Below are positions 1-64,000 of a DNA stretch of 64,000 nt, piece after piece. The stretch is from the NCBI RefSeq assembly GCF_000968535.2, contig NC_016112.1, forward strand, positions 1,426,001 to 1,490,000, read 5' to 3'. Below the pieces are notes generated by a model. The model was not told the DNA's origin. It did not search any database and saw only the letters and a list, made by a program, of their open reading frames with translations. A program made the translations under genes and the position numbers. Within the stretch, counting starts at the first letter, position 1. Each line of letters starts with the position of its first letter. This DNA comes from Methylotuvimicrobium alcaliphilum 20Z (lineage in GTDB: Bacteria > Pseudomonadota > Gammaproteobacteria > Methylococcales > Methylomonadaceae).

Positions 1-353
1 CCGCCTGGAGCCAATCCGCCGCGCCGCAAACCGCGGCGCAAGAGATTTTGCTATTTGCGCCGAAAACGCCGTTCCCCGATGCCGATTTCAATTTGCGGCT
101 TCTTGGGCCACGCCTTGCTTTAACCGAAGATCCGCCGGTCGGCAATGCGGTGCCGGCTTTTTGTTCGTATTTGTGTTCGTTCGAACATACGCGTAAGGGC
201 ACGCACAGTTTTGCTGTGGAACGTGGCGACGAACGTTCGCGACGCAGTGTTATTCGCATCGAAATGGATAACAAAGGCGAGGAATTATTGCCTCTGCGCG
301 TCGGCGGCGAGGCGGTGATGTTCGCCGAGGGGCTAATCGATCTGCCGAAATGA
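1..353 (+). CDS. PhzF-family isomerase, C-terminal part only
   Basis: The frame is open from the left edge and stops with TGA at 351-353, so about 116 C-terminal residues are seen and the start lies outside the window. The stretch DPPVGNAVPAF resembles the second conserved motif of PhzF-type epimerases/isomerases (DPATGSA-like), and it is followed by the expected late strands and a GGEAV segment. PhzF relatives are cytosolic, act on small metabolites, and mostly have unknown substrates. No substrate can be inferred. The assignment rests on a fragment. Confidence 0.55.
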   Translation, partial: AWSQSAAPQTAAQEILLFAPKTPFPDADFNLRLLGPRLALTEDPPVGNAVPAFCSYLCSFEHTRKGTHSFAVERGDERSRRSVIRIEMDNKGEELLPLRVGGEAVMFAEGLIDLPK

Positions 354-449
354 AGGTTTACCCTTAGCAGTGTAGCCCGGATGGAGCGTAGCCCAATCCG
401 GGACGGTCGAAGCCATGTCATTCCCGTATTCCACTATGCTGCATACGGG

Positions 450-749
450 TTATACTCATCGGAGATCAAAATTCGGCGCCGGGGTGTCCGTCAAAGGACG
501 CCGTGAACCCAGCACCTAAATCCAGCACCTAAATTCCATAGGTCTTTGGCAATGATTCAAAATCATGGCTTATTTAGGTGCTGGATGAATTATCCAAGAT
601 AGTTAACCATAGCCAATGGGCTATGGAATTTAGGTGCTGGGTGAATACGTCCATGTAGGCTCTATGCCAGCTCCATGCTGGCAAAGCCTTTGCCGAGCAC
701 CCCGGCGCCTCCTAAGGCACTGCCGAAATTTGAAGTGCGAAAGGTATAC
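450..749. repeat. Core-hairpin repeat, type A, with palindromic module
   Basis: This fills most of the gene-free stretch 354-804. The outer ends read TATAC and GTATA. The arms carry TTCGGCGCCGGGGTGTCC and its degenerate complement. The centre holds the conserved core (GGACGCCGTGAA, interrupted, then GAATACGTCCATGTAGGCT) and the hairpin GCCAGC, loop TCCAT, GCTGGC. At 508-640 a doubly nested palindromic module (units bounded by CCAGCACCTAAAT and ATTTAGGTGCTGG) interrupts the core between two copies of GTGAA (503-507 and 641-645). No coding signal is seen. Confidence 0.8.
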
Positions 750-804
750 ATGCTGCAACATTACGGTTTGAATAGAGTTGGGTTATAAAGCAAATCTACC
801 TAGC

Positions 805-1284
805 TTACCAAGACTTATAAGGCAAAAACTTGCCGTTCATCGTGATAATAACGCGATCGCCCGCCGGGTTTTCTTCTTTGCCGACCGTCATGCTGAAATC
901 GATCGCGCTCATGATGCCGTCGCCGAATTTTTCGTGAATGATTTCTTTCAAGGTTTCGCCGTAAACGCCGACGACTTCATAAAGCCGGTAAATGAGCGGA
1001 TCTTGAGGTACGTCGAAAGCCCATTGTTTGTAAGGGAACATTGCCAAGGCGACTTGTACTTCGTTGGGTAGTTCCAGAACGGTGCATAGCTTTTCTGCCA
1101 GTTCCGGTTTCATGCTGTTCATGCCAAGGCAAGCCGATGTCAGCCAAACTTCATCGACGCCGATTTGTTCGGCAATGGCTGTCCAGGTGAGTTGCTTTTG
1201 TACTTTTGCCGTGATGATCCGATCGGTCATTTGCTCTTTGGTGAGCAAGGAGTCGGCTTTGCAAGATGATGGAGTCGTTTTCAT
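805..1284 (-). CDS. cynS: Cyanate hydratase (cyanase)
   Basis: Cyanase converts cyanate and bicarbonate to carbamate and CO2, and the carbamate decays to ammonia, so it serves cyanate detoxification and nitrogen supply. The protein is 159 residues (156 in E. coli) with an N-terminal helix-turn-helix-like fold and the catalytic C-terminal block. The three catalytic residues of the E. coli enzyme (Arg96, Glu99, Ser122) appear as Arg100, Glu103 and Ser126 in YRLYE and MSAIDF. It lies downstream of an FNT channel and a kinase/phosphatase on the same strand, separated from the latter by a type B repeat. The ATG at 1284 follows a GAGG ribosome-binding site. Confidence 0.95.
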   Translation of the reverse strand: MKTTPSSCKADSLLTKEQMTDRIITAKVQKQLTWTAIAEQIGVDEVWLTSACLGMNSMKPELAEKLCTVLELPNEVQVALAMFPYKQWAFDVPQDPLIYRLYEVVGVYGETLKEIIHEKFGDGIMSAIDFSMTVGKEENPAGDRVIITMNGKFLPYKSW

Positions 1285-1301
1285 ATTAAATACCTCTTTT
1301 G

Positions 1302-1475
1302 CTTAGTAATATGCGCAAAATAACTTCCCGAAATAGTAAGTACTGATGAGGTTCGATGGCTCGCTTAACAGGACGCCGTAAATACATCCTTGTAGGCTTG
1401 GCGGCGGCTATCCCTGCCGCCGACACCTGTCAATCGAGCCACCGAACCCCTTTTCGACATTTGAAGAAGTTATTT
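1302..1475. repeat. Core-hairpin repeat, type B, running into the kinase gene
   Basis: The arms GGTTCGATGGCTCG (near 1352) and CGAGCCACCGAACC (near 1434) enclose the core GGACGCCGTAAATAC plus ATCCTTGTAGGCT and a GGCGGC/GCCGCC hairpin. The left outer end (1302-1326) carries the motif read on the minus strand as AAGTTATTTTGCGC followed by ATATTACTAAG, which recurs upstream of several genes. The right arm overlaps the last codons of the kinase/phosphatase gene and supplies its stop codon. Confidence 0.75.
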
Positions 1476-3210
1476 CACGCTCGTTCCTGAGTTGGATTAA
1501 TAACGTGACGACGATAATCGTCAATATGAGAGAAATGCTTTTCCAGAAGGTTACAGGGTCGCGCTCTATGAGCGGCGGATGCGTTTTATTTAAAAAAGTT
1601 TGATTCGGATAACGCAGGTCGTGAACAAATTCGGATAATGCTTCATATCGCTTGTAGGGATTCGGGTGGACGGCTTTCTTGATGGTATCATCGATCCAGG
1701 CCGGAATTGCCCGCTCATTGTTCAGGATGGAGTAATAGTTCAATCGATTTTGAGCCGCTTTCGTCTTACATTTGGCCACTTGAGTACCATAAGGCAGATT
1801 ACCGGTCAGCATTTGATAGGTTATGACGCCTAACGAAAATAAGTCCGAGCGGGGCGTTCCATTTTCGCCTAAAAAATATTCGGGGGCGCTATACGGAGCG
1901 GTGCCGAGTAATGGGTGCCGTTCGATGGGGCTGTTCATTTCCGTCAGTCCTGCAACTCGAGTCGAGCCGAAGTCGATGATCTTTACCGTGCCGGAGCTAT
2001 CGATCATGATATTTTCCGGTCTCAAGTCCTGATGGACCATTTCAAGTCGGTGAAACGCGCGTAAGCCTTTGGCAATTTGGTCAATGATGCCGCGTACGGT
2101 TTCCAGATCGGGTTTCGGGTTATCGATCATCCACTGTTTCAAGGTTAGGCCATCGATGAATTCGGTGACAATGTAGAGATAATTGCGTTTTCGGGTTTGT
2201 TCGCAGGGTTTTAAGACATGGGGACTATCGATGCGGCGCGCTATCCAGTCTTCCATGAGAAAATTCTCAAGGTAAGCGGGATCGTTTCGAAGATCGATTG
2301 AAGGCGTTTTAATGACGACCGGTGTATTTGTTTCGGTATCCATTGCCAAATAGACATGGCTCCGGTTGCTGTTATGCAGCTCTCTCATGATTTGATAACC
2401 GTCGAAAATCATCCTGGCGGTCAATGTCGGCGGAAACGGAAGCTCTGTTATTTGCCGATAAATCTCATCCGCATTTTGATTCGGCAATTCCTCGACAGCG
2501 ACAATCTGTATCGTCAAGTTATCCGAACTCCCTTGCCGGTAAGCTTCGTTGACGATCATTGTTGCGACAGTAGCTAAATCATCGCCATGCTTCTTGATCG
2601 CATTAATGATGAAAACATGATTAACAAATTCATAAACGCCATCGGTCATCAACAAGAAGCGATCGCCCATTTCGATCGGTAGCGCTTGGTAATCGATTTC
2701 AAGGTGATGATCGATACCCAATGCACGACTCAGGTAGCTTTTGTCTTGGGAAACCCAAAGTCGATGATCGTTAGTTAATTGCTCCAGATGATTGTCCTGT
2801 AATCGATAAATCCGCGTATCGCCGACATGAAAAATATGCGCGGTATTCGACTTGAAAATCAAGGCGCTAAAGGTACAAACATAGCCTCTGTCTTTATCGT
2901 AACGATATTGGCTTTGTTGGGTTTGAGCATGCAGCCAGGAGTTGGTTGCAAGCAAGACCCGTTGCGCCGATTTTTTGACCGACCAAGCTTCCGAGGTGCA
3001 AAAATAATCTTCTAGGAATCCGGTGACCGCAGCTTCACTGGCAATATGGCTGACAGTGCTGCTGCTGATTCCGTCGGCCATCGCAATGGCAACACCTTTT
3101 GAACTCAATTGCGGTTCTTTCGGCATATAGACGCCATGAAAATCCTGATTGATTTCCTTTCGGCCTTTATCGGAATACTGCCCTACGGATATTTTTAGTG
3201 TACCGGACAT
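1408..3210 (-). CDS. Bifunctional PP2C-type phosphatase / Ser-Thr protein kinase
   Basis: Two signalling enzymes are fused in about 600 residues. The N-terminal PP2C half has EINQD, the metal-binding MADGISSS, HVGDTRIYR, MTDGVYE and SSDNLT. The C-terminal kinase half has a VVIK lysine, the catalytic loop HQDLRPEN (HRD altered to HQD), a DFG magnesium loop and an APE-like SAPEYF. A single hydrophobic helix near the C-terminus (SISLILTIIVVTLLI) probably anchors it to the inner membrane. It starts 64 bp after the FNT channel gene, so the two are probably cotranscribed; such fusions commonly sit beside nitrite/formate channels. The ATG at 3210 is preferred over an upstream TTG at 3237. The last roughly 13 residues (GFGGSIDRCRRQG) and the stop are encoded by a repeat. 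Confidence 0.88.
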   Translation of the reverse strand: MSGTLKISVGQYSDKGRKEINQDFHGVYMPKEPQLSSKGVAIAMADGISSSTVSHIASEAAVTGFLEDYFCTSEAWSVKKSAQRVLLATNSWLHAQTQQSQYRYDKDRGYVCTFSALIFKSNTAHIFHVGDTRIYRLQDNHLEQLTNDHRLWVSQDKSYLSRALGIDHHLEIDYQALPIEMGDRFLLMTDGVYEFVNHVFIINAIKKHGDDLATVATMIVNEAYRQGSSDNLTIQIVAVEELPNQNADEIYRQITELPFPPTLTARMIFDGYQIMRELHNSNRSHVYLAMDTETNTPVVIKTPSIDLRNDPAYLENFLMEDWIARRIDSPHVLKPCEQTRKRNYLYIVTEFIDGLTLKQWMIDNPKPDLETVRGIIDQIAKGLRAFHRLEMVHQDLRPENIMIDSSGTVKIIDFGSTRVAGLTEMNSPIERHPLLGTAPYSAPEYFLGENGTPRSDLFSLGVITYQMLTGNLPYGTQVAKCKTKAAQNRLNYYSILNNERAIPAWIDDTIKKAVHPNPYKRYEALSEFVHDLRYPNQTFLNKTHPPLIERDPVTFWKSISLILTIIVVTLLIQLRNEREITSSNVEKGFGGSIDRCRRQG

Positions 3211-3274
3211 GGGTTTTCGTTTAATGAAGAGTCTCAACCTTAAGCTAAGTTTGAGACTCTGTTAAGGGGGCGAG

Positions 3275-4084
3275 TTACAGAGCACGCTTCGGTGCGGTTC
3301 TTATGTGAGTGCTGTACAGCGTCATGCCGGTAAATGCGAGTCCGCCGACTAGGTTGCCCAGAACCGTGGGTATTTCGTTCCAGATGAAATAGTCCATGAT
3401 CGAGAAATTACCGCCCATGATCAAGCCGGCGGGAAACAGAAACATGTTCACTACGGAATGTTCGAAGGCCATGCCGAAGAACAGCATGATCGGCATCCAC
3501 ATCGCGATTACTTTACCGCTGACCGTGGTCGATATCATTGCTCCGACCACGCCGGTAGACACCATCCAATTGCATAGCATGCCTCTAGTAAAGATCGTAA
3601 ACCAGCCGGCGACACCATATTGGGCATATCCCAACGTACGGGCCTCGCCGACGCCGGCGAGTTTTTTTCCGACGGCATTCGGTTCGACCGAAAAGCCGTA
3701 GGTGAAAACTATCGACATCAACAACGCCACGGTCAAAGCACCGAGGAAATTGCCGACGAAGACCAATCCCCAGTTCCTGAAAATACCGCCTATTGTCACT
3801 CCCGGGCGTTTATCGATCCATGCCAACGGCACCAGAACAAAAACACCGGTCAATAGATCGAAGCCCAGCAAGTACAACATGCAAAAACCGACCGGAAACA
3901 TAATCGCGCCGAAGATCGGAGAACCGGTTTCGACAGTGATACTGACTGCAAATACGGCGGCTAATGCAAGGATCGCACCGGCCATATAGGCTCTGATCAG
4001 CGTATCTCGTGTTGACATATAGACTTTGGATTCACCGGCATCGACCATTTTTGTGACAAATTCCGAAGGGACTAAATAAGACAT
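3275..4084 (-). CDS. Formate/nitrite transporter (FNT) family channel
   Basis: This is a 269-residue membrane protein with about six hydrophobic segments. The FNT signatures are visible: RGMLCNWMV and GMAFEHSVVNMFLFPAG, the latter with the central histidine that gates anion protonation. The family forms pentameric channels for formate, nitrite or hydrosulfide. Linkage to cyanase and to a signalling fusion favours nitrogen metabolism (NirC-like), but the sequence alone does not fix the substrate. It is the first gene of the minus-strand set. Confidence 0.9.
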   Translation of the reverse strand: MSYLVPSEFVTKMVDAGESKVYMSTRDTLIRAYMAGAILALAAVFAVSITVETGSPIFGAIMFPVGFCMLYLLGFDLLTGVFVLVPLAWIDKRPGVTIGGIFRNWGLVFVGNFLGALTVALLMSIVFTYGFSVEPNAVGKKLAGVGEARTLGYAQYGVAGWFTIFTRGMLCNWMVSTGVVGAMISTTVSGKVIAMWMPIMLFFGMAFEHSVVNMFLFPAGLIMGGNFSIMDYFIWNEIPTVLGNLVGGLAFTGMTLYSTHIRTAPKRAL

Positions 4085-4112
4085 GGCATTCCTCTGATCA
4101 AGTTAAAAAATA

Positions 4113-4272
4113 CGTAACTATTCAGCGCATGCGGTAGGTTGGTGTCAGGCATTGATTTCTAAGGACGCGTGAATACATCCCTGTAAGCTCTGACTGCAAC
4201 GTCCTGTTGCAGACAGCCTTATAAATCAGTGCCTGACACCTTCTCATACATGACTTATGCTGAATAATTACA
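4113..4272. repeat. Core-hairpin repeat, type C
   Basis: The outer ends are GTAACTATTCAGC and GCTGAATAATTAC. Inside are the arms GGTGTCAGGCATTGATTT and AAATCAGTGCCTGACACC, which pair with one mismatch. The centre holds the core (GGACGCGTGAATAC plus ATCCCTGTAAGCT) and the hairpin CTGCAAC, loop GTCCT, GTTGCAG. The core matches types A and B, but the arms and the hairpin stem differ completely. It sits between the start of the FNT gene and the terminator of the DUF389 gene and may carry or displace the FNT promoter. Confidence 0.75.
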
Positions 4273-4284
4273 AAAACACAAGGC

Positions 4285-4327
4285 AAAAAAAAGGCGCTTT
4301 AATCCCTAGTGGGGTTAAAGCGCCTTT
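4285..4327 (-). terminator. Rho-independent terminator of the DUF389 gene
   Basis: A 13-bp stem (4290-4302 with 4315-4327, AAAGGCGCTTTAA) is followed on the minus strand by a run of T residues (A-run at 4285-4291 on the plus strand). It lies about 190 bp past the stop of the DUF389 gene in its direction. Position 4328-4518 shows nothing else recognisable. Confidence 0.85.
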
Positions 4328-4518
4328 GCTTTAAGAAACTCGAATGAAGATAAGCGGAAATCGTGCCAAGTTCTATTAAAAATATAAGCTATTGATATTA
4401 TAAATAGTAAATATTAGCTCTTGTTGGGTAAGGGTTGTTTTGTGTCTTTGTGAACCGGTCTGGTGCATTGCGGAGTAGATTTTAGTGCGTCGTCTATGAC
4501 GTAGCTGCGGAGCGCGGC

Positions 4519-6462
4519 TTATTGTTCATTTTCATCGACGGCAACGGTTTCCCTAACAAAATGCAAAGCAAAATTGAAGCGGGCAGGCCTACCGAGTTCC
4601 GTATGTAAATCGTCCTCGAGCCGAGTAAATACCGATTCGTCCGGTATGGTATTGATGAGTAGATCGGCATTTAGATTGAGCGGTCGTAGCGTATTGACCT
4701 TGATATTCCGAAGTTCAAGCCGGTGTCCATTGATTTGATAGGTTTTACCGGCCAGTTGCGTTTTGATATCGGCGATATGCTCCATGGTTTGGAAAGAATA
4801 GAACAAAGGCACGGAAATCAATGCCAACAATAGGCTCGATAGCAAAATTCCTTTTCTGGCCCGAGTAAAAGGCGCGAACCCGATAACCATAAATGAGATG
4901 AGGGCGGCCATCGTAATTCCGATTAAGTTAGTCAAGAATAAGAGCATGGCGCCAAAAAAAATATCGGATTCAAGCCAACCGATGCCGATACCTGCAACGC
5001 AGAGGGGAGGCACCAAGGCGACTGCGATGGCAACGCCCGGCAAACTTTTGGCTATGCTTTCGCGGGCTTGGGCCATCGCGCCGGCGATACCGGAAAAAAC
5101 CGCGACCAATAAATCCAACGTCGAAGGATGCAAACGGGCTTCGATTTCCGGCGTGGCATCTTTGAAAGGCAGTAATGCCGCCATTGCCGATGAAATCGCA
5201 AGCGCGATGCCAATGCCGATCAGCAGCGAAACGATTGATTCTCGAGTCAAGAATTTTTCGGAGCGAAGCAAGCCCATCGACAAAGAAATAATCGGTGCCA
5301 TCAAGGGTGCCAAAACCATTGCGCCGATAACGACGGATGGACTACTCAGGAATAAACCCAACGTGGCCAGCATGGAACTGAGTACCATTAATAAGACATA
5401 GGTACTCGTCGTCCTGGCGTTTTCCTTGAGTGCTAGGAACAAGTCTTTAAAGTCGGATTCGAGCGCATGGGGAAAAAACGGCAAGGTTTTACTGAAATAT
5501 TTCAGCCGCGCTTCCCCTTGCGGCAGGTTTTCGACATTGAAATTTTCTTTGTCGCCGGATTGCGAGTTGAGCGATCGAAAACTGTCGCCGACGGTGATTT
5601 TAAGGGCTGCAGGAACCGTTTCTAACAATAGCTCGCGAGTCGAGACCGGTTTGTGTTCTATCCAAAAGTCAATGTCCTGTTTTGCAGTTATGCGCAAAGA
5701 AACGCTTCGAACGAATCCTAGTTGTCTCGGTAGTTGTGCCGAAGCCTGCGGAATAGTTATCGATGTCGATTGTATGTAGCTTAAAATCGATTGCGGTGCA
5801 AAGAACACGAACGACAATCGGCCATCTTTAAGCGATGCCGATTCGCCGAAAAGTTTGGCGAATGGATTTCGTTTTGCAAGATCCAATAGATACAAGCCGA
5901 TGATCGCCGTTTTGACTGATTTTCCTTTCGCGGTTTCTATTTCGATGGCAATCGGTTGTAAGTTGAAGGCATGAATCAAACGCTGACAATAAAACTTTGT
6001 TTTCTTGAAGAGATTTCGCGTATTGCCGGCCTCGATCAATTCGGCTAGTGCTGTTTGATTCAACAGGCCGATGCCGCGGCTAATGAATTCTCCGTTGCAG
6101 CGGATCAAATCGACCGGAACTATTTCTGTTTCTAATACTAAGGCCAAGCAGTCGTCAAGCTTATTGGGCAGACCGAGATGATCGAAAAATACGGGTCGTA
6201 ATTCGTTGGGATACGGCAGAAAACTTAGTGCGATGGTTTTATTGAATGCAGCAGTAAGTACGGCTTGAAATTCGGTATGTTTAACCCAAACCAAGGCATG
6301 ATTTAGATTGCCGTTGACATGCAGTCCGCTAAGGTTCGACATCTTAATCGTGCGAATTGAGATGTCGTTCTCAACAATTAGCGGATGTTGCTTGACTAGA
6401 GCCAAATTCTTTTTATCCAACTCATCGGAGTGAATCAGGTAAAGCGGTTTGGGGTCTGTCAT
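4519..6462 (-). CDS. DUF389 domain membrane protein (TIGR00341 type)
   Basis: The protein has 647 residues. The N-terminal half (about 1-330) is soluble with no motif I can name. The C-terminal half (about 345-560) has multiple membrane helices with the features of the DUF389 family: LSSMLATLGLFLSSPSVVIGAMVLAPLMAPI, then repeated Gly/Ala/Pro-rich helices (GVAIAVALVPPLCVAGIGIG). The family is widespread in bacteria and its function is unproven. It ends a minus-strand run after the TM2 protein, 52 bp downstream. Confidence 0.8.
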   Translation of the reverse strand: MTDPKPLYLIHSDELDKKNLALVKQHPLIVENDISIRTIKMSNLSGLHVNGNLNHALVWVKHTEFQAVLTAAFNKTIALSFLPYPNELRPVFFDHLGLPNKLDDCLALVLETEIVPVDLIRCNGEFISRGIGLLNQTALAELIEAGNTRNLFKKTKFYCQRLIHAFNLQPIAIEIETAKGKSVKTAIIGLYLLDLAKRNPFAKLFGESASLKDGRLSFVFFAPQSILSYIQSTSITIPQASAQLPRQLGFVRSVSLRITAKQDIDFWIEHKPVSTRELLLETVPAALKITVGDSFRSLNSQSGDKENFNVENLPQGEARLKYFSKTLPFFPHALESDFKDLFLALKENARTTSTYVLLMVLSSMLATLGLFLSSPSVVIGAMVLAPLMAPIISLSMGLLRSEKFLTRESIVSLLIGIGIALAISSAMAALLPFKDATPEIEARLHPSTLDLLVAVFSGIAGAMAQARESIAKSLPGVAIAVALVPPLCVAGIGIGWLESDIFFGAMLLFLTNLIGITMAALISFMVIGFAPFTRARKGILLSSLLLALISVPLFYSFQTMEHIADIKTQLAGKTYQINGHRLELRNIKVNTLRPLNLNADLLINTIPDESVFTRLEDDLHTELGRPARFNFALHFVRETVAVDENEQ

Positions 6463-6514
6463 TCGATATATACATTTCGCAGGTTAAACGGGGCTAAGCG
6501 ATTTCAATGATCGT

Positions 6515-6928
6515 TTATTTCAACGGTCTGCCTTTGGCGTCTATATCGAAATTTTTGCTGAGTAACAAGGCAAACTCGATAAAGCCCCATACCACGCCGA
6601 AACCGATGGTCAAAACAGTTACCGCGATTTGAGCAAGACCGATCCAATAATAGCCAAGGTAAAAACGATGTGCGCCAACGCCGCCCAAAAGCAACGCAAG
6701 TATTGTTGCCAGCAGTCGAGACTTTACCGGTTTGTGCGGATTGAGATAGGATCCGATTAGCACAACCGATTTGGCTTCGCCTTCTTCCAATTCGAAGTTG
6801 ATATCGTCGCCCGGCTCCGGTAAGTCGGGTGATTGCCAACTGTCGAGATGAAACTCGTAAAAAGAGTCGCCGCTTTTTATTACGCCGGTTTGTCTGCCGA
6901 GGTCAAAACTTTCTATATGTCCGATCAT
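6515..6928 (-). CDS. TM2-domain protein with N-terminal cold-shock-like domain
   Basis: About 137 residues. Residues 1-60 (GHIESFDLGRQTGVIKSGDSFYEFH and GDDINFELEEGEA) look like a small OB-fold cold-shock-type domain. The remainder is a TM2 domain: two membrane helices with GGVGAHRFYLGYYWIGLAQI and a polar turn. TM2 proteins have no settled function. A TTG at 6955 would put the start inside the heptanucleotide repeat, so the ATG at 6928 is preferred. Confidence 0.8.
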   Translation of the reverse strand: MIGHIESFDLGRQTGVIKSGDSFYEFHLDSWQSPDLPEPGDDINFELEEGEAKSVVLIGSYLNPHKPVKSRLLATILALLLGGVGAHRFYLGYYWIGLAQIAVTVLTIGFGVVWGFIEFALLLSKNFDIDAKGRPLK

Positions 6929-6941
6929 GTTTGTAAAATGA

Positions 6942-7032
6942 GGTTCAAGGTTCAAGGTTCAAGGTTCAAGGTTCAAGGTTCAAGGTTCAAGGTTCAAGGT
7001 TCAAGGTTCAAGGTTCAAGGTTCAAGGTTCAA
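6942..7032. repeat. Heptanucleotide tandem repeat, 13 copies of GGTTCAA
   Basis: Thirteen perfect GGTTCAA units lie between the uspA stop (7039) and the TM2 gene start (6928). The array is noncoding. Its copy number sets the spacing between two genes that are probably cotranscribed. Confidence 0.97.
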
Positions 7033-7038
7033 GGGAGG

Positions 7039-7482
7039 TTATTCGTCTTTGATGCGTACCGCAAGGACATCGCATTTGGCATGATGTAATACGCCGTTGG
7101 CCGTGGATCCTAGCAGCAATGCGAGTCCGTGCCGGCCGTGAGAGCCGACGACGATCAAGTCGACCGCGTTTTCCTCGGCGATTCTGACGATCTCGATTTT
7201 CGGGCTGCCTAATTCGAGAAAGCGATTGTTTTCGGGGATATTGAATCGTTCCGCCAGTTTTTCCAGTCGCAATCTGGCCGACTCCATTAATTGTTCGGTT
7301 AGGTCTATTTCATAAGGAATAATCGGACCGTTCACGGTGTCGATAATCGGAAGGTTATCGACGACATGCAGCAGGCTTATTTTAGCTTGGTATTTATCGG
7401 CCAAGTCGCGTGCACGTTCGGCAATGGCATCGGTATGATCGGAAAAGTCAACCGCGAGCAAGATATGGGTATAATTTTTCAT
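7039..7482 (-). CDS. Universal stress protein, single domain
   Basis: A 147-residue UspA-fold protein. The ATP-binding signature is intact at the C-terminus: VVGSHGRHGLALLLGSTANGV, followed by CDVLAV. The N-terminus ILLAVDFSDHT carries the adenine-pocket aspartate. It is a cytosolic stress protein of unknown client. It follows the membrane protein at 7507-8001 by 24 bp on the same strand. Confidence 0.93.
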   Translation of the reverse strand: MKNYTHILLAVDFSDHTDAIAERARDLADKYQAKISLLHVVDNLPIIDTVNGPIIPYEIDLTEQLMESARLRLEKLAERFNIPENNRFLELGSPKIEIVRIAEENAVDLIVVGSHGRHGLALLLGSTANGVLHHAKCDVLAVRIKDE

Positions 7483-7506
7483 AAAATTTCCATTAGAAGC
7501 GCCAGG

Positions 7507-8001
7507 TTAGGAAAACAGCTGAGCCATGAGCCAATAAGAAGCCATGATATACAAGAATGCGATACCCAGTCCAAAGCTAAAGGATTCGGACAAGGCATGG
7601 CTGACTATGTGTCCGGTAATTAGCCAATGCCAGATCATTAACGCGACTAGTGCCGCGAAGGCCAAAAGCGAGACTCGGCCGGTCGTCATGCCGGCAATAA
7701 TCGGGAGCGCGAAGAAATTGATCAAGGCATCGGTTCCAAATAGTGCGCACGATGTCTGCAAAAAACGGCCGGGTTTTCGTGAAATGAGCAATATGATCTT
7801 GGCAAAGGCCAGCAATAATAAGGCGCCGACCGATATCTGTATAATTGCGTTAAACCAACCGCTATCGATATATAGCATCAAAAAGCCCAGAATGGCATAG
7901 GCCATAATAGAACTCAGCAGCAAAGCCTGCGAATAAGGAAGGTCTTGCGGGCCTTTCCGAAATCGGCAAAGATCGAAAAATAGCATGACCCATTCGTACA
8001 T
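7507..8001 (-). CDS. Unrecognised inner-membrane protein
   Basis: A 164-residue, strongly hydrophobic protein with about five membrane segments and no signal peptide. I recognise no family motif; a Yip1-like fold is possible from the helix spacing but unproven. It begins 3 bp after the stop of the upstream ABC-F gene and is followed by uspA, so it is probably cotranscribed with both. Confidence 0.7.
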   Translation of the reverse strand: MYEWVMLFFDLCRFRKGPQDLPYSQALLLSSIMAYAILGFLMLYIDSGWFNAIIQISVGALLLLAFAKIILLISRKPGRFLQTSCALFGTDALINFFALPIIAGMTTGRVSLLAFAALVALMIWHWLITGHIVSHALSESFSFGLGIAFLYIMASYWLMAQLFS

Positions 8002-8004
8002 AAG

Positions 8005-9888
8005 CTAGCCGGCTTCTTCGAGTTTGGTTTCGGCCTCGAGCCATTCCGCTTCGGCTTCTTCAAGGTCCTTATCGATCCGGGTTTTGCGCGCCAGTAGTTG
8101 TTTCAAACGCTCTTTTTCCTGGTTTTGATAAACAGCCGGATCGGCTAATTGCTGTTCCAATTCATATTGTTCCCGATGTAGATTTTCTACAGCGAGTTCG
8201 GCTTTTTTCAGTGCGTCGAGCAGCGGCTTGTTTTTTTGCCGGCGTTCGGCGTCGAGCTTGCGCTGATCTTTTCGCGAAAGCGATTGATTGGGGACGTCCT
8301 CAGGCGGTTCTTCGTTTTTAGTTTGTTCGGTCAGCCAGGAGCGGTAATCGTCCAGATCGCCGTCGAAAGGCCTAACCTTGCCGTCCGCGACTAAAAGGAG
8401 TTGGTCGGTGACCGAGCGCAGTAAATGACGGTCGTGCGAGACGATCAGCATGGCGCCTTCATAATCTTGCAGCGCGACGCTCAAAGCGTGGCGCATTTCC
8501 AAGTCGAGATGGTTGGTCGGTTCGTCCAGCAGCAATAAGTTCGGGTTTTGATACACCAAAATCGCTAAAACCAAGCGTGCTTTTTCGCCTCCGGAAAAGG
8601 GACCGACCGGTTCCAGAACTTTGTCGCCCCTAAAATCGAAACCGCCGAGATAATTGCGTAAATCCTTTTCGGTCGCTTGTTTATCGAGTCTTTGCAGATG
8701 CTGCAGCGGACTTTCATCGATTCGCAATTGCTCGAGTTGATGCTGGGCGAAATAGCCGATGTTCAGTGCGTCGGCGATCAGTATTTCGCCGGCCAAAGGC
8801 TGCATTTCTCCAGCTAATACTTTGATTAAGCTAGATTTGCCTGCGCCGTTGGGGCCTAATAAGCCGATTCGATCGCCGGGAGCAAGCGTCAATTCCGCAC
8901 CGTCGATCACTATTGTCGTTCCGTAACCGATGCCGGCCTCTTGCAATTTGAGCAGCGGGTTAGGCATTTTTTGCGGTTTACGGAAACTGAAATTAAAGGG
9001 CGAATCGACGTGCGCTTGAGCGATCAATTCCATGCGTTCAAGCGACTTAATTCGGCTTTGCGCTTGTTTGGCTTTGGTGGCCTTGGCTTTGAACCGGTCT
9101 ACAAAACTTTGAATATGAGCGATTTCGCGTTGCTGTTTTTCGAATGCGGATTGTTGCTGTGCGAGTTTTTCCGCGCGCATTTTTTCGAAAGCCGAATAAT
9201 TGCCGGTATAGAGCTCGATTTTTTGTTGTTCGATATGCGCGATATGGCTAGCGATGGCATCGAGGAAGTCGCGATCGTGCGAGATCAACAATAGGGTGCC
9301 GGGATATTTGCAAAGCCAATCCTGCAGCCAAATGACCGCATCCAGATCGAGATGATTGGTCGGTTCGTCGAGTAGTAAAAGATCCGAACGGCACATTAAG
9401 GCTTGCGCCAGATTCAAGCGCATGCGCCAACCGCCCGAAAACGAACCTACCGGGTTTTGTTCTTGATCGGGGCGAAACCCTAATCCGTTCATCAAACGGG
9501 CAGCGCGGGCTTCGGCGGTATAACCGCCGATGATATCCAAGGCCGCATGTAATTCTGCCAGTTTTAGCCCGTCGCCGGTTTGTTCGGCTGCGCTTAACTG
9601 TTTTTGCAGTCGTCTTAACTCTTGATCCCCATCGATCACGTAATCGATCGCAGAGCAGGCGACTGCCGGCGTTTCTTGTGCGACATGGGCGACTTCGAGG
9701 CCCGGCGGCATCGAAAAGTCGCCTTCATCGGTGTGCAACTCGCCCCTCAGTAGTGCGAAAAGGCTGGATTTTCCCGCGCCGTTCGCACCGGTCAGGCCGA
9801 CTTTTTGGCCTTGATGAATCGTAAAAGACGCTTGGCTGAACAGAACGTTAGGGCCGCGTCTCAAGGATACGTTTTTAAAGTTCAACAT
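8005..9888 (-). CDS. ABC-F family ATPase, YheS type
   Basis: The protein has 627 residues and two ABC ATPase domains without membrane segments. Walker A motifs are GANGAGKSS (about 36-44) and GPNGAGKSS (about 344-352). Signatures are FSGGWRMRL and FSGGEKARL, each followed by LLLDEPTNHLDL. A charged inter-domain linker (about 240-300) and a C-terminal coiled coil (about 525-625) are present. ABC-F proteins of this type bind the ribosomal E site and relieve stalls. Length and C-terminal extension match E. coli YheS (637 aa). Confidence 0.92.
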   Translation of the reverse strand: MLNFKNVSLRRGPNVLFSQASFTIHQGQKVGLTGANGAGKSSLFALLRGELHTDEGDFSMPPGLEVAHVAQETPAVACSAIDYVIDGDQELRRLQKQLSAAEQTGDGLKLAELHAALDIIGGYTAEARAARLMNGLGFRPDQEQNPVGSFSGGWRMRLNLAQALMCRSDLLLLDEPTNHLDLDAVIWLQDWLCKYPGTLLLISHDRDFLDAIASHIAHIEQQKIELYTGNYSAFEKMRAEKLAQQQSAFEKQQREIAHIQSFVDRFKAKATKAKQAQSRIKSLERMELIAQAHVDSPFNFSFRKPQKMPNPLLKLQEAGIGYGTTIVIDGAELTLAPGDRIGLLGPNGAGKSSLIKVLAGEMQPLAGEILIADALNIGYFAQHQLEQLRIDESPLQHLQRLDKQATEKDLRNYLGGFDFRGDKVLEPVGPFSGGEKARLVLAILVYQNPNLLLLDEPTNHLDLEMRHALSVALQDYEGAMLIVSHDRHLLRSVTDQLLLVADGKVRPFDGDLDDYRSWLTEQTKNEEPPEDVPNQSLSRKDQRKLDAERRQKNKPLLDALKKAELAVENLHREQYELEQQLADPAVYQNQEKERLKQLLARKTRIDKDLEEAEAEWLEAETKLEEAG

Positions 9889-9896
9889 GCTTGGGT

Positions 9897-10421
9897 TTAG
9901 CCTTTTCGATCGATCATACTCTGCACTTGTTCAGCAAATTCTTTCAGTTTGCCTTTTTTAACGGTTTTTGCAGGAATGACCAAAGCCGTATTGAGACTAA
10001 TAAAAATATAGACATAATGATCGCCTTCTTGTTCGACTCGGATCAATTCGTTCCACGGCATTTTGTGTTTGCCGCTCGGCGATATTTCGAGCAAATGATC
10101 GGGTTCTATCTTGAGCGTATATCGGCCGAACATATCGGCTTTTTCTTTTTCGGTATAGTTTTTCATGATTTGGCGACGCATGTCGAGCATCATGATTTTC
10201 GGCGAGAGCAGCGCCCAAAGGATGGCAATGCTGGAAATATAGGCCGCCGTCATCATATCGCCATAGTACAAATAATAAAAAATACCGATAATCACTAGCG
10301 CACCGGGGAAAACTAGCCGGTTTTTACGGATATTATTCAGGACTTCGTCGTTTTGTTGCAGTTGGACTTCGTTGAAATGGATTAAATCCTCTTCACGAAA
10401 AATGTATTCAATTTCAAACAT
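9897..10421 (-). CDS. YcxB-like protein
   Basis: A 174-residue protein with two adjacent membrane helices (about 35-80), then a soluble C-terminal domain typical of YcxB-like proteins (LEISPSGKHKMPWNELIRVEQEGDHYVYIFISLNTALVIPAK). The function of the family is unknown. It lies 8 bp upstream of the ABC-F gene. Confidence 0.75.
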   Translation of the reverse strand: MFEIEYIFREEDLIHFNEVQLQQNDEVLNNIRKNRLVFPGALVIIGIFYYLYYGDMMTAAYISSIAILWALLSPKIMMLDMRRQIMKNYTEKEKADMFGRYTLKIEPDHLLEISPSGKHKMPWNELIRVEQEGDHYVYIFISLNTALVIPAKTVKKGKLKEFAEQVQSMIDRKG

Positions 10422-10475
10422 GATAATTATTAAAGGTATGTGGTTTGTAAAAAAGAAGCTGATTGAGTCTGGTTC

Positions 10476-11783
10476 TTAGTGCATTTTGATTTTGGCATGG
10501 GCACTGCGTCGGAATAAATTGGAAAGTGTCAACATCGCGGTTCTAAAATAACCGTGTATCGCGACCTGATGCATTTTATAAAGCGACAGATAAACAATGC
10601 GGGCGATAAAGCCGCCGATCGTGACCGAGCCCATTAAGTTGCCCATCAAATTGCCGACGGTGGAATATTTGCCCAACGAGACTAGCGAACCGTAGTCGTG
10701 ATATACAAATTTGACGGGGTCTTTGCCTTGCAAGCGATTGACGATGGATTTGGCCACGGTCGAGGCTTGTTGATGAGCGGCCTGAGCGCGCGGAGGAACG
10801 TTTTGTTCATGCCCCGGCCACGAACAGGCTGCGCAATCGCCAATCGCGAAAATGGTAGGGTCGGCTGTTTGTAAAGTGTCATCGACGACTAACTGATTAA
10901 TTCGGTTCGTTTCCAATCCGTCGATTTGTTGCAGCCAGTCCGGAGCTTTAATACCCGCCGCCCAGACTTTGAGGTCGGCTGGAATGAATTCGCCGTCATG
11001 GGTCGTGATGCCGACTTTCGACACTTCGGTTACGCGACGTCCAAGCTTTAGGTCGATATTGAGCTTGACCAATTGTTGTTGCGTCGCGTGTGCCAGCTTA
11101 GTCGGGAGAGCGGGCAATAATTGCGTGGCCGCTTCGATAATCGTGATTTTTACATCGCCGGCTTGGTCGAGTCCGTAGACGTTCAAAAGATGCGTCACTT
11201 CGTGCAGTTCGGCTGATAATTCGACGCCGGTTGCACCGGCGCCGACGATCGCGATCGATAACGGTTTGTCCTTGTTGCCGCCTTTACTGACATGGCGTTT
11301 GATATAGGTTTCGACCAATTGTTTTTGAAACTTGAAAGCCTGCGAGGTGGTATCGAGAAACATGCAGTGTTCGGCCACGCCTTTGATATTGAAAGTGTTG
11401 CTGACGCTACCGACAGCCATGACCAATGTGTCGTATTTGAATGAGCGTTCGGGTATCAGTTCTTCGCCGCTATCGCTGTAAGTCGGGCTTAGATAGACTT
11501 CTTTTTTAATCCGGTTTAGACCGGCCATTTTGCCGAGGCGGAAACGGAAATGACTGCGATAGGCCTGCGCCAGATAGTCGACTTGCTCGGTTTCATCTAA
11601 GGTACCTGCCGCGACCTCATGCAATAAGGGTTTCCAAATATGAGTCGAGGAGGCATCGATGAGGTTAATTTCAGCCAACCCCGCTTTGCCTAGTTTATTA
11701 CCCAGTGTCGTTGCCAACTCCAGTCCGGCCGCACCGCCGCCGACAATTAGAATTTTATGAAGTTCGTTGTTGCTATCACTCAT
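10476..11783 (-). CDS. ndh: Type II NADH dehydrogenase (NDH-2)
   Basis: A 435-residue flavoprotein that passes electrons from NADH to quinone without pumping protons. The N-terminal FAD motif is GGGAAGLELATTLG and the NADH motif is VGAGATGVELSAELHEV (about 180-196). A conserved AIGDCAAC segment and a C-terminal amphipathic region for membrane attachment are visible. It is transcribed alone; 11784-12000 upstream is AT-rich promoter-type DNA with no gene. Confidence 0.92.
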   Translation of the reverse strand: MSDSNNELHKILIVGGGAAGLELATTLGNKLGKAGLAEINLIDASSTHIWKPLLHEVAAGTLDETEQVDYLAQAYRSHFRFRLGKMAGLNRIKKEVYLSPTYSDSGEELIPERSFKYDTLVMAVGSVSNTFNIKGVAEHCMFLDTTSQAFKFQKQLVETYIKRHVSKGGNKDKPLSIAIVGAGATGVELSAELHEVTHLLNVYGLDQAGDVKITIIEAATQLLPALPTKLAHATQQQLVKLNIDLKLGRRVTEVSKVGITTHDGEFIPADLKVWAAGIKAPDWLQQIDGLETNRINQLVVDDTLQTADPTIFAIGDCAACSWPGHEQNVPPRAQAAHQQASTVAKSIVNRLQGKDPVKFVYHDYGSLVSLGKYSTVGNLMGNLMGSVTIGGFIARIVYLSLYKMHQVAIHGYFRTAMLTLSNLFRRSAHAKIKMH

Positions 11784-12017
11784 GCATCCCCCAGCTTATT
11801 TTCCGCTTGTCGCGGTAATTGTTTTTTTAGCAAGGTATTATAACGAATCAACTCGAAAGTGGACGATTAATAAAAATAATTCCCTAGCTCATTATTTTGG
11901 GGTATTAATAAAACCAATGAGATGTTGTTGGTAAATTCCCATATTTATTTTAAGGAATGCTAGTATTAAGCCCTGATTGGCTAATTTTTGGCTGTGTAAA
12001 GAGACGTTATAGCCGTC

Positions 12018-12146
12018 GTAGATCAAAATTCGGCGCCTGGGTGTCCGCTAAAGGACGCCGTGAACCCAGCACCTAAATTCCATAGGTCTTTGGCAATGAT
12101 TCAAAATCATGGCTTATTTAGGTGCTGGGTGAATACGTCCATGTAG
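12018..12146. repeat. Type A repeat, left half, interrupted by IS110
   Basis: Together with 13471-13612 this is one type A core-hairpin repeat cut by an IS110 insertion after GAATACGTCCATGTAG. It holds a single 64-bp palindromic module at 12065-12128 flanked by GTGAA (12060-12064 and 12129-12133). The left half matches the uninterrupted copy at 450-749 up to the junction, and the right half resumes with GGCTCTA and the hairpin AGC, TCCAT, GCT. The rest of the gene-free stretch from 11784 is AT-rich, with no feature recognised beyond the ndh upstream region. Confidence 0.85.
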
Positions 12147-12187
12147 ATACTCTGTTTAAAATCAAGTTAAAAATAGGCATTTTTCTG

Positions 12188-13222
12188 CTATTCAGCGATT
12201 GACGGAATTGCATAAAAACGCGTGTTATCGAATGGTTTATCATGCTTGAGCATGCCGTGAATCGCATGTAACAATTTACGCATGACCGCACAACAGGCTT
12301 GCAACGGTAATTTACCCATATCCAGGAGATGTTGGTAATACGCCTTAATATGGCGATCATGCTGCACAGCGCTCCAGACAGGCATATACAGGGCGGCGCG
12401 AATCTGGCTGTTACCGGCCTTGGATATACGCGTTTTTTTGTGGACACTCGTGCCGGAATCAAAAGCTCTTGGATCGAGCCCCGCAAACTTGACCCACTCA
12501 CGGTGCGACATATCCGCAGGCAAAATCAGTAGTTCTCCCATGAGGGCAATCGCACTGGTATTGGCAATACCCTTAATGCTCGTGAACAAAACTAATGCTC
12601 GACTGAGTTCCGGATGTTTTTCGATCAATGCCAAGGCGCCAGCCGTTAACTGATCGATACGCTTATCTAATTGATCGATGGCTGCTTGTGCATCTTTTAG
12701 CACGGCTTTGGGTGTTTCAACTGTTGCGCTTAAGGCATGCAATTGATTCTTTGCTGCTGTTTTTTGATCGGTTAGTGCATTAATACGGCGTGAGAAACAA
12801 CGTAAAGCGATCTTTTCATTCGAAGGACGGGACCAAGGCGCAAAATCCATCCTTTCGGCATACACCGCCAGAGTATTCGCGTCCACATCATCTGTTTTAC
12901 TATTGTTCATCAACACTTTAGCAAAGTTATGAGAGACCTTGGGATTGATGACCATTACCTTGACGCCGGCATCATGGAGCGCAACGGCTAAATCGAAATG
13001 ATAACTGCCGGTGGCTTCCATACACACGATAATGCCGGACAATTTGTTCAGTTTCTTGGCCATCCGGGCATGATCAGCTGGGGTATTGGAGAACTTCTGC
13101 GGATTGAAAGGTTTGCCATTTTTGCGCACCACCAAAACCAGTTCTTTAGATCCTACATCGACGCCAGCGAAGATACGGGTTTGTGTGTCAAGTGAAGCGC
13201 TGTTAATTTGTTGATCTGCCAT
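12188..13222 (-). CDS. IS110-family DEDD transposase
   Basis: A 344-residue recombinase. The N-terminal RuvC-like domain shows the DEDD set in FAGVDVGSKE, CMEATGSYH and TDDVDANTLA. The C-terminal Transposase_20 domain has GIANTSAIALMGE and the region AGNSQIRAALY that contains the likely catalytic serine. Length is close to the family norm, so the gene appears intact. Such enzymes use a bridge RNA made from the element's noncoding end. Confidence 0.95.
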   Translation of the reverse strand: MADQQINSASLDTQTRIFAGVDVGSKELVLVVRKNGKPFNPQKFSNTPADHARMAKKLNKLSGIIVCMEATGSYHFDLAVALHDAGVKVMVINPKVSHNFAKVLMNNSKTDDVDANTLAVYAERMDFAPWSRPSNEKIALRCFSRRINALTDQKTAAKNQLHALSATVETPKAVLKDAQAAIDQLDKRIDQLTAGALALIEKHPELSRALVLFTSIKGIANTSAIALMGELLILPADMSHREWVKFAGLDPRAFDSGTSVHKKTRISKAGNSQIRAALYMPVWSAVQHDRHIKAYYQHLLDMGKLPLQACCAVMRKLLHAIHGMLKHDKPFDNTRFYAIPSIAE

Positions 13223-13470
13223 GTTTAATTGTTATTCTGTGATAAGGAAAGTAAACTAGTCATTGGTTCCCGACCCTGCGTATGCACCTACCATCCTTGT
13301 GAATGCAGGCTCTAAGCCTCAGATACTCCGCGGTATAGGTGAATAGGGCGGGGGCCAATCTCCATGACAGGCTTTGGTTTAATCCAGTCCTCAGGCTCAA
13401 GCGGCCTCCCAATGAACTCGGTAAAGCTTAAAGTATTTCCTGGCTAAAATTCATTTAAATTAATCATACA
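13223..13470 (-). ncRNA. Candidate IS110 bridge RNA region
   Basis: This is the noncoding leader upstream of the transposase, where bridge RNAs of IS110 elements are encoded. It contains AGGCTCTA (13307-13314), identical to the target flank at 13471-13478, and AGATACTC (13321-13328), identical to the left element junction at 12145-12152. Both would be guide-like segments in an RNA read on the minus strand. The donor-like match precedes the target-like match in the RNA, the reverse of IS621, and exact RNA ends cannot be set. Confidence 0.5.
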
Positions 13471-13612
13471 AGGCTCTAGCTAGCTCCATGCTGGCAAAGC
13501 CTTTATGAGCGCCATGGATGGCGTGAATGTCGATTTTGCAGGAGTGAAAATCGACCGGACACCCAGGCGCCTCCTCAGGCGCTGCCGGAATTTGAAGTGC
13601 GAAAGGTATATT
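13471..13612. repeat. Type A repeat, right half after IS110
   Basis: It continues the repeat at 12018-12146: GGCTCTA, hairpin AGC, TCCAT, GCT, then AAAGCC, the arm CAGGCGCCTCCTCAGGCGCTGCC, and the end GAAGTGCGAAAGGTATA. An extra stretch of about 60 bp (GAGCGCCATGGATGGCGTG and following) sits in the arm and is absent from the other copies. Confidence 0.75.
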
Positions 13613-13726
13613 TTAGATTTGAGGCCGCAAACATCATTTATTCCGGATATCGGATCAGTGATATTTTAAGGCTATGTATGCAGTAATAGTTGGAAACACC
13701 TACCAATACCGGAAGTACATAACTAT

Positions 13727-14105
13727 TCAGTCCCCCGGAAATTATCGTTCCCACGCTCTGCGCTCATCGTTATACATAAATTGTAGGGTACGCTGCGCGT
13801 ACCAAAGCCGTGCCCTGGGGGTTCGGTTGGCACATGAACATCGCGGGGTTACCATGGTACGCACAGCGTACCCTACGCGGATCACCTAGCGTTAGATGAG
13901 GAAGATCCGAGAGTGTTAAGTGACAATATAATGGTATCGAGGTCTCATTGGTTAAGATTACAAAAGGGTAATTTTTGACTTATGTATAACGATGAGCGCT
14001 CTGCGTGGGAACGCCTGAGTACCGCTCCAGCGGTACGAGACGCTAGAGCGTCTCGGTCTTCATTCCCACGCCGGAGCGTGGGAACGATAGGGGGGTGAAT
14101 AATTA
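13727..14105. repeat. PAL-1 palindromic repeat interrupted by a MITE
   Basis: It lies in the gene-free stretch 13473-14299. The outer ends are ATAACTATTCAG and GTGAATAATTAC. The body is a chain of inverted repeats: CGTTCCCACGC with GCGTGGGAACG, TACCGCTCCAGCGGTA, and GAGACGCTAGAGCGTCTC. A second copy is at 33930-34412. Here it is interrupted by a 234-bp MITE at 13763-13996. The remaining bases to 14299 hold a short GTAGGGTACGCTGCGCGTAC repeat (about 14122) and the gene-proximal motif listed separately. Confidence 0.8.
13763..13996. mobile_element. MITE M2, 234 bp, 17-bp inverted ends
   Basis: The ends are CTCATCGTTATACATAA and its exact complement at 13980-13996. A 9-bp direct repeat CGCTCTGCG flanks it (13754-13762 and 13997-14005), and removing the insert restores the PAL-1 sequence. 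No ORF of transposase type is inside. Diverged relatives of its right half are at about 52539-52640, 40828-40890 and 16325-16355. Confidence 0.88.
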
Positions 14106-14216
14106 CAATTCAATGTGAATTGTAGGGTACGCTGCGCGTACCTACAGTCTTCAATTTGCTAGATTGGTGTAGTATTAATTTCAACTATGAACGCGAACAT
14201 AGTCTATTTTAAAGGG

Positions 14217-14267
14217 CGCTACAAAACTCATAGCTCCAGGAAGTTATTTTTCACGAAATCCTTAGTA
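14217..14267 (+). repeat. Gene-proximal repeat end upstream of the cyclase gene
   Basis: The segment GCTACAAAACTCATAGCTCC is followed by AGGAAGTTATTTTTCACG and AAATCCTTAGT. It matches the outer end of the type B repeat at 37715-37770 and a solo copy at 45311-45360. Here it ends 33 bp before the start codon of the diguanylate cyclase and could carry promoter elements, which is not shown. Confidence 0.6.
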
Positions 14268-14299
14268 TTGGAAATCGGGTTTATAGTAAAGAAATTCTT

Positions 14300-15229
14300 A
14301 TGAAAATATTGGTAATAGACGATAGTAAAGCCATTCGAATGCTGGTTGCGGAGTGTGTCAAGGAGCTTGGACATCATGTGATTCATGCCGAAAACGGAGC
14401 GGAGGGGCTTGAATTTATTCGATCGAACGATGTCGATTTGGTCATGATGGATATTGAAATGCCCGGTTTGAACGGGTTCGAGACGACACAAGCGATCCGG
14501 TCCTTGAAAGGCGACGATTGGTTTCCGATTATTTTTTTAACGATCAAAACCGATGACGACTCCTATGCCGCATGTATCAGAGCGGGCGGCGATGCGTATC
14601 TGGCCAAGCCGATTAGCCCGAAACGTTTGGAAATGCAAATCGTTGCAATGGAACGCATTTATGAAATGCGGCGAAAACTGCATGCCGTCCAACGGGATTT
14701 GATACATGCCAATGAAGCGCTCAGTTTTGCATCGCTACACGACCAACTGACCGGTATCGCGAATCGACGCAATTTCGATACTACCTTGTTAAGAGAATTT
14801 AATCATGCCAGGCGAGACAAGCAACCGCTTTCGTTGTTGATGTGCGATATCGATTATTTTAAAGTTTATAACGATCGGTATGGGCATATGGCGGGCGATG
14901 ACTGCTTGAAAAAAGTCGCCGAGGCGATCGCTTCGGTGCCTCAGCGCGCGACCGATTTGGCCTGCCGTTACGGCGGCGAGGAATTTGCTGTGATCATGCC
15001 GAATACGGACTGGCAGGTAGGCAGGGATTTAGCCGAAAAAATTAGGTCGGCCGTGTCCGCTCGGCAAATTCCTCATGAAGGGTCGAAAGCCGATAGTTAT
15101 GTTTCGCTGAGTTTGGGTCTTGCAACCTACAACGGTCAGTTTAAAAACATCGATGAATTGATGAAAGCATCCGACGACGCGCTCTATCGGGCCAAGGAAA
15201 AAGGCCGAAACCGGCTCGAGAGCGCTTGA
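14300..15229 (+). CDS. Response regulator with diguanylate cyclase (REC-GGDEF)
   Basis: The protein has 309 residues. A receiver domain (about 1-118) has the acidic pair DD at 7-8, phosphoacceptor Asp51 in MMDIEMPG and Lys103. A GGDEF domain (about 140-308) has the active motif GGEEF at 225-229 and an RATD inhibitory site (216-219) five residues upstream. It should make cyclic di-GMP in response to a partner histidine kinase, with product inhibition. No kinase lies nearby. It is probably monocistronic. Confidence 0.94.
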   Translation: MKILVIDDSKAIRMLVAECVKELGHHVIHAENGAEGLEFIRSNDVDLVMMDIEMPGLNGFETTQAIRSLKGDDWFPIIFLTIKTDDDSYAACIRAGGDAYLAKPISPKRLEMQIVAMERIYEMRRKLHAVQRDLIHANEALSFASLHDQLTGIANRRNFDTTLLREFNHARRDKQPLSLLMCDIDYFKVYNDRYGHMAGDDCLKKVAEAIASVPQRATDLACRYGGEEFAVIMPNTDWQVGRDLAEKIRSAVSARQIPHEGSKADSYVSLSLGLATYNGQFKNIDELMKASDDALYRAKEKGRNRLESA

Positions 15230-15301
15230 GCATTTAGTAGGCCAGGATGTGTCGAATAAAACGATTTAAACGAATGTTTTTATCGGAATTTAGTAATTAT
15301 T

Positions 15302-16231
15302 ATGTATTTAGCGAAAGATTTCATTGAGACTGCTGAAGGGCTGGTTTTTGCCGTAGTGGAGCACGGTATCGAGCAGGGCAGGGTGTTGTGTTTTTTACGT
15401 TATCGGCGAACCACAGACGGCTGGCAAAAGCAATCTACTCGGCAAGCGGACGACTTATTGAGCCGAGATTATCCTGAATATCTGTATTATTGCCCGATGC
15501 GGGATGTCCGTGTTCATGCCGTTCCTGAAGAGCGAGTAATTAAGCATTATCAGCCACGACAACGCTTGAGCGGGCTATTATCGGCGGCATGGCTCGACCC
15601 GGTCGAACAAGATTTGCTTCGATTATCGAATCTGTATCAGAGCCACGGGCTGGATGTTAAGCAAATGGGTGTAACCGGTTCTTTGTTGATAGGCGCTCAA
15701 GGCAAGTCATCCGATATCGATTTGGTTTTTTATGACCGGGATTTGTTTCATCAGGCCAGAGCGATTAACCGTGAGTTGATTCAAGCCGGCTTGCTGCATG
15801 AGCTCGACCTGAGGCATTGGCAAGAGAGTTTCCGTCGCCGGGATTGTCATATCGATTTCGACGATTATGTTTGGCATGAACAGCGCAAATTCAATAAGGC
15901 TTTGGTCAATGATCGTAAATTCGATTTGAATTTCATCGATCCGGAGTCGGTCGCTACCGAGACTTACCGTAAATGCGGCGAAATCTTATTGCGTTGCATT
16001 GTGACCGACGATAGCCGGGCTTTCGATTATCCGGCGCTGCTTAAATGCAATGATCCTAATATCGATGAGATTGCGGTTTTTACCGCGACTTATACCGGTC
16101 AAGCGCAAGTCGGAGAAGAAATCGAGGTTTGCGGTTTGTTGGAAGAGTCACAGAACGGTTTGAAGCGTATTATCGTCGGTTCGAGCCGCGAGGCGAAAGG
16201 GGAGTATATAAAGGTGAAAGGTGAAAGGTGA
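15302..16231 (+). CDS. Nucleotidyltransferase-fold protein
   Basis: A 309-residue protein. The central part has a Pol-beta-type nucleotidyltransferase motif, GVTGSLLIGAQGKSSDIDLVFYD, with the Gly-Ser and Asp-x-Asp catalytic pattern. The N-terminal roughly 100 residues and the C-terminal domain are not recognised. Substrate is unknown; similar proteins occur in archaea and scattered bacteria. The last codons (VKGER and the stop) lie inside the heptanucleotide array starting at 16213. Confidence 0.75.
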   Translation: MYLAKDFIETAEGLVFAVVEHGIEQGRVLCFLRYRRTTDGWQKQSTRQADDLLSRDYPEYLYYCPMRDVRVHAVPEERVIKHYQPRQRLSGLLSAAWLDPVEQDLLRLSNLYQSHGLDVKQMGVTGSLLIGAQGKSSDIDLVFYDRDLFHQARAINRELIQAGLLHELDLRHWQESFRRRDCHIDFDDYVWHEQRKFNKALVNDRKFDLNFIDPESVATETYRKCGEILLRCIVTDDSRAFDYPALLKCNDPNIDEIAVFTATYTGQAQVGEEIEVCGLLEESQNGLKRIIVGSSREAKGEYIKVKGER

Positions 16232-16254
16232 AAGGTGAAAGGTGAAAGGTGAAA
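16213..16254. repeat. Heptanucleotide tandem repeat, 6 copies of GGTGAAA
   Basis: Six perfect GGTGAAA units overlap the end of the nucleotidyltransferase gene. Because 7 is not a multiple of 3, the stop TGA arises in the third unit, so copy-number change at or above three units would not alter the protein. From 16260 to 16482 follow dispersed-repeat remnants (GTAGGATGGGTAGTAGCGAA and an M2-like GGTATCGAAGTCACATTGG) and no gene. Confidence 0.95.
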
Positions 16255-16482
16255 GGGGGGGAGTGGAGGTCTTTGTGGGAGCGATCCCCAGATCGCGATT
16301 TCGGAGTCGATAAGCTTGGATAACACTAATTTGGTATCGAAGTCACATTGGTTAAGCGCCGTAGGATGGGTAGTAGCGAAGCGGAAACCCATCGTTTTGT
16401 TTGAGTGTAGGTACGTTTGCGGTAATGCTGCCATTAATCAAGCCCGCGATTTGTCACAATGGCGTAAAGCCGACTACTTGTA

Positions 16483-16510
16483 GAAGTTATTTTGTGCATA
16501 TTCCTTAGTA
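16483..16510 (+). promoter_or_regulatory. Gene-proximal repeat motif before the HAD gene
   Basis: The sequence GAAGTTATTTTGTGC followed by ATATTCCTTAGTA ends 7 bp before the start codon at 16518. The same motif lies upstream of cynS, the diheme cytochrome gene and the ERG2-like gene. A promoter role is a hypothesis only. Confidence 0.4.
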
Positions 16511-16517
16511 AAGGTGA

Positions 16518-17216
16518 ATGGTGAACGGTGAGGCGGATGCCGTTCGGCAGGCTTTGAGGGCTGTCGAGGGGGCGATATTCGATCTGGATGGCTTGGTGTT
16601 GGATACCGAGAGCACTTATTTTATGGCGTGGCGTCAAGCTGCCGAGCACATGGGATATCAGCTGCCGAGTGCTTTTTGTTTGTCTTTGTCGGGACTTCAT
16701 TATCGCGATGTCGAAATGCGCTTGCTCGAATTTTGCGGGAATGCTTTCGATCTTCAGGAATTTAACCGTCTGAGCGGTGTGTGTTGGTATCGCATCGTCG
16801 AAAAACAAGGCATCGACATAAAAAAGGGTTTTTTGACGTTGCTTTGGTTATTGCAGGATTCCGGCATTCCCTACGGTCTTGCGACTAACAGTCGCCTGAA
16901 TAATGCACTCGAGTGTCTCGATTTTGCCGGTCTCGGCAATGTTTTTGAGACGATTGTCGCTCGCGATCATGTTGAGCTAGGCAAGCCGGCGCCCGATATT
17001 TTCTTGAACGCGGCCGAACGCTTGTCGATCCCTATTTCTCGTTGTCTAGCATTGGAAGATTCCACTGCCGGTGTGATGGCGGCGTCTGCGTCCGGTGCTT
17101 TTACCGTCTATATTCCGTCGGTATTGCCGGCCGACCTTTATACCAGCGAATTATCACACCTACAATGCCGCGATTTGGGCGAGGTCGCGGCTTTATGGGC
17201 GGCGCGGGACTTGTAA
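16518..17216 (+). CDS. HAD-superfamily hydrolase, beta-phosphoglucomutase-like
   Basis: A 232-residue HAD enzyme. Motif I is FDLDGLVLDTES, motif II is ATNSR, motif III includes GKPAPDIFLNAAERL, and motif IV is ALEDSTAGVMAA. The helical cap between motifs I and II (about 35-90) is of subclass I. It is probably a small-molecule phosphatase or phosphomutase, substrate unknown. It lies 93 bp upstream of the oxidase operon. Confidence 0.88.
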   Translation: MVNGEADAVRQALRAVEGAIFDLDGLVLDTESTYFMAWRQAAEHMGYQLPSAFCLSLSGLHYRDVEMRLLEFCGNAFDLQEFNRLSGVCWYRIVEKQGIDIKKGFLTLLWLLQDSGIPYGLATNSRLNNALECLDFAGLGNVFETIVARDHVELGKPAPDIFLNAAERLSIPISRCLALEDSTAGVMAASASGAFTVYIPSVLPADLYTSELSHLQCRDLGEVAALWAARDL

Positions 17217-17309
17217 AACTGCTTGACGCTAACGTTTCCTTCGCGTTTACTTGCCGCTAATATCCGTACGATTCATACCAAATTAATAAAAATAAATTAA
17301 GAGGAAGCC

Positions 17310-17462
17310 ATGAAACCATTAAGTGAAGAAGAACGTGAAAAAATCCTGAACAGCTCGCCGGTCGGCACTTGGGCGTTGATGATCGCTGTCGGCGCAAGCA
17401 TGGTTGTCGCATGGCTGTTCCTTTACTACGGGGTATTCTTGCCGCGCGGCGCGATCAATTAG
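17310..17462 (+). CDS. Small terminal-oxidase subunit (subunit IIa-like), 50 aa
   Basis: The reading frame starts with ATG at 17310 after a GAGGAAG ribosome-binding site and codes for 50 residues. It has a polar N-terminus (MKPLSEEEREKILNSSPVG), one membrane helix (TWALMIAVGASMVVAWLFLYYGVF) and a short tail. Position directly before coxB, 10 bp away, and topology match the small subunit IIa of ba3-type oxidases. The evidence is context and topology, not a diagnostic motif. Confidence 0.75.
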   Translation: MKPLSEEEREKILNSSPVGTWALMIAVGASMVVAWLFLYYGVFLPRGAIN

Positions 17463-17472
17463 TGGTGAGTTT

Positions 17473-18006
17473 ATGCATATAGATCCTCTTGAAAAAAAAT
17501 GGGCCTATGCGGCGGTCGGCATCGCCGGTCTTTTTGTCGGCATTATCTTGATCGACGCATTATTTCACGGCATTAATGCTCCGAGCCATGTCGAGACCAT
17601 CGACTCGGCGAGTCTGCATCTGAGCGAGGAATTCGACGAAGATAACCTGGGTGTGCAAGTCGACGAAAGCGGCAATATAACCATCCGAATGGTTGCCGGG
17701 CGCTACGGTTTTTATCCGAAACACATTACCGTCCCTGCGGATACTTCTTTGACATTCCGCTGGGTCAGCATGGACGTACTTCATGGCGTGCATATGCCGA
17801 TGACGAATATGAGCACGATGATCGTACCGGGCTATGTCGCGCAAGTGACGACAACCTTGCCGAAACCCGGCGAATATCCGCTGCTATGTAATGAATATTG
17901 CGGCATAGGGCACGACCACATGTGGAGCAATGTTTCGGTTGTCGCAAAAGAACATTGGGCCGCGCCGGGAAAAGCCCCTTCAAAAGGAGGAAAAGACAAT
18001 GATTGA
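17473..18006 (+). CDS. Cytochrome c oxidase subunit II, ba3 type
   Basis: About 177 residues: one N-terminal membrane anchor (YAAVGIAGLFVGIILIDALF) and a periplasmic cupredoxin domain. The CuA ligands are visible in CNEYCGIGHDHMW (Cys-x3-Cys, His, Met) with an upstream His in LHGVHMP. A single anchor helix is typical of ba3-type subunit II. The ATG at 17473 is chosen because the upstream frame overlaps the 50-aa subunit. It overlaps subunit I by 8 bp. Confidence 0.92.
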   Translation: MHIDPLEKKWAYAAVGIAGLFVGIILIDALFHGINAPSHVETIDSASLHLSEEFDEDNLGVQVDESGNITIRMVAGRYGFYPKHITVPADTSLTFRWVSMDVLHGVHMPMTNMSTMIVPGYVAQVTTTLPKPGEYPLLCNEYCGIGHDHMWSNVSVVAKEHWAAPGKAPSKGGKDND

Positions 18007-19618
18007 TGCGGTCACTAAAAAACTGGCGTTCTGCCATCTGTGGGTCGCCTTCGGCGCGTTTCTTTTGGCCTGTTTCATGGGCGAGTATCAAGTCTTGGAA
18101 CGGAGCGGTTTCATTCCGGCAATCGAATCGCCGTCGGTGTATTTTGCATCGGTCAGTACGCACGGCGTATTGATGGCTTTCGTGCTAACGACATTTTTCA
18201 TCATGGGTTTCGGTTATGTCGTCGCGACGACTAGTCTGAAACAGCCGATTTGGAATCCTCAATGGGCCTGGGCCGGGTTCGGAATATCGTCGTTCGGCAC
18301 CGTGCTGGCGGCAATACCGCTATTGACCGGTAAAGCCTCGGTTTTATATACGTTTTATCCGCCGATTATCGGGCATTGGATGTTTTATGTCGGTGCGACA
18401 TTATTGATTGTCGGTTCCTGGTTGTGGTGCGTCATCATGATCATGATGATGCGCGAATGGAAGAAGGCCAATCCCGGCGCGCCGGTGCCGCTCGCGATGT
18501 TTGCAACCGCCGGCAATGCGCTATTGTGGCTTTGGACTAGTGCCGGTGTCGCGCTGGAAGTGCTCTTTCAATTGATTCCGATGGCACTCGGTTGGATGGA
18601 CACGCTCGATCCGGGCCTCGCGCGCACTTTGTTTGCATGGACCTTGCATCCGATCGTTTATTTCTGGTTGATACCGGCATATACCGCCTTTTATGTCTTC
18701 GTTCCGAAACAGGCCGGCGGTTATTTGTTCAGCGATGAAATTGCCCGTGCCGCCTTCGTGGTCTTGATCGTCTTTGCGTTGCCGATCGGTTTTCATCATT
18801 TATATATGGACCCCGAGCAAGCCAAGGGGTGGAAATTGCTGCATGGCGTCGGGACTTTCGTTGTTTCGCTTCCGACCTTCATTACCGGTTTTACCGTGAT
18901 TGCATCGCTCGAAATCGCCGGCCGGTTGCGCGGCGGCAAGGGGTTGTTCGGTTGGATCGGTTCGCTGCCCTGGCGTAATCCGATGGTGCTGTCGGTTATT
19001 CTGTCTTTGTTGATGCTGATTCTCGGCGGCTTCGGCGGCCTAGTCAATGCCAGTTATGCAATGAATGCAATGATTCATAACACGGCTTGGGTGCCGGGAC
19101 ATTTTCATTTGATCTTCGCCGGTACGACCGTGATCATGTATTTTGCGATTGCTTATTATCTTTGGCCGATCATGGCCGGTAAGCCGCTTTTTTCCAAAGA
19201 CATGGCGCTGGTGCAATTATGGACTTGGTTTATCGGCATGACGATTTTAACCACGCCTTGGCATGTGCTCGGCTTGTTGGGGCAGCCTCGGCGCATTTCC
19301 GGTGTCGAATATAACTCGCTGTTGACGCTGGCCTGGGATCCTTATGAGCTGGCGATGATCTTCGGCGGTTTGGTGATGCTCGGTTCCGCGTGTTTGTTTG
19401 TTTACAATTTAGCGATGACGCACCGTTCGCAAGAAGTATTCGAAGGCGAAATCGAATACGCCGAGCCGATTCATCCGGTTATCGATCTGCCTGAATATCT
19501 GAACGATTTTACGCTATGGAATAAAGTCATCGCCGGTTTGATGGCGCTAAGTTTCGGTGTACCGATTCTACAATTCTTTTTTATGAAAACATTCGGCTCA
19601 AGCGCGTGGGGATTTTGA
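17999..19618 (+). CDS. Cytochrome c oxidase subunit I, ba3 type
   Basis: A 539-residue catalytic subunit with about 13 membrane helices. Heme and CuB ligands are visible: STHGVLMAF (low-spin heme His), LHPIVYFWLIPAY (CuB His with the cross-linked Tyr spacing), FHHLYMD (two CuB His) and PGHFHLIFAG (heme ligands). The pattern is that of B-type heme-copper oxidases, which have high oxygen affinity. The ATG at 17999 has a strong AAAAGGAGG site. Translational coupling to subunit II is likely. Confidence 0.94.
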   Translation: MIDAVTKKLAFCHLWVAFGAFLLACFMGEYQVLERSGFIPAIESPSVYFASVSTHGVLMAFVLTTFFIMGFGYVVATTSLKQPIWNPQWAWAGFGISSFGTVLAAIPLLTGKASVLYTFYPPIIGHWMFYVGATLLIVGSWLWCVIMIMMMREWKKANPGAPVPLAMFATAGNALLWLWTSAGVALEVLFQLIPMALGWMDTLDPGLARTLFAWTLHPIVYFWLIPAYTAFYVFVPKQAGGYLFSDEIARAAFVVLIVFALPIGFHHLYMDPEQAKGWKLLHGVGTFVVSLPTFITGFTVIASLEIAGRLRGGKGLFGWIGSLPWRNPMVLSVILSLLMLILGGFGGLVNASYAMNAMIHNTAWVPGHFHLIFAGTTVIMYFAIAYYLWPIMAGKPLFSKDMALVQLWTWFIGMTILTTPWHVLGLLGQPRRISGVEYNSLLTLAWDPYELAMIFGGLVMLGSACLFVYNLAMTHRSQEVFEGEIEYAEPIHPVIDLPEYLNDFTLWNKVIAGLMALSFGVPILQFFFMKTFGSSAWGF

Positions 19619-19620
19619 TC

Positions 19621-20268
19621 ATGAATAAAATGGTTGTCGCGGCCCTTTCGGGTCTTCTCGTTTCGACTGCCGCCCAGGCCGAGCCGGCGTCAAAAGTCGC
19701 CTGGACGCCGGAGCAGTTGAACTTCGTTAAAAAAGGCAACGCCGCCAAAGGCAAGGAATTATCCGCGACCTGTACGGGGTGTCATGGAGAGCAAGGCGTG
19801 AGTCAGGTGCCGAATTATCCGTCTTTGGCGGGACAGTTGGCGACGTATACTTATAAACAGTTACAGGATTATAAAACCGGTCATCGAAAGCATGAGCTGA
19901 TGGGGTCGATGGTGACCGGGTTGAGCAATCAGGATATGGCCGATCTTGCCGTCTGGTTTAGTACGTTACCTACTCCCAAACCCCAGGGAAGTCGCCAATC
20001 GTTGGCTAAAGCCGAATTTTTAGTCAAGAAGGGCGACGGCAAACGGACTCTGCCGCCTTGTGCGGTGTGTCATGGGGCCGAAGGTAAGGGAGAAAAAATG
20101 GATATTCCAGCGTTAGCCGGCCAGCAAGCCGACTATTTCGTGCAGACCCTTGAAGCCTACCAAAAAGACGAGCGGCGCAACGATATTTTCGGCCGTATGA
20201 GAATTCTCAGCAAGCAATTGACTGCCGAGGAAATCAAGGAACTAGCTCAATATTACCAAGCAAAATAA
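19621..20268 (+). CDS. Diheme cytochrome c (c4 type)
   Basis: 215 residues with a signal peptide ending near AQA and two class I heme sites, CTGCH (about residue 51) and CAVCH (about residue 146), in two homologous halves as in cytochrome c4. It starts 2 bp after the subunit I stop, so it is probably the periplasmic electron donor or a subunit of the oxidase. Each half has a candidate Met ligand (GSMVTGL and GRMRILS). Confidence 0.92.
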   Translation: MNKMVVAALSGLLVSTAAQAEPASKVAWTPEQLNFVKKGNAAKGKELSATCTGCHGEQGVSQVPNYPSLAGQLATYTYKQLQDYKTGHRKHELMGSMVTGLSNQDMADLAVWFSTLPTPKPQGSRQSLAKAEFLVKKGDGKRTLPPCAVCHGAEGKGEKMDIPALAGQQADYFVQTLEAYQKDERRNDIFGRMRILSKQLTAEEIKELAQYYQAK

Positions 20269-20319
20269 ATGCCGCTATTTCATGGGGTAAGTATTCAGAC
20301 CCCGTTGGCTAATTATCCT

Positions 20320-20475
20320 AAATTCGGCAGTTTAACCATGAAGTTCATGAAGGGTTTCAAGAAATTACCTAAGCATTCTCGTTAACCTTTTTGGTGAGCG
20401 AAAATTCTCTACAAACGTGTAATAAGTTATTGAGTTAACTTTCTATTCTTCATGGTGAAATGCTTTTTATAGGAT
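20320..20475. repeat. Repeat shared with 23896-24050
   Basis: The run CCTAAATTCGGCAGTTTAAC, then CATGAAG, an imperfect middle and AATAAGTTATTGA(G)TTAAC recurs at about 23896-24035 downstream of groEL. About 140 bp are similar, with mismatches. Its nature is unknown. The gene-free stretch 20269-20858 is otherwise occupied by the repeat at 20476. Confidence 0.6.
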
Positions 20476-20868
20476 TATACCTTTCGCACTTCAAATTTCG
20501 GCATTGCTTAAGGAAGCTGGCATAGAGCCTACAGGGATGTATTCACCCAACACCTAAATTCCATAGCCCATTGCCATGCTTTATTGTCTTGGATAATTCA
20601 TCCAGCACCTAAATATCCCCTTTGCTGGTCAAATTTCGGTGCCGGGGTGTCCGTCAAAGGACGCCGTAAATACTTCCCTGTAGGCTCTGTGACAGCATCC
20701 CTGCTGTCAAAGCCTTTGCCGAACACCCCAGCGCCTCCATATGTCAATGCCGAAATTTGAAGTGCGATGGGTATAAGCCATGATTTTGAATCATTGCCAA
20801 AGACCTATGGAATTTAGGTGCTGGGCCTTTGACGGTTACCCCGGCGCCGAATTTTGATCTACGATGGG
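20476..20868. repeat. Nested pair of type A core-hairpin repeats
   Basis: The outer copy (TATACCTTTCGCAC to CTACGATGGG) is opened inside its palindromic module by a second type A copy at about 20613-20775. The second has hairpin TGACAGCA, loop TCCC, TGCTGTCA and ends TATCCCC and GGGTATA. The outer sequence resumes as AAATA then AGCCATG, consistent with a TA target duplication. The outer copy's right end supplies the moeB stop codon. Confidence 0.8.
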
Positions 20869-21614
20869 TTTAATTTTCCGCAGGTAGGGCAGTTCGGATT
20901 TTTTTTTAACTTCATGCTGTTCCATTCCATCGTCAAACCATCCAGTAATAATAATCGTCCGGTCAGCGTTTCGCCGGCGCCGGTAATTAACTTAATGGCC
21001 TCAAGCGCTTGAATGCAGCCAATAATGCCGGTAATTGGCGCAATGACGCCGTTGGTTGCGCAATTCTGCATCTCTTCTCCCGTGTCCGAGTACAAGCAGT
21101 TGTAACAAGGGCTGTCATATAATCCCGGTGTAAAAACCGACACTTGGCCTTCAAACCGTATCGCAGCTCCGGATACCAATGGTGTTTGGTGTTTGACACA
21201 GGCGCTGTTAATCGCGAATCGCGTCGAAAAGTTATCGCTGCAATCGAGGACGATATCGGTTTTTTGAACCGTTTCATCGAGTGAGGCTCCGTTCAAGCGT
21301 TGCTTAAAAATATGTACCTGAGTATCCGGATTTAATTTTTTTAAGGTCTTTTGGGTTGAAATTACTTTGTCCGTCCCAATATCGTCGGTGTAGTGAGCGA
21401 TTTGTCGCTGTAGGTTCGAAAGGTCGACTATGTCGTCATCGTAAATAGTGATTTGTCCGACGCCGGCTGCCGCGAGATAGATCGACGCCGGTGAACCAAG
21501 TCCGCCCGCACCGACGATCAAGACGTGTGCGCCAAGCAATTGTTGCTGGCCTTCGATATCGATTTGCGGCAGCATGATTTGCCGGCTGTAGCGTAATAGT
21601 TGGTCGTCGTTCAT
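20859..21614 (-). CDS. moeB: MoeB/ThiF-type adenylyltransferase
   Basis: A 251-residue E1-like enzyme that adenylates the C-terminus of a ubiquitin-fold sulfur carrier (MoaD or ThiS). The ATP motif GAGGLGSPASIYLAAAGVG is at about 32-50. A structural zinc is indicated by CYNC and CPTC. The catalytic-Cys region is CATNGVIAPITGIIG. MoeB and ThiF cannot be separated from sequence alone; no partner is adjacent, but moeA is elsewhere in the window. The stop codon TAG and last codons come from the end of a type A repeat. Confidence 0.85.
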   Translation of the reverse strand: MNDDQLLRYSRQIMLPQIDIEGQQQLLGAHVLIVGAGGLGSPASIYLAAAGVGQITIYDDDIVDLSNLQRQIAHYTDDIGTDKVISTQKTLKKLNPDTQVHIFKQRLNGASLDETVQKTDIVLDCSDNFSTRFAINSACVKHQTPLVSGAAIRFEGQVSVFTPGLYDSPCYNCLYSDTGEEMQNCATNGVIAPITGIIGCIQALEAIKLITGAGETLTGRLLLLDGLTMEWNSMKLKKNPNCPTCGKLNPS

Positions 21615-21660
21615 ATTTTGAGGATGAATATCAATTTAGGTGCGAATGATGCCAAAGAAC

Positions 21661-21714
21661 TTGACAGACTGCAAAAGCTGATTATTATTAGCACTCATTA
21701 CTAGCGAGTGCTAA
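21661..21714 (+). promoter_or_regulatory. groESL promoter with CIRCE operator
   Basis: A perfect CIRCE inverted repeat, TTAGCACTC, nine bases, GAGTGCTAA, lies at 21688-21714. It overlaps the start region of a sigma-70-type promoter with TTGACA at 21661-21666 and TATTAT at 21683-21688 (16-bp spacer). HrcA repressor should bind here and be released on heat stress. The hrcA gene itself is not in the window. Confidence 0.93.
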
Positions 21715-21751
21715 TAATTTACTTTATTTTTATATCGATTAGGAGATATTG

Positions 21752-22039
21752 ATGAAAATACGCCCTTTACACGACAGAGTGATTATCAAACGTGTTGAAG
21801 AAGAAACCAAAACCGCCGGCGGTATCGTACTGCCTGGTTCTGCCGCCGAAAAACCGAGTCAAGGTGAAGTTCTAGCGGTAGGAACCGGTAAAGCGCTCGA
21901 CAACGGTCAAGTTCGCGCGTTAGAAGTTAAAGTCGGCGATAAAGTGTTATTTGGTAAATATTCAGGTAGCGAAGTCAAAATCGACGGTGAAGAAGTCGTT
22001 GTGATGCGCGAAGAAGACATCATGGCTGTTCTGGGCTAA
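21752..22039 (+). CDS. groES: Co-chaperonin GroES
   Basis: A 95-residue protein beginning [14 protein letters not shown], with the mobile-loop region [16 protein letters not shown] and the roof segment, all typical. It forms the heptameric lid of GroEL. The ATG at 21752 follows an AGGAG site; an in-frame TTG one codon earlier is unlikely. First gene of the heat-shock operon. Confidence 0.98.
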
Positions 22040-22075
22040 AAGTCTCTTTTTAACTGATTAAGTATTTAACATTAA

Positions 22076-23755
<1,680 letters not shown>

Positions 23756-23786
23756 TCGCCGTTCGAGCTCATCGCTTGACGTAAGT

Positions 23787-23826
23787 AAAGCCCCGGCCGA
23801 TTTATCTCGACCGGGGCTTTTTTGTT
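23787..23826 (+). terminator. Rho-independent terminator of groESL
   Basis: The stem AAAGCCCCGGCCGA pairs with TCGACCGGGGCTTT and is followed by a T run to 23823. It begins 31 bp after the groEL stop. Confidence 0.92.
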
Positions 23827-23895
23827 TGTTGCATAAATCTAAAAAGAGAAGTTGAATTGTGTTGTAGACCGTTCGTGTTGAGCAAGTCGGTCGAA

Positions 23896-24050
23896 GCATG
23901 AACCTAAATTCGGCAGTTTAACCATGAAGCAGATGAAGTTCATTAAGTTTTACAAGAGATTACTTAAATATTCCCGCTAACCTCTTGGGTGAACGATAGT
24001 TCTAAAAAACGAATAACAAGTTATTGAATTAACTCCTTTTTAGGATGAAC
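23896..24050. repeat. Second copy of the 20320 repeat
   Basis: It begins CCTAAATTCGGCAGTTTAAC and continues with CATGAAG and a segment similar to 20320-20475, ending near TTGAATTAACTCC. It fills most of the gene-free stretch between the groESL terminator and rof. No promoter for rof can be assigned with confidence. Confidence 0.6.
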
Positions 24051-24116
24051 GGTCTACAGCAACACTTTCGCCAGCGCTCAACTGATCTTTTGAAGATAAA
24101 TACAAAGAGTGATCAT

Positions 24117-24371
24117 ATGAAGAATCAACCGATCGCCTGCGAGTTTCACGACTACATCGAAATAGCCTGCATGTACGGCTATCGCGTCAAATTAATGCTG
24201 ACGGAACATCGAATAGTTGAGGGAAAAGCGACCGATATCTTGACTGAGCAGGATAAGCGTGAATTTTTGGTTATTGATAATGGGGAAAGGCAAAAAGTTG
24301 AATTGTCTGAAATCGTTGAAATGGAAACGCGGACCCCGGGGGCGAAATTTCAAAATATTCGATTCAAATAA
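24117..24371 (+). CDS. rof: Rho-binding antiterminator (Rof/YaeO family)
   Basis: About 84 residues with the family pattern: IACEFHDYIEIACMYGYRVKLML near the start (compare CDDYDNLELAC in E. coli Rof) and a following Sm-like beta sheet. Rof binds Rho and inhibits termination. The ATG at 24117 is preferred because the upstream extension lies in repeat-like DNA. A stem GGCCCCG/CGGGGCC at 24392-24420 follows but lacks a T run. Confidence 0.82.
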   Translation: MKNQPIACEFHDYIEIACMYGYRVKLMLTEHRIVEGKATDILTEQDKREFLVIDNGERQKVELSEIVEMETRTPGAKFQNIRFK

Positions 24372-24449
24372 TTGTTTTTTGAGTCGCTGTAGGCCCCGGT
24401 TTTAGATTTAAATCGGGGCCAGGTATGATGAGCTTAAATTATTATCCGG

Positions 24450-24863
24450 TTAGAGATAGCTTCGGATATTGGACTCGTCTTGAGCGACAAGGTTTTTGTC
24501 GATTGATTTGCCGACTAGTTTCATGATTTGGTCGTTCAGGGTTTGGCGCAGTGTACCGAGGAAAGCCGGAGCGGCAATTAAAACGAGATCGTTGTATTTG
24601 TTCTTAACACGGCCCTGTTCCAATTTATCGCCTATTTGTTGGGCAAAGCGGATGGCTTCTTGTTGCTTGACATCGGTAACCGGTTCAAACGAGTGTGCCC
24701 CGTTGCCTCGCCCGCCTTGTTGGTCGGAAACGACATCTTGTGTCTTGAGTTTTCCTTCGGCATGGACTAGATCCTCAAGTTCGCGCAACGGTTCTTTTTT
24801 TCCTTCATAGAAAAAAAAACGCGCTCTACTACTGTCTGCTACCACGACCCATTTACTATACAT
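24450..24863 (-). CDS. Host-attachment-type protein (eRF1-like fold family)
   Basis: 137 residues, beginning WVVVADSSRARFFFYEG, with DQQGGRGNGAHSFEP and LVLIAAPAFLGTLRQTL. This is the pattern of the family annotated as required for attachment to host cells (Pfam Host_attach), which is common in free-living proteobacteria and probably unrelated to hosts here. It is cytosolic and of unknown function. Convergent with rof. The stretch 24864-25021 upstream shows no gene. Confidence 0.8.
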   Translation of the reverse strand: MYSKWVVVADSSRARFFFYEGKKEPLRELEDLVHAEGKLKTQDVVSDQQGGRGNGAHSFEPVTDVKQQEAIRFAQQIGDKLEQGRVKNKYNDLVLIAAPAFLGTLRQTLNDQIMKLVGKSIDKNLVAQDESNIRSYL

Positions 24864-25021
24864 AATCTGTACTCCTTAACCAATATGTCGGAACGGTTTG
24901 TCGCATCCTTGCAATTATGCTGACATTCCTTTGTCATGTTGAGTGTAGCTCTTTGCCTAGGGTTTGTCTAAAGGAAAGGTGCAGCGCTTGCCATACCTTT
25001 TATATTTAGGAGCGAGCATGA

Positions 25022-25108
25022 AATAACTTAGACAACTGTCGGAAGGGGGTTTGGTGGCTCGATTGACAGGTGTCGGCGGCAGGGATAGCCGCTGGCAAGC
25101 CTAAATGG
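25022..25108. repeat. Type B repeat, left part, interrupted by IS21
   Basis: GAAATAACTTAG, then GGTTTGGTGGCTCGATTGAC, AGGTGTC and GGCGGCAGGGATAGCC lead to GCCTAAATGG, where IS21 interrupts it. The repeat resumes at 28876 with AAATGGACGTATTCACGG, CGTCCTGTCAAGCGAG and TCACCAAACC. Rejoining the two gives one type B core-hairpin repeat. Confidence 0.85.
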
Positions 25109-25223
25109 TGTTAATGGTCAATTAAACTGAGCCAGAAATGGCCAACAATTTTGAGCCACTTTTTCAGACTTTATTTATACCAATAAATCTGACAGAGTCC
25201 CTGAATTTTTTCCAGGGAGCGTC

Positions 25224-26798
25224 ATGAAGGAGTGGATTGTGATCCATCAGATTAAAGCGTTATACAACGATGGCAACGGCTTATCCGAGCGTCAGATTGC
25301 CAGTCAATTGGGTATTTCCCGTAACACCGTGAGCAAATACCTGAAGCTGTCGGCTGCGGACATTAGTGCCCTGCAGGAAGAGATATCCCGTGGTAAGAAG
25401 CTGGACGATTACCGCGACTACATTATTCAGTTGCTGCAAACCTATCCGGGCTTGTCAGCGGTCAAAGTGCTGCGCAAACTGAAGGCCAAAGTGGACGATT
25501 TGGCCGTTTCCGACCGTTCGGTACGGCGTTATATACAGGCTCTCAAGCAAGAGATTAGCTTTAAGCAGGCGCGTTATTATGAGCCGGTATTGGACATGGT
25601 GCCGGGCGAACAATGCCAGGTCGATGGCGGCGAACTCCGCGATGTGATGATTGGCGGCGTGGCGACGACGGTATATTTCATGGTGTTTGTGCTATCGTAT
25701 TCGCGTCTGATGCATGTTTCGATCTGTGCCAAGCCGATTGATACCGAGATGCTGATTCGCCAGCACGATGCGGCATTTCGCTATTTCGGCGGCATGCCGC
25801 AAGAGTGCGTGTACGATCAGACCAAGCTGGTGGTCATTAGCGAAGTGTTTCGCGAGTTGCGCTTGAACCAGCGCTTCCATCAGTACGCCACGGCAGCGGG
25901 CTTCACGATTCGGGCTTGTGAAGGTTATGATCCGGAAAGCAAAGGCAAGGTCGAGGCCGGGGTCAAATACGTCAAACAAAATGCCTTGTATGGCGAGACT
26001 TTTACCGACTGGGATGCTTTGAAGGCCCATATGACCGACTGGCTCGACGGGATAGCCAATCAACGGCGACACGGCACCACCGGCCAACAACCGGCGATAC
26101 ATTACGCGGCCAACGAGCAAGGCCATATGCGGGCTTACCTGACGCCGTCTTGTGTTGACGCTACCGCCAGCCAGGCCCGCATCACCCGCAAGGCGGATAA
26201 AACCGGCTTGATCGCCTGGCAATCCAATAAATACTCGGTACCGATGGCGTATCAATGCGCCCGTGTCGCCGTGCATGAAGCTAACGGCGTCATCCAGATC
26301 AGCGATCTCAGTACTCACAAAGTGATCGCCGAACATGCTGTGTGTCTGGAAAAGGGGCAAATTATCAAGAACCGGCATCATTACCGAGATATGTCGCTAC
26401 GCATCGAAACGCTTGAAAAGGACTTGCATGAACTGCTGCCGTCTCCGGCGGTCGTGACTCAGCTATGTGCCTTGTTGAAAGCCAGCTCGCCGAAAATCTA
26501 CAAAGACCAGCTGGCCGGTGCCAAGCAGGTGCTGACCGAGCAGATCAAACAGCAGGGTGCGATTCCCGAAGCGGTGCTGACGCGACTGATCGACACGCCT
26601 CGGTTAACGGCCAGCGGCCTGAAAGAACGACTGGAGGCCTGGCGGCAGTCTGTGGGACGCTCGGACGACAGCGATGCCCTATCGATGCCGCCATCAGAGC
26701 AGGCCACTGCCGCCATCAAGCAAGAATGTCCGCTGGCCCGTTATCGTGCCCTGAATGGCCACTCGGCTGGCCAAGGAGAGAGCCATGCCATCCATTGA
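25224..26798 (+). CDS. istA: IS21 transposase IstA
   Basis: A 524-residue integrase-type transposase. An N-terminal helix-turn-helix (ERQIASQLGISRNTVSKYL, about 22-40) is followed by a DDE core with DGGELRDV, VYDQTK and ESKGKVEAGVKYVKQ. Length and motifs indicate an intact protein. The gene overlaps istB by 14 bp, as usual in the family. Confidence 0.95.
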   Translation: MKEWIVIHQIKALYNDGNGLSERQIASQLGISRNTVSKYLKLSAADISALQEEISRGKKLDDYRDYIIQLLQTYPGLSAVKVLRKLKAKVDDLAVSDRSVRRYIQALKQEISFKQARYYEPVLDMVPGEQCQVDGGELRDVMIGGVATTVYFMVFVLSYSRLMHVSICAKPIDTEMLIRQHDAAFRYFGGMPQECVYDQTKLVVISEVFRELRLNQRFHQYATAAGFTIRACEGYDPESKGKVEAGVKYVKQNALYGETFTDWDALKAHMTDWLDGIANQRRHGTTGQQPAIHYAANEQGHMRAYLTPSCVDATASQARITRKADKTGLIAWQSNKYSVPMAYQCARVAVHEANGVIQISDLSTHKVIAEHAVCLEKGQIIKNRHHYRDMSLRIETLEKDLHELLPSPAVVTQLCALLKASSPKIYKDQLAGAKQVLTEQIKQQGAIPEAVLTRLIDTPRLTASGLKERLEAWRQSVGRSDDSDALSMPPSEQATAAIKQECPLARYRALNGHSAGQGESHAIH

Positions 26799-27420
26799 TC
26801 AGATTGCCAGGCAATACCGCAGCTTGTGCCTGACGGCCATTGCCGAGCACTTGCCGACCTTGCTTGGCCAAGCCGAGACCCATGAAAGTTCCTACCTGCA
26901 GTTTGCCGAAAGCTTGGTTGAACATGAACAGCGCCAGCGCAACGCCAAGCGCATCGAGCAAAACCGCAAACGCGCTGGCTTTCCTTTGCTCAAAAGCCTG
27001 GAAGAGTTCGATTATCGCTTTCAGACCACCATCAGTAAACGGGAAGTCAACAGTCTGCTCGACTTCGGCTTTATCGACAATCGGGACAATGTGGTCTTCA
27101 TCGGACCGCCCGGGGTCGGCAAGACCCACCTGGCCATCGGCATCGGCCTGAAAGCCATTGATGCCGGTTATAAGGTCAGCTTCAACACCGCACTAGGCTT
27201 GATGGAGGTATTGGAACTGGCCGAACTCAAAGGCGAGTTGAAAAAGAAAATCAACCAACTGCTCAAATTCGATGTGCTGATCATCGACGAACTAGGATAC
27301 CTGCCGATGAACAAACAAGGCATGCACAACCTGTTTCAGCTCATCAATGCGCTGTACGAATACCGCTCGGTGATCCTGACCACCAACAAGGAATTCACCA
27401 ACTGGGGCGAGTTTTTTATC

Positions 27421-28695
27421 GGCTCTATGTGATTCGTAGTGGGTAATGCAATAATATAGCCATGAACAGTGAAACTTTATTCAGCATGGCTTTAGGCCTG
27501 CAACCTCCTTGGCAGGTCAAAGCTGTGACCTTTTCTACAGATGAATTGGCCCGTAGCGAACTTCATCTGCATATCGATTTCGTGACTGGCTCGCGCTTCT
27601 TAGACGACGCGAATAACCTCTGTCCAGTGCATGATACCGTAGAGCGGCAATGGCAACATTTGAGCTTTTTTGAACACACCTGTTACCTCCATTGTGCGGT
27701 GCCGCGCATTACCACGACCGATGGCAAAGTCCGTACTGTTGACGTTCCTTGGGCACGGCCAGGCAGTGGTTTTACCCTGTTATTCGAAGCCTTAGCGCTA
27801 GCCTTGATTGAGCGGGAAATGCCGGTCAACCGAGTCGCCGAGATACTGAAGGTCAATCCACAGCGCATCTGGACTATCTTTAATCACTGGATTAGCAAGG
27901 CAAAAGCAGCCGATGATCCGAGCATGATAACCAAGCTGGGCGTCGATGAAACCTCGACCAAAAAAGGCCATCATTACGTTACGCTGGGCGTTGATTTGGA
28001 TGAAGCCCGCGTAATTCATGTCACCGAAGGTAAGGGTAAGGCAACGCTGCAAAGTATTCAGCAACACCTTGAAGATAAAGGTGTTGATAAAGAACAGGTG
28101 GAGCAAATCAGCATGGATTTGTCACCGTCATTTATTGCCGGTGCTGCCGAATCATTCCCGTCTGCACAAATTACCTTTGACCGATTCCATGTTGTGAAAT
28201 TATTGAACGAGGCCATGAATCAGGTGCGCATTGCCGAACGCAAAGAGCATGATGCTCTGAAAGGTCACAAATACACTTTTCTAAAGAACCGGGAAAACCT
28301 ATCCGACAAAAAAGAAAAAGAGCTGGATGAACTGATACAACTGTACCCCACGCTGGGCGAAGCTTATCGCTTAAAAGTGCTATTCAATGATCTCTGGGAA
28401 ATGCCCGACAAACCGACAGCGGAGGCTTTTTTGAGGCAATGGTGCGATGCGGTGGACGCAGCCAAAATTCCAGCGTTTATCAAGTTCGCCAACACAGTTC
28501 GAGGACATTGGTCGGGAATTGTGCATTTCGTGGAATCACTCATTAGTAACGGCATTCTTGAAGGCATCAATAGTAAGATTCAGCTGGCTAAACGGCGAGC
28601 CAGAGGCTATCGCAACATCAACAATTTCATTAATATGATTTACTTCCTATGTGGAAAGTTGAAATTTGATTACCCACTGTATTTCACATAGAGCC
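27421..28695 (+). mobile_element. ISL3-family element inside istB
   Basis: It is 1275 bp. The ends are GGCTCTATGTGA at 27421 and the complement (TCACATAGAGCC) ending at 28695, with inverted similarity continuing to AGTGGGTAA. An 8-bp target duplication TTTTTATC flanks it (27413-27420 and 28696-28703), the size typical for ISL3. Confidence 0.95.
27462..28691 (+). CDS. ISL3-family transposase
   Basis: A 409-residue DDE transposase. The C-terminal catalytic domain begins with KLGVDETSTKKGHHYVTLGVDLD, continues with QISMDLSPSFIAGA and FDRFHVVKLLNEA, and ends with EGINSKIQLAKRRARGYRN. These are standard ISL3 blocks, including the DDE residues. The stop codon lies within the right inverted repeat. 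The gene appears intact. Confidence 0.95.
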   Translation: MNSETLFSMALGLQPPWQVKAVTFSTDELARSELHLHIDFVTGSRFLDDANNLCPVHDTVERQWQHLSFFEHTCYLHCAVPRITTTDGKVRTVDVPWARPGSGFTLLFEALALALIEREMPVNRVAEILKVNPQRIWTIFNHWISKAKAADDPSMITKLGVDETSTKKGHHYVTLGVDLDEARVIHVTEGKGKATLQSIQQHLEDKGVDKEQVEQISMDLSPSFIAGAAESFPSAQITFDRFHVVKLLNEAMNQVRIAERKEHDALKGHKYTFLKNRENLSDKKEKELDELIQLYPTLGEAYRLKVLFNDLWEMPDKPTAEAFLRQWCDAVDAAKIPAFIKFANTVRGHWSGIVHFVESLISNGILEGINSKIQLAKRRARGYRNINNFINMIYFLCGKLKFDYPLYFT

Positions 28696-28875
28696 TTTTT
28701 ATCGATGACAACGTCGCCGTACCCATCGTCGACCGCATCATCCATCATTCACACATTTTTATGCTGGGAGGGGAAAGTTATCGACTCAAATCAAAGCTAA
28801 ATCAAGCATCGTAACCCTGGAAAAGTGGCTCAATTTAAATGGCCAAAACTGGCTCAATTCTGTTGGCCATTGACA

Positions 28876-28973
28876 AAATGGACGTATTCACGGCGTCCTG
28901 TCAAGCGAGTCACCAAACCGCTACAAAGCCTACTACTTGTATAAGTTATTTTGTGTATATTCCTTAGACGGTT
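28876..28973. repeat. Type B repeat, right part after IS21
   Basis: It resumes the repeat cut at 25108: core ACGTATTCACGGCGTCC, arm TCAAGCGAGTCACCAAACC, and the outer end AAGTTATTTTGTGTATATTC then CTTAG. The outer end stops 8 bp before the hoxH stop codon, pointing away from IS21. Confidence 0.8.
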
Positions 28974-28980
28974 TTTTCGA

Positions 28981-30474
28981 TTAAAAGGGAGTAATAACAC
29001 CATCGCTATGTTTAACTAATTTATCGATGAGTTGCCCGTCCGCGTCGATTAACTCCAATTGCAAAGGCATTTTTCCGACCGCGTGGGTTGCGCAAGATAA
29101 ACAAGGGTCGTAGGCGCGGATCGCGACTTCTAGATTATTTAATAGCGGTTCGGTCAATTCGCGACCGTTTAAATATTCAGCAGCGACCTGACGGACCGAT
29201 TCGTTCATCCCCATGTTATTGCTGGTTGTTGAAACGATCAAATTGGCGCGGGTGACAATGTCGTTTTCATCGACTTGATAATGATGAAACAGTGTGCCGC
29301 GAGGGGCTTCGATCACGCCGATGCCTTCGAATCGCTTTTCACCTTGCGCGACGAGGTCGTTACTCATGATTTCCGGGTCGTTCAGTAAGACTTTGATGCT
29401 TTCGGCGCAGTGTAGCGTTTCTATCATGCGCGCCCAATGGGTTGCCAGCGTGCTATGAACCATTGCTTCACCGCCGTGTTGTTTAAATTCGATGCGAGCC
29501 GCCTCGGCCAACGGGGTGTCGATATAGTCGCAGTTATTGACGCGGGCCAGTGGGCCGACGCGGTACCAGCCGTTTTCCTTACCTTCCGACAACAAATAAG
29601 GAAACTTCATGTAGGTCCAGGAACGGACTTCTTCATGAATATAATCGTTGTAGCGACAATAATCGACATGGTCGAGGATGGTTTTGCCGTTGTCTCTTTT
29701 CGCGCGCAGACCTCCGTGATAAAGCTCCAGCGCACCGTCCGGACGGGTGAGGCCCAGATAATTACTGCGTATCGTCGCGAAATCGTCGTAATAAGGCAGA
29801 TTCGAACAATGGACTCTTTTGACCAGTTGTACCGTTGCTGCCGCCCATTCGATCATTTGATCGATATCGGTCAACAAATAATCGCGCTCTTCACGGGATA
29901 ACGGTTTGTTCATGCCGCCGGCGATTGCTCCGGTGCCGTGAATGCGCTTGCCGGAAATCATGCGGATTACTTCTTGTCCGTATTTGCGAAGCTTGACACC
30001 CTGTACGCCGATTTCAGGGTGCTCGGCCAATACCGCGATGATGCTGCGTTTGCCGATCTCGCTTTCGAAGCCGAACAATAAATCCGGGCTCGACAAATGG
30101 AAAAAATGTAAGGCGTGGGACTGCATAACTTGGCCGAAATGCAGCAAGCGTCTTAATTTGGTTGCGGCTGGAGGCAGATTTTCCGGGTCGATGCCGACGA
30201 GCTGATCGATTGCCTTGGCGGCGGCTAAATGATGACTGACCGGGCAGATGCCGCATAGGCGCTGCACTAAAACAGGTAGCTCCCAATAAGGACGACCTTG
30301 AATGAAGCGTTCGAAACCTCGAAACTCGACGATATGCAAGCGGGCCTGTTGGACCTTATTGTTTTCATCGAGCAATAATGTGACTTTGCCATGGCCTTCG
30401 ACCCGCGATACCGGATCGACCACGACACGTTTAAGGTTTTCCGGGCTGGCGGCTGTTTCTAAATGTTCGTACAT
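28981..30474 (-). CDS. hoxH: NAD-reducing hydrogenase large subunit HoxH
   Basis: A 497-residue [NiFe] subunit. Nickel ligands are in RLCGICPVSHHLA (about 60-72) and DPCLSCATH near the C-terminus. About 32 residues after CATH form the extension expected to be removed by an endopeptidase (HoxW), which is not in the window. Last gene of hoxFUYH; a 180-bp noncoding gap (30475-30654) separates it from hoxY, with nothing recognisable in it. Confidence 0.96.
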   Translation of the reverse strand: MYEHLETAASPENLKRVVVDPVSRVEGHGKVTLLLDENNKVQQARLHIVEFRGFERFIQGRPYWELPVLVQRLCGICPVSHHLAAAKAIDQLVGIDPENLPPAATKLRRLLHFGQVMQSHALHFFHLSSPDLLFGFESEIGKRSIIAVLAEHPEIGVQGVKLRKYGQEVIRMISGKRIHGTGAIAGGMNKPLSREERDYLLTDIDQMIEWAAATVQLVKRVHCSNLPYYDDFATIRSNYLGLTRPDGALELYHGGLRAKRDNGKTILDHVDYCRYNDYIHEEVRSWTYMKFPYLLSEGKENGWYRVGPLARVNNCDYIDTPLAEAARIEFKQHGGEAMVHSTLATHWARMIETLHCAESIKVLLNDPEIMSNDLVAQGEKRFEGIGVIEAPRGTLFHHYQVDENDIVTRANLIVSTTSNNMGMNESVRQVAAEYLNGRELTEPLLNNLEVAIRAYDPCLSCATHAVGKMPLQLELIDADGQLIDKLVKHSDGVITPF

Positions 30475-30654
30475 AAGTGTTCTCGAATAATTTTATTGAC
30501 TCGCGCAGAGGCGCAGTATTTATTTCATGGTTCGCTCAATGATAGGGTTCATCGCGCAAACCCTGTGGACTGCCGAGATCTTAATAATGCTGTTCTCAGC
30601 GCCTTTGCGGGAAATAATTAATCCTTTCGAATTAACTCAGCGCGAGAATACACA

Positions 30655-31194
30655 TCAATCATAATGCACCAACTCGTAAGGCAGTGACGGTTCGCGGCCT
30701 TCGAGCAGGTCGGTCAAAAATTTCCAAAAAACATCGGCCGACGGCGGGCAGCCCGGTAGGAAATAGTCGATCTTGACGATTTCATGAATCGGGCGAACCT
30801 TGTCCAGCAATAAAGGTAGCTCCGGGTCGCTTGGAATCTGCGGGTTTTCGACGCCAATACCGTCTAAGTACGCTTCGCTAAGGCATTCTTCGAGTGGTAT
30901 AAAGTTGCGCATCGCCGGCAAGCCACCGTTGATGGCGCAGGCGCCGACCGCGACCAGTGTTTTGCAGTTTTTACGAAATTCGCGCAGCACATGAACGTTT
31001 TCCGAATTGCAGACGCCTCCTTCGATTAAGCCGATGTCGCAATTCGTGCAATGTTCGATGTCGGTAATCGGCGAACGGTCGAATTCGACCGCCTCGGCGA
31101 GTTGCAGCATGCGTTCGTCGATGTCGAGAAACGACATGTGGCAACCAAAACAGCCGGCTAGCGATGTGGTTGCGACTCTGATTTTATTAGTCAT
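30655..31194 (-). CDS. hoxY: NAD-reducing hydrogenase small subunit HoxY
   Basis: About 179 residues. Four cluster-ligand cysteine positions are visible: SLAGCFGCHMSF, HCTNC, VGACAINGG and FLPGCPPSAD, the pattern of the proximal [4Fe-4S] site in short small subunits. The ATG at 31194 forms an ATGACTAA overlap with the hoxU stop, favouring coupled translation; an ATG at 31203 is possible. Confidence 0.95.
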   Translation of the reverse strand: MTNKIRVATTSLAGCFGCHMSFLDIDERMLQLAEAVEFDRSPITDIEHCTNCDIGLIEGGVCNSENVHVLREFRKNCKTLVAVGACAINGGLPAMRNFIPLEECLSEAYLDGIGVENPQIPSDPELPLLLDKVRPIHEIVKIDYFLPGCPPSADVFWKFLTDLLEGREPSLPYELVHYD

Positions 31195-31903
31195 GGCTCT
31201 CATGCTCCGTTTCCAAGCTGACTTGATCGATTTGTTTATGATCGTAAATACGTTGTCCGATCGGGATCGTATAGCCGGTTCGTTTGATCAGAATCGCTCC
31301 GGTCGGACAGATGTGCGCGGCTCGGTCGCTGGGATCGATATCGCTGTCTTTTAACTGCCCGGACTCGGAATTAACGATCAAGTGCTTGTTAATACCGCGG
31401 CCTGAAATCGCAAAAACGTCTTTACCGTCGGCTTGTTGGCTGGCCCTAACGCATAAGGTGCAAAAAATGCAGCGATTATGGTCGATCATGACGTCCGAGT
31501 GGCTCGCATCCATTTTACGTTCCGCGTAAAAATGCGGAAAATGATTGTCGAGCATATTCAAATGGTATGCGACCCCTTGTAATTGGCAGTTCCCGGATTT
31601 TTCGCAGGACGGGCAAAAATGATTGCCTTCGACGAAAAGCATTTGCGTGATTTTTTGGCGGTCCTGATTGATTTCGGTCGTTTCGCTCAATACATCTTGG
31701 CCCTCAGTTGCCGGGAATGTGCAAGCCGAACAAGTGCGGCCATTGACATTAACGTTGCATAACTTACAGCTGCCGTGCGGCGTGAATTCCGGATGATGAC
31801 AAAGATGCGGAATGTAAACGCCGGCCGCAGTAGCGGCATCCATGATGGTTTGTCCATCTTCGAATGGAATGGGCTTGCCGTCCAAGGTAAATGTTTTGCT
31901 CAT
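31187..31903 (-). CDS. hoxU: Diaphorase subunit HoxU
   Basis: 238 residues, related to the N-terminus of NuoG. An N-terminal [2Fe-2S] domain shows CHHPEF, GSCKLCNVNV and CSACTFPA. A His-Cys3 cluster segment is NHFCPSCEKSGNC, and a [4Fe-4S] segment is CIFCTLCVRAS with a later CPTGAI. It passes electrons between the hydrogenase and diaphorase halves. It starts 1 bp after the hoxF stop. Confidence 0.95.
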   Translation of the reverse strand: MSKTFTLDGKPIPFEDGQTIMDAATAAGVYIPHLCHHPEFTPHGSCKLCNVNVNGRTCSACTFPATEGQDVLSETTEINQDRQKITQMLFVEGNHFCPSCEKSGNCQLQGVAYHLNMLDNHFPHFYAERKMDASHSDVMIDHNRCIFCTLCVRASQQADGKDVFAISGRGINKHLIVNSESGQLKDSDIDPSDRAAHICPTGAILIKRTGYTIPIGQRIYDHKQIDQVSLETEHESHD

Positions 31904-31904
31904 G

Positions 31905-33683
31905 CTATTCCTCCACCTGGGCTAGATGTGCCCCTGCATCATTACGGTTTGCCATGCGTCTGGCAGTTTCAAGGGAAGCGTTCAAATCGAAGCCGGGCTC
32001 GTAACTGATTTTTTTCAATTGGCTTTGGTATAAGTCCGGATACCTCTCTAAGGTATGAATGATCGGGTTGGCCGCCGTTTGGCCTAAGCCGCAATGGCTA
32101 TGGTTTTTGACTAGGCGAGTTAGTTCTTCAAGTGCAACCACATCGCCGGCCGAACCGTGGCCGTCGACGATTTTGTCGAGCTGTTTTTTCAATAACGAAG
32201 TACCGACTCGGCAAGGCGTGCAGAAACCGCAGCTTTCATGCGCGAAGAAGTCAGTGAAATTACGCACGATATCGAGAATGTTGCGTGTCGAATTAAAAAC
32301 GATGAATGAGCCGCCCGTGGCTAAATCCTCGAATCCTAGTATGCGATCGAGTTCCTGGTTGGAAATAAAGGTGCCGGAAGGCCCGCCGATTTGAACGCCG
32401 AGTACATCATGGGCATCGCAATCCTCCAGAATTTTCCGTATCGTAACGCCAAATGGATATTCGTAAATGCCGGGACGTGCGCAATCACCGCTAATGCTAA
32501 GAATTTTGGTCCCTTGGGATTTTTCCGTGCCTTTAGCTGCGAACCAAGCGCCCCCGTGTAAGGCAATGTTAGCGGTGGCTGCGAAAGTTTCAACATTGTT
32601 GACGACGGTCGGCTTGTTTAAATAGCCTTGGGAAACAGGGTAGGGCGGGCGGTTTCGCGGAATACCGCATTTGCCTTCGAGCGATTCGATGAGTGCCGAT
32701 TCCTCGCCGCAAATATAAGCACCGGCACCGAGGCAAATTTCGATATCGAAATCTAGGCCTTTGCCGAGAATATTGTTACCGAGCAAACCGTTCTGACGGC
32801 GTTGTTCGAGAACGTTTTCTAATTTGTGATAAAGGTGAAGATATTCGCCGCGTAAATACAGAAATCCTCGCTTGGCGCCGATAAGTGCCGCGCAAATAGT
32901 CATGCCTTCGAAAACATGGTCGGCATAGCTATTTAGTAATACTCGGTCTTTGAATGTTCCGGGTTCGCCTTCATCGGCATTGCAGACCACATAGCGTTCT
33001 TGTTCCGATTCTTCGGCGCAAAATCGCCATTTCATCGCCGTTTTAAAGCCTGCGCCGCCTCGGCCTCTGAGTCCGGATTGATCGATTTCCGATAGTGTTT
33101 CTTTTAGGCCGCGTGCGAAAGTCGATTGTAGACCTTCTCCGGCGGTAAGGCGACTGCTCAATAATAAATCGGATTGATAGATGTTATCGCCGACCTCAAA
33201 GAATTCCTTGGGCCAATCCTCAACTGCCATTTGTTCGTCGATTAATTGTGCGATCGCGTCGATTCTAGGCCGGTCAAGTCGAGTGATCGCGTGGCCATTG
33301 ATGAGCCCGGCAGGGCCTTGATCGCACATGCCGGTGCATGAAGTATTATCTAGGCTAACCAAGCCGTCTTCACGAACGCTGCCGGGTGACACGGAAAGTT
33401 TGTTAGATAGATAGTCCATCAAGTTGTGTTTGCCGAGCATGTGATCGGTAATCGAATCGCTGATCAATATATCGTAACGTCCGCGAGGCGTTAAATGAAG
33501 AAAGCTATAAAATTCGATAACGCCGATAATGCGTGTTGTTGGAATGTTTAATTCCTTGGATAACAATCGAATGGCTTGGTTCGGAATGTGGAAGTATCGC
33601 GCCTGAACGGCACGTAATATTGCTAAAAGCCGAGTTGGGCGCCTTGCGTGGGTTTCAACGAGATTTTGAATGAACGATTCCAT
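31905..33683 (-). CDS. hoxF: Diaphorase subunit HoxF with N-terminal NuoE-like domain
   Basis: 592 residues, length close to Ralstonia HoxF (602). The N-terminal 160 residues are NuoE-like but keep only the second cysteine pair (CTGMC); the first pair is absent (ISDSITDHML at that place). The NuoF-like part has GRGGAGFKTAMKW (FMN/NADH site), GAGAYICGEESALIESLEGK and the [4Fe-4S] ligands CGFCTPC and HCGLG. It is the first gene of the operon and oxidises or reduces NAD in the cytosol. Confidence 0.95.
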   Translation of the reverse strand: MESFIQNLVETHARRPTRLLAILRAVQARYFHIPNQAIRLLSKELNIPTTRIIGVIEFYSFLHLTPRGRYDILISDSITDHMLGKHNLMDYLSNKLSVSPGSVREDGLVSLDNTSCTGMCDQGPAGLINGHAITRLDRPRIDAIAQLIDEQMAVEDWPKEFFEVGDNIYQSDLLLSSRLTAGEGLQSTFARGLKETLSEIDQSGLRGRGGAGFKTAMKWRFCAEESEQERYVVCNADEGEPGTFKDRVLLNSYADHVFEGMTICAALIGAKRGFLYLRGEYLHLYHKLENVLEQRRQNGLLGNNILGKGLDFDIEICLGAGAYICGEESALIESLEGKCGIPRNRPPYPVSQGYLNKPTVVNNVETFAATANIALHGGAWFAAKGTEKSQGTKILSISGDCARPGIYEYPFGVTIRKILEDCDAHDVLGVQIGGPSGTFISNQELDRILGFEDLATGGSFIVFNSTRNILDIVRNFTDFFAHESCGFCTPCRVGTSLLKKQLDKIVDGHGSAGDVVALEELTRLVKNHSHCGLGQTAANPIIHTLERYPDLYQSQLKKISYEPGFDLNASLETARRMANRNDAGAHLAQVEE

Positions 33684-33974
33684 GGTGTCTCTCTGCTGCG
33701 CTGGGTTATGACGGAGGGCTTAAGTCCAACTATATGCCAATATTAAAAAAAATACCATTACATAGAGTGAACACAGTGTTTTCGAATGTTGGCAATTTCA
33801 GCATAGTTTGTCAGTTGGGCTCTGTATAAGGGTTATTCGGCTGGTATGACCTCGCTATCTCCGTTGAAAGTTGCGATTCCGGACTCAGGGATGCTCACGA
33901 TTTTCGTGAATAAACTAAAACATTCACGGCGTAACTATTCAGCCCCCCGGCAATTATCGTTCCCACGCTCTGCG

Positions 33975-34110
33975 TCACTACCATTAAGTTAAGGATTTTT
34001 CCGTTCGCCCTGAGCCTGTCGAAGGGTGAATGGAAAAGCCTGGGTCGATAAGTTAAGGCGTCCATGGTTCGACAGGCTCACCACGAACGGCTTAACTTAA
34101 TGGCAGTGAG
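33975..34110. mobile_element. MITE M4, 136 bp
   Basis: The ends TCACTACCATTAAGTTAAG and CTTAACTTAATGGCAGTGA are inverted with one mismatch. The 8-bp direct repeat GCTCTGCG flanks it (33967-33974 and 34111-34118). The interior has a second inverted pair, CCCTGAGCCTGTCGAA and TTCGACAGGCTCACC. A diverged copy lies at about 43171-43318, and a right-end remnant at about 59844. Confidence 0.85.
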
Positions 34111-34191
34111 GCTCTGCGTGGGAACGCCTGAGTACCGCTCCAGCGGTACGAGACGCTAGATCGTCTCGGTCTTCATTCCCACGCCGGAGCG

Positions 34192-34369
34192 CATAGGTAT
34201 CTACACAAGTTTTCAGCTTTATAAAACAATTAGTTAAGTTAATTTTTCTGTGATCTAGGATAAAAAAGTAGATTAAAAACCTAAATTTTTAGTCCCTATC
34301 TTCATAATAAACCAGAAGAAACTTTATAACAGCATGATTTTAAATGATAAAGATGTGTAGATACTTATG
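34192..34369. mobile_element. MITE M3, 178 bp, AT-rich
   Basis: The ends CATAGGTATCTACACA and TGTGTAGATACTTATG are inverted with one mismatch. A 9-bp duplication GCCGGAGCG flanks it (34183-34191 and 34370-34378), and removing the insert restores PAL-1. The interior is AT-rich, unlike the surrounding repeats, and encodes nothing. Confidence 0.88.
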
Positions 34370-34762
34370 GCCGGAGCGTGGGAACGATAGGGGGTGTGAA
34401 TAATTACTTCACGGCATATATAAAGCCTGTTATTTTGTTTGTTGTTGCGAAAAAAATACAATCTTGGCGTGGCGATAACAAAACATTTAATTAGCTAAAT
34501 AAAGTATTAAATTTAGAGTCTATTGCTATTGATAAATAATGTTTTTTAAATAAAAACTAGGTTGATAGAAAAATAATGATGTAAACTATACGCCACTTGA
34601 AGTTGTATAAATACGGCAGGTGTTTGTTGTAAAAACACAACGGACTTTGTTAAAATTGCATGCAATTTGAGTTTTTCTTAAAAAGTAACCATTTTTCATA
34701 TCGGTCATTCCTATCAAGACCCCCGGTTTGTTGAAGGTTTTTTATTCAACTTAGAGGTTGTT

Positions 34763-35830
34763 ATGTGTTTAAAAAAAATAATGGCTAGTGCTTTATTGGC
34801 AGGATTTGTCGCCATTCCTTCGGCTTGGGCCGAGGAGCCGCAAGATGATCGCTGGTATGTTGCGCCATTCGGCACCTTCATCAAATCAGGTGGCGACCGT
34901 GGTGCTAAAGACGGCTGGGGCGGCGGTATGGGCTTCGGGAAAATGCTTAACGACCATTTCAACGTCGAGTTAAGAGGTTTTTACCAAGGTTTCAGTGGCT
35001 ACAATAACGCCGAAACAGGCCAAACCAAAGGGCGTTGGGATTTAACCGGCGGTTCAGCGGATCTACAATATTACTTTTTTCGCGATACCTTTTCTCCATA
35101 TATTGTTGCCGGCATCGGCGGCATGAATACCAGCGTGCCTGGGAATAGCGCAGCTTCGATTACCGGCGAAGGCGGTGTCGGCTTTACTTACGAATTGCAT
35201 GATAACTTCCTGCTGCGGAGTGATGTGCGTTACCGTTACAACAATAACTTCAACGCCAATCTGCGTCCCGGTACCGAGGAATATCATGACATGACCGTTA
35301 ATGTCGGTTTTGTGATTCCATTTGGAGAAAAACCGAGAGCGGCAGTTACGCCTGTGAAATTCGAACCAGCCCCAGCAGCTGCCCAGGATTGTTCGACCCT
35401 GGATTCTGATGGAGACGGCGTCAACGATTGTTTGGATAAATGCCCGGGTACTATTTCCGGGAGTAAGGTTGATGCGCAAGGCTGTCCTATTAGTATCGAG
35501 CTCAGAGGTGTGAACTTCAAATTCGATTCTGCCGAACTGACCGAGGAAGCAAAGGCAATTTTAGATGGAGTCGCTGAAAAACTGATCGCCTATCCGCAAG
35601 AAAAAGAAATCGAAGTTCAAGGTCATACCAGTAGTGAAGGTGGCTACAACTACAACATGAGATTGTCTGAGCGCCGTTCGCAATCGGTTGTTGATTACCT
35701 GAGAGCCAAAGGAGTAACCGATAGTATGCACGCTAAAGGTTACGGTCCCAATCGCCCTGTTGCCGATAATAGAACCGAAGCAGGTCGAGTTCAAAACCGC
35801 CGTGTAGAATTGATCTGGATGGAAAATTAA
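34763..35830 (+). CDS. OmpA-family outer membrane protein
   Basis: 355 residues. The signal peptide ends at SAWA. The N-terminal roughly 170 residues form a beta-barrel (alternating aromatic strands). A calcium-binding thrombospondin-type-3-like linker, DSDGDGVNDCLDKCPGT, is at about 213-229. The C-terminal OmpA domain includes FKFDSAELTEEA, EVQGHTSSEG, NMRLSERRSQSV and GRVQNRRVEL, which bind peptidoglycan. It is monocistronic with its own terminator. Confidence 0.94.
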   Translation: MCLKKIMASALLAGFVAIPSAWAEEPQDDRWYVAPFGTFIKSGGDRGAKDGWGGGMGFGKMLNDHFNVELRGFYQGFSGYNNAETGQTKGRWDLTGGSADLQYYFFRDTFSPYIVAGIGGMNTSVPGNSAASITGEGGVGFTYELHDNFLLRSDVRYRYNNNFNANLRPGTEEYHDMTVNVGFVIPFGEKPRAAVTPVKFEPAPAAAQDCSTLDSDGDGVNDCLDKCPGTISGSKVDAQGCPISIELRGVNFKFDSAELTEEAKAILDGVAEKLIAYPQEKEIEVQGHTSSEGGYNYNMRLSERRSQSVVDYLRAKGVTDSMHAKGYGPNRPVADNRTEAGRVQNRRVELIWMEN

Positions 35831-35860
35831 GTAATAATTTTCATCGGTTTTGAACATAAA

Positions 35861-35885
35861 AACCCGCTTTCGAGCGGGTTTTTTT
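35861..35885 (+). terminator. Rho-independent terminator after the OmpA gene
   Basis: The stem AACCCGCT/AGCGGGTT is followed by seven T residues, beginning 30 bp after the stop codon. Confidence 0.92.
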
Positions 35886-36096
35886 ATATCTGGGGGGGGG
35901 GCAGCGCACCCTTTGTGCACAGTCCGCCATGAACCGAAAGTGAATGATTAAAACGCATGCGACGCAATAATATTTTTTTAAAGAGCAGACTCCACCTTAA
36001 ATTAGGCCGTTTTCTGTATTGACGTTGGGGTCAATTTTATAAAACACTCAATTCCCTTCATTATCTTCATGCCCTTCATGGTAATAAAAAACAAGC

Positions 36097-36396
36097 TATA
36101 CCTTTCGCACTTCAAATTTCGGCAGTGCCTAAGGAGGCGCCGGGGTACCTAGCAAAGGCTTTGCGAGCATGGAGCTGGCATAGAGCCTACATGGAGGTAT
36201 TTACCCAGCACCTAAATTCCATAGCCCATTGGCCATGGTTAATTGTCTTGGATAATTCATCCAGCACCTAAATAAGCCATGATTTTGAATCATTGCCAAA
36301 GACCTATGGAATTTAGGTTCTGGATTTAGGTGCTGGGTCCACGGCGTCCTTTGACGGGCACCCCGGCGCCGAATTTTGATCTGCGATGAGCATATA
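36097..36396. repeat. Type A core-hairpin repeat with palindromic module
   Basis: The full-length copy begins TATACCTTTCGCACTTC and ends at GATCTGCGATGAGCATATA. The hairpin is GAGC, ATGGA, GCTGGC; the core is read on the minus strand. Two variants of the palindromic module are nested in it (CCAGCACCTAAATTCC and the AAGCCATGATTTTGAATC variant). It occupies most of the gene-free stretch 35886-36421. Confidence 0.8.
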
Positions 36397-36421
36397 AACA
36401 TTGTGCAGCATCAGCACCTAA

Positions 36422-37702
36422 TCAAAACTTATCGGCATTCCATTGATAGGACTCCATGATGTCTTTACAAAGACCAGGCTCTTGGCCGCTGATCCAGCCT
36501 TCCCCTCTATCGAAACCCTCAGGAAGATCGGCAAGAGTTGGACCGAATTTGCGGGTTTTGCATCCTTGGGACTGAGGGTTGTCGCAACAGCATTTCATTG
36601 CGGCGACATGTTTTTTTATCACGGCCGGATCGACGGTAATCGGCGGCATCCAGTTTCTTTCACTCGGACCCGAAGTTAGCCAGGTGCTCAGCGTTTTGTC
36701 CGGATGACCCGTGGCAAGTTCAAAACTATAACCGCAAGTTCCGGAGGTCGTCATTTTATGGCACTGAGTGCAGAGTTGTGGTTCACCATCGATAGAATCG
36801 GTTGTAATCTGGAGAATATTATGATTATTGAAGAAATTTTGAAAAGGCTTGCCAACCGCTAAAAAGGGTAAAGGCGCCATCGTGTAAATATCCGGTAGGC
36901 CGTGTTTTGAATTAATGTACGGACTGTATTTGACACCGTGCGCATTATGGCAGGCAACGCAACCGGCTTCTGCGGTAAACGCCGGCGATTTAAAAGCCTG
37001 GTTGGCATCACGGTACCAAAGATCCTGCGGAAAGTCTTTCGGTGGTCTTGCTTGCTCCGGATTGTATTGATCTAAATAATCGTCCTTGCTAGGCAGGGGG
37101 GCATCGAGGGGCGGCAAAAAACCGACCACTGCTTCGCCATATTGAGTGAGATAACAACTTTTTCCTGTTTTTGTATTCCGCAGGATAATGCCGATATCGT
37201 TAAAAGTATTGTAAAGATAATAGAGTTCGGTTCTCTCGGTGCTAGATGCTTTCTCAAATCGTTCTTTTCTTTGCTGCTGGTTCATGCCGAGATTGGCTTT
37301 GGTTTTTCGAAACCAATCTTTTTCGAATTGATTTCCTTTTTGCCGGCAGTTGAGCGCCATGATGTTGTCGTCATCGAGTTGCTTAATTTGTAAATGCGAG
37401 TAGGTCCAGCAGCCCATATCGCCGCCCAGCCAATGCGGGTTGTCGCATCTTTTCGAGTTGGAGAGGAGTTTTTCCCAGTTATCTTCTTGAATTTCTTTTT
37501 TGTCTACATAAATAGGCACTTGTGTGCCGTCTAAACATGAGAGTACCGGCAATTTTCGGGTGATCCCAAGCTCAGCTTTGCATGCCTCTACATGCTGAAG
37601 AACGGTATAGTCCGATGTGGCATCATGAGTGCTGGGACGGTAAATCCAGTATGCAATGACAGCGATAATCAGTGTAACTGTCAGGATTAGTGTTGTTTTC
37701 AT
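36422..37702 (-). CDS. Membrane-anchored diheme cytochrome c, unknown role
   Basis: 426 residues with an N-terminal membrane anchor (TTLILTVTLIIAVIAYWIY). Two heme c sites, CVACH (about residue 250) and CTQCH (about residue 316), and many further cysteines, including MKCCCDNPQSQGC near 372-384, are present. I recognise no family. It is probably periplasmic and redox-active. Its start codon lies 12 bp from the outer end of a type B repeat carrying the gene-proximal motif. No partner gene is adjacent. Confidence 0.75.
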   Translation of the reverse strand: MKTTLILTVTLIIAVIAYWIYRPSTHDATSDYTVLQHVEACKAELGITRKLPVLSCLDGTQVPIYVDKKEIQEDNWEKLLSNSKRCDNPHWLGGDMGCWTYSHLQIKQLDDDNIMALNCRQKGNQFEKDWFRKTKANLGMNQQQRKERFEKASSTERTELYYLYNTFNDIGIILRNTKTGKSCYLTQYGEAVVGFLPPLDAPLPSKDDYLDQYNPEQARPPKDFPQDLWYRDANQAFKSPAFTAEAGCVACHNAHGVKYSPYINSKHGLPDIYTMAPLPFLAVGKPFQNFFNNHNILQITTDSIDGEPQLCTQCHKMTTSGTCGYSFELATGHPDKTLSTWLTSGPSERNWMPPITVDPAVIKKHVAAMKCCCDNPQSQGCKTRKFGPTLADLPEGFDRGEGWISGQEPGLCKDIMESYQWNADKF

Positions 37703-37714
37703 AGTCTACTACCT

Positions 37715-37979
37715 CTTAGGATTTCGTGAAAAATAACTTCCTGGAGCTATGAGTTTTGTAGCGGGTTCGGTAACTCGCTTGACAGGACGCCGTAAACCCA
37801 GTACCTAAATTCCATAGCCTATTGGCCATGATGGATTACATAGATAATTTAGGTGCTGGGTAAATACATCCGTGTAGGCTTGACGGCGGCTTTCCCTGCC
37901 GCCGACACCTGCCAATCGAGCAACCGAACCTGCTTACCCTGCATTAAAAATAGGGAAGTTATTTATGACCGAATCCTTA
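37715..37979. repeat. Type B core-hairpin repeat, full length, with palindromic module
   Basis: The outer ends CTTAGGATTTCGTG and CGAATCCTTAG are inverted, followed inwards by ATAACTTCC and GGAAGTTAT. The arms are GTTCGGTAACTCGCTTGAC and CCAATCGAGCAACCGAAC. The core is interrupted by a palindromic module (37798-37858) between two GTAAA copies. The hairpin is GGCGGC, loop TTTCCCT, GCCGCC. The rest of the gene-free stretch to 38349 is AT-rich with no recognised feature. Confidence 0.82.
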
Positions 37980-38349
37980 GTTTATTAGGTTTGTTATAGA
38001 AAAGAGGTGTTGCCGGTTGAGTCATTAAATAAATAACGCTTTAGCTTTTTTTATGCAAGCACTAGCCATAAAAATTTTAAGGTTATTGTCATGTAACGGA
38101 CATGAGCGCTTTGGTGTCGGCTTAACTAGAATCAATAAAAACAATAAGTTATTTAGTTACTGTGCGGAAAGGTAAGTTTTTTTAATCAAGGGCTTGAAAA
38201 AATGTGAAATCGATCATAATATCCAACTATTGCAGTCAAGAAATACTCGTCCGACACGCCCATAAGCCTGTCGATCATTATTGCCAAATTAGAGGTTAGT
38301 CCGGTCAAAACTTAATTTTCACCGTAAATTAGTTATTTAGGGGGGGCGT

Positions 38350-40596
38350 ATGGACATTACACATCAAAGTGAAATCAGACGCGATAATTTTCCTATCTTC
38401 TTGTTCGCGTTGACGTTATTCAGCAGTGCTTCTTTAATGTTTGTTTTACAACCGATGTTTGGGAAAGCGCTTTTGCCTTTATTAGGCGGCTCTGCATCCG
38501 TATGGAATACCTGTATGGTGTTTTATCAGAGCATCCTCTTTCTGGGCTATCTCTATGCCCATTTTCTCTCCACTCGCTTTGGCTATCGAAAGCATCTTGC
38601 CATCCATCTTTCGATACTGCTTATCAGTCTTTATTTCCTTCCGGTAAGTATCCCTGAGGGTAGCAGGCCGCCCAGTTCGGAAAATCCCAGTATTTGGTTG
38701 TTGTCGACTTTATTTGTGTCGATAGGCTTGCCGTTTTTCGTGTTGTCCACTAACTCGCCCTTATTGCAAAAGTGGTTTTCAAAAATCGGCCATCAGACCA
38801 GTAACGACCCTTATTATCTTTCGATCGCCAGTAATGCCGGCAGCTTGATCGCGTTATTGAGCTATCCTTTTTTACTGGAACCCGCCATCGGTATTAGCCA
38901 GCAACAGCAGTACTGGAGTGCGGGTTTTCTTGTACTGATAGGCTTGATTTCATTGTGTATGCTAGTTCTGAAACAGCAGCACTTTCAACCTGCAGTCAAT
39001 AAGGCATCAAGTATTAATCTAGTCGAAAAGCCTGAACCGAAATTACAAATTCAATGGTTATTATTGGCGTTTGTGCCTTCTAGTTTGTTATTGGGCACGA
39101 CTAATTTCATCAGCATCGATATCGCTACGGTGCCGTTGTTATGGGTTATTCCTTTAGCCTTGTATTTGTTCTCATTTATTTTGGTATTTTCCGGTTACGG
39201 TGCGGCGATTCATAAAAAAATATTATTGATACAGCCTTGGCTGGTTGCACCCTTTTTGATTTACTACTTTTCGAATCAAAAACTGGCCTCTTTTTCAGTT
39301 GAATTATTGATTCATTTATTCGTTTTCTTTATATCCATCATGGTATGTCATGGGGAGTTAGCTAAGAAACGCCCCTCGACAAACTATCTCACTCAATATT
39401 ATTTAATCATGTCTTTCGGCGGCATGCTCGGCGGTATTTTTAACAGCTTTATCGCGCCGTTTATATTCAGCTCGATTTACGAATATCCACTGATGATTGT
39501 TTGCGCATTGCTGTTGAACCCAATCAATGGCATTGGTCAGTATGTTAAGGAACATTTGGCGAAAATTATTTTTAGCGCTTACTTCATTACGTTTGCGGTC
39601 ATTTTATCGATCAGTGTCAAACAACTGGACGATGCATTTCTCATTAGTTTTGCGATTATTGCTTTAATGGGCGCAGCCTACTTTCTATTTAAAAAAAATT
39701 CGTTGTATTTTCCTTTGGTTGGACTGTTGGTATTGTCCTGTGCGGCTCCGGAAAAACATCAAGGCGGAGACCAGCTCTTACATCAAAGCCGAAATTTTTA
39801 TGGCGTATTGTCGGTCAAGAAAATTTCGGATCTCAATGTCGACAACAATACGCACACATTGCATGAAATTTATAGCGGCACAACCCGGCATGGCTTGCAG
39901 TTGTTGAACGATGTCAATCGACAATGCACGCCGAACGGCTATTACAGTCCGCAAGGGCCTTTGGGTTCCATTTTTGCGAATTACAACAACCAAAACAACA
40001 CTTGGCGGATCGGAGTTGTCGGTCTTGGAGCTGGAGAAATGGCCGGTTACGCCAAAGCGTCTCAACACTGGACATTTTTCGAACTCGATCCGGCCGTTGT
40101 GCAGATCGCAACGAACCCAGAGTATTTTACTTATTTAACGGATTGTATCAGCGGTTACGACATTCAAGTCGGGGACGCCAGAATCACATTGGAAAATCAA
40201 CCAAATCCTTTTGATTTATTGGTTATCGATGCGTTTACTTCGGATTCGATACCGACCCATTTGCTCACCAAGGAAGCTTTGGAGTTGTATTTTTCTAGGC
40301 TGGAAAATCACGGTTTGTTGGTTTTCCACATTTCCAACCGTTATCTGGAGCTGAAGAAGGTGTTGGCGGATCATGCGGAAAAATTGGGATTGACGCTGTT
40401 GCTGCAAGAATTTAGGCCTGAGCAAAATATTCCTTTTGTTTATCGATCGGATTGGGCCATTCTGGCTCGAAAAGAAGCGGACCTTCTGCCTTTAGTCAAT
40501 GCCGACTTGCAGCATAATTGGCAAAGAGTGCCTCATTACGCCGATGCTCGTTCATGGACGGACGATTTCACTAGCATCATGAACGTTTGGAAATAA
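38350..40596 (+). CDS. Fused membrane / spermidine-synthase-like protein
   Basis: 748 residues. The N-terminal roughly 460 residues have about 10-12 membrane helices. The C-terminal domain (about 500-748) is a Rossmann-type aminopropyltransferase fold with VGLGAGEMAGYA and a following acidic strand end FFELDPAVVQIA, then VGDARITLENQ and LLVIDAFTSDSIP. This fusion is known as spermidine-synthase-like transporter-type proteins of unknown function; polyamine activity is not implied. Monocistronic. Confidence 0.82.
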   Translation: MDITHQSEIRRDNFPIFLFALTLFSSASLMFVLQPMFGKALLPLLGGSASVWNTCMVFYQSILFLGYLYAHFLSTRFGYRKHLAIHLSILLISLYFLPVSIPEGSRPPSSENPSIWLLSTLFVSIGLPFFVLSTNSPLLQKWFSKIGHQTSNDPYYLSIASNAGSLIALLSYPFLLEPAIGISQQQQYWSAGFLVLIGLISLCMLVLKQQHFQPAVNKASSINLVEKPEPKLQIQWLLLAFVPSSLLLGTTNFISIDIATVPLLWVIPLALYLFSFILVFSGYGAAIHKKILLIQPWLVAPFLIYYFSNQKLASFSVELLIHLFVFFISIMVCHGELAKKRPSTNYLTQYYLIMSFGGMLGGIFNSFIAPFIFSSIYEYPLMIVCALLLNPINGIGQYVKEHLAKIIFSAYFITFAVILSISVKQLDDAFLISFAIIALMGAAYFLFKKNSLYFPLVGLLVLSCAAPEKHQGGDQLLHQSRNFYGVLSVKKISDLNVDNNTHTLHEIYSGTTRHGLQLLNDVNRQCTPNGYYSPQGPLGSIFANYNNQNNTWRIGVVGLGAGEMAGYAKASQHWTFFELDPAVVQIATNPEYFTYLTDCISGYDIQVGDARITLENQPNPFDLLVIDAFTSDSIPTHLLTKEALELYFSRLENHGLLVFHISNRYLELKKVLADHAEKLGLTLLLQEFRPEQNIPFVYRSDWAILARKEADLLPLVNADLQHNWQRVPHYADARSWTDDFTSIMNVWK

Positions 40597-41236
40597 GCTA
40601 TATACTTTCGCGCTTCAAATTTCGGCAGTGCCTAAGGCGCCGGGGTTCTCGTTCATACGCATCAAGCTAAAAACGGCCAACCCGCATCGTGCTCTTTCCC
40701 AAGCCCCAGCTTGGGAAAGACACTCCGGAAGCTCCAGCTTCCTGTGACCGATATAACATTCCCAATCAGCCCCGATCGCTCGTCTAATCTTCCTTGATTG
40801 TCGTGAAGCTGGAGCTGGGTAACAGCATATTTTAGTCTATGTGACCTCGATGCCATTTATTGTATCTGGGTATTCTCGGCCGTCCCTAATCTAACGTTTG
40901 GTGAGGGAGCATAGAGACTACAGCGCCTACTCCTTTTATAGTCAAAAAATGGCTAACTTTATGAAGGTATGGGTGTGGCTAGCGAGGATGTCGGCAGCAG
41001 GGCAGATTTTTGCTCCTGCAAAATCTGCATTCACGCCATCCTTGGCGTTTGAGCTGCCGTCAAGCCTCCATGGAAGGTTTCACAGGTCCTGCCTGGCGAA
41101 TGACCGCATCCTCACCACTCTTTCCATGCTTTCATTTACCGTGGCGATTACCAGGCCTTCATCAACCTTACTGTTTCGGAAGGTTATTTCGTGTATATTC
41201 CTTAACACCCCTCAAGCTCGACAAAGGAGGAAGTCA
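40597..41236. repeat. Gene-free stretch of mixed repeat remnants
   Basis: A truncated type A end (TACTTTCGCGCTTCAAATTTC at 40602) is followed by palindromic pieces (CTTTCCCAAGCCCCAGC and CTGGAGCTGGG), an M2-like remnant (ATGTGACCTCGATGCC at 40840) and a stretch to 41176 with no motif. The gene-proximal motif (41177-41205) precedes the ERG2-like gene. The open frame from 40898 across this stretch has no family features and is not taken as coding. Confidence 0.6.
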
Positions 41237-41806
41237 GTGAGCTATATATTCGATATCGATCGTCTTCATGCCATTGCTTTGCAAGGAATCGGGAAGACCC
41301 ACGACGAAATGGTGAAAGTAATAGTGGAAGAAACCGCCCGGGCCTACCCCAAACACGTCGATTCCAATCCAAATCGCCGATGGCTATTCAGCTTGACGGC
41401 GGGTGCGACCGGTGTGATGACGATACTCCATGCATCTTTTACTGAATATTTGATCATTTTCGGAACGCCGGTCGGTACGGAAGGCTTTTCCGGCCGCTAC
41501 CGCATGGAGATACATGATTTTTTTATGGCCGGTGAGGTTTGGACTTATCGGAAAGACCGTTGTGGAGTACGCGAAGTGGCAGGGCCCGGCGATCATACCG
41601 TTCTGGAACGTGGTAGCGTCAATGGGTTTAAGATCCCTGATTCGGCTTGGATGTTGGAATATGGCCGAGGATTCATACCATCCGCTTTTCCGCTTATTCT
41701 AGGCGATGTGGTATTCAGTGCCGTCGATGGGACGACCTTGGCCGAGACGGTTTGGTTATACGGAAAAATGGCGTTACGGGAGCTGTTAGTCAATCAGAAG
41801 TTTTAG
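41237..41806 (+). CDS. ERG2 / sigma-1 receptor family protein (putative sterol isomerase)
   Basis: 189 residues. ERG2 moves the sterol C8 double bond to C7; the mammalian sigma-1 receptor has the same fold. The signature blocks are TILHASFTEYLIIFGTPVG, TEGFSGRY and WMLEYGRGFIPSAFPLILGD. The two acidic residues that line the sigma-1 ligand pocket (Asp126 and Glu172) have counterparts Asp94 (EIHDFF) and Glu141 (MLEYG) with nearly the same spacing. The N-terminal membrane helix of eukaryotic members is absent. The GTG start at 41237 has an AAAGGAGG site 6 bp upstream. It is 19 bp before a sterol reductase gene. Confidence 0.88.
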   Translation: MSYIFDIDRLHAIALQGIGKTHDEMVKVIVEETARAYPKHVDSNPNRRWLFSLTAGATGVMTILHASFTEYLIIFGTPVGTEGFSGRYRMEIHDFFMAGEVWTYRKDRCGVREVAGPGDHTVLERGSVNGFKIPDSAWMLEYGRGFIPSAFPLILGDVVFSAVDGTTLAETVWLYGKMALRELLVNQKF

Positions 41807-41825
41807 TATTGAAAAGGAGCGGATA

Positions 41826-43109
41826 ATGAGTGAACAAGAATCGAGAGACAATGCGGCCGTCGATGCGGTTCGTCAGAAATACGGTTTCGGCTTTTCATGG
41901 CTTGTGCTCATGATAGCGCTGCCGCCACTGGTCTATTATTTATGGATTTGCGTCACTTATTACCAAGGTGAACTGGTCTTCACTAGCGACGCGGCGGCTT
42001 GGCGGCGGTTTTGGTCTCATGTTGCGCCGCCGACCTGGCATGCCGCAGGCCTTTACGCGGCTTGGTTTTTAGGTCAGGCCGCGTTGCAGGTTTGGGCGCC
42101 TGGTCCGACCGTTCAAGGCATGAAATTGCCTGACGGCAGTCGGCTCGATTATCGGATGAATGGAATATTTTCTTTCCTTTTTACCCTGGCCGTGGTGTTC
42201 GGTTTGGTAACGATGGGGTGGTTGGACGCTACCGTTTTGTATGACCAACTCGGCCCATTGCTTACTGTAGTGAATATTTTTACCTTTGTTTTTGCGGGTT
42301 TTCTCTATTTTTGGGGCTTAAACGGGAAGCAATGGGAGCGGCCGACCGGACGTCCTTTTTATGATTATTTCATGGGAACGGCGCTTAACCCACGGATTGG
42401 ATCTCTTGATCTCAAGCTGTTTTGCGAAGCCCGCCCCGGCATGATTTTTTGGTTACTGATGAATCTTTCGATGGCGGCCAAACAGTATGAATTGCACGGC
42501 ACGGTGACTGTCCCGATGTTGCTCGTGGTGGGGTTTCAAAGTTTTTATTTGATCGATTACTTTATCCATGAAGAAGCCGTCCTGACGACTTGGGATATCA
42601 AGCACGAGAAGTTTGGCTGGATGCTTTGTTGGGGAGACTTGGTGTGGTTGCCTTTTACCTATACCTTGCAGGCTCAGTATTTGGTCCATCATACCCATGA
42701 CCTGCCCGTATGGGGCATTATTGCTATTGTGGCTTTGAATTTGGCCGGTTATGCAATTTTTCGGGGCGCCAATATCCAAAAGCATCATTTTCGGCGCGAT
42801 CCAAACCGGATTGTGTGGGGGAAGCCGGCAAAATATATTAAAACCAAGCAAGGTTCATTATTACTGACTTCCGGTTGGTGGGGCATTGCTCGTCACATGA
42901 ATTACTTCGGCGATTTGATGATTGCACTCTCGTGGTGTTTGCCCGCTGCTTTCGGTAGCCCCATACCTTATTTCCATATCGTATATTTCACCATTTTGCT
43001 TCTGCATAGAGAAAAGCGCGATGATGCGATGTGCTTGGCAAAGTACGGCGAAGATTGGTTGCAATACCGGAAAAAGGTGCCTTGGCGTATCGTGCCAAAA
43101 ATTTACTAA
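41826..43109 (+). CDS. ERG4/ERG24-family sterol reductase
   Basis: 427 residues with about 10 membrane helices. The C-terminal signature is clear: LLLTSGWWGIARHMNYFGDL, LLLHREKRDDAMC, KYGEDWLQYRKKVPWRIVPKIY. The family reduces sterol double bonds with NADPH (C14 or C24). The reductase from Methylomicrobium alcaliphilum is a structural model for the family. Coupling to an ERG2-like gene suggests both act on a tetracyclic sterol ring. The ribosome-binding site AAGGAGCGG is good. Confidence 0.93.
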   Translation: MSEQESRDNAAVDAVRQKYGFGFSWLVLMIALPPLVYYLWICVTYYQGELVFTSDAAAWRRFWSHVAPPTWHAAGLYAAWFLGQAALQVWAPGPTVQGMKLPDGSRLDYRMNGIFSFLFTLAVVFGLVTMGWLDATVLYDQLGPLLTVVNIFTFVFAGFLYFWGLNGKQWERPTGRPFYDYFMGTALNPRIGSLDLKLFCEARPGMIFWLLMNLSMAAKQYELHGTVTVPMLLVVGFQSFYLIDYFIHEEAVLTTWDIKHEKFGWMLCWGDLVWLPFTYTLQAQYLVHHTHDLPVWGIIAIVALNLAGYAIFRGANIQKHHFRRDPNRIVWGKPAKYIKTKQGSLLLTSGWWGIARHMNYFGDLMIALSWCLPAAFGSPIPYFHIVYFTILLLHREKRDDAMCLAKYGEDWLQYRKKVPWRIVPKIY

Positions 43110-43126
43110 GGATTTCGCGATACATA

Positions 43127-43318
43127 CCCATCGTAGATCAAAATTCGGCGCGCGGGTGACGGAGAACGCAATGCCATTAAGTAAAAAGGACTTTTCCGTT
43201 CGTCTTGGGCCCTTCGGCTGCGCTCAGGAGAGTCTTGTCGAAGGGGAATGGATGCGTCCGAGTCGATAAATTAAGCCATCCATGGTTCGACAGACTCACC
43301 ACGAACGGCTTAATTTAA
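43127..43318. repeat. Type A fragment and a diverged M4 MITE
   Basis: A short type A end (ATCGTAGATCAAAATTCGGC at 43130) is followed by a diverged M4 copy from ATGCCATTAAG (43171) through GGTTCGACAGACTCACC to CGGCTTAATTTAA (43318). M4's right end is broken by the M1 insertion. The gene-free stretch 43110-43591 holds nothing else. Confidence 0.7.
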
Positions 43319-43547
43319 CCTGATTAGCAAGATGCTTCAGCTTGCTGAAGCCAATTGTCCGAGCAGTGGCCAGTCGTAGCCACTTCTGCGGGACGGGTTA
43401 TTTAAGCCGTCCCCAACGTTTCGGTTTGCCCTAAACATTTCGGCTAACTTCGGCCAAAGTCAAAACGTTTAGGACGGGGTTGCAAACCCCGTCCTGCTAG
43501 GGATATTCTGGTTTTTGGGCTTTAGCTGAAGAAACTTGCTAATCAGG
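43319..43547 (+). mobile_element. MITE M1, copy 1, 229 bp
   Basis: The ends CCTGATTAGCAAGATGCTTC and the complementary GCTAATCAGG are inverted. An 8-bp duplication TAATTTAA flanks it (43311-43318 and 43548-43555). The interior has GC-rich stems (AGGACGGGG/CCCCGTCCT and GGGACGGG/CCGTCCC). No ORF. The second copy, in opposite orientation, is at 44961-45189. Confidence 0.93.
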
Positions 43548-43591
43548 TAATTTAATGCTAGCGGGACTCCGAATAGAAATCGGAGCGCTGT

Positions 43592-44845
43592 TTATTGTTT
43601 GTTAATCGGTAATTGGGCGATTCGATGCTCTATTTTTTGCATCATTTTCTGATAGGCGGCGCCTTCTAAACCGCCGTAGAGTCGATTAAATTCCTGTTCT
43701 GCAAGATATTCGGGTAAGTCGGCTGTTTTCGGGATGATGTCGCGCTCTTGGGCCGTGCTCATAAATGCTTGAATTTTTCCGGCTTGTGATGGATTTTGCA
43801 CGGCGAGCTCGCCCATGAGCGTGCCGGCCCGATTGGCGGTCATATCGATGAATGAAAAGCCGCTGCCGCCTCTCGAATCTTCCAGTTCTTTATATAATCC
43901 TATGGCGTCGGCCAATGGCGTGCCGGCATAGGCTGCAAGCGTAGCCGACACTAAATAATGTTTGCTTAAATCGTTGCGTTGATTGAGAGTCACGGTTCGC
44001 CAAATCGGACGATATTGGCTTTTTAGTGAAGGAATGATTTTATTAAGCGTTAAACGGTTGGCGTATAACGTTAGCACCAGAATGACGGCACGGTTTTCAC
44101 CAATCGGGTCGCTTCGGCGACTGCGTTCGTTTGCCAATTGAAATAAGGGTTGCGTGAGCTCGGTCAAACTCAAGTGCTTTTTGGGCGCGCGCGTTAGTAT
44201 TACCAAACGTTGCTGATAAACTTCAATTCGATGCTGTTCTTGTTCGGGTAAAAGAGCGCCGCTGAGTTTGGTCGGTAAATTTTCATGCCATTTATAAGTC
44301 ACGATCATTCGTTTGTTGATGAATCTGACCTTTCTGATCATGGCTTGAAGCGCCTTCCAATCGGCATCCGGTAGTATAAGGCTGTAGATACTTTTGCTTA
44401 AATTATTTGCTATAAGTCCGGGTATTCTTAATTTGCCCAACGATAGATGGTCGATTTCAGGAAGACTATGTGTTTGCTTGAGTTCGATTGTTAAGTTTAA
44501 ATAATTGCCCAGTGGGTTTGAAGGTAGTTTTAGAGTGCTTTCAATGATGGCTCGATCTTGTTTGATTGTTAAACCGGCAACGCCGCCGAAATATTGATTG
44601 ACGAAATAATTGACGGCTAGGTCCAGGTCTCTCTGTTCAATGCTGGCTCTTGCTATCGTGCCGGTTGCTAGGCGTCGCGGGTCGTTTTCTACAAAAATTT
44701 GTTTTCCTCTAGCTATTTGCTCGGGGGTGATATCAGGTCTTGCTCTTAGCTTGGGTTTGTCTTCCACGACTAGCAGCAGTAAGGTGATAGTCAGGACCAG
44801 AAAAACCAAAAGCGATGAGAACAATAGTTTTATAATTAATTTCAT
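43592..44845 (-). CDS. Unrecognised membrane-anchored protein
   Basis: 417 residues with an N-terminal membrane segment (LLFSSLLVFLVLTITLLLLVV), after which the protein is soluble and probably periplasmic. No motif or family is recognised; helices dominate. The gene stands alone between two inverted M1 MITEs. Length and codon use look like those of a real gene, and no repeat enters the frame. Confidence 0.7.
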   Translation of the reverse strand: MKLIIKLLFSSLLVFLVLTITLLLLVVEDKPKLRARPDITPEQIARGKQIFVENDPRRLATGTIARASIEQRDLDLAVNYFVNQYFGGVAGLTIKQDRAIIESTLKLPSNPLGNYLNLTIELKQTHSLPEIDHLSLGKLRIPGLIANNLSKSIYSLILPDADWKALQAMIRKVRFINKRMIVTYKWHENLPTKLSGALLPEQEQHRIEVYQQRLVILTRAPKKHLSLTELTQPLFQLANERSRRSDPIGENRAVILVLTLYANRLTLNKIIPSLKSQYRPIWRTVTLNQRNDLSKHYLVSATLAAYAGTPLADAIGLYKELEDSRGGSGFSFIDMTANRAGTLMGELAVQNPSQAGKIQAFMSTAQERDIIPKTADLPEYLAEQEFNRLYGGLEGAAYQKMMQKIEHRIAQLPINKQ

Positions 44846-44871
44846 TAAAAAGTTTTGAATTCGCCAATTTA

Positions 44872-45275
44872 AAAGATACCCTTTGCTAGCCGTATTTCGG
44901 CGCCGGGGCTGTCAACGCCATTATTAAGTGTCAAGAAGTTAGGTGCGGGGCAAATTATTACCTGATTAGCAAGTTTCTTCAGCTAAAGCCCAAAAACCAG
45001 CATATCCCTAGCAGAACGGGGTTTCCAACCCCGTCCTAAACGTTTTGACTTTGGCCGAAGTCAGCCGAAATGTTTAGGGCAAACCGAAACGTTGGGGACG
45101 GGTTAAATAACCCGTCCCGCAGAAGTGGCTACGACTGGCCACTGCTCGGACAATTGGCTTCAGCAAGCTGAAGCATCTTGCTAATCAGGAATTATTATAC
45201 CCTTCGTTTATCAAAAATCGGCGCAGGGGCGTCCGTCAAAGGCCCATCCCTAAATTTGGAGTGCGAAAGGTATAT
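44872..45275. repeat. Decayed type A repeat split by M1
   Basis: TATTTCGGCGCCGGGGCTGTC (44892) to CAAATTATTA, then after M1 AATTATTATACCC and CGGCGCAGGGGCGTCC to GAGTGCGAAAGGTATATA. The two sides join into a degenerate type A copy. A solo gene-proximal repeat (45311-45360) follows. The stretch 44846-45465 contains no gene; a short frame at 45261-45491 has no support. Confidence 0.65.
44961..45189 (-). mobile_element. MITE M1, copy 2, 229 bp
   Basis: The same 229-bp length and ends as copy 1, in inverse orientation. An 8-bp duplication AATTATTA flanks it (44953-44960 and 45190-45197). The two different duplications show independent insertion events. A partial third relative is at about 59616-59735. 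Confidence 0.93.
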
Positions 45276-45465
45276 AGCGATGAGAGCTGGAGCTTGGGAA
45301 AGAGCGTGATGCGCTACAAAACTCATGGCTCCAAAAAAGTTATTTCTCACGAAATCCTAAATAAATTTGACCGTTATAGTAAGTTTTTTTATAGTGAGTC
45401 GATACTATTTTTGGAAGTTTTGTACAATTATTACGAATACAATGGTCTGATAAGGAGTCGAAAAC

Positions 45466-47025
45466 ATGAAATTTCTTGCTGTTCATCCTAGCCCGCTGAT
45501 GTATACCAAGGTGTTTTTACGCCTTGAGCCGCTTGGGCTGGAACAAGTTGCCGAAACGGCCCGGCGGCAAGGTTACGATACACGGTTGATCGACTTGCAA
45601 GTAGAGTCTCATCAAGATTTATTTCGGTTAATGGACGATTGGCAACCCGATATCGTTGGTTTCTCGTTGAATTATTTGGCCAATGTTCCCGAGGTCATCG
45701 ATCTCGTTAAAGCCGTGAAAGCTCGTTTGCCGAAGAGTTTTGTCTTTATCGGCGGGCATAGTGCGTCGTTTACCGCCGAAGAATTATTGGAACACGGCGA
45801 AGGCAGTCTTGATGCTATTCTCAAAGGGGAGGGCGAGTCGGGTCTTCCTTTGTTGTTCCAAGCCATAAAGGAAGACAGAGAAAACGTTCATGACGTGCCC
45901 GGTGTGGTGACGATGAAAGGCGAGGGCGGACAGCCGACGTTTATCCCTGATCTTGACAATCTTGCGCCGGCTCGCGACTTAGTCCGACATCGTAATAAAT
46001 ATTTTCTCGGTACGCTCGATCCTTGTGCGTCGATCGAATTTTCCCGAGGTTGCCCGTGGGACTGTTCGTTCTGCAGTGCTTGGACATTCTATGGACGAAG
46101 TTATCGCGTGATGAGTCCCGATAAAGTTGTCGAAGAAATGGAAAAAATTCGCGAGCCCGGTATTTTCATTGTCGACGATGTCGCATTTATTCAAGAAAAA
46201 ATGGGCTTCGAAATCGGCGAGGCCTTGGCTCGGAAAGGCATTAAGAAAGAATATTATTTGGAAACGCGCGGCGATGTGTTGCTGCGTAATAAAGACGTCT
46301 TCAAGTTTTGGAAGGAGCTTGGGATGAGCTACATGTTCTTGGGTATCGAGTCGATCGATCAGGACGGGCTCGAAAAATATCGTAAACGTATTGATTTGAG
46401 TCGTAATTTCGAGGCTTTAGAGTTTGCGCGGACTCTGGGTATCAATGTCGCGATCAACATCATTGCCGATACCGATTGGGATCATGAGCGTTTCCGTGTG
46501 GTCAGGGAATGGTGTAAAGAAGTTCCTGAAATTGTTAATATCAGCGTCAATACGCCTTATCCGGGAACCGAGAGCTGGCTAACCGAGTCGCGTAATTTGA
46601 CGACCCGCGATTATCGATTGTTCGATATTCAGCATGCGGTGCTGCCGACGCGTTTACCGATAGAGGAGTTTTACGCGGAATTGGTCGAAACTCAGCGTGT
46701 GATGTTTACAAAACACATGGGGTGGGCGGCTATGCGCGATGTGACGAAGGTCTTGGTCGGCAATTTAATGCGCGGCCAAACGAACTTTGCGAAGAATCTG
46801 TTTAAATTCGATAAAGTATTCAATCCGGAATTGCAATTGGCAGACCATCAAATGCCGGTTAAATATCAAATGAAGCCGCCGGTTAAAGACACTAAATTTT
46901 CCAGCGCCAAGGCGTTATCCAAGTCGCTGTATGTTCATGAGCCGTTAGGGCGGACGAGTCGACAGTTGGATGACGATACCGAAAAATTTGTCGATGAGAG
47001 TCGGGGCGCTTTGAGCGAGTCTTGA
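45466..47025 (+). CDS. hpnR: Hopanoid C-3 methylase HpnR (B12-binding radical SAM)
   Basis: 519 residues. The N-terminal cobalamin-binding domain (about 1-150) is followed by the radical SAM domain with Cys196, Cys200 and Cys203 in SRGCPWDCSFC. HpnR adds the C-3 methyl to hopanoids and marks 3-methylhopanoid producers such as aerobic methanotrophs. The start MKFLAVHPSPLMYTKVFLR is typical, with an AAGGAG site upstream. A gene-proximal repeat ends about 105 bp before the start. Confidence 0.9.
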   Translation: MKFLAVHPSPLMYTKVFLRLEPLGLEQVAETARRQGYDTRLIDLQVESHQDLFRLMDDWQPDIVGFSLNYLANVPEVIDLVKAVKARLPKSFVFIGGHSASFTAEELLEHGEGSLDAILKGEGESGLPLLFQAIKEDRENVHDVPGVVTMKGEGGQPTFIPDLDNLAPARDLVRHRNKYFLGTLDPCASIEFSRGCPWDCSFCSAWTFYGRSYRVMSPDKVVEEMEKIREPGIFIVDDVAFIQEKMGFEIGEALARKGIKKEYYLETRGDVLLRNKDVFKFWKELGMSYMFLGIESIDQDGLEKYRKRIDLSRNFEALEFARTLGINVAINIIADTDWDHERFRVVREWCKEVPEIVNISVNTPYPGTESWLTESRNLTTRDYRLFDIQHAVLPTRLPIEEFYAELVETQRVMFTKHMGWAAMRDVTKVLVGNLMRGQTNFAKNLFKFDKVFNPELQLADHQMPVKYQMKPPVKDTKFSSAKALSKSLYVHEPLGRTSRQLDDDTEKFVDESRGALSES

Positions 47026-47115
47026 CGGTATTCGTTATCGGTTTGGCAGATATTCCGGTAGAGACGAGGCGACTGTCTCTACCGGCCTAATGTTTTGAAA
47101 GGAATAATAATCGAT

Positions 47116-48153
47116 CTATCGGATCCAGTTTGTGTTCCATTTTAAATGCGAGGCTAATTCCGCCTCGATGAGTTGATCGTAATGGCGCTGCAGAGTTGCC
47201 TCTGTCGGGCGCGGAAACAGTGACGTTTCGATTTCGGTGCGTAGTTGCGTCAACCAGTGTCTTCTCAATACGCTATCCTCGGGGATTTCGTGCTTAAAGT
47301 CGGATTTGCTTGGCGTGCCGACGATTGCGAGTTCGATTGGACTTGATTTTTCCTTTACGTCGATAATCGAAGCAGACGCGGCAGCGTCGGGTATTTCGAT
47401 GCCATCGATAAGTTTAAATCGTTGTAATGCCTCCGGGTTAAGTAAGCGGTTTTCCGCTTCGGATTCGACTAATTGCCCGTAGTGGCGCAGCAATACGCAA
47501 TCGGCCGGGCGCGGAAATAATGTTGCTTCGACTTCGGTGCGCAACTGCGACAATAAGTGACGTCTCAATACCGAATCTTCGGGAATCGGAATCTTTTGTT
47601 CAACCCGTATTGTAGTGTCTCTAACCGGAGCACTTTCAATTATTGATACCGTGGATGCGGCGGGTTTTCGGCTTTGTTCCGATATTTCAGAGTGAGATTG
47701 CTTGAGGTTTTTTTCAATTTGCTTGAGTGTCCGTCCTGCCCGGCTTTTGATTTCTTCCCGTTGCCTAACCTCTCGCCATATCAGAAAAGGCAATATCAAG
47801 CCGATGACGGCAAATAAACCTGAAACCGCAGCCCAGATTAAAACGCCTTTCGTGAATAACTGAAAAGTCCACCAAGAAAACCCTAGTAATACGGCAATGC
47901 CGAAGGAAATTTTCAGCGATAACTTAAAAGTTGAGGTACTTGAATTGCCGCTATAGATGTAAGCAGGGTCGATGCCGTTTTTTAAATCTTGGAAATGTGC
48001 GGTATCGTATTTCGAATGTTTGGCGGTTTCGAGCCAATCGAGGCTTCTTCTGAGTCGTTTTTTATGTACGGTGTTTCTTATAGCCAGAAGCATAATAATC
48101 AATGTGGTCGACAGTGTAGCGGCCATGGTGATCATGATTTCGTCGGTAATCAT
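47116..48153 (-). CDS. Membrane protein with duplicated C-terminal motif, unknown
   Basis: About 345 residues. Three membrane segments lie in the first 130 residues. The C-terminal half carries two copies of a roughly 48-residue unit: IPEDSVLRRHLLSQLRTEVE (then TLFPRPADCVLLRHYGQL) and IPEDSVLRRHWLTQLRTEIE (then SLFPRPTEATLQRHYDQL). No family is recognised. The ATG at 48153 has a GGGGGTAG-type site and is preferred over an upstream frame extension. Confidence 0.68.
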   Translation of the reverse strand: MITDEIMITMAATLSTTLIIMLLAIRNTVHKKRLRRSLDWLETAKHSKYDTAHFQDLKNGIDPAYIYSGNSSTSTFKLSLKISFGIAVLLGFSWWTFQLFTKGVLIWAAVSGLFAVIGLILPFLIWREVRQREEIKSRAGRTLKQIEKNLKQSHSEISEQSRKPAASTVSIIESAPVRDTTIRVEQKIPIPEDSVLRRHLLSQLRTEVEATLFPRPADCVLLRHYGQLVESEAENRLLNPEALQRFKLIDGIEIPDAAASASIIDVKEKSSPIELAIVGTPSKSDFKHEIPEDSVLRRHWLTQLRTEIETSLFPRPTEATLQRHYDQLIEAELASHLKWNTNWIR

Positions 48154-48316
48154 AGCTACCCCCTTTATTGTAATAATTTTTGGTTGTGTCCATTTGCCGT
48201 GACAACAGAAAAGCTGAGTTGTCATGAGATCCTGCGACCTAGCATGCGTTCAGATGAAAGTCAAATGTAAATCTAACAGAATTGACATTAAATATCTAAT
48301 AATTTATTGAGAGGGG

Positions 48317-49576
48317 TTAAAACATGCCGCAAAAGGGCATTACGGTAACCCAATCGCCGGCGGATTTTGATGTATCTTGATGATTCAAAATAATAAACGC
48401 ATTGGCTTTGCTCATCGACATCAAAATGCCCGAGCCTTGTTTGCCGGTCGTCTTGACGATCCAGTCGCCGTTTTCGTCGCGGCTGACAATACCGCGTTGG
48501 ATTTCGGTTCGGCCCGGTTTTTTGCGTAAATTTTCGGTCGTTCTTGCCGTTAAGGTCGGGGCTATCGGCTTGTCGACGATGCCGAGCATTTTTTCCAAAG
48601 CCGGCAGCACAAAAAAATAAAAAGTCACCAGCACGGCAACCGGATTCCCCGGCAGCCCGAAGAAGGCGGCATTGCCTATGCGCCCGAATGCAAGCGGCCG
48701 GCCCGGTTTGATCGCGACTTTCCAAAAATCGACTTGTCCCGAATTTTTCAAAGCCGTCTTCGTAAAATCGGCTTCGCCGACCGAGACGCCGCCGGTCGAA
48801 ATAATCACGTCGGCATGGCGGCCTGCCTCATTGAAGCGCTGCAAAAGCACTTCGGCATCGTCTTCGATGATGCCGAGATCGATGATCTCGATGTCGGATC
48901 TGTCCAATGCCGCGAACAAGCTGTAGCGGTTACTGTCGAAAATGCCTGCTTCGGTCGGAATTTGATGCGGCGCGACGATTTCGTTGCCGGTCGATGCGAT
49001 CGCGACGGTCAATTTGCGTTTGACGTTGACTTCGCAAATGCCCAGGGAAGCAAGCAGGCCGATATCGGGCGGAGTCAGCAGTTTACCGGAAGCCAATACG
49101 GTTTCGCCTTGTTTGATGTCCTCCCCGGCGCGGCGAACGTTTTGGCCGGCCTTATGTCGGGAGTCTATTGTGATGAAACCGTCCTTAATTTCGGCATGCT
49201 CTTGCATGATCACGGTATCGAGCGCTTCCGGCATCGCGGCGCCGGTCATGATGCGCAGACAAGTTCCTTTTTCGATGCTGCCGCGAAAGGGTTCTCCGGC
49301 CAAAGCAATGCCTTTAACGGCTAGACGAGCGATGCCTTGATCCGGAAGATCGGAACTGTGCAGCGCGTAACCGTCGACCGCCGAATTGGTGTGCGGCGGA
49401 ACATTCGACGCCGATACGACGGTTTCATGCAAGACTCGACCGCGCGCTTTTTCGATCGGTAACCTTTGGTAGCCTTCGATTGCAGGTAGATTGTTTAAAA
49501 TACGGGACAGCGCCTCTTCGCAAGGCATCAGCCCCGATTCGAAAATGTCGGTGCAACTCGGTTGGGTGTGAATCAT
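48317..49576 (-). CDS. moeA: Molybdopterin molybdenumtransferase MoeA
   Basis: 419 residues. MoeA inserts molybdate into adenylated molybdopterin. NSAVDGYA near the N-terminus, RIMTGAAMPEALDTV, STGGVSVGEADF and GLPGNPVAVLVTF are conserved blocks. It overlaps soxA by ATGA and is the last gene of the minus-strand set soxYZA-moeA. The pairing with sox genes is unusual, since this operon has no molybdenum enzyme. Confidence 0.95.
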   Translation of the reverse strand: MIHTQPSCTDIFESGLMPCEEALSRILNNLPAIEGYQRLPIEKARGRVLHETVVSASNVPPHTNSAVDGYALHSSDLPDQGIARLAVKGIALAGEPFRGSIEKGTCLRIMTGAAMPEALDTVIMQEHAEIKDGFITIDSRHKAGQNVRRAGEDIKQGETVLASGKLLTPPDIGLLASLGICEVNVKRKLTVAIASTGNEIVAPHQIPTEAGIFDSNRYSLFAALDRSDIEIIDLGIIEDDAEVLLQRFNEAGRHADVIISTGGVSVGEADFTKTALKNSGQVDFWKVAIKPGRPLAFGRIGNAAFFGLPGNPVAVLVTFYFFVLPALEKMLGIVDKPIAPTLTARTTENLRKKPGRTEIQRGIVSRDENGDWIVKTTGKQGSGILMSMSKANAFIILNHQDTSKSAGDWVTVMPFCGMF

Positions 49577-50409
49577 TTGCGGATACTCGGGCCGTTAATC
49601 GGAATGCCGTTGCTCATTGTGCTTAAAAAGTATTCGAGATTACGAAATTCTTCGCTCTGCGCGCCGGGAGATTCTGCTCTGATTTGTTTGAGGCATTCTG
49701 AAAAACGCCGGTGCAATGTGCCGGTTTCGCCCCATTTGAGACGATACACCGGCCAATGGCTGGTATGGCCCAACGACGGGCTCAACAATTCGGAACGCAG
49801 CAGTTTGCCGGCGTTTTGCACATGACAGGTCGCGCAGGCGAAATTCAATTGACCTTGCCGCCGGTAATAATAGTCCTTGCCGGCTTCATAAGCGGCCAAT
49901 GCGCGCGGGTCGGAAGCGGGGATTTCGATCGCGATGGTTTTCCCCCTGCTGGTGTAGGCCAGATAGGCGAGCAGTGAGGCGATCTCGCCTTTCTGATAAG
50001 GAAGAGGATCTTCATCGTTTCGTTGCCGGCAGTCGTTCAGGGCTTTCGCAAGCGTGACGACTTCGCCGCTTTCACCGTTCCAAACCGGATAAAGCTGCGC
50101 GATTCCGACTCCTCGTTCCGGCAGGCAATCGGCATAATGTGCGCCGTTGCCGAAAGGGGTGTTGAATAGGGTTTTGCCTTCTTCGATCGCCCATTCGTAA
50201 GGCGGAAACTCCTCGATCGCTCGCCAGGATTCGCGCGCATTCGGATCGATCGCGTAAACGCCGTCGGCGTAATCTTGAAGCGACAACGTCGGAAAAAGCT
50301 TTCGATAATGTTCGACGAAGGCGCTTCGGTCCTGTTCAGGATTGGCATGTGTCGAATCGGCAAAACCGCAGATGAGCAGGGCGCCGGCAAACAGTGCGGT
50401 TTTGGTCAT
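49573..50409 (-). CDS. soxA: SoxA c-type cytochrome
   Basis: 278 residues with a signal peptide ending near THA. One heme site, CATCH (about residue 201), and the cysteine in RRFSECLKQIRA that ligates the active-site heme of SoxAX are visible. Further cysteines YADC and NDC could form a disulfide. SoxAX attaches thiosulfate to SoxY. No soxX follows. It overlaps soxZ by ATGA. Confidence 0.9.
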   Translation of the reverse strand: MTKTALFAGALLICGFADSTHANPEQDRSAFVEHYRKLFPTLSLQDYADGVYAIDPNARESWRAIEEFPPYEWAIEEGKTLFNTPFGNGAHYADCLPERGVGIAQLYPVWNGESGEVVTLAKALNDCRQRNDEDPLPYQKGEIASLLAYLAYTSRGKTIAIEIPASDPRALAAYEAGKDYYYRRQGQLNFACATCHVQNAGKLLRSELLSPSLGHTSHWPVYRLKWGETGTLHRRFSECLKQIRAESPGAQSEEFRNLEYFLSTMSNGIPINGPSIRK

Positions 50410-50726
50410 GACGGATCGGTCAAGATTTGCTCGGCGCTGCCGGTGAGTCCCCGGTTATCGGTCCAATCGACTCGAATCAGGTCGCCCATTTCGATGCCGT
50501 TCAACACAAAGGCGAAATATGGATTCTTCGAGATGCTGCCGGCCATCCGGGCGGTGATTATTGTTTTGTCGTTATGGCGAACGGTCAACGTTTTGATGTA
50601 ATGCGCTGGAATCAACTCATTTGTTTCGGGGTCTCGGTTGCGGCCGTGTTCCATCGGGTGTGCGATCAATATTTTGAGTTCGGTCGTGTCGTCTTTGCGC
50701 TTGATGCGAATTTTCGTGTTTGCCAT
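50406..50726 (-). CDS. soxZ: Sulfur carrier complex protein SoxZ
   Basis: 106 residues with the standard pattern: KILIAHPMEHGRNRD near the start and AGSISKNPYFAF. It forms the carrier heterodimer with SoxY. The ATG at 50726 lies just after the soxY stop; a GTG at 50735 would overlap it and is less likely. Confidence 0.93.
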   Translation of the reverse strand: MANTKIRIKRKDDTTELKILIAHPMEHGRNRDPETNELIPAHYIKTLTVRHNDKTIITARMAGSISKNPYFAFVLNGIEMGDLIRVDWTDNRGLTGSAEQILTDPS

Positions 50727-50727
50727 C

Positions 50728-51177
50728 TTAGCCACCGCATCCGCCGATCGTAACTTTGACTTGTTGGCGCGCGCTGTAAAGCGTTTCGCCCGATTTGATG
50801 ACCGCGATCACGTCGCAGGTTTCGGCCATTTTTAGGTGAGCTGAAACGAACGGCTCGGTTTCCGGTGCGATATTGAAAATAGCGGCCAGAGGCACAGGGT
50901 TCTTTTCGACCAGAATTGCGATGCTTTCGACATTGGCCAGCGTGCTCGATACCGTGATGGGCACGACGGCGCCGTCTTCGGCTATCAGAGGCAATTTGAG
51001 CGCGATCGCATCCGATTCGACGATGGTCGCGTCGGCGTACAATCGATCCAGCGTTCGATCAAGCTTGCCGGGAGCGAAGTGGTCCTCGGCCCAATCCGCG
51101 AACGCAAGCCGAGGTGCGATTACACCGCTACAGGCGATCACCGATTGTATCAAAAATGTTCTTCGAGAATTGGACAT
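50728..51177 (-). CDS. soxY: Sulfur carrier protein SoxY
   Basis: 149 residues with a twin-arginine signal (SRRTFLIQSV) and the C-terminal carrier motif GGCGG, whose cysteine holds the sulfur intermediate. First gene of the operon with soxZ, soxA and moeA. soxB and soxCD are not nearby, so full thiosulfate oxidation by these genes alone is not supported. Confidence 0.94.
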   Translation of the reverse strand: MSNSRRTFLIQSVIACSGVIAPRLAFADWAEDHFAPGKLDRTLDRLYADATIVESDAIALKLPLIAEDGAVVPITVSSTLANVESIAILVEKNPVPLAAIFNIAPETEPFVSAHLKMAETCDVIAVIKSGETLYSARQQVKVTIGGCGG

Positions 51178-51230
51178 GATTTCGTTAAAATAAAGTCGAA
51201 TAGGGCTATTCTATCCGATAAAGGCAAAAT

Positions 51231-51509
51231 ATGATTACTCTGGAAATGGTCGAATTATATAAAAAATACGGCGGCGATATCGATGGCTGGGCGCGCACGG
51301 CCGTAAGCAATGAAAAGTCGGTCATGAGCGACGCGGACTGGTATGAAATCGACGCTTTCGTTCATGAATACGGCTTGGTTAAATCGGGTCTGGCATCGGC
51401 GCGTTATGCCGAAAAACTGCACCATCGAATGTCTGCGGCGGTCAGCGACGAAGATGCTTTACAAGGACTGAAGGCGCTCGTCGAAGAATCGCGGCAGGGC
51501 GCGCTTTGA
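51231..51509 (+). CDS. Small conserved-looking protein, unknown
   Basis: 92 residues, mostly helical and acidic, without a signal peptide. No family is recognised. Divergent from soxY with a 53-bp gap, so the two probably share a short promoter region. Start MITLEMVELYKKYGG. Confidence 0.6.
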   Translation: MITLEMVELYKKYGGDIDGWARTAVSNEKSVMSDADWYEIDAFVHEYGLVKSGLASARYAEKLHHRMSAAVSDEDALQGLKALVEESRQGAL

Positions 51510-51631
51510 GTTTTTGCAGGTTGGGGCGCCCGGCTCGTCATGGATAATGATGAGTGTCTGACAGGGCGTCGGGTGAGCGCCCGGAAAACCGAAATTTGAT
51601 ATGCGACCACAATACTGAAACGGAGCAAGCA

Positions 51632-52057
51632 ATGACTGTCAAAATTGTTGAAATCATCGAGGCGATTGAATTTATCAGCGCAGATCCCAGCCTGGATAGC
51701 GAAGCATTTTTGTCGCGCGAAACCGGTAAAATTCATATCCGCTCCGGTGATTTTGATTTTGATGACGCGGAGGATTTACCCGAGGATCTGGACGACCCCG
51801 ATCGCTATATCGGCTTGCCGCATAAGCACGATCTTGATCTAGGCAACTCATTGGTCCGATCGTTTGTCACTGAGTTTTGCCCAAGTGAAAGCGAAAAAGT
51901 CCGGGATATGTTCAGAAAGCGCGGAGCCTATTCGCGGTTCAAGAATTGGGCGGAAAGCAAAAATCTCCTGGACGATTGGTACCGATTCGAGAATGAGTCT
52001 GCCGAAGCGGCTATTCGCGAGTGGTGCGAGGATAATGATATAAAATTGACGGGGTGA
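51632..52057 (+). CDS. UPF0158 family protein
   Basis: About 141 residues. The pattern of the UPF0158 family is visible: EAIEFI near the start, YIGLPHKHDLDLGNSLVRSF, and GAYSRFKNWAE...LLDDWYRFE near the end. Acidic and cytosolic; no function is established. The ATG at 51632 follows a CGGAG site. Confidence 0.85.
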   Translation: MTVKIVEIIEAIEFISADPSLDSEAFLSRETGKIHIRSGDFDFDDAEDLPEDLDDPDRYIGLPHKHDLDLGNSLVRSFVTEFCPSESEKVRDMFRKRGAYSRFKNWAESKNLLDDWYRFENESAEAAIREWCEDNDIKLTG

Positions 52058-52077
52058 CCGGGCGTATCGTTTTCTTT

Positions 52078-52298
52078 ATACCCTTTGCTGGTCAAATTTC
52101 GGCGCCGGGGTGTCCGTCAAAGGACCCAGCCCCTAAATTAGTAAGACTATTAACCATGACCGATGGGCTATGGAATTTAGGGGCTGGGTGAATACGTCCA
52201 TGTAGGCTCTGTGACAGCATCCCTGCTGTCAAAGCCTTTGCCGAACATCCCGGTGCCTCCATACGTCAATGCCGAAATTTGAAGTGCGATGGGTATAA
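52078..52298. repeat. Type A core-hairpin repeat
   Basis: The ends are TATACCCTTTGCTGG and GTGCGATGGGTATA, with TA at each outer edge. The hairpin is TGACAGCA, TCCC, TGCTGTCA as in the nested copy at 20613. A variant of the palindromic module with CCAGCCCCTAAATTAG is included. Downstream to 52780, remnants of M2 (CTCATCGCTATACATAA at 52539) and short repeats; no gene. Confidence 0.8.
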
Positions 52299-52780
52299 CC
52301 TAGAAATAGCATTTCACCATGAAGATCATGAAAAATAGGAAGTCAATTCAATAGACTATTCTGCGAATCATAGGGTATGGATTTACCCAAAACGTGAACT
52401 TTCTATTCTGGGATTCCGCGTTGCTTCATCCCGACCTGCACTGTCAAAATAGTCGAGTATAGGCTGGGGTGAGGCACTAACCCATGCGCATCTAGCTAAA
52501 ACGGTCAACCCGTACGCTTTCCTAATTTCCGTACTCATCGCTATACATAAGTCATGTATTACCCTTTTGCAATCTTAGACAATGTGACCTCGAAGCCATT
52601 TATTGTAACTTGACATTCTCGGCCTCGAAGCGACCTAAATTCAATACAAGGGCGATTTTAATCGCCCTAGGCGAATGAGAACTTGCTCCTACAAGAAACA
52701 TGAGCAAGTCAGGAAGTTAGTTTTAGCGACATCCTTAGCTTGATGCGTATGTGCACGAACCCCGGCACGATACTGCGGCA

Positions 52781-54643
52781 TTATCCGCAAAATTGCTCGA
52801 TGCTCTGCAATATGCCTTGGGTATCCAATCCGCAAAAACTCAGTAATTCTTCGCGCGTGCCTTGTTCGATGAAGGCATCGGGCAGGCCGATGTTGAGCAC
52901 CGGCATCACGATTCTTTGCGCCTGCAGAAATTCGTTGACTGCGCTGCCGGCGCCGCCGGCGACGACGTTTTCCTCGACCGTGACGATGACGTCGTGACTC
53001 TTGGCCAGTTCCAGAATCAATGCTTCATCGATCGGCTTGACGAAACGCATGTTGACTACGGTCGCGCCGAGTTGCTTGCCGGCCTCGACCGACGGCGTAA
53101 CCATGCTGCCGAACGCCAGAATCGCGATGCGGCCGCCTTGATGGCGCAATTCGGCCTTGCCGATCGGTAGCGCGGTCATGGTGCAATCGACCGGCACGCC
53201 CGGGCCTTTGCCGCGCGGATAGCGTACCGAAGCCGGGCCTTTATGCAGATAACCGGTATAGAGCATCTGCCGGCATTCGTTCTCGTCGGCCGGTGCCATG
53301 ATTAGCATGTTCGGCAGGCAGCGCATGTAGGTGTAATCGAAACTGCCGGCATGGGTCGGGCCGTCCGGGCCGACTAAACCTGCGCGGTCGAGCGCAAACA
53401 ATACGTCCAGGTCCTGCAAGACCACATCGTGTATCAATTGATCGTAGCCGCGTTGTAAGAAGGTTGAATAGATCGCGACGACCGGTTTGCCGCCCTCGCA
53501 GGCCAGGCCCGCCGCTAAGGTCACGGCATGCTGCTCGGCGATGGCGACATCGAAATAACGCTTCGGAAAGCGTTCGGAAAAAGCGACCAGGCCCGAGCCT
53601 TCGCGCATTGCCGGGGTAATGCCCAACAAGCGCTCGTCCTGCTCGGCCATGTCGCAGAGCCATTGTCCGAATACCTGCGTATACGTCGGGTGCGGAGAAG
53701 GGGCCGATTTCGGCAGACAATCGCGGCTCGGGTCGAAGGCCGGCACGCCGTGATAGGCGAGCGGGTCTTTCTCGGCCGGCGCATAGCCCTTGCCTTTCTT
53801 GGTGACGATATGCAAGAAACGCGGGCCGGAAATGTGTTTTAGATTCTCCAGCGTTGACACCAGCATGTCCAGGTCATGGCCGTCGATCGGACCGATATAA
53901 TTGAACCCCATTTCCTCGAACAAGGTGCCGGGCACGACCATGCCTTTCATGTGCTCTTCGGTCTTGCGCGCCAGCTCCCAGACGCTCGGCATGCTGCTGA
54001 GAGCTTTCTTGCTTTCTTCGCGTACCGAAGAATAAATCTTACTCGACAGAATCTTAGTCAGATAATTATTCAACGCGCCGACATTCGGAGAAATCGACAT
54101 ATCGTTGTCGTTCAAGATCACCAACAGATTCGCATCGATCGCACCGGCATGGTTCATTGCTTCGAAGGCCATGCCGCCGGTGATGCTGCCGTCGCCAATG
54201 ATCGCGACACAGTGCTTGTCCTCGCCGCGTAAACCGGATGCGATCGCCATGCCTAAGGCCGCGCTAATCGACGTGCTCGAATGGCCGACGCCGAAGGCAT
54301 CGTATTCGCTCTCGGAACGGTTCGGAAAGGCGCAAATGCCGTCGCGGGTGCGAATCGTCGTCATGCGCTCCTTGCGTCCGGTCAGGATCTTATGCGGATA
54401 GGCCTGATGGCCGACATCCCAAACCAATTGATCGCGCGGCGTGTCGAATACGTAATGCAGCGCCACAGTCAACTCTACGGTGCCGAGGCCTGCCGAAAAA
54501 TGCCCGCCGGAAATACTGACTGTGTGGGTCAGAAACTCGCGAAGTTCTTTGGCAAGCGGAATCAGATTGGCTTTGGTCAGTTTTCGTAAATCCGCCGGTT
54601 TATCGATCAGGCTCAGTAATGGATACTCGTTAGCTAGGTTCAT
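52781..54643 (-). CDS. dxs: 1-Deoxy-D-xylulose-5-phosphate synthase
   Basis: 620 residues, the normal length. The thiamine diphosphate motif [18 protein letters not shown] (about 149-166) and the transketolase C-terminal segments [18 protein letters not shown] are present. It is the first enzyme of the MEP pathway and makes isoprenoid precursors, here probably also for hopanoids and sterols. Monocistronic or first in a short minus-strand unit. Confidence 0.97.
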
Positions 54644-54697
54644 AGTATTTTCTCAATGGATGCTTCATTAACCATCAAACGAAGCGGGCCAAAAGGC

Positions 54698-56338
54698 TTA
54701 ATAAAGCGGCTCTTGATAGAACATCAAGATCATGCCGACTTGTAGCATCGCGAACGCCGAGATTAGTCCGGCGATTTGTTTTTGTTTCGGGTCGTGCAGT
54801 TGTATTTCAAGCCAGCGTGCGCTGGCTACGATGATGGAAAAAAAACCCATCAAGGTGTGGCCGGCTTGAATCAAAAAGGCTGTTTTGGCTTGAAAGCCGA
54901 CATGGGAGTGCGTCAGCAGCATCAGTCCGCCGATGGCTCCTAATATCGGAAACATATATATCAATTTTAGATTCGAGTTTTTGGGATGCCTTGCTTTATA
55001 TTCCAGTATGCCCATAATGCAGGCCATGAGCGTTGCGATGCGGTGTTGCAGGATCTCGCCGCTATTCAATGTGCTTTCCCAAAAGCCGACCGGTCCGAGC
55101 GGCCAGACTTCGGGATCGCTGCGAATGAACAGAAATAGTCCGAGAACCGCGAAGCCGAGCGGCCATAAGGGGCCGCGATGCGGCGGCGGCGGACGCAAAT
55201 TGGCATAGATCGACAGTAATGCAATCGTTGCGACGAAGACGCCGGCGACATTGTGATTATGGTCGGACCAGTCGGCCATCGCGCGCGACGGGACTTGACC
55301 GACAATCGCGGTTCTTCCTTCTTCGCCCGCCATCAGTTCTTCATGGGACGGCGAAGTCAGCATTGGTATTCGCGGTTTGAAAGTAGCGAGAGTTTCCTGC
55401 CAAGTCGCGGTGGTTTCCGGAATATCAACCGCAGGCGGTTGGGTGGCCAGACTGACGGCGGTAAACAATATACTGATCAAGATAAAGGTTTCAGCCTGGA
55501 TGTAATAGGGGATTTCTCGATAGAGATTACTTTCCCGATGTTGCGCGAAATATTCTCGGGTTCCGCGGTTATTCAAATAAGCCAAAAACAAGGCAATGCC
55601 TAGCATGAATAACTTGACCAGTAACAAATTGCCATAGCCTGTGCCGATAAAACCGTTCCAACTATCGATGTATTCGAAGGTCATCGGTAGCCCGGTCAGC
55701 AGTAAAATGGCAAGCGAGGCGATTCCGAGCGAGGTGAATTTTTTTAGAAACGCAGGCCAAATATCGGCGGCTATGGTTTTTCGCCGAGCTAATCGCCAAA
55801 TATTAAGTAACTGAAATATGCCTCCGACCCAAATCGCGGCACCGATTTGATGGATTACGGTGAGGGTCATCAATTGAATACGTGCCTCGTAACGACCCGC
55901 GCCATGCGCAAGCCAGGCGCCGGCAATCAATACCAGTGTGGCGATTACTCCGGCAATTAACCATCTGTCTTTCGAGGCAGGTTGAGTGGTGAGTTTATGA
56001 CCGATATAGAATGCCAAGCCTCCAGCCAATAGCATGCGGGCCATGCCGGCTTTAAATTGTATGGTTCCGGCGAATGCCGGAAAGGGCCACACACCTAAGG
56101 TTGCGTTCATCAACCATACTTTTAGTACCAGCGATAAGGCTTGTGTCAATGCAAGGCCGAAGGCGCCGTAGTAAATCAGAGTGACGGTCGAATTGAGTTG
56201 CGGCTCGGAATAACGCTCGTTGGTATTCCAGGGTTTCAATATAAACAAGCCCCATACCAATCCGCCGATCGCCGCGCTAAAGAAGACGCGGTCGACGCCG
56301 CCGACCAGAGAGTCTAAAAAATCAGCCAATCCACCCAT
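54698..56338 (-). CDS. copD: CopD-family copper membrane protein
   Basis: 546 residues with about 13 membrane helices. A CopD core (VIHQIGAAIWVGGIFQLL, with the conserved Gly and His) is in the middle, and a second multi-helix block follows. It lies 10 bp after copC. The pair is linked to copper uptake or handling, which matters for methanotrophs. The ATG at 56338 is preferred over a TTG at 56362. Confidence 0.85.
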   Translation of the reverse strand: MGGLADFLDSLVGGVDRVFFSAAIGGLVWGLFILKPWNTNERYSEPQLNSTVTLIYYGAFGLALTQALSLVLKVWLMNATLGVWPFPAFAGTIQFKAGMARMLLAGGLAFYIGHKLTTQPASKDRWLIAGVIATLVLIAGAWLAHGAGRYEARIQLMTLTVIHQIGAAIWVGGIFQLLNIWRLARRKTIAADIWPAFLKKFTSLGIASLAILLLTGLPMTFEYIDSWNGFIGTGYGNLLLVKLFMLGIALFLAYLNNRGTREYFAQHRESNLYREIPYYIQAETFILISILFTAVSLATQPPAVDIPETTATWQETLATFKPRIPMLTSPSHEELMAGEEGRTAIVGQVPSRAMADWSDHNHNVAGVFVATIALLSIYANLRPPPPHRGPLWPLGFAVLGLFLFIRSDPEVWPLGPVGFWESTLNSGEILQHRIATLMACIMGILEYKARHPKNSNLKLIYMFPILGAIGGLMLLTHSHVGFQAKTAFLIQAGHTLMGFFSIIVASARWLEIQLHDPKQKQIAGLISAFAMLQVGMILMFYQEPLY

Positions 56339-56348
56339 TGCAAAACCC

Positions 56349-56705
56349 TTATTCGACGACAAAGAAATGAATAATGTCTTCGGTCAAATGACCGTCGGCG
56401 GCGAATACTTTCAGCCGAATCGCATGCTCTCCGGGATCCAGTACAGGAAGCTCTACGATGACTTCGCCTCGTTTTTGACCCCGTTCGACCTTTAATCTTT
56501 CGTGAATATCGCCTTTTTTGACCAGGTCGAAATGCGATAAAGCCAGTTCGACTCTGGAATTAAAGACCAGCGACACATTGTTACTCTTACCGGCTTGAAC
56601 CGGATCTATTTTTAACGAGGTTTCAGTGACCACGGCATGAGCGAAAACAACTGTTGAGCTTATGGCAGACAGTAAAAAAAAGATTCGAAAAAAGTGTTTA
56701 AACAT
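56349..56705 (-). CDS. copC: CopC-family periplasmic copper protein
   Basis: 118 residues. The signal peptide ends at VFA, so the mature chain begins with His (HAVV), the CopC copper ligand. The acidic and His ligands recur in DGHLTEDIIHFFV near the C-terminus. A small cupredoxin-like beta barrel, adjacent to copD. Confidence 0.88.
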   Translation of the reverse strand: MFKHFFRIFFLLSAISSTVVFAHAVVTETSLKIDPVQAGKSNNVSLVFNSRVELALSHFDLVKKGDIHERLKVERGQKRGEVIVELPVLDPGEHAIRLKVFAADGHLTEDIIHFFVVE

Positions 56706-56747
56706 AAATTTTAAAAGTTTTGAAAATAACAGTGAGTAAGGTCAGTT

Positions 56748-59363
56748 CTACTTGCTTGGGTTAATCAGTGCCGGCAAGACGATCAAGCTGCAGGCCAAAG
56801 TCATCGTAATGCCGACTGATAGCAATAAACCCATGCTGGCGATTCCCAAGTGCGACGTAAACGCCAGGCTTGTAAAGCTGCACAGCGTGGTCAATGCGCT
56901 GAAAAACACGCCGCGCGCCGAGCTCGATTGCAGCAAGTCGGTTTGATTGCTGTGTTTGTGTTGTAGTCGATGCACGATATGAATCGCGCTGTCGACGCCC
57001 ATCCCCAACAGCAAAGGCAAGACGATGATGTTTGCGAAATTAAAGGGATTGTTCAGTAGGACGTTGAATGCGCCGGTGAGTAGCGCGGCAAGCAGTAGCG
57101 GCACGATTACCAATAACGTCGATTTTATGCTGCGCGTGATAATCAGTAGCAGCGCTACAATGAATATCAGTGCGCTCGAAAAGGCTTGGATGAACGCGTC
57201 GACGACGGCTTGTCCGGAAGTGACGTCGCCAATCGGCAAGCCGAATACTTGCGGATAGGTATCGAGTACTTGATTGACGAATACTTTTAGATGATTCGGG
57301 TCGTTAAGGTCTTGTTCGGGTAAAACCAGTAGTCGGACGATGCCGTCGGGGCTGATCCAATGGCTTTTGACAGTTTCGGGAATGTCGTCGATTGCGAATT
57401 CGGTAGCGGTCAGGCCATCCCGCAACATACGCATCGTTTCCGGCAATAAAATCATCACATTGGTTTCCAGTTGCGAATAGACCGAATCGGGGCGTTCGGC
57501 CTTGTCGGCATGGTCGATGAAAGCTTGAATGTTGCGGCGAAGTCGTTCAAGCAATTCGGCCGAAACCGGAGTGGCTTTTTGCGACAAGGCTTGTTGCAGC
57601 GATTGGTCGAAATGGATCAAGGCGCTTCTGATATCCGATTTTTCGTAAGCGCGGTCGAATCGATCGAGTTGCGCGGGCATGATCAAATTGAGCGTATCGA
57701 GGATGTCGAGTTTTTCGTCTTGCTGTTCGGGGACTAGGTTGCTCAGTGTGATTGCTTGATGAACGCTCGATAAGGTGCTGAATTTTGCGGCTAGGTTGTC
57801 GGCGTCTTCTAGGCTGTCGGTGAGTGCGGAAATGATGAATGGCGAGTCGGTTTTGCTTTGCAGCAGTTTCTTAAAAGCCACAACCGACGGCGTTTTCGGA
57901 TCGCGTAAATGAATCGGGTTCGAATCGAAAGTCAATTGCGTCAAAATAAAGCCGCTAGCGACCGCCAATAACAATGCGATCTTGCGGATAGACCTGGAAT
58001 GGCGGAACGGAAACCGATAGAGCCAATCGGGCAGTGTTGCGGTCGGCTTCGCGCTTATCGGTTTGAAACGCATTAATTTCAACAAGGCGGGCAGCAGAAG
58101 CAGTGAAATCGCCAAGCCGATAAACATGCCGGCGCCGGAAATGATACCGAGTTCCGAAACGCCCTTGAAGTCGGTGGGTACGAATGCGAAAAAGCCGATC
58201 GCGGTCGTCAAGGCGCATAAAAACAATGACGGGCCTACTGTATGAATGCTATCCGAAATGGCTGCATCGGTGGGCATGGCATGCAGACGGCACTCTTGAT
58301 AACGCAAGCATAGGTGGGTCGCGAAATCGACGCCCAATCCAATATACAAAACCGCGAATGCGACCGAAATCAGATTCAAGTGGCCAATGGCGACAGCAGC
58401 AAAACCTGCGGTTAGGACGAGTCCGGCGATCAATGCGATGAAGGTCGAGAAAACCAATCTTACCGAGCGAAGCCCTAGCCAAAGCGCGGAACAAACCAAG
58501 ATCAGCGAAACGATCCCGGAAATGACCATGCTTTCGTTAACGCTCTCCATTTCTTCATGTTCCAACGCGACTTCACCGGTGAAGCTCAGGCGTACCCCAG
58601 GAAATCGCGATTGCATTTGTTCGGAAAGCGCTCTGAGGTAGTCCATCGGTTTTTCTGCAGGCATCAAATCGCTGAAATCGAGATGCGGTTTAGCAATGAC
58701 GAGACGGCGGGTTTGGTCTTTTCCGAAGCTGTCTTCGGCCAGCATTTTTTGCCAAGACAAATAATGGTGGCGGTTTTCTTGGGTTGCGGACACCGTTTCA
58801 TTGAAAGCGCTTAATAACGGGTCGATCGGCATCGTTAAGTCGCGATCGCTTTCTGTTAGCGCCAGGGAGAGGATGTCTAAAAAACCAGCGAAGTGATAAT
58901 TCTTGGATAGATGGCCGATAAACGGCTGTGCATCGACCAGTTTTTCCGATAAGGCTTCGAGTTCGTCCAATTCCAAAAATAAAAAACCTTGTTGCCGGAA
59001 AAACGGATTGTCGTCAGGAATATAAACCGATTCGAATAGGTTTTGCCTCGTTTGCAAATCCTGTTCTAGGTATGTGGCGGCGAGAGAAGTTTCTTCGGGC
59101 GTGTCCGATTCGACAATGGCAATAATCGCGGCGGCATCGAGCGGAAATGCTTGCTCTAGTTTGAGTCTGACTTTTTGAAATGGCAGTTCTTGTGACAATA
59201 ACTCGGCGGTGTTGTTGTTGATGCCGAGATTTTTGATCGTGTAATTCAGGCTCAGAGCGCATAACAAAACAAACAACGACAACAGAGTCCAAGGAAAACG
59301 CAAAGGAAGTTTTGCTATGGATTCGAGCAAGCGGGTTTGTATCGTTGCGGTATGTTTTGCCAT
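56748..59363 (-). CDS. hpnN: Hopanoid-associated RND transporter HpnN type
   Basis: 871 residues, 12 membrane helices in two similar halves with large periplasmic loops (MMPL/RND architecture). Features include GLGVDFATHLCLRYQE and GMGVDSAIHIVHRLQHKH, the paired transmembrane acid segments. HpnN moves hopanoids to the outer membrane in other bacteria. hpnR in the same window supports the call. Confidence 0.88.
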   Translation of the reverse strand: MAKHTATIQTRLLESIAKLPLRFPWTLLSLFVLLCALSLNYTIKNLGINNNTAELLSQELPFQKVRLKLEQAFPLDAAAIIAIVESDTPEETSLAATYLEQDLQTRQNLFESVYIPDDNPFFRQQGFLFLELDELEALSEKLVDAQPFIGHLSKNYHFAGFLDILSLALTESDRDLTMPIDPLLSAFNETVSATQENRHHYLSWQKMLAEDSFGKDQTRRLVIAKPHLDFSDLMPAEKPMDYLRALSEQMQSRFPGVRLSFTGEVALEHEEMESVNESMVISGIVSLILVCSALWLGLRSVRLVFSTFIALIAGLVLTAGFAAVAIGHLNLISVAFAVLYIGLGVDFATHLCLRYQECRLHAMPTDAAISDSIHTVGPSLFLCALTTAIGFFAFVPTDFKGVSELGIISGAGMFIGLAISLLLLPALLKLMRFKPISAKPTATLPDWLYRFPFRHSRSIRKIALLLAVASGFILTQLTFDSNPIHLRDPKTPSVVAFKKLLQSKTDSPFIISALTDSLEDADNLAAKFSTLSSVHQAITLSNLVPEQQDEKLDILDTLNLIMPAQLDRFDRAYEKSDIRSALIHFDQSLQQALSQKATPVSAELLERLRRNIQAFIDHADKAERPDSVYSQLETNVMILLPETMRMLRDGLTATEFAIDDIPETVKSHWISPDGIVRLLVLPEQDLNDPNHLKVFVNQVLDTYPQVFGLPIGDVTSGQAVVDAFIQAFSSALIFIVALLLIITRSIKSTLLVIVPLLLAALLTGAFNVLLNNPFNFANIIVLPLLLGMGVDSAIHIVHRLQHKHSNQTDLLQSSSARGVFFSALTTLCSFTSLAFTSHLGIASMGLLLSVGITMTLACSLIVLPALINPSK

Positions 59364-60159
59364 GGTTTTAAAGGTGGATAGTTTGTTGAATGTCGGTTTA
59401 AGAGTGCAGGTTTACAATGTGTTTTGTAATGCTTTCGTGTCAGGCGGCTTTATTAAGTCAATACCGTATCTTGCTTCGTGTCGAAAATGGAGTCATAAAG
59501 GTGCGGAAAAGGCATTATTCATGTGGTATCTGGAACTCGACCGTCAAGCCCCCTTGCGTCATTCATTCGAGTAACAGGACGCGCTTATCGGCATGAAACC
59601 AAAGTTAGGCATTTGATCTAGCGGGACGGGGTTTGCAACCCCGTCCTAAACGTTTAGACTTTGGCCGAGGTAAGCCGAAATGTTTAGGGTAAACCGAAAC
59701 ATTGGGGGCGGGTTAAATAACCCGTCCCGCAGAAGTATCGGAAACCCGTCATTCCGTCATGGATTGCCGGAACCAGTTGCCACGGATGGCTGTATTAAGT
59801 GCACCTTTATGGTCTGAATTTCGGCAATCTTTTGTTACATGACGACTTAACTTAATGGCCCATGAAACCAAAGTTAGGCATTGATTATAGTAACGCTGTT
59901 GGCATTATGCAAAATATTGTTGTATTTAGGCTAAATGATACAAGTATGGGTAAAAATGTGACGGCATGTTTTTTGATAATCTATAAGCATGGTTGTTGTC
60001 AGGATTTTAGTGCTCCTCAGCGATTGATATTGCTTGATCATTTAAGGATATTGAGTGTTCTGCTTCACCGCCGGGATTGTTTTTAACCGAATTTGCACTT
60101 GTTGCGTTTGAGCCAATCAAATATAATACCCCTCGCTTACTATATTAAAGCCAATCTAT
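59364..60159. repeat. Gene-free stretch with M1 remnant
   Basis: An M1 relative without its ends is at 59616-59735 (GGGACGGGGTTTGCAACC and GGGCGGGTTAAATAACC). A right-end M4 remnant CTTAACTTAATGG is at 59847. Short frames at 59317-59574 and 59862-60086 have no recognisable features. The rest shows nothing. Confidence 0.6.
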
Positions 60160-60594
60160 ATGCATTTTCGTTTCGGCTTTCTCAGCTACGAAATCAGTCA
60201 CGTCATTCGTCAGCGGTTTAATAAAAATGCCGAAATTATCGGTATTACTCATTCGCAATGGCGGGTCTTGGTGCATTTGTCCGAAAACCCTAACTGCCGA
60301 CAAGTCGATTTGGCCGATATTCTCGATATCAAACCGATCACACTGGTCAAGCAGCTCGATCAACTCGAAGCGCGGAATTTGGTGCGTCGCATCAAAGACA
60401 GCGATGATCGGCGCGTCTATCGGCTCGAGTTGACCGCAAATGCATTGCCGGTCATGCAAAAATTGTGGGACATTGCCGACCGGGTTGAAGCCGAGGTATT
60501 AGGCGCATTGACTCCGGATGAGCAAGCATTGGTCATTCGGCTATTGTGCCGGGTTAAAGGGGCTATTTGCGGCAAAGAACCCGATATGTCCTAA
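60160..60594 (+). CDS. MarR-family transcriptional regulator
   Basis: 144 residues with a winged helix-turn-helix (ITHSQWRVLVHL, NCRQVDLADILDIKPITLVKQLDQLEARNLV) and the wing RRIKDSDDRRVYRLELT. A dimeric DNA-binding repressor, ligand unknown. The following membrane protein gene starts 49 bp downstream and may be its target. Confidence 0.9.
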   Translation: MHFRFGFLSYEISHVIRQRFNKNAEIIGITHSQWRVLVHLSENPNCRQVDLADILDIKPITLVKQLDQLEARNLVRRIKDSDDRRVYRLELTANALPVMQKLWDIADRVEAEVLGALTPDEQALVIRLLCRVKGAICGKEPDMS

Positions 60595-60642
60595 AATTCT
60601 CTTCGGTGCCGTAACGCGCGGCAATAACATCAAAGGCAAATT

Positions 60643-61170
60643 GTGTTTGATTTCATTAAAAAACTGAAGAAATCGCAAACTAACGGATGGATAGTCGGTT
60701 TATTTAAAAAGCCCGCTCCGGCATCGCCCGACGAAAGCGATCGGCAAATGCTCGCAAGAGTCGCTCGGCAGTTTTTTTGGTTGTTTATCATTTTGTTTTT
60801 TTTCGAAGACCTGCTGGATTTTGCAGTCGAAATCGTGCATTCGGTTTTTGAAATTCTTCATCTGCTAATCGAGTTTATCGAAGGCTATATCGAAGAAATA
60901 CTCGAACATCTGTTGCATACCGATCACCATCAGAGCGAGACAATTATCGTCAATGCGGTTTTGTTGATCGGAATGTATGGATTTTATCGTTTCGTCCGCG
61001 CATTTCCGCGTATTGTCCGGCGCTTGAAAAGAAGCTGTTACGCAGCCTGGCTCAAATACAAAAGAAATAAATTAGCTTATTGGCAGGCGTTATTGCCGGA
61101 ACAGAAAATTAAACTGACGGCTGCTTACCTGGTCGGCCTGGCGATGCTGCTGTTTTGGTTGACGCTATGA
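60643..61170 (+). CDS. Unrecognised membrane protein
   Basis: 175 residues with a GTG start. Three hydrophobic helices (about 45-60, 107-122 and 160-175) and an acidic segment with His pairs (IEEILEHLLHTDHH) near residue 90. No family is recognised. Position after the MarR regulator on the same strand suggests joint control. 61171-61403 is a gene-free gap. Confidence 0.65.
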   Translation: MFDFIKKLKKSQTNGWIVGLFKKPAPASPDESDRQMLARVARQFFWLFIILFFFEDLLDFAVEIVHSVFEILHLLIEFIEGYIEEILEHLLHTDHHQSETIIVNAVLLIGMYGFYRFVRAFPRIVRRLKRSCYAAWLKYKRNKLAYWQALLPEQKIKLTAAYLVGLAMLLFWLTL

Positions 61171-61403
61171 AGTTAAACCGGATTCCTACACTATTAAATT
61201 TATTCTCGATGACTCATACACATACGCCACCTTAGCGTTTTCCCTGATTTTCTTAACCACTCCACATTTGCTCACAGCCTTCGAAGGCTCTTTTCGTCTC
61301 GTAAACAGGGCAGGATACGGGATTGGAGTGAGCATATTTGTTCTCTTAATTTTCATTCGGCGGTCGGACCGGCCGTCGACGGTTTTGTATTGACAGGAAT
61401 ACC

Positions 61404-62897
61404 ATGCTCTTTTTATCGAAAAAACAAGATTGGCTCGGCAATATCCGGGGGGATTTATTGGCCGGCATCGTTGTTGCACTCGCACTGATTCCCGAGGCGA
61501 TCGCATTCTCGATCATCGCCGGCGTCGATCCGAAAGTCGGACTCTATGCCTCGTTTTGTATTGCGGTCGTGACCGCGTTCGTAGGCGGCCGTCCCGGCAT
61601 GATATCGGCCGCAACCGGGGCGATGGCGCTGTTGATGGTGACCTTGGTCAAGGATTACGGACTGCAATATTTGTTAGCGGCAACGCTATTGACCGGCATG
61701 CTGCAGATCGTCGCAGGCTACATCAAGTTCGGCAGTCTGATGAGTTTCGTGTCGCGCTCGGTCGTAACCGGTTTCGTCAATGCCTTGGCGATTTTGATCT
61801 TCATGGCGCAATTGCCTGAATTGACCAACGTGACTTGGCACGTTTACGCGATGACCGCAAGCGGATTAGGGATTATTTATCTGTTTCCGTTGATTCCGGC
61901 GGTCGGCAAGTCGGTACCGTCGCCGTTGCTCTGTATCGTCGCATTGACTGCCTTGTCGATCTATTTGGGATTGGACATCCGCACGGTCGGCGACATGGGT
62001 GAGCTGCCTGACGATTTGCCGATATTTTTGTGGCCGGAAGTTCCATTGACGCTTGAAACCCTGAAAATCATCTTTCCTTATTCTGCATCTTTGGCGGTGG
62101 TGGGATTGCTCGAATCGTTGATGACAGCGACGATCGTCGACGATTTGACCGATTCCGGGAGCGACAAGAACCGCGAATGTAAAGGCCAAGGTTTGGCCAA
62201 TATCGGTTCGGGTCTGCTCGGCGGCATGGCAGGCTGCGCGATGATAGGACAATCGGTGATCAACATCAAATCGGGCGGTCGCGGACGTCTGTCGACGTTG
62301 GTGGCCGGTACACTGCTGTTGATCATGGTTGTCTTTCTCGACGAATGGATTTCGAAAATCCCGATGGCCGCGCTCGTAGCCGTAATGATCATGGTGTCGA
62401 TCGGTACCTTCAGTTGGCGTTCGGTACTCGATTTGAAGAAACATCCCCTATCGAGCAGTGTCGTTATGATCATGACCGTGATCGTAGTGGTATTTACGCA
62501 CAATCTCGCGATCGGCGTGTTTGTCGGCGTGTTGTTGGCGGCGCTGTTTTTCGCGAACAAGATCAGTCATTTTCTATATGTCGAATCGGAAATCGACGAA
62601 GATCAAAGCGTCAGAATCTATCGTGTGGTCGGGCAGGTGTTTTTCAATTCAGCCGAAAAATTCATCCAATCGTTCGATTTCAAAGAAGCAGCCGAAAAAG
62701 TCGTCATCGATTTACATCGCGCGCATTTCTGGGATATAACCTCGGTCACGGCATTGGACAAGGTCGTGATCAAGTTTCGGCGCGAAGGTGCTGAAGTCGA
62801 AATTATCGGCATGAACGAAGCGACCACGACGATTGTCGACCGGTTCGGCGTACACGACAAGCCGGAAGAAATCGAAAAAATCATGGGAGGACACTAA
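61404..62897 (+). CDS. SulP-family anion transporter
   Basis: 497 residues. The membrane domain starts with [29 protein letters not shown] and has the family block [30 protein letters not shown]-terminal STAS domain (about 395-495) is present. Substrates in the family include sulfate and bicarbonate and cannot be assigned here. Overlaps the next Usp gene (TAATG). Confidence 0.93.
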
Positions 62898-63763
62898 TGA
62901 ATAATAACGAAAATAGAGTGCTGGCTTGTATCGACGGATCGGCGTTGACCGAAGCGGTTTGCGATTACGCGGCCTGGATCGCGCAGCGCGTCGAAGTGCC
63001 GCTGAAATTATTACACACGATCGATCATCATCCCGAAACCGCGACAATGTCCGATCTGTCCGGCAATATCGGTCTGGACAGCCGCGACGAATTGCTGGAG
63101 GAAATTACTCGATTGGACCAGCAACGCATCAAGTTGCGTCTGCAGCAAGGTAAATTATTATTGGAGCATGCAAAACAGCGCGTGATACAGGCCGGCGCCA
63201 GCGATCCGATTCTAACTCAACGGCATGGCAGTTTGGTCGAGGCCTTGATCGAACTGGAAGATGTGACGCGCGTTTTGGTAATCGGCCTTCGCGGCAAGGT
63301 GCATGAAAACCAGCCCGACAAGATCGGCGCGAAACTGGAATCGATTATTCGTTCGCTACACAGACCGATATTGGTCGTCAACGAGTCGTTTAAAGCGCCT
63401 GAGCGTATCATGCTCGCCTACGACGGTAGCTCGGCGGCCGAAAAAGCGTTGGATATCGTTGCCAACAGCCCGCTCTATAAAGGCTTGGTTTGTCATCTGG
63501 TCTGTGTCAGTAAGGACGACGGCAAGGGACAATTGCTCGAAATCGCCGAGAATAAACTGAAGCAGTCTGGCGGTATCGAAGTGGTTGCACAAAAACTGGC
63601 AGGAAAACCCGATTTGGTACTCTGCGAATATCAAGAAACCCATGATATCGATATGACCGTGATGGGCGCGTTTAGTCATACCAAGTTACGCGATCTCTTG
63701 CTCGGCAGTTTTACCGCGAAAATGCTGTTGCATAGCAAAAAGCCGTTGTTGTTGCTGAGATAA
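62897..63763 (+). CDS. Universal stress protein, two tandem domains
   Basis: 288 residues, two UspA folds: residues 1-155 (VLACIDGSALTEAV) and 165-288 (IMLAYDGSSAAEKAL, VMGAFSHTKLRDLLLGSFTAKML with the nucleotide loop). The first half lacks the full G-2X-G-9X-G loop. Translational overlap with the SulP gene suggests it modulates that transporter, which is inference. The remaining bases 63764-64000 hold a repeat-like GTGGGAACGATCTCC and no gene. Confidence 0.9.
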   Translation: MNNNENRVLACIDGSALTEAVCDYAAWIAQRVEVPLKLLHTIDHHPETATMSDLSGNIGLDSRDELLEEITRLDQQRIKLRLQQGKLLLEHAKQRVIQAGASDPILTQRHGSLVEALIELEDVTRVLVIGLRGKVHENQPDKIGAKLESIIRSLHRPILVVNESFKAPERIMLAYDGSSAAEKALDIVANSPLYKGLVCHLVCVSKDDGKGQLLEIAENKLKQSGGIEVVAQKLAGKPDLVLCEYQETHDIDMTVMGAFSHTKLRDLLLGSFTAKMLLHSKKPLLLLR

Positions 63764-64000
63764 ACAGGCGAGGGGCGAGGAAAGACGTCAGCCCTTCAAG
63801 GGGGCTCATGTTCTGTGGGAACGATCTCCTGATCGCGATTTCGAGGGCATGAAGGTTGGCTAAAAATAAATGCCATCAAGGTTGCATCGGCAAAGATTGG
63901 GATACTGATGAAGAATGGGTGGCTACTTCGGGCTATTTTTGTTGCTAAGATTACGGCAATTTAGTCCGTAATGACGATTAGTTGTAGCCATGTAATAAAG

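Follow-up and report, generated by a model that had tools for sequence, protein, structure and literature searches.

Results

An ERG2-family gene beside a sterol reductase gene

The window analysed here is a stretch of 64,000 nucleotides from Methylotuvimicrobium alcaliphilum 20Z (NCBI RefSeq assembly GCF_000968535.2, contig NC_016112.1, positions 1,426,001 to 1,490,000), and all coordinates are counted from its first letter unless another stretch is named. It contains a short gene of the ERG2/sigma-1 receptor family, followed on the same strand by the gene of a sterol reductase, with the following features:

41223..41230, + strand: ribosome-binding site AAAGGAGG of the ERG2-family gene, read from the sequence
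41237..41806, + strand: ERG2/sigma-1 family protein, 189 residues, GTG start, proposed sterol Delta8-Delta7 isomerase (PF04622, E 5e-51; 62/178 residues identical to the human sigma-1 receptor, 5hk1)
41516..41518, + strand: codon of D94, counterpart of D126 of the sigma-1 receptor (Sig1R) by alignment, invariant in 8/8 bacterial rows
41657..41659, + strand: codon of E141, counterpart of Sig1R E172 by alignment, invariant in 8/8 bacterial rows
41807..41825, + strand: gap of 19 bp with AAAAGGAG before the reductase, read from the sequence
41826..43109, + strand: MaSR1, Delta14-sterol reductase, 427 residues (427/427 residues identical to PDB 4QUV; PF01222, E 4.1e-123)

The 189-residue protein of the first-pass annotation was confirmed as a GTG-started frame at 41237-41806. 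The site AAAGGAGG ends six bases 5' of the GTG, and the same site precedes the gene in M. buryatense (L002), with AAGGAG in wino1 (L046). The N-termini of eight aligned bacterial ERG2 proteins begin at the same point and read M/V-(S/R)-Y-(V/I)-F-D-I, so the GTG at 41237 is the likely start. A longer frame from a TTG at 40898 was rejected in view of this common N-terminus.

The blocks TEYLIIFGTPVG, FSGRY and WMLEYGRGFIPS, named in the first-pass annotation, are all present in the protein. PF04622 (ERG2 and sigma-1 receptor) matched with 173.5 bits, the cut-off being 21, over positions 21-209 of the 210 in the profile. This is the single match to the family in the genome, and none was obtained in the control genomes (0/14). 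The gene is a real member of the ERG2 family, it is intact, and its host is an unusual one.

The stop codon of the ERG2-family gene ends at 41806 and the ATG of the reductase lies at 41826, with a GGAG site inside the 19-bp gap, the distance which had been read before between this gene and one of the ERG4/ERG24 type. In a scan of 40500-43700, two promoter-like sites were found against a mean of 4.0 in shuffled sequence, and nine terminator-like sites where shuffling gave 4.6, including one 3' of the pair at 43567-43585; Rfam gave no match at the gathering threshold. The two genes may be transcribed jointly. MaSR1 has reportedly been known since a structure paper by Li in 2015. The reductase of the window is the very same protein, without any difference: PDB entry 4QUV is named Delta(14)-sterol reductase, MaSR1 is described as the enzyme of Methylotuvimicrobium (formerly Methylomicrobium) alcaliphilum (PMC12489058, later citing papers), and its locus tag in strain 20Z is MEALZ_1312 (Wei 2016).

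Likeness to the sigma-1 receptor

The window protein shares 35% of aligned residues with human Sig1R and 39% with the Xenopus receptor over the soluble domain. Four distinct solved sigma-1 receptor sequences were matched with E values of 7.5e-33 to 1.6e-29, and Sig1R is the sole solved relative found. Both ligand-pocket acids, D94 and E141, stand at the positions given for them in the first-pass annotation and align with D126 and E172 of the receptor; their loss in relatives was looked for, and both are kept in all eight bacterial proteins aligned as well as in Xenopus Sig1R. In a comparison by sequence alignment with the 15 Sig1R pocket residues listed in PMC7865886, the window protein is identical at eight (M93, Y103, F107, I124, D126, E172, I178 and Y206), carries a hydrophobic swap at four (from Sig1R to the window protein L95I, L105I, W164I and L182F) and a larger change at three (V84S at S52, W89A at A57 and H154L at L123). 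AlphaFold2, run on a four-row alignment of the window protein and three related-locus proteins, gave a mean pLDDT of 35.7. Yeast ERG2 presumably has an alanine at the place of W89 likewise.

No N-terminal hydrophobic segment was found in the 189-residue protein, whose most hydrophobic 19 residues are 145-163, and the alignments with the four receptor sequences begin at its residue 2 against chain residues 35-40. The hydrophobicity profile and the alignment start thus agree with the earlier observation that the membrane anchor of the eukaryotic members is missing, and for this reason the protein may bind the membrane peripherally, by way of its hydrophobic residues 145-163. Fungal ERG2, a sterol C8-C7 isomerase, belongs to the same Pfam family, PF04622; it has an N-terminal anchor, and in its pathway it works beside the C-14 reductase, acting after ERG24. 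The window protein differs from it in being bacterial, in lacking the anchor and in having a putative isomerase role. From the sigma-1 receptor (5hk1, 7w2b), with which it has D126, E172 and Y103 in common, the bacterial protein differs in the missing anchor and at W89, H154 and V84, and its gene adjoins a sterol reductase gene.

Sig1R keeps both acids and yet has no isomerase activity (PMC8293995), an activity given as not shown in PMC7865886 too, so the presence of the two acids is no guarantee of catalysis. The mammalian Delta8-Delta7 isomerase EBP carries out the same reaction but belongs to a different family (PMC6549186), and Sig1R is described as having no homology to the mammalian isomerase (PMC8293995).

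The sterol pathway in the genome

Cyclases were sought in the genome with PF13243, which gave four cyclase-type matches. The third lies in a stretch (L040) that encodes a squalene epoxidase (PF08491, E 3.5e-80), an oxidosqualene cyclase of 750 residues, a protein of 200 residues and a P450-ferredoxin fusion; MEALZ_0767, 0768 and 0770 are given as the epoxidase, cyclase and C-14 demethylase (Wei 2016). The squalene epoxidase, cyclase and C14-demethylase-type P450 to which the first-pass annotation had pointed are thus all three present elsewhere in the genome.

The 200-residue protein (L040:11768-12370, minus strand), flanked by the cyclase and the P450-ferredoxin fusion, is 8,14-Bsr-like. It has no Pfam match and was identified by its place and by Y37, Y43, Y78, Y80, D133 and D136, which are the 8,14-Bsr positions in PMC13277303, where these six were tested in the enzyme of Methylococcus capsulatus. 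The 8,14-Bsr acts at the same branch point as the pair, but it belongs to the NTF2 superfamily and makes an 8(14) product (PMC13277303). The genes required to make a substrate for ERG2, namely squalene epoxidase, cyclase, P450-ferredoxin fusion and MaSR1, are all encoded here. Since epoxidase, cyclase, P450 and 8,14-Bsr-like gene are present, the 8,14-diene, the substrate of MaSR1, should form, and the genome also has the core 8(14) route.

Wei 2016, citing Banta 2015, records a single sterol for M. alcaliphilum 20Z, apparently 4,4-dimethylcholest-8-en-3-ol (the layout of the table is ambiguous), and lists no Delta7 sterol for it. The same table places M. capsulatus under Delta8 columns, though its sterols are of the 8(14) type (PMC13277303), and it may therefore not separate these isomers. 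No record of a Delta7 sterol was found in the literature search.

Besides the oxidosqualene cyclase, the genome has two strong matches of the squalene-hopene-cyclase type and a weaker one in a frame of 402 residues (G000:C2:2900912, 3598795, 3095950). FA_hydroxylase (PF04116) is matched by four proteins (G000:C2:967903, 2914852, 3583148, 4361062), among which there may be a C-5 sterol desaturase that would follow a Delta7 sterol.

Distribution and pairing across genomes

PF04622 was found in 11 of 311 Methylococcales genomes, and PF01222, counted at E 1e-20 or better, in the same 11. A smaller sample of 201 Methylococcales genomes gave seven with either family, again an identical set; 16 further genomes of this sample matched PF01222 weakly (E 1.8e-6 to 7.9e-4, from profile position 330 onwards only, two of them barely over the cut-off) and were counted as misses. 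The 11 pair-bearing genomes fall into five genera: four belong to the genus of the window (g1), three to g23, two to g10 and one each to g4 and g43, the last being a member of another family.

The two genes are adjacent in 11/11 genomes, on one strand and with the isomerase gene first, which upholds the two-gene unit seen in the first-pass annotation. The gaps, counted from the junction sequences, measure 19, 19, 19, 20, 22, 20, 21, 20, 20, 20 and 24 bp, and a GGAG stands 5' of the reductase in eight of the 11. In one genome (G111) the reductase matches are split over two contigs. Across the five genera the ERG2 proteins are 75-96% identical to the window protein, and no stop interrupts the PF04622 match in any of the 11 genomes.

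Among 398 Pseudomonadota genomes, PF04622 was matched by the window's own genome alone. A tblastn search of plasmids and phages gave no match, and in an alignment scan of viral contigs 22 stretches were matched by pattern and none by tblastn; a contig scan with the ERG2 protein alone returned three close kin.

An oxidosqualene cyclase at least 74% identical to that of the window's genome occurs in 10 of the 11 pair-bearing genomes; that of G667 lies at the end of a contig and covers residues 1-587 only. No cyclase of that grade was found in G111 (72% complete, 5% contaminated), where the match, at 26%, is of squalene-hopene-cyclase grade. In the sample of 201, a cyclase match of E 7e-72 or better was obtained in 78 genomes (33 of them at 34-38% identity) versus six of the seven with the pair (Fisher p 0.014, kinship ignored). 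The 8,14-Bsr is far from being confined to pair-bearing genomes: it is present in 76 of the 201, including 7/7 of those with the pair.

Probable gain, loss and transfer of the pair

Flanking genes were compared by blastp (1e-15) among frames of 80 residues or more; in this comparison the ERG2 frame of G194 is masked by an overlapping frame, although it is seen in the alignments, and G624 and G111 are represented by contigs of only 4.4 and 5.4 kb. Within the window's genus, all four loci have flanking genes in common. Among the seven loci outside it, nothing but the pair is shared, and this holds inside g23 as well; the one exception is G604 and G141, which have two proteins in common (52% and 62%) several kb from the pair. 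A third gene travelling with the pair was found at none of these seven loci, which fits two coupled steps.

In two further members of the window's genus, G124 and G166, both flanks of the window locus are present in order, separated by approximately 0.8 and 0.3 kb versus 2.9 kb, pair included, in the window. PF04622 is found nowhere in these two genomes, and both retain the cyclase and the 8,14-Bsr. Because the pair is carried by G667, which branches deepest within the genus when the cyclases are compared in a tree (its own cyclase being partial), loss is the simpler reading of its absence from G124 and G166.

Between genera, ERG2 is 74-92% identical (78-92% if G111 is left out), the reductase 83-93% and the cyclase 73-86%; the three values for G604 and G624, which belong to two genera, are 92%, 93% and 83%, respectively. 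In the tree of the pair and in that of the cyclase, nodes outside Methylotuvimicrobium have supports of 41-69, and one of 89. The unrelated flanks and the identities of G604 and G624 suggest a transfer of the pair between genera, which the tree does not prove.

Discussion

Proposed role of the pair

The pair probably constitutes an accessory branch of eukaryotic type beside the core 8(14) route, in which MaSR1 would make a Delta8 sterol whose double bond would then be shifted to Delta7 by the ERG2 homologue. ERG2 chemistry consists of protonation at C-9 and deprotonation at C-7. In the proposed scheme, CYP51 would take off the C-14 methyl to give the 8,14-diene, which the core enzyme 8,14-Bsr would convert into the 8(14)-sterol. 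Where a strain has the pair, MaSR1 would instead reduce the C-14 double bond with NADPH, and the ERG2-family protein would then protonate C-9 of the Delta8 sterol and remove a C-7 proton, leading to a Delta7 sterol, probably 4,4-dimethyl; E141 and D94 are the candidate acid/base pair. The ERG2 homologue is most likely an isomerase, and the direction and substrate given above are those predicted for it. The earlier reading of the two genes as a sterol ring-editing unit is supported, with catalysis as its presumptive part; of the refuting outcomes named for it, neither a missing profile match, nor a loss of the pocket acids, nor a genome devoid of a sterol cyclase was encountered. The literature search found no report of the isomerase activity.

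The protein may also bind sterols without catalysis, as a partner protein of the sigma-1 kind that would hand substrate to MaSR1 or stabilise the reductase, a role that its strict coupling to MaSR1 would fit as well and that recalls Sig1R, the only solved relative found, which has no shown isomerase activity (PMC8293995, PMC7865886). We consider this unlikely: the N-terminal anchor is missing, and the two acids, which are also kept by Sig1R, are retained 8/8 without being obviously needed for the binding of a neutral sterol. An enzyme is moreover the simpler account of the pairing, because in the eukaryotic pathway ERG2 acts after ERG24. As an isomerase, the protein might work on a different bond among Delta8, Delta7 and 8(14), for example from Delta8 or Delta7 to 8(14), and the pair would then be a second route to 8(14) sterols; for eukaryotes, PMC13277303 discusses an isomerase that follows a C-14 reductase, as well as the conversion of Delta7 into 8(14) by an orthologue of the C-8 isomerase. 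Such a route would however be redundant, since the 8,14-Bsr, present in all seven pair-bearing genomes tested, makes 8(14) on its own, and it is as a Delta8-Delta7 isomerase that ERG2 is named (PMC12489058); to this reading we give little credence. The patchy distribution of the pair (11/311) could be that of a decaying remnant or of a eukaryotic contaminant in the assemblies, but this was rejected as extremely improbable in view of the conserved intact frames, their uninterrupted PF04622 matches and identities across five genera, and of a MaSR1 that is itself a solved protein.

As regards the proposed Delta8-Delta7 isomerase and its reductase, we are inclined, with some reserve, to view the ERG2-ERG24 pair as a minimal portable two-gene cassette, gained and lost as a unit, which would switch part of the sterol pool from the 8(14) bond of the family to a Delta8/Delta7 arrangement resembling that of eukaryotes, so that some methanotrophs would make Delta7 sterols.

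Relation to previous work

The idea of an isomerase in Methylotuvimicrobium is not new: PMC13277303 (2026) credits species of this genus with both C-14 reductase and C-8 isomerase and suggests a bifurcation of the pathway. The methanotrophs treated there, Methylotuvimicrobium excepted, are described as having no canonical C-14 reductase homologue, whereas seven genomes outside the genus carry one in our data (PF01222; in pieces in G111). A C-8 isomerization homologue has been placed in the sterol cluster of Calothrix sp. NIES-4105 (PMC10202945, 2023); it is likewise a bacterial gene, comparable with the present one by description only, which fits either an ERG2 or an EBP type. According to the same paper, almost all steps of the eukaryotic pathway have homologues in Enhygromyxa salina. 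What is added here is the strict two-gene pairing, its spread to other genera and its gain or loss as a unit; a literature search which mostly did not reach subscription journals found no report of the ERG2-reductase pairing or of its spread beyond the genus.

If active, the protein would represent the ERG2/sigma-1 family among bacteria as a sterol Delta8-Delta7 isomerase; its host is a cultured methanotroph with genetic tools, and the structure of the reductase encoded beside it is known. Because it is related to the sigma-1 receptor but small and devoid of the anchor, it may help to tell enzyme from receptor. Should Delta7 sterols form, the position of the double bond would be a strain-level trait in methanotrophs, set by the presence or absence of the cassette, and this would bear on the use of 8(14) sterols as biomarkers of methanotrophy.

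Other features of the window

Just upstream of the pair, a protein of 748 residues (38350-40596, + strand) matches a fused MFS/spermidine synthase (NF037959, 50.7 bits, cut-off 40). Two genes downstream of the pair lies HpnR, the hopanoid C-3 methylase (45466-47025, + strand; TIGR04367, 873.6 bits, cut-off 650), and the flank that includes its gene is kept in the two members of the genus without the pair. An intergenic stretch of 251 bp (43301-43551) is repeated in inverted orientation, at 95%, at 44957-45207, across the gene at 43592-44845, and a 119-bp piece of this repeat recurs at 59618-59736; short dispersed repeats are found in several intergenic gaps, both here and in relatives. Farther upstream, the window encodes a NiFe hydrogenase large subunit (28981-30474, - strand), which is nearest to the F420-non-reducing VhuA (with 402 bits it falls short of the cut-off, 800), and a transposase of the IS21 family (25224-26798, + strand).
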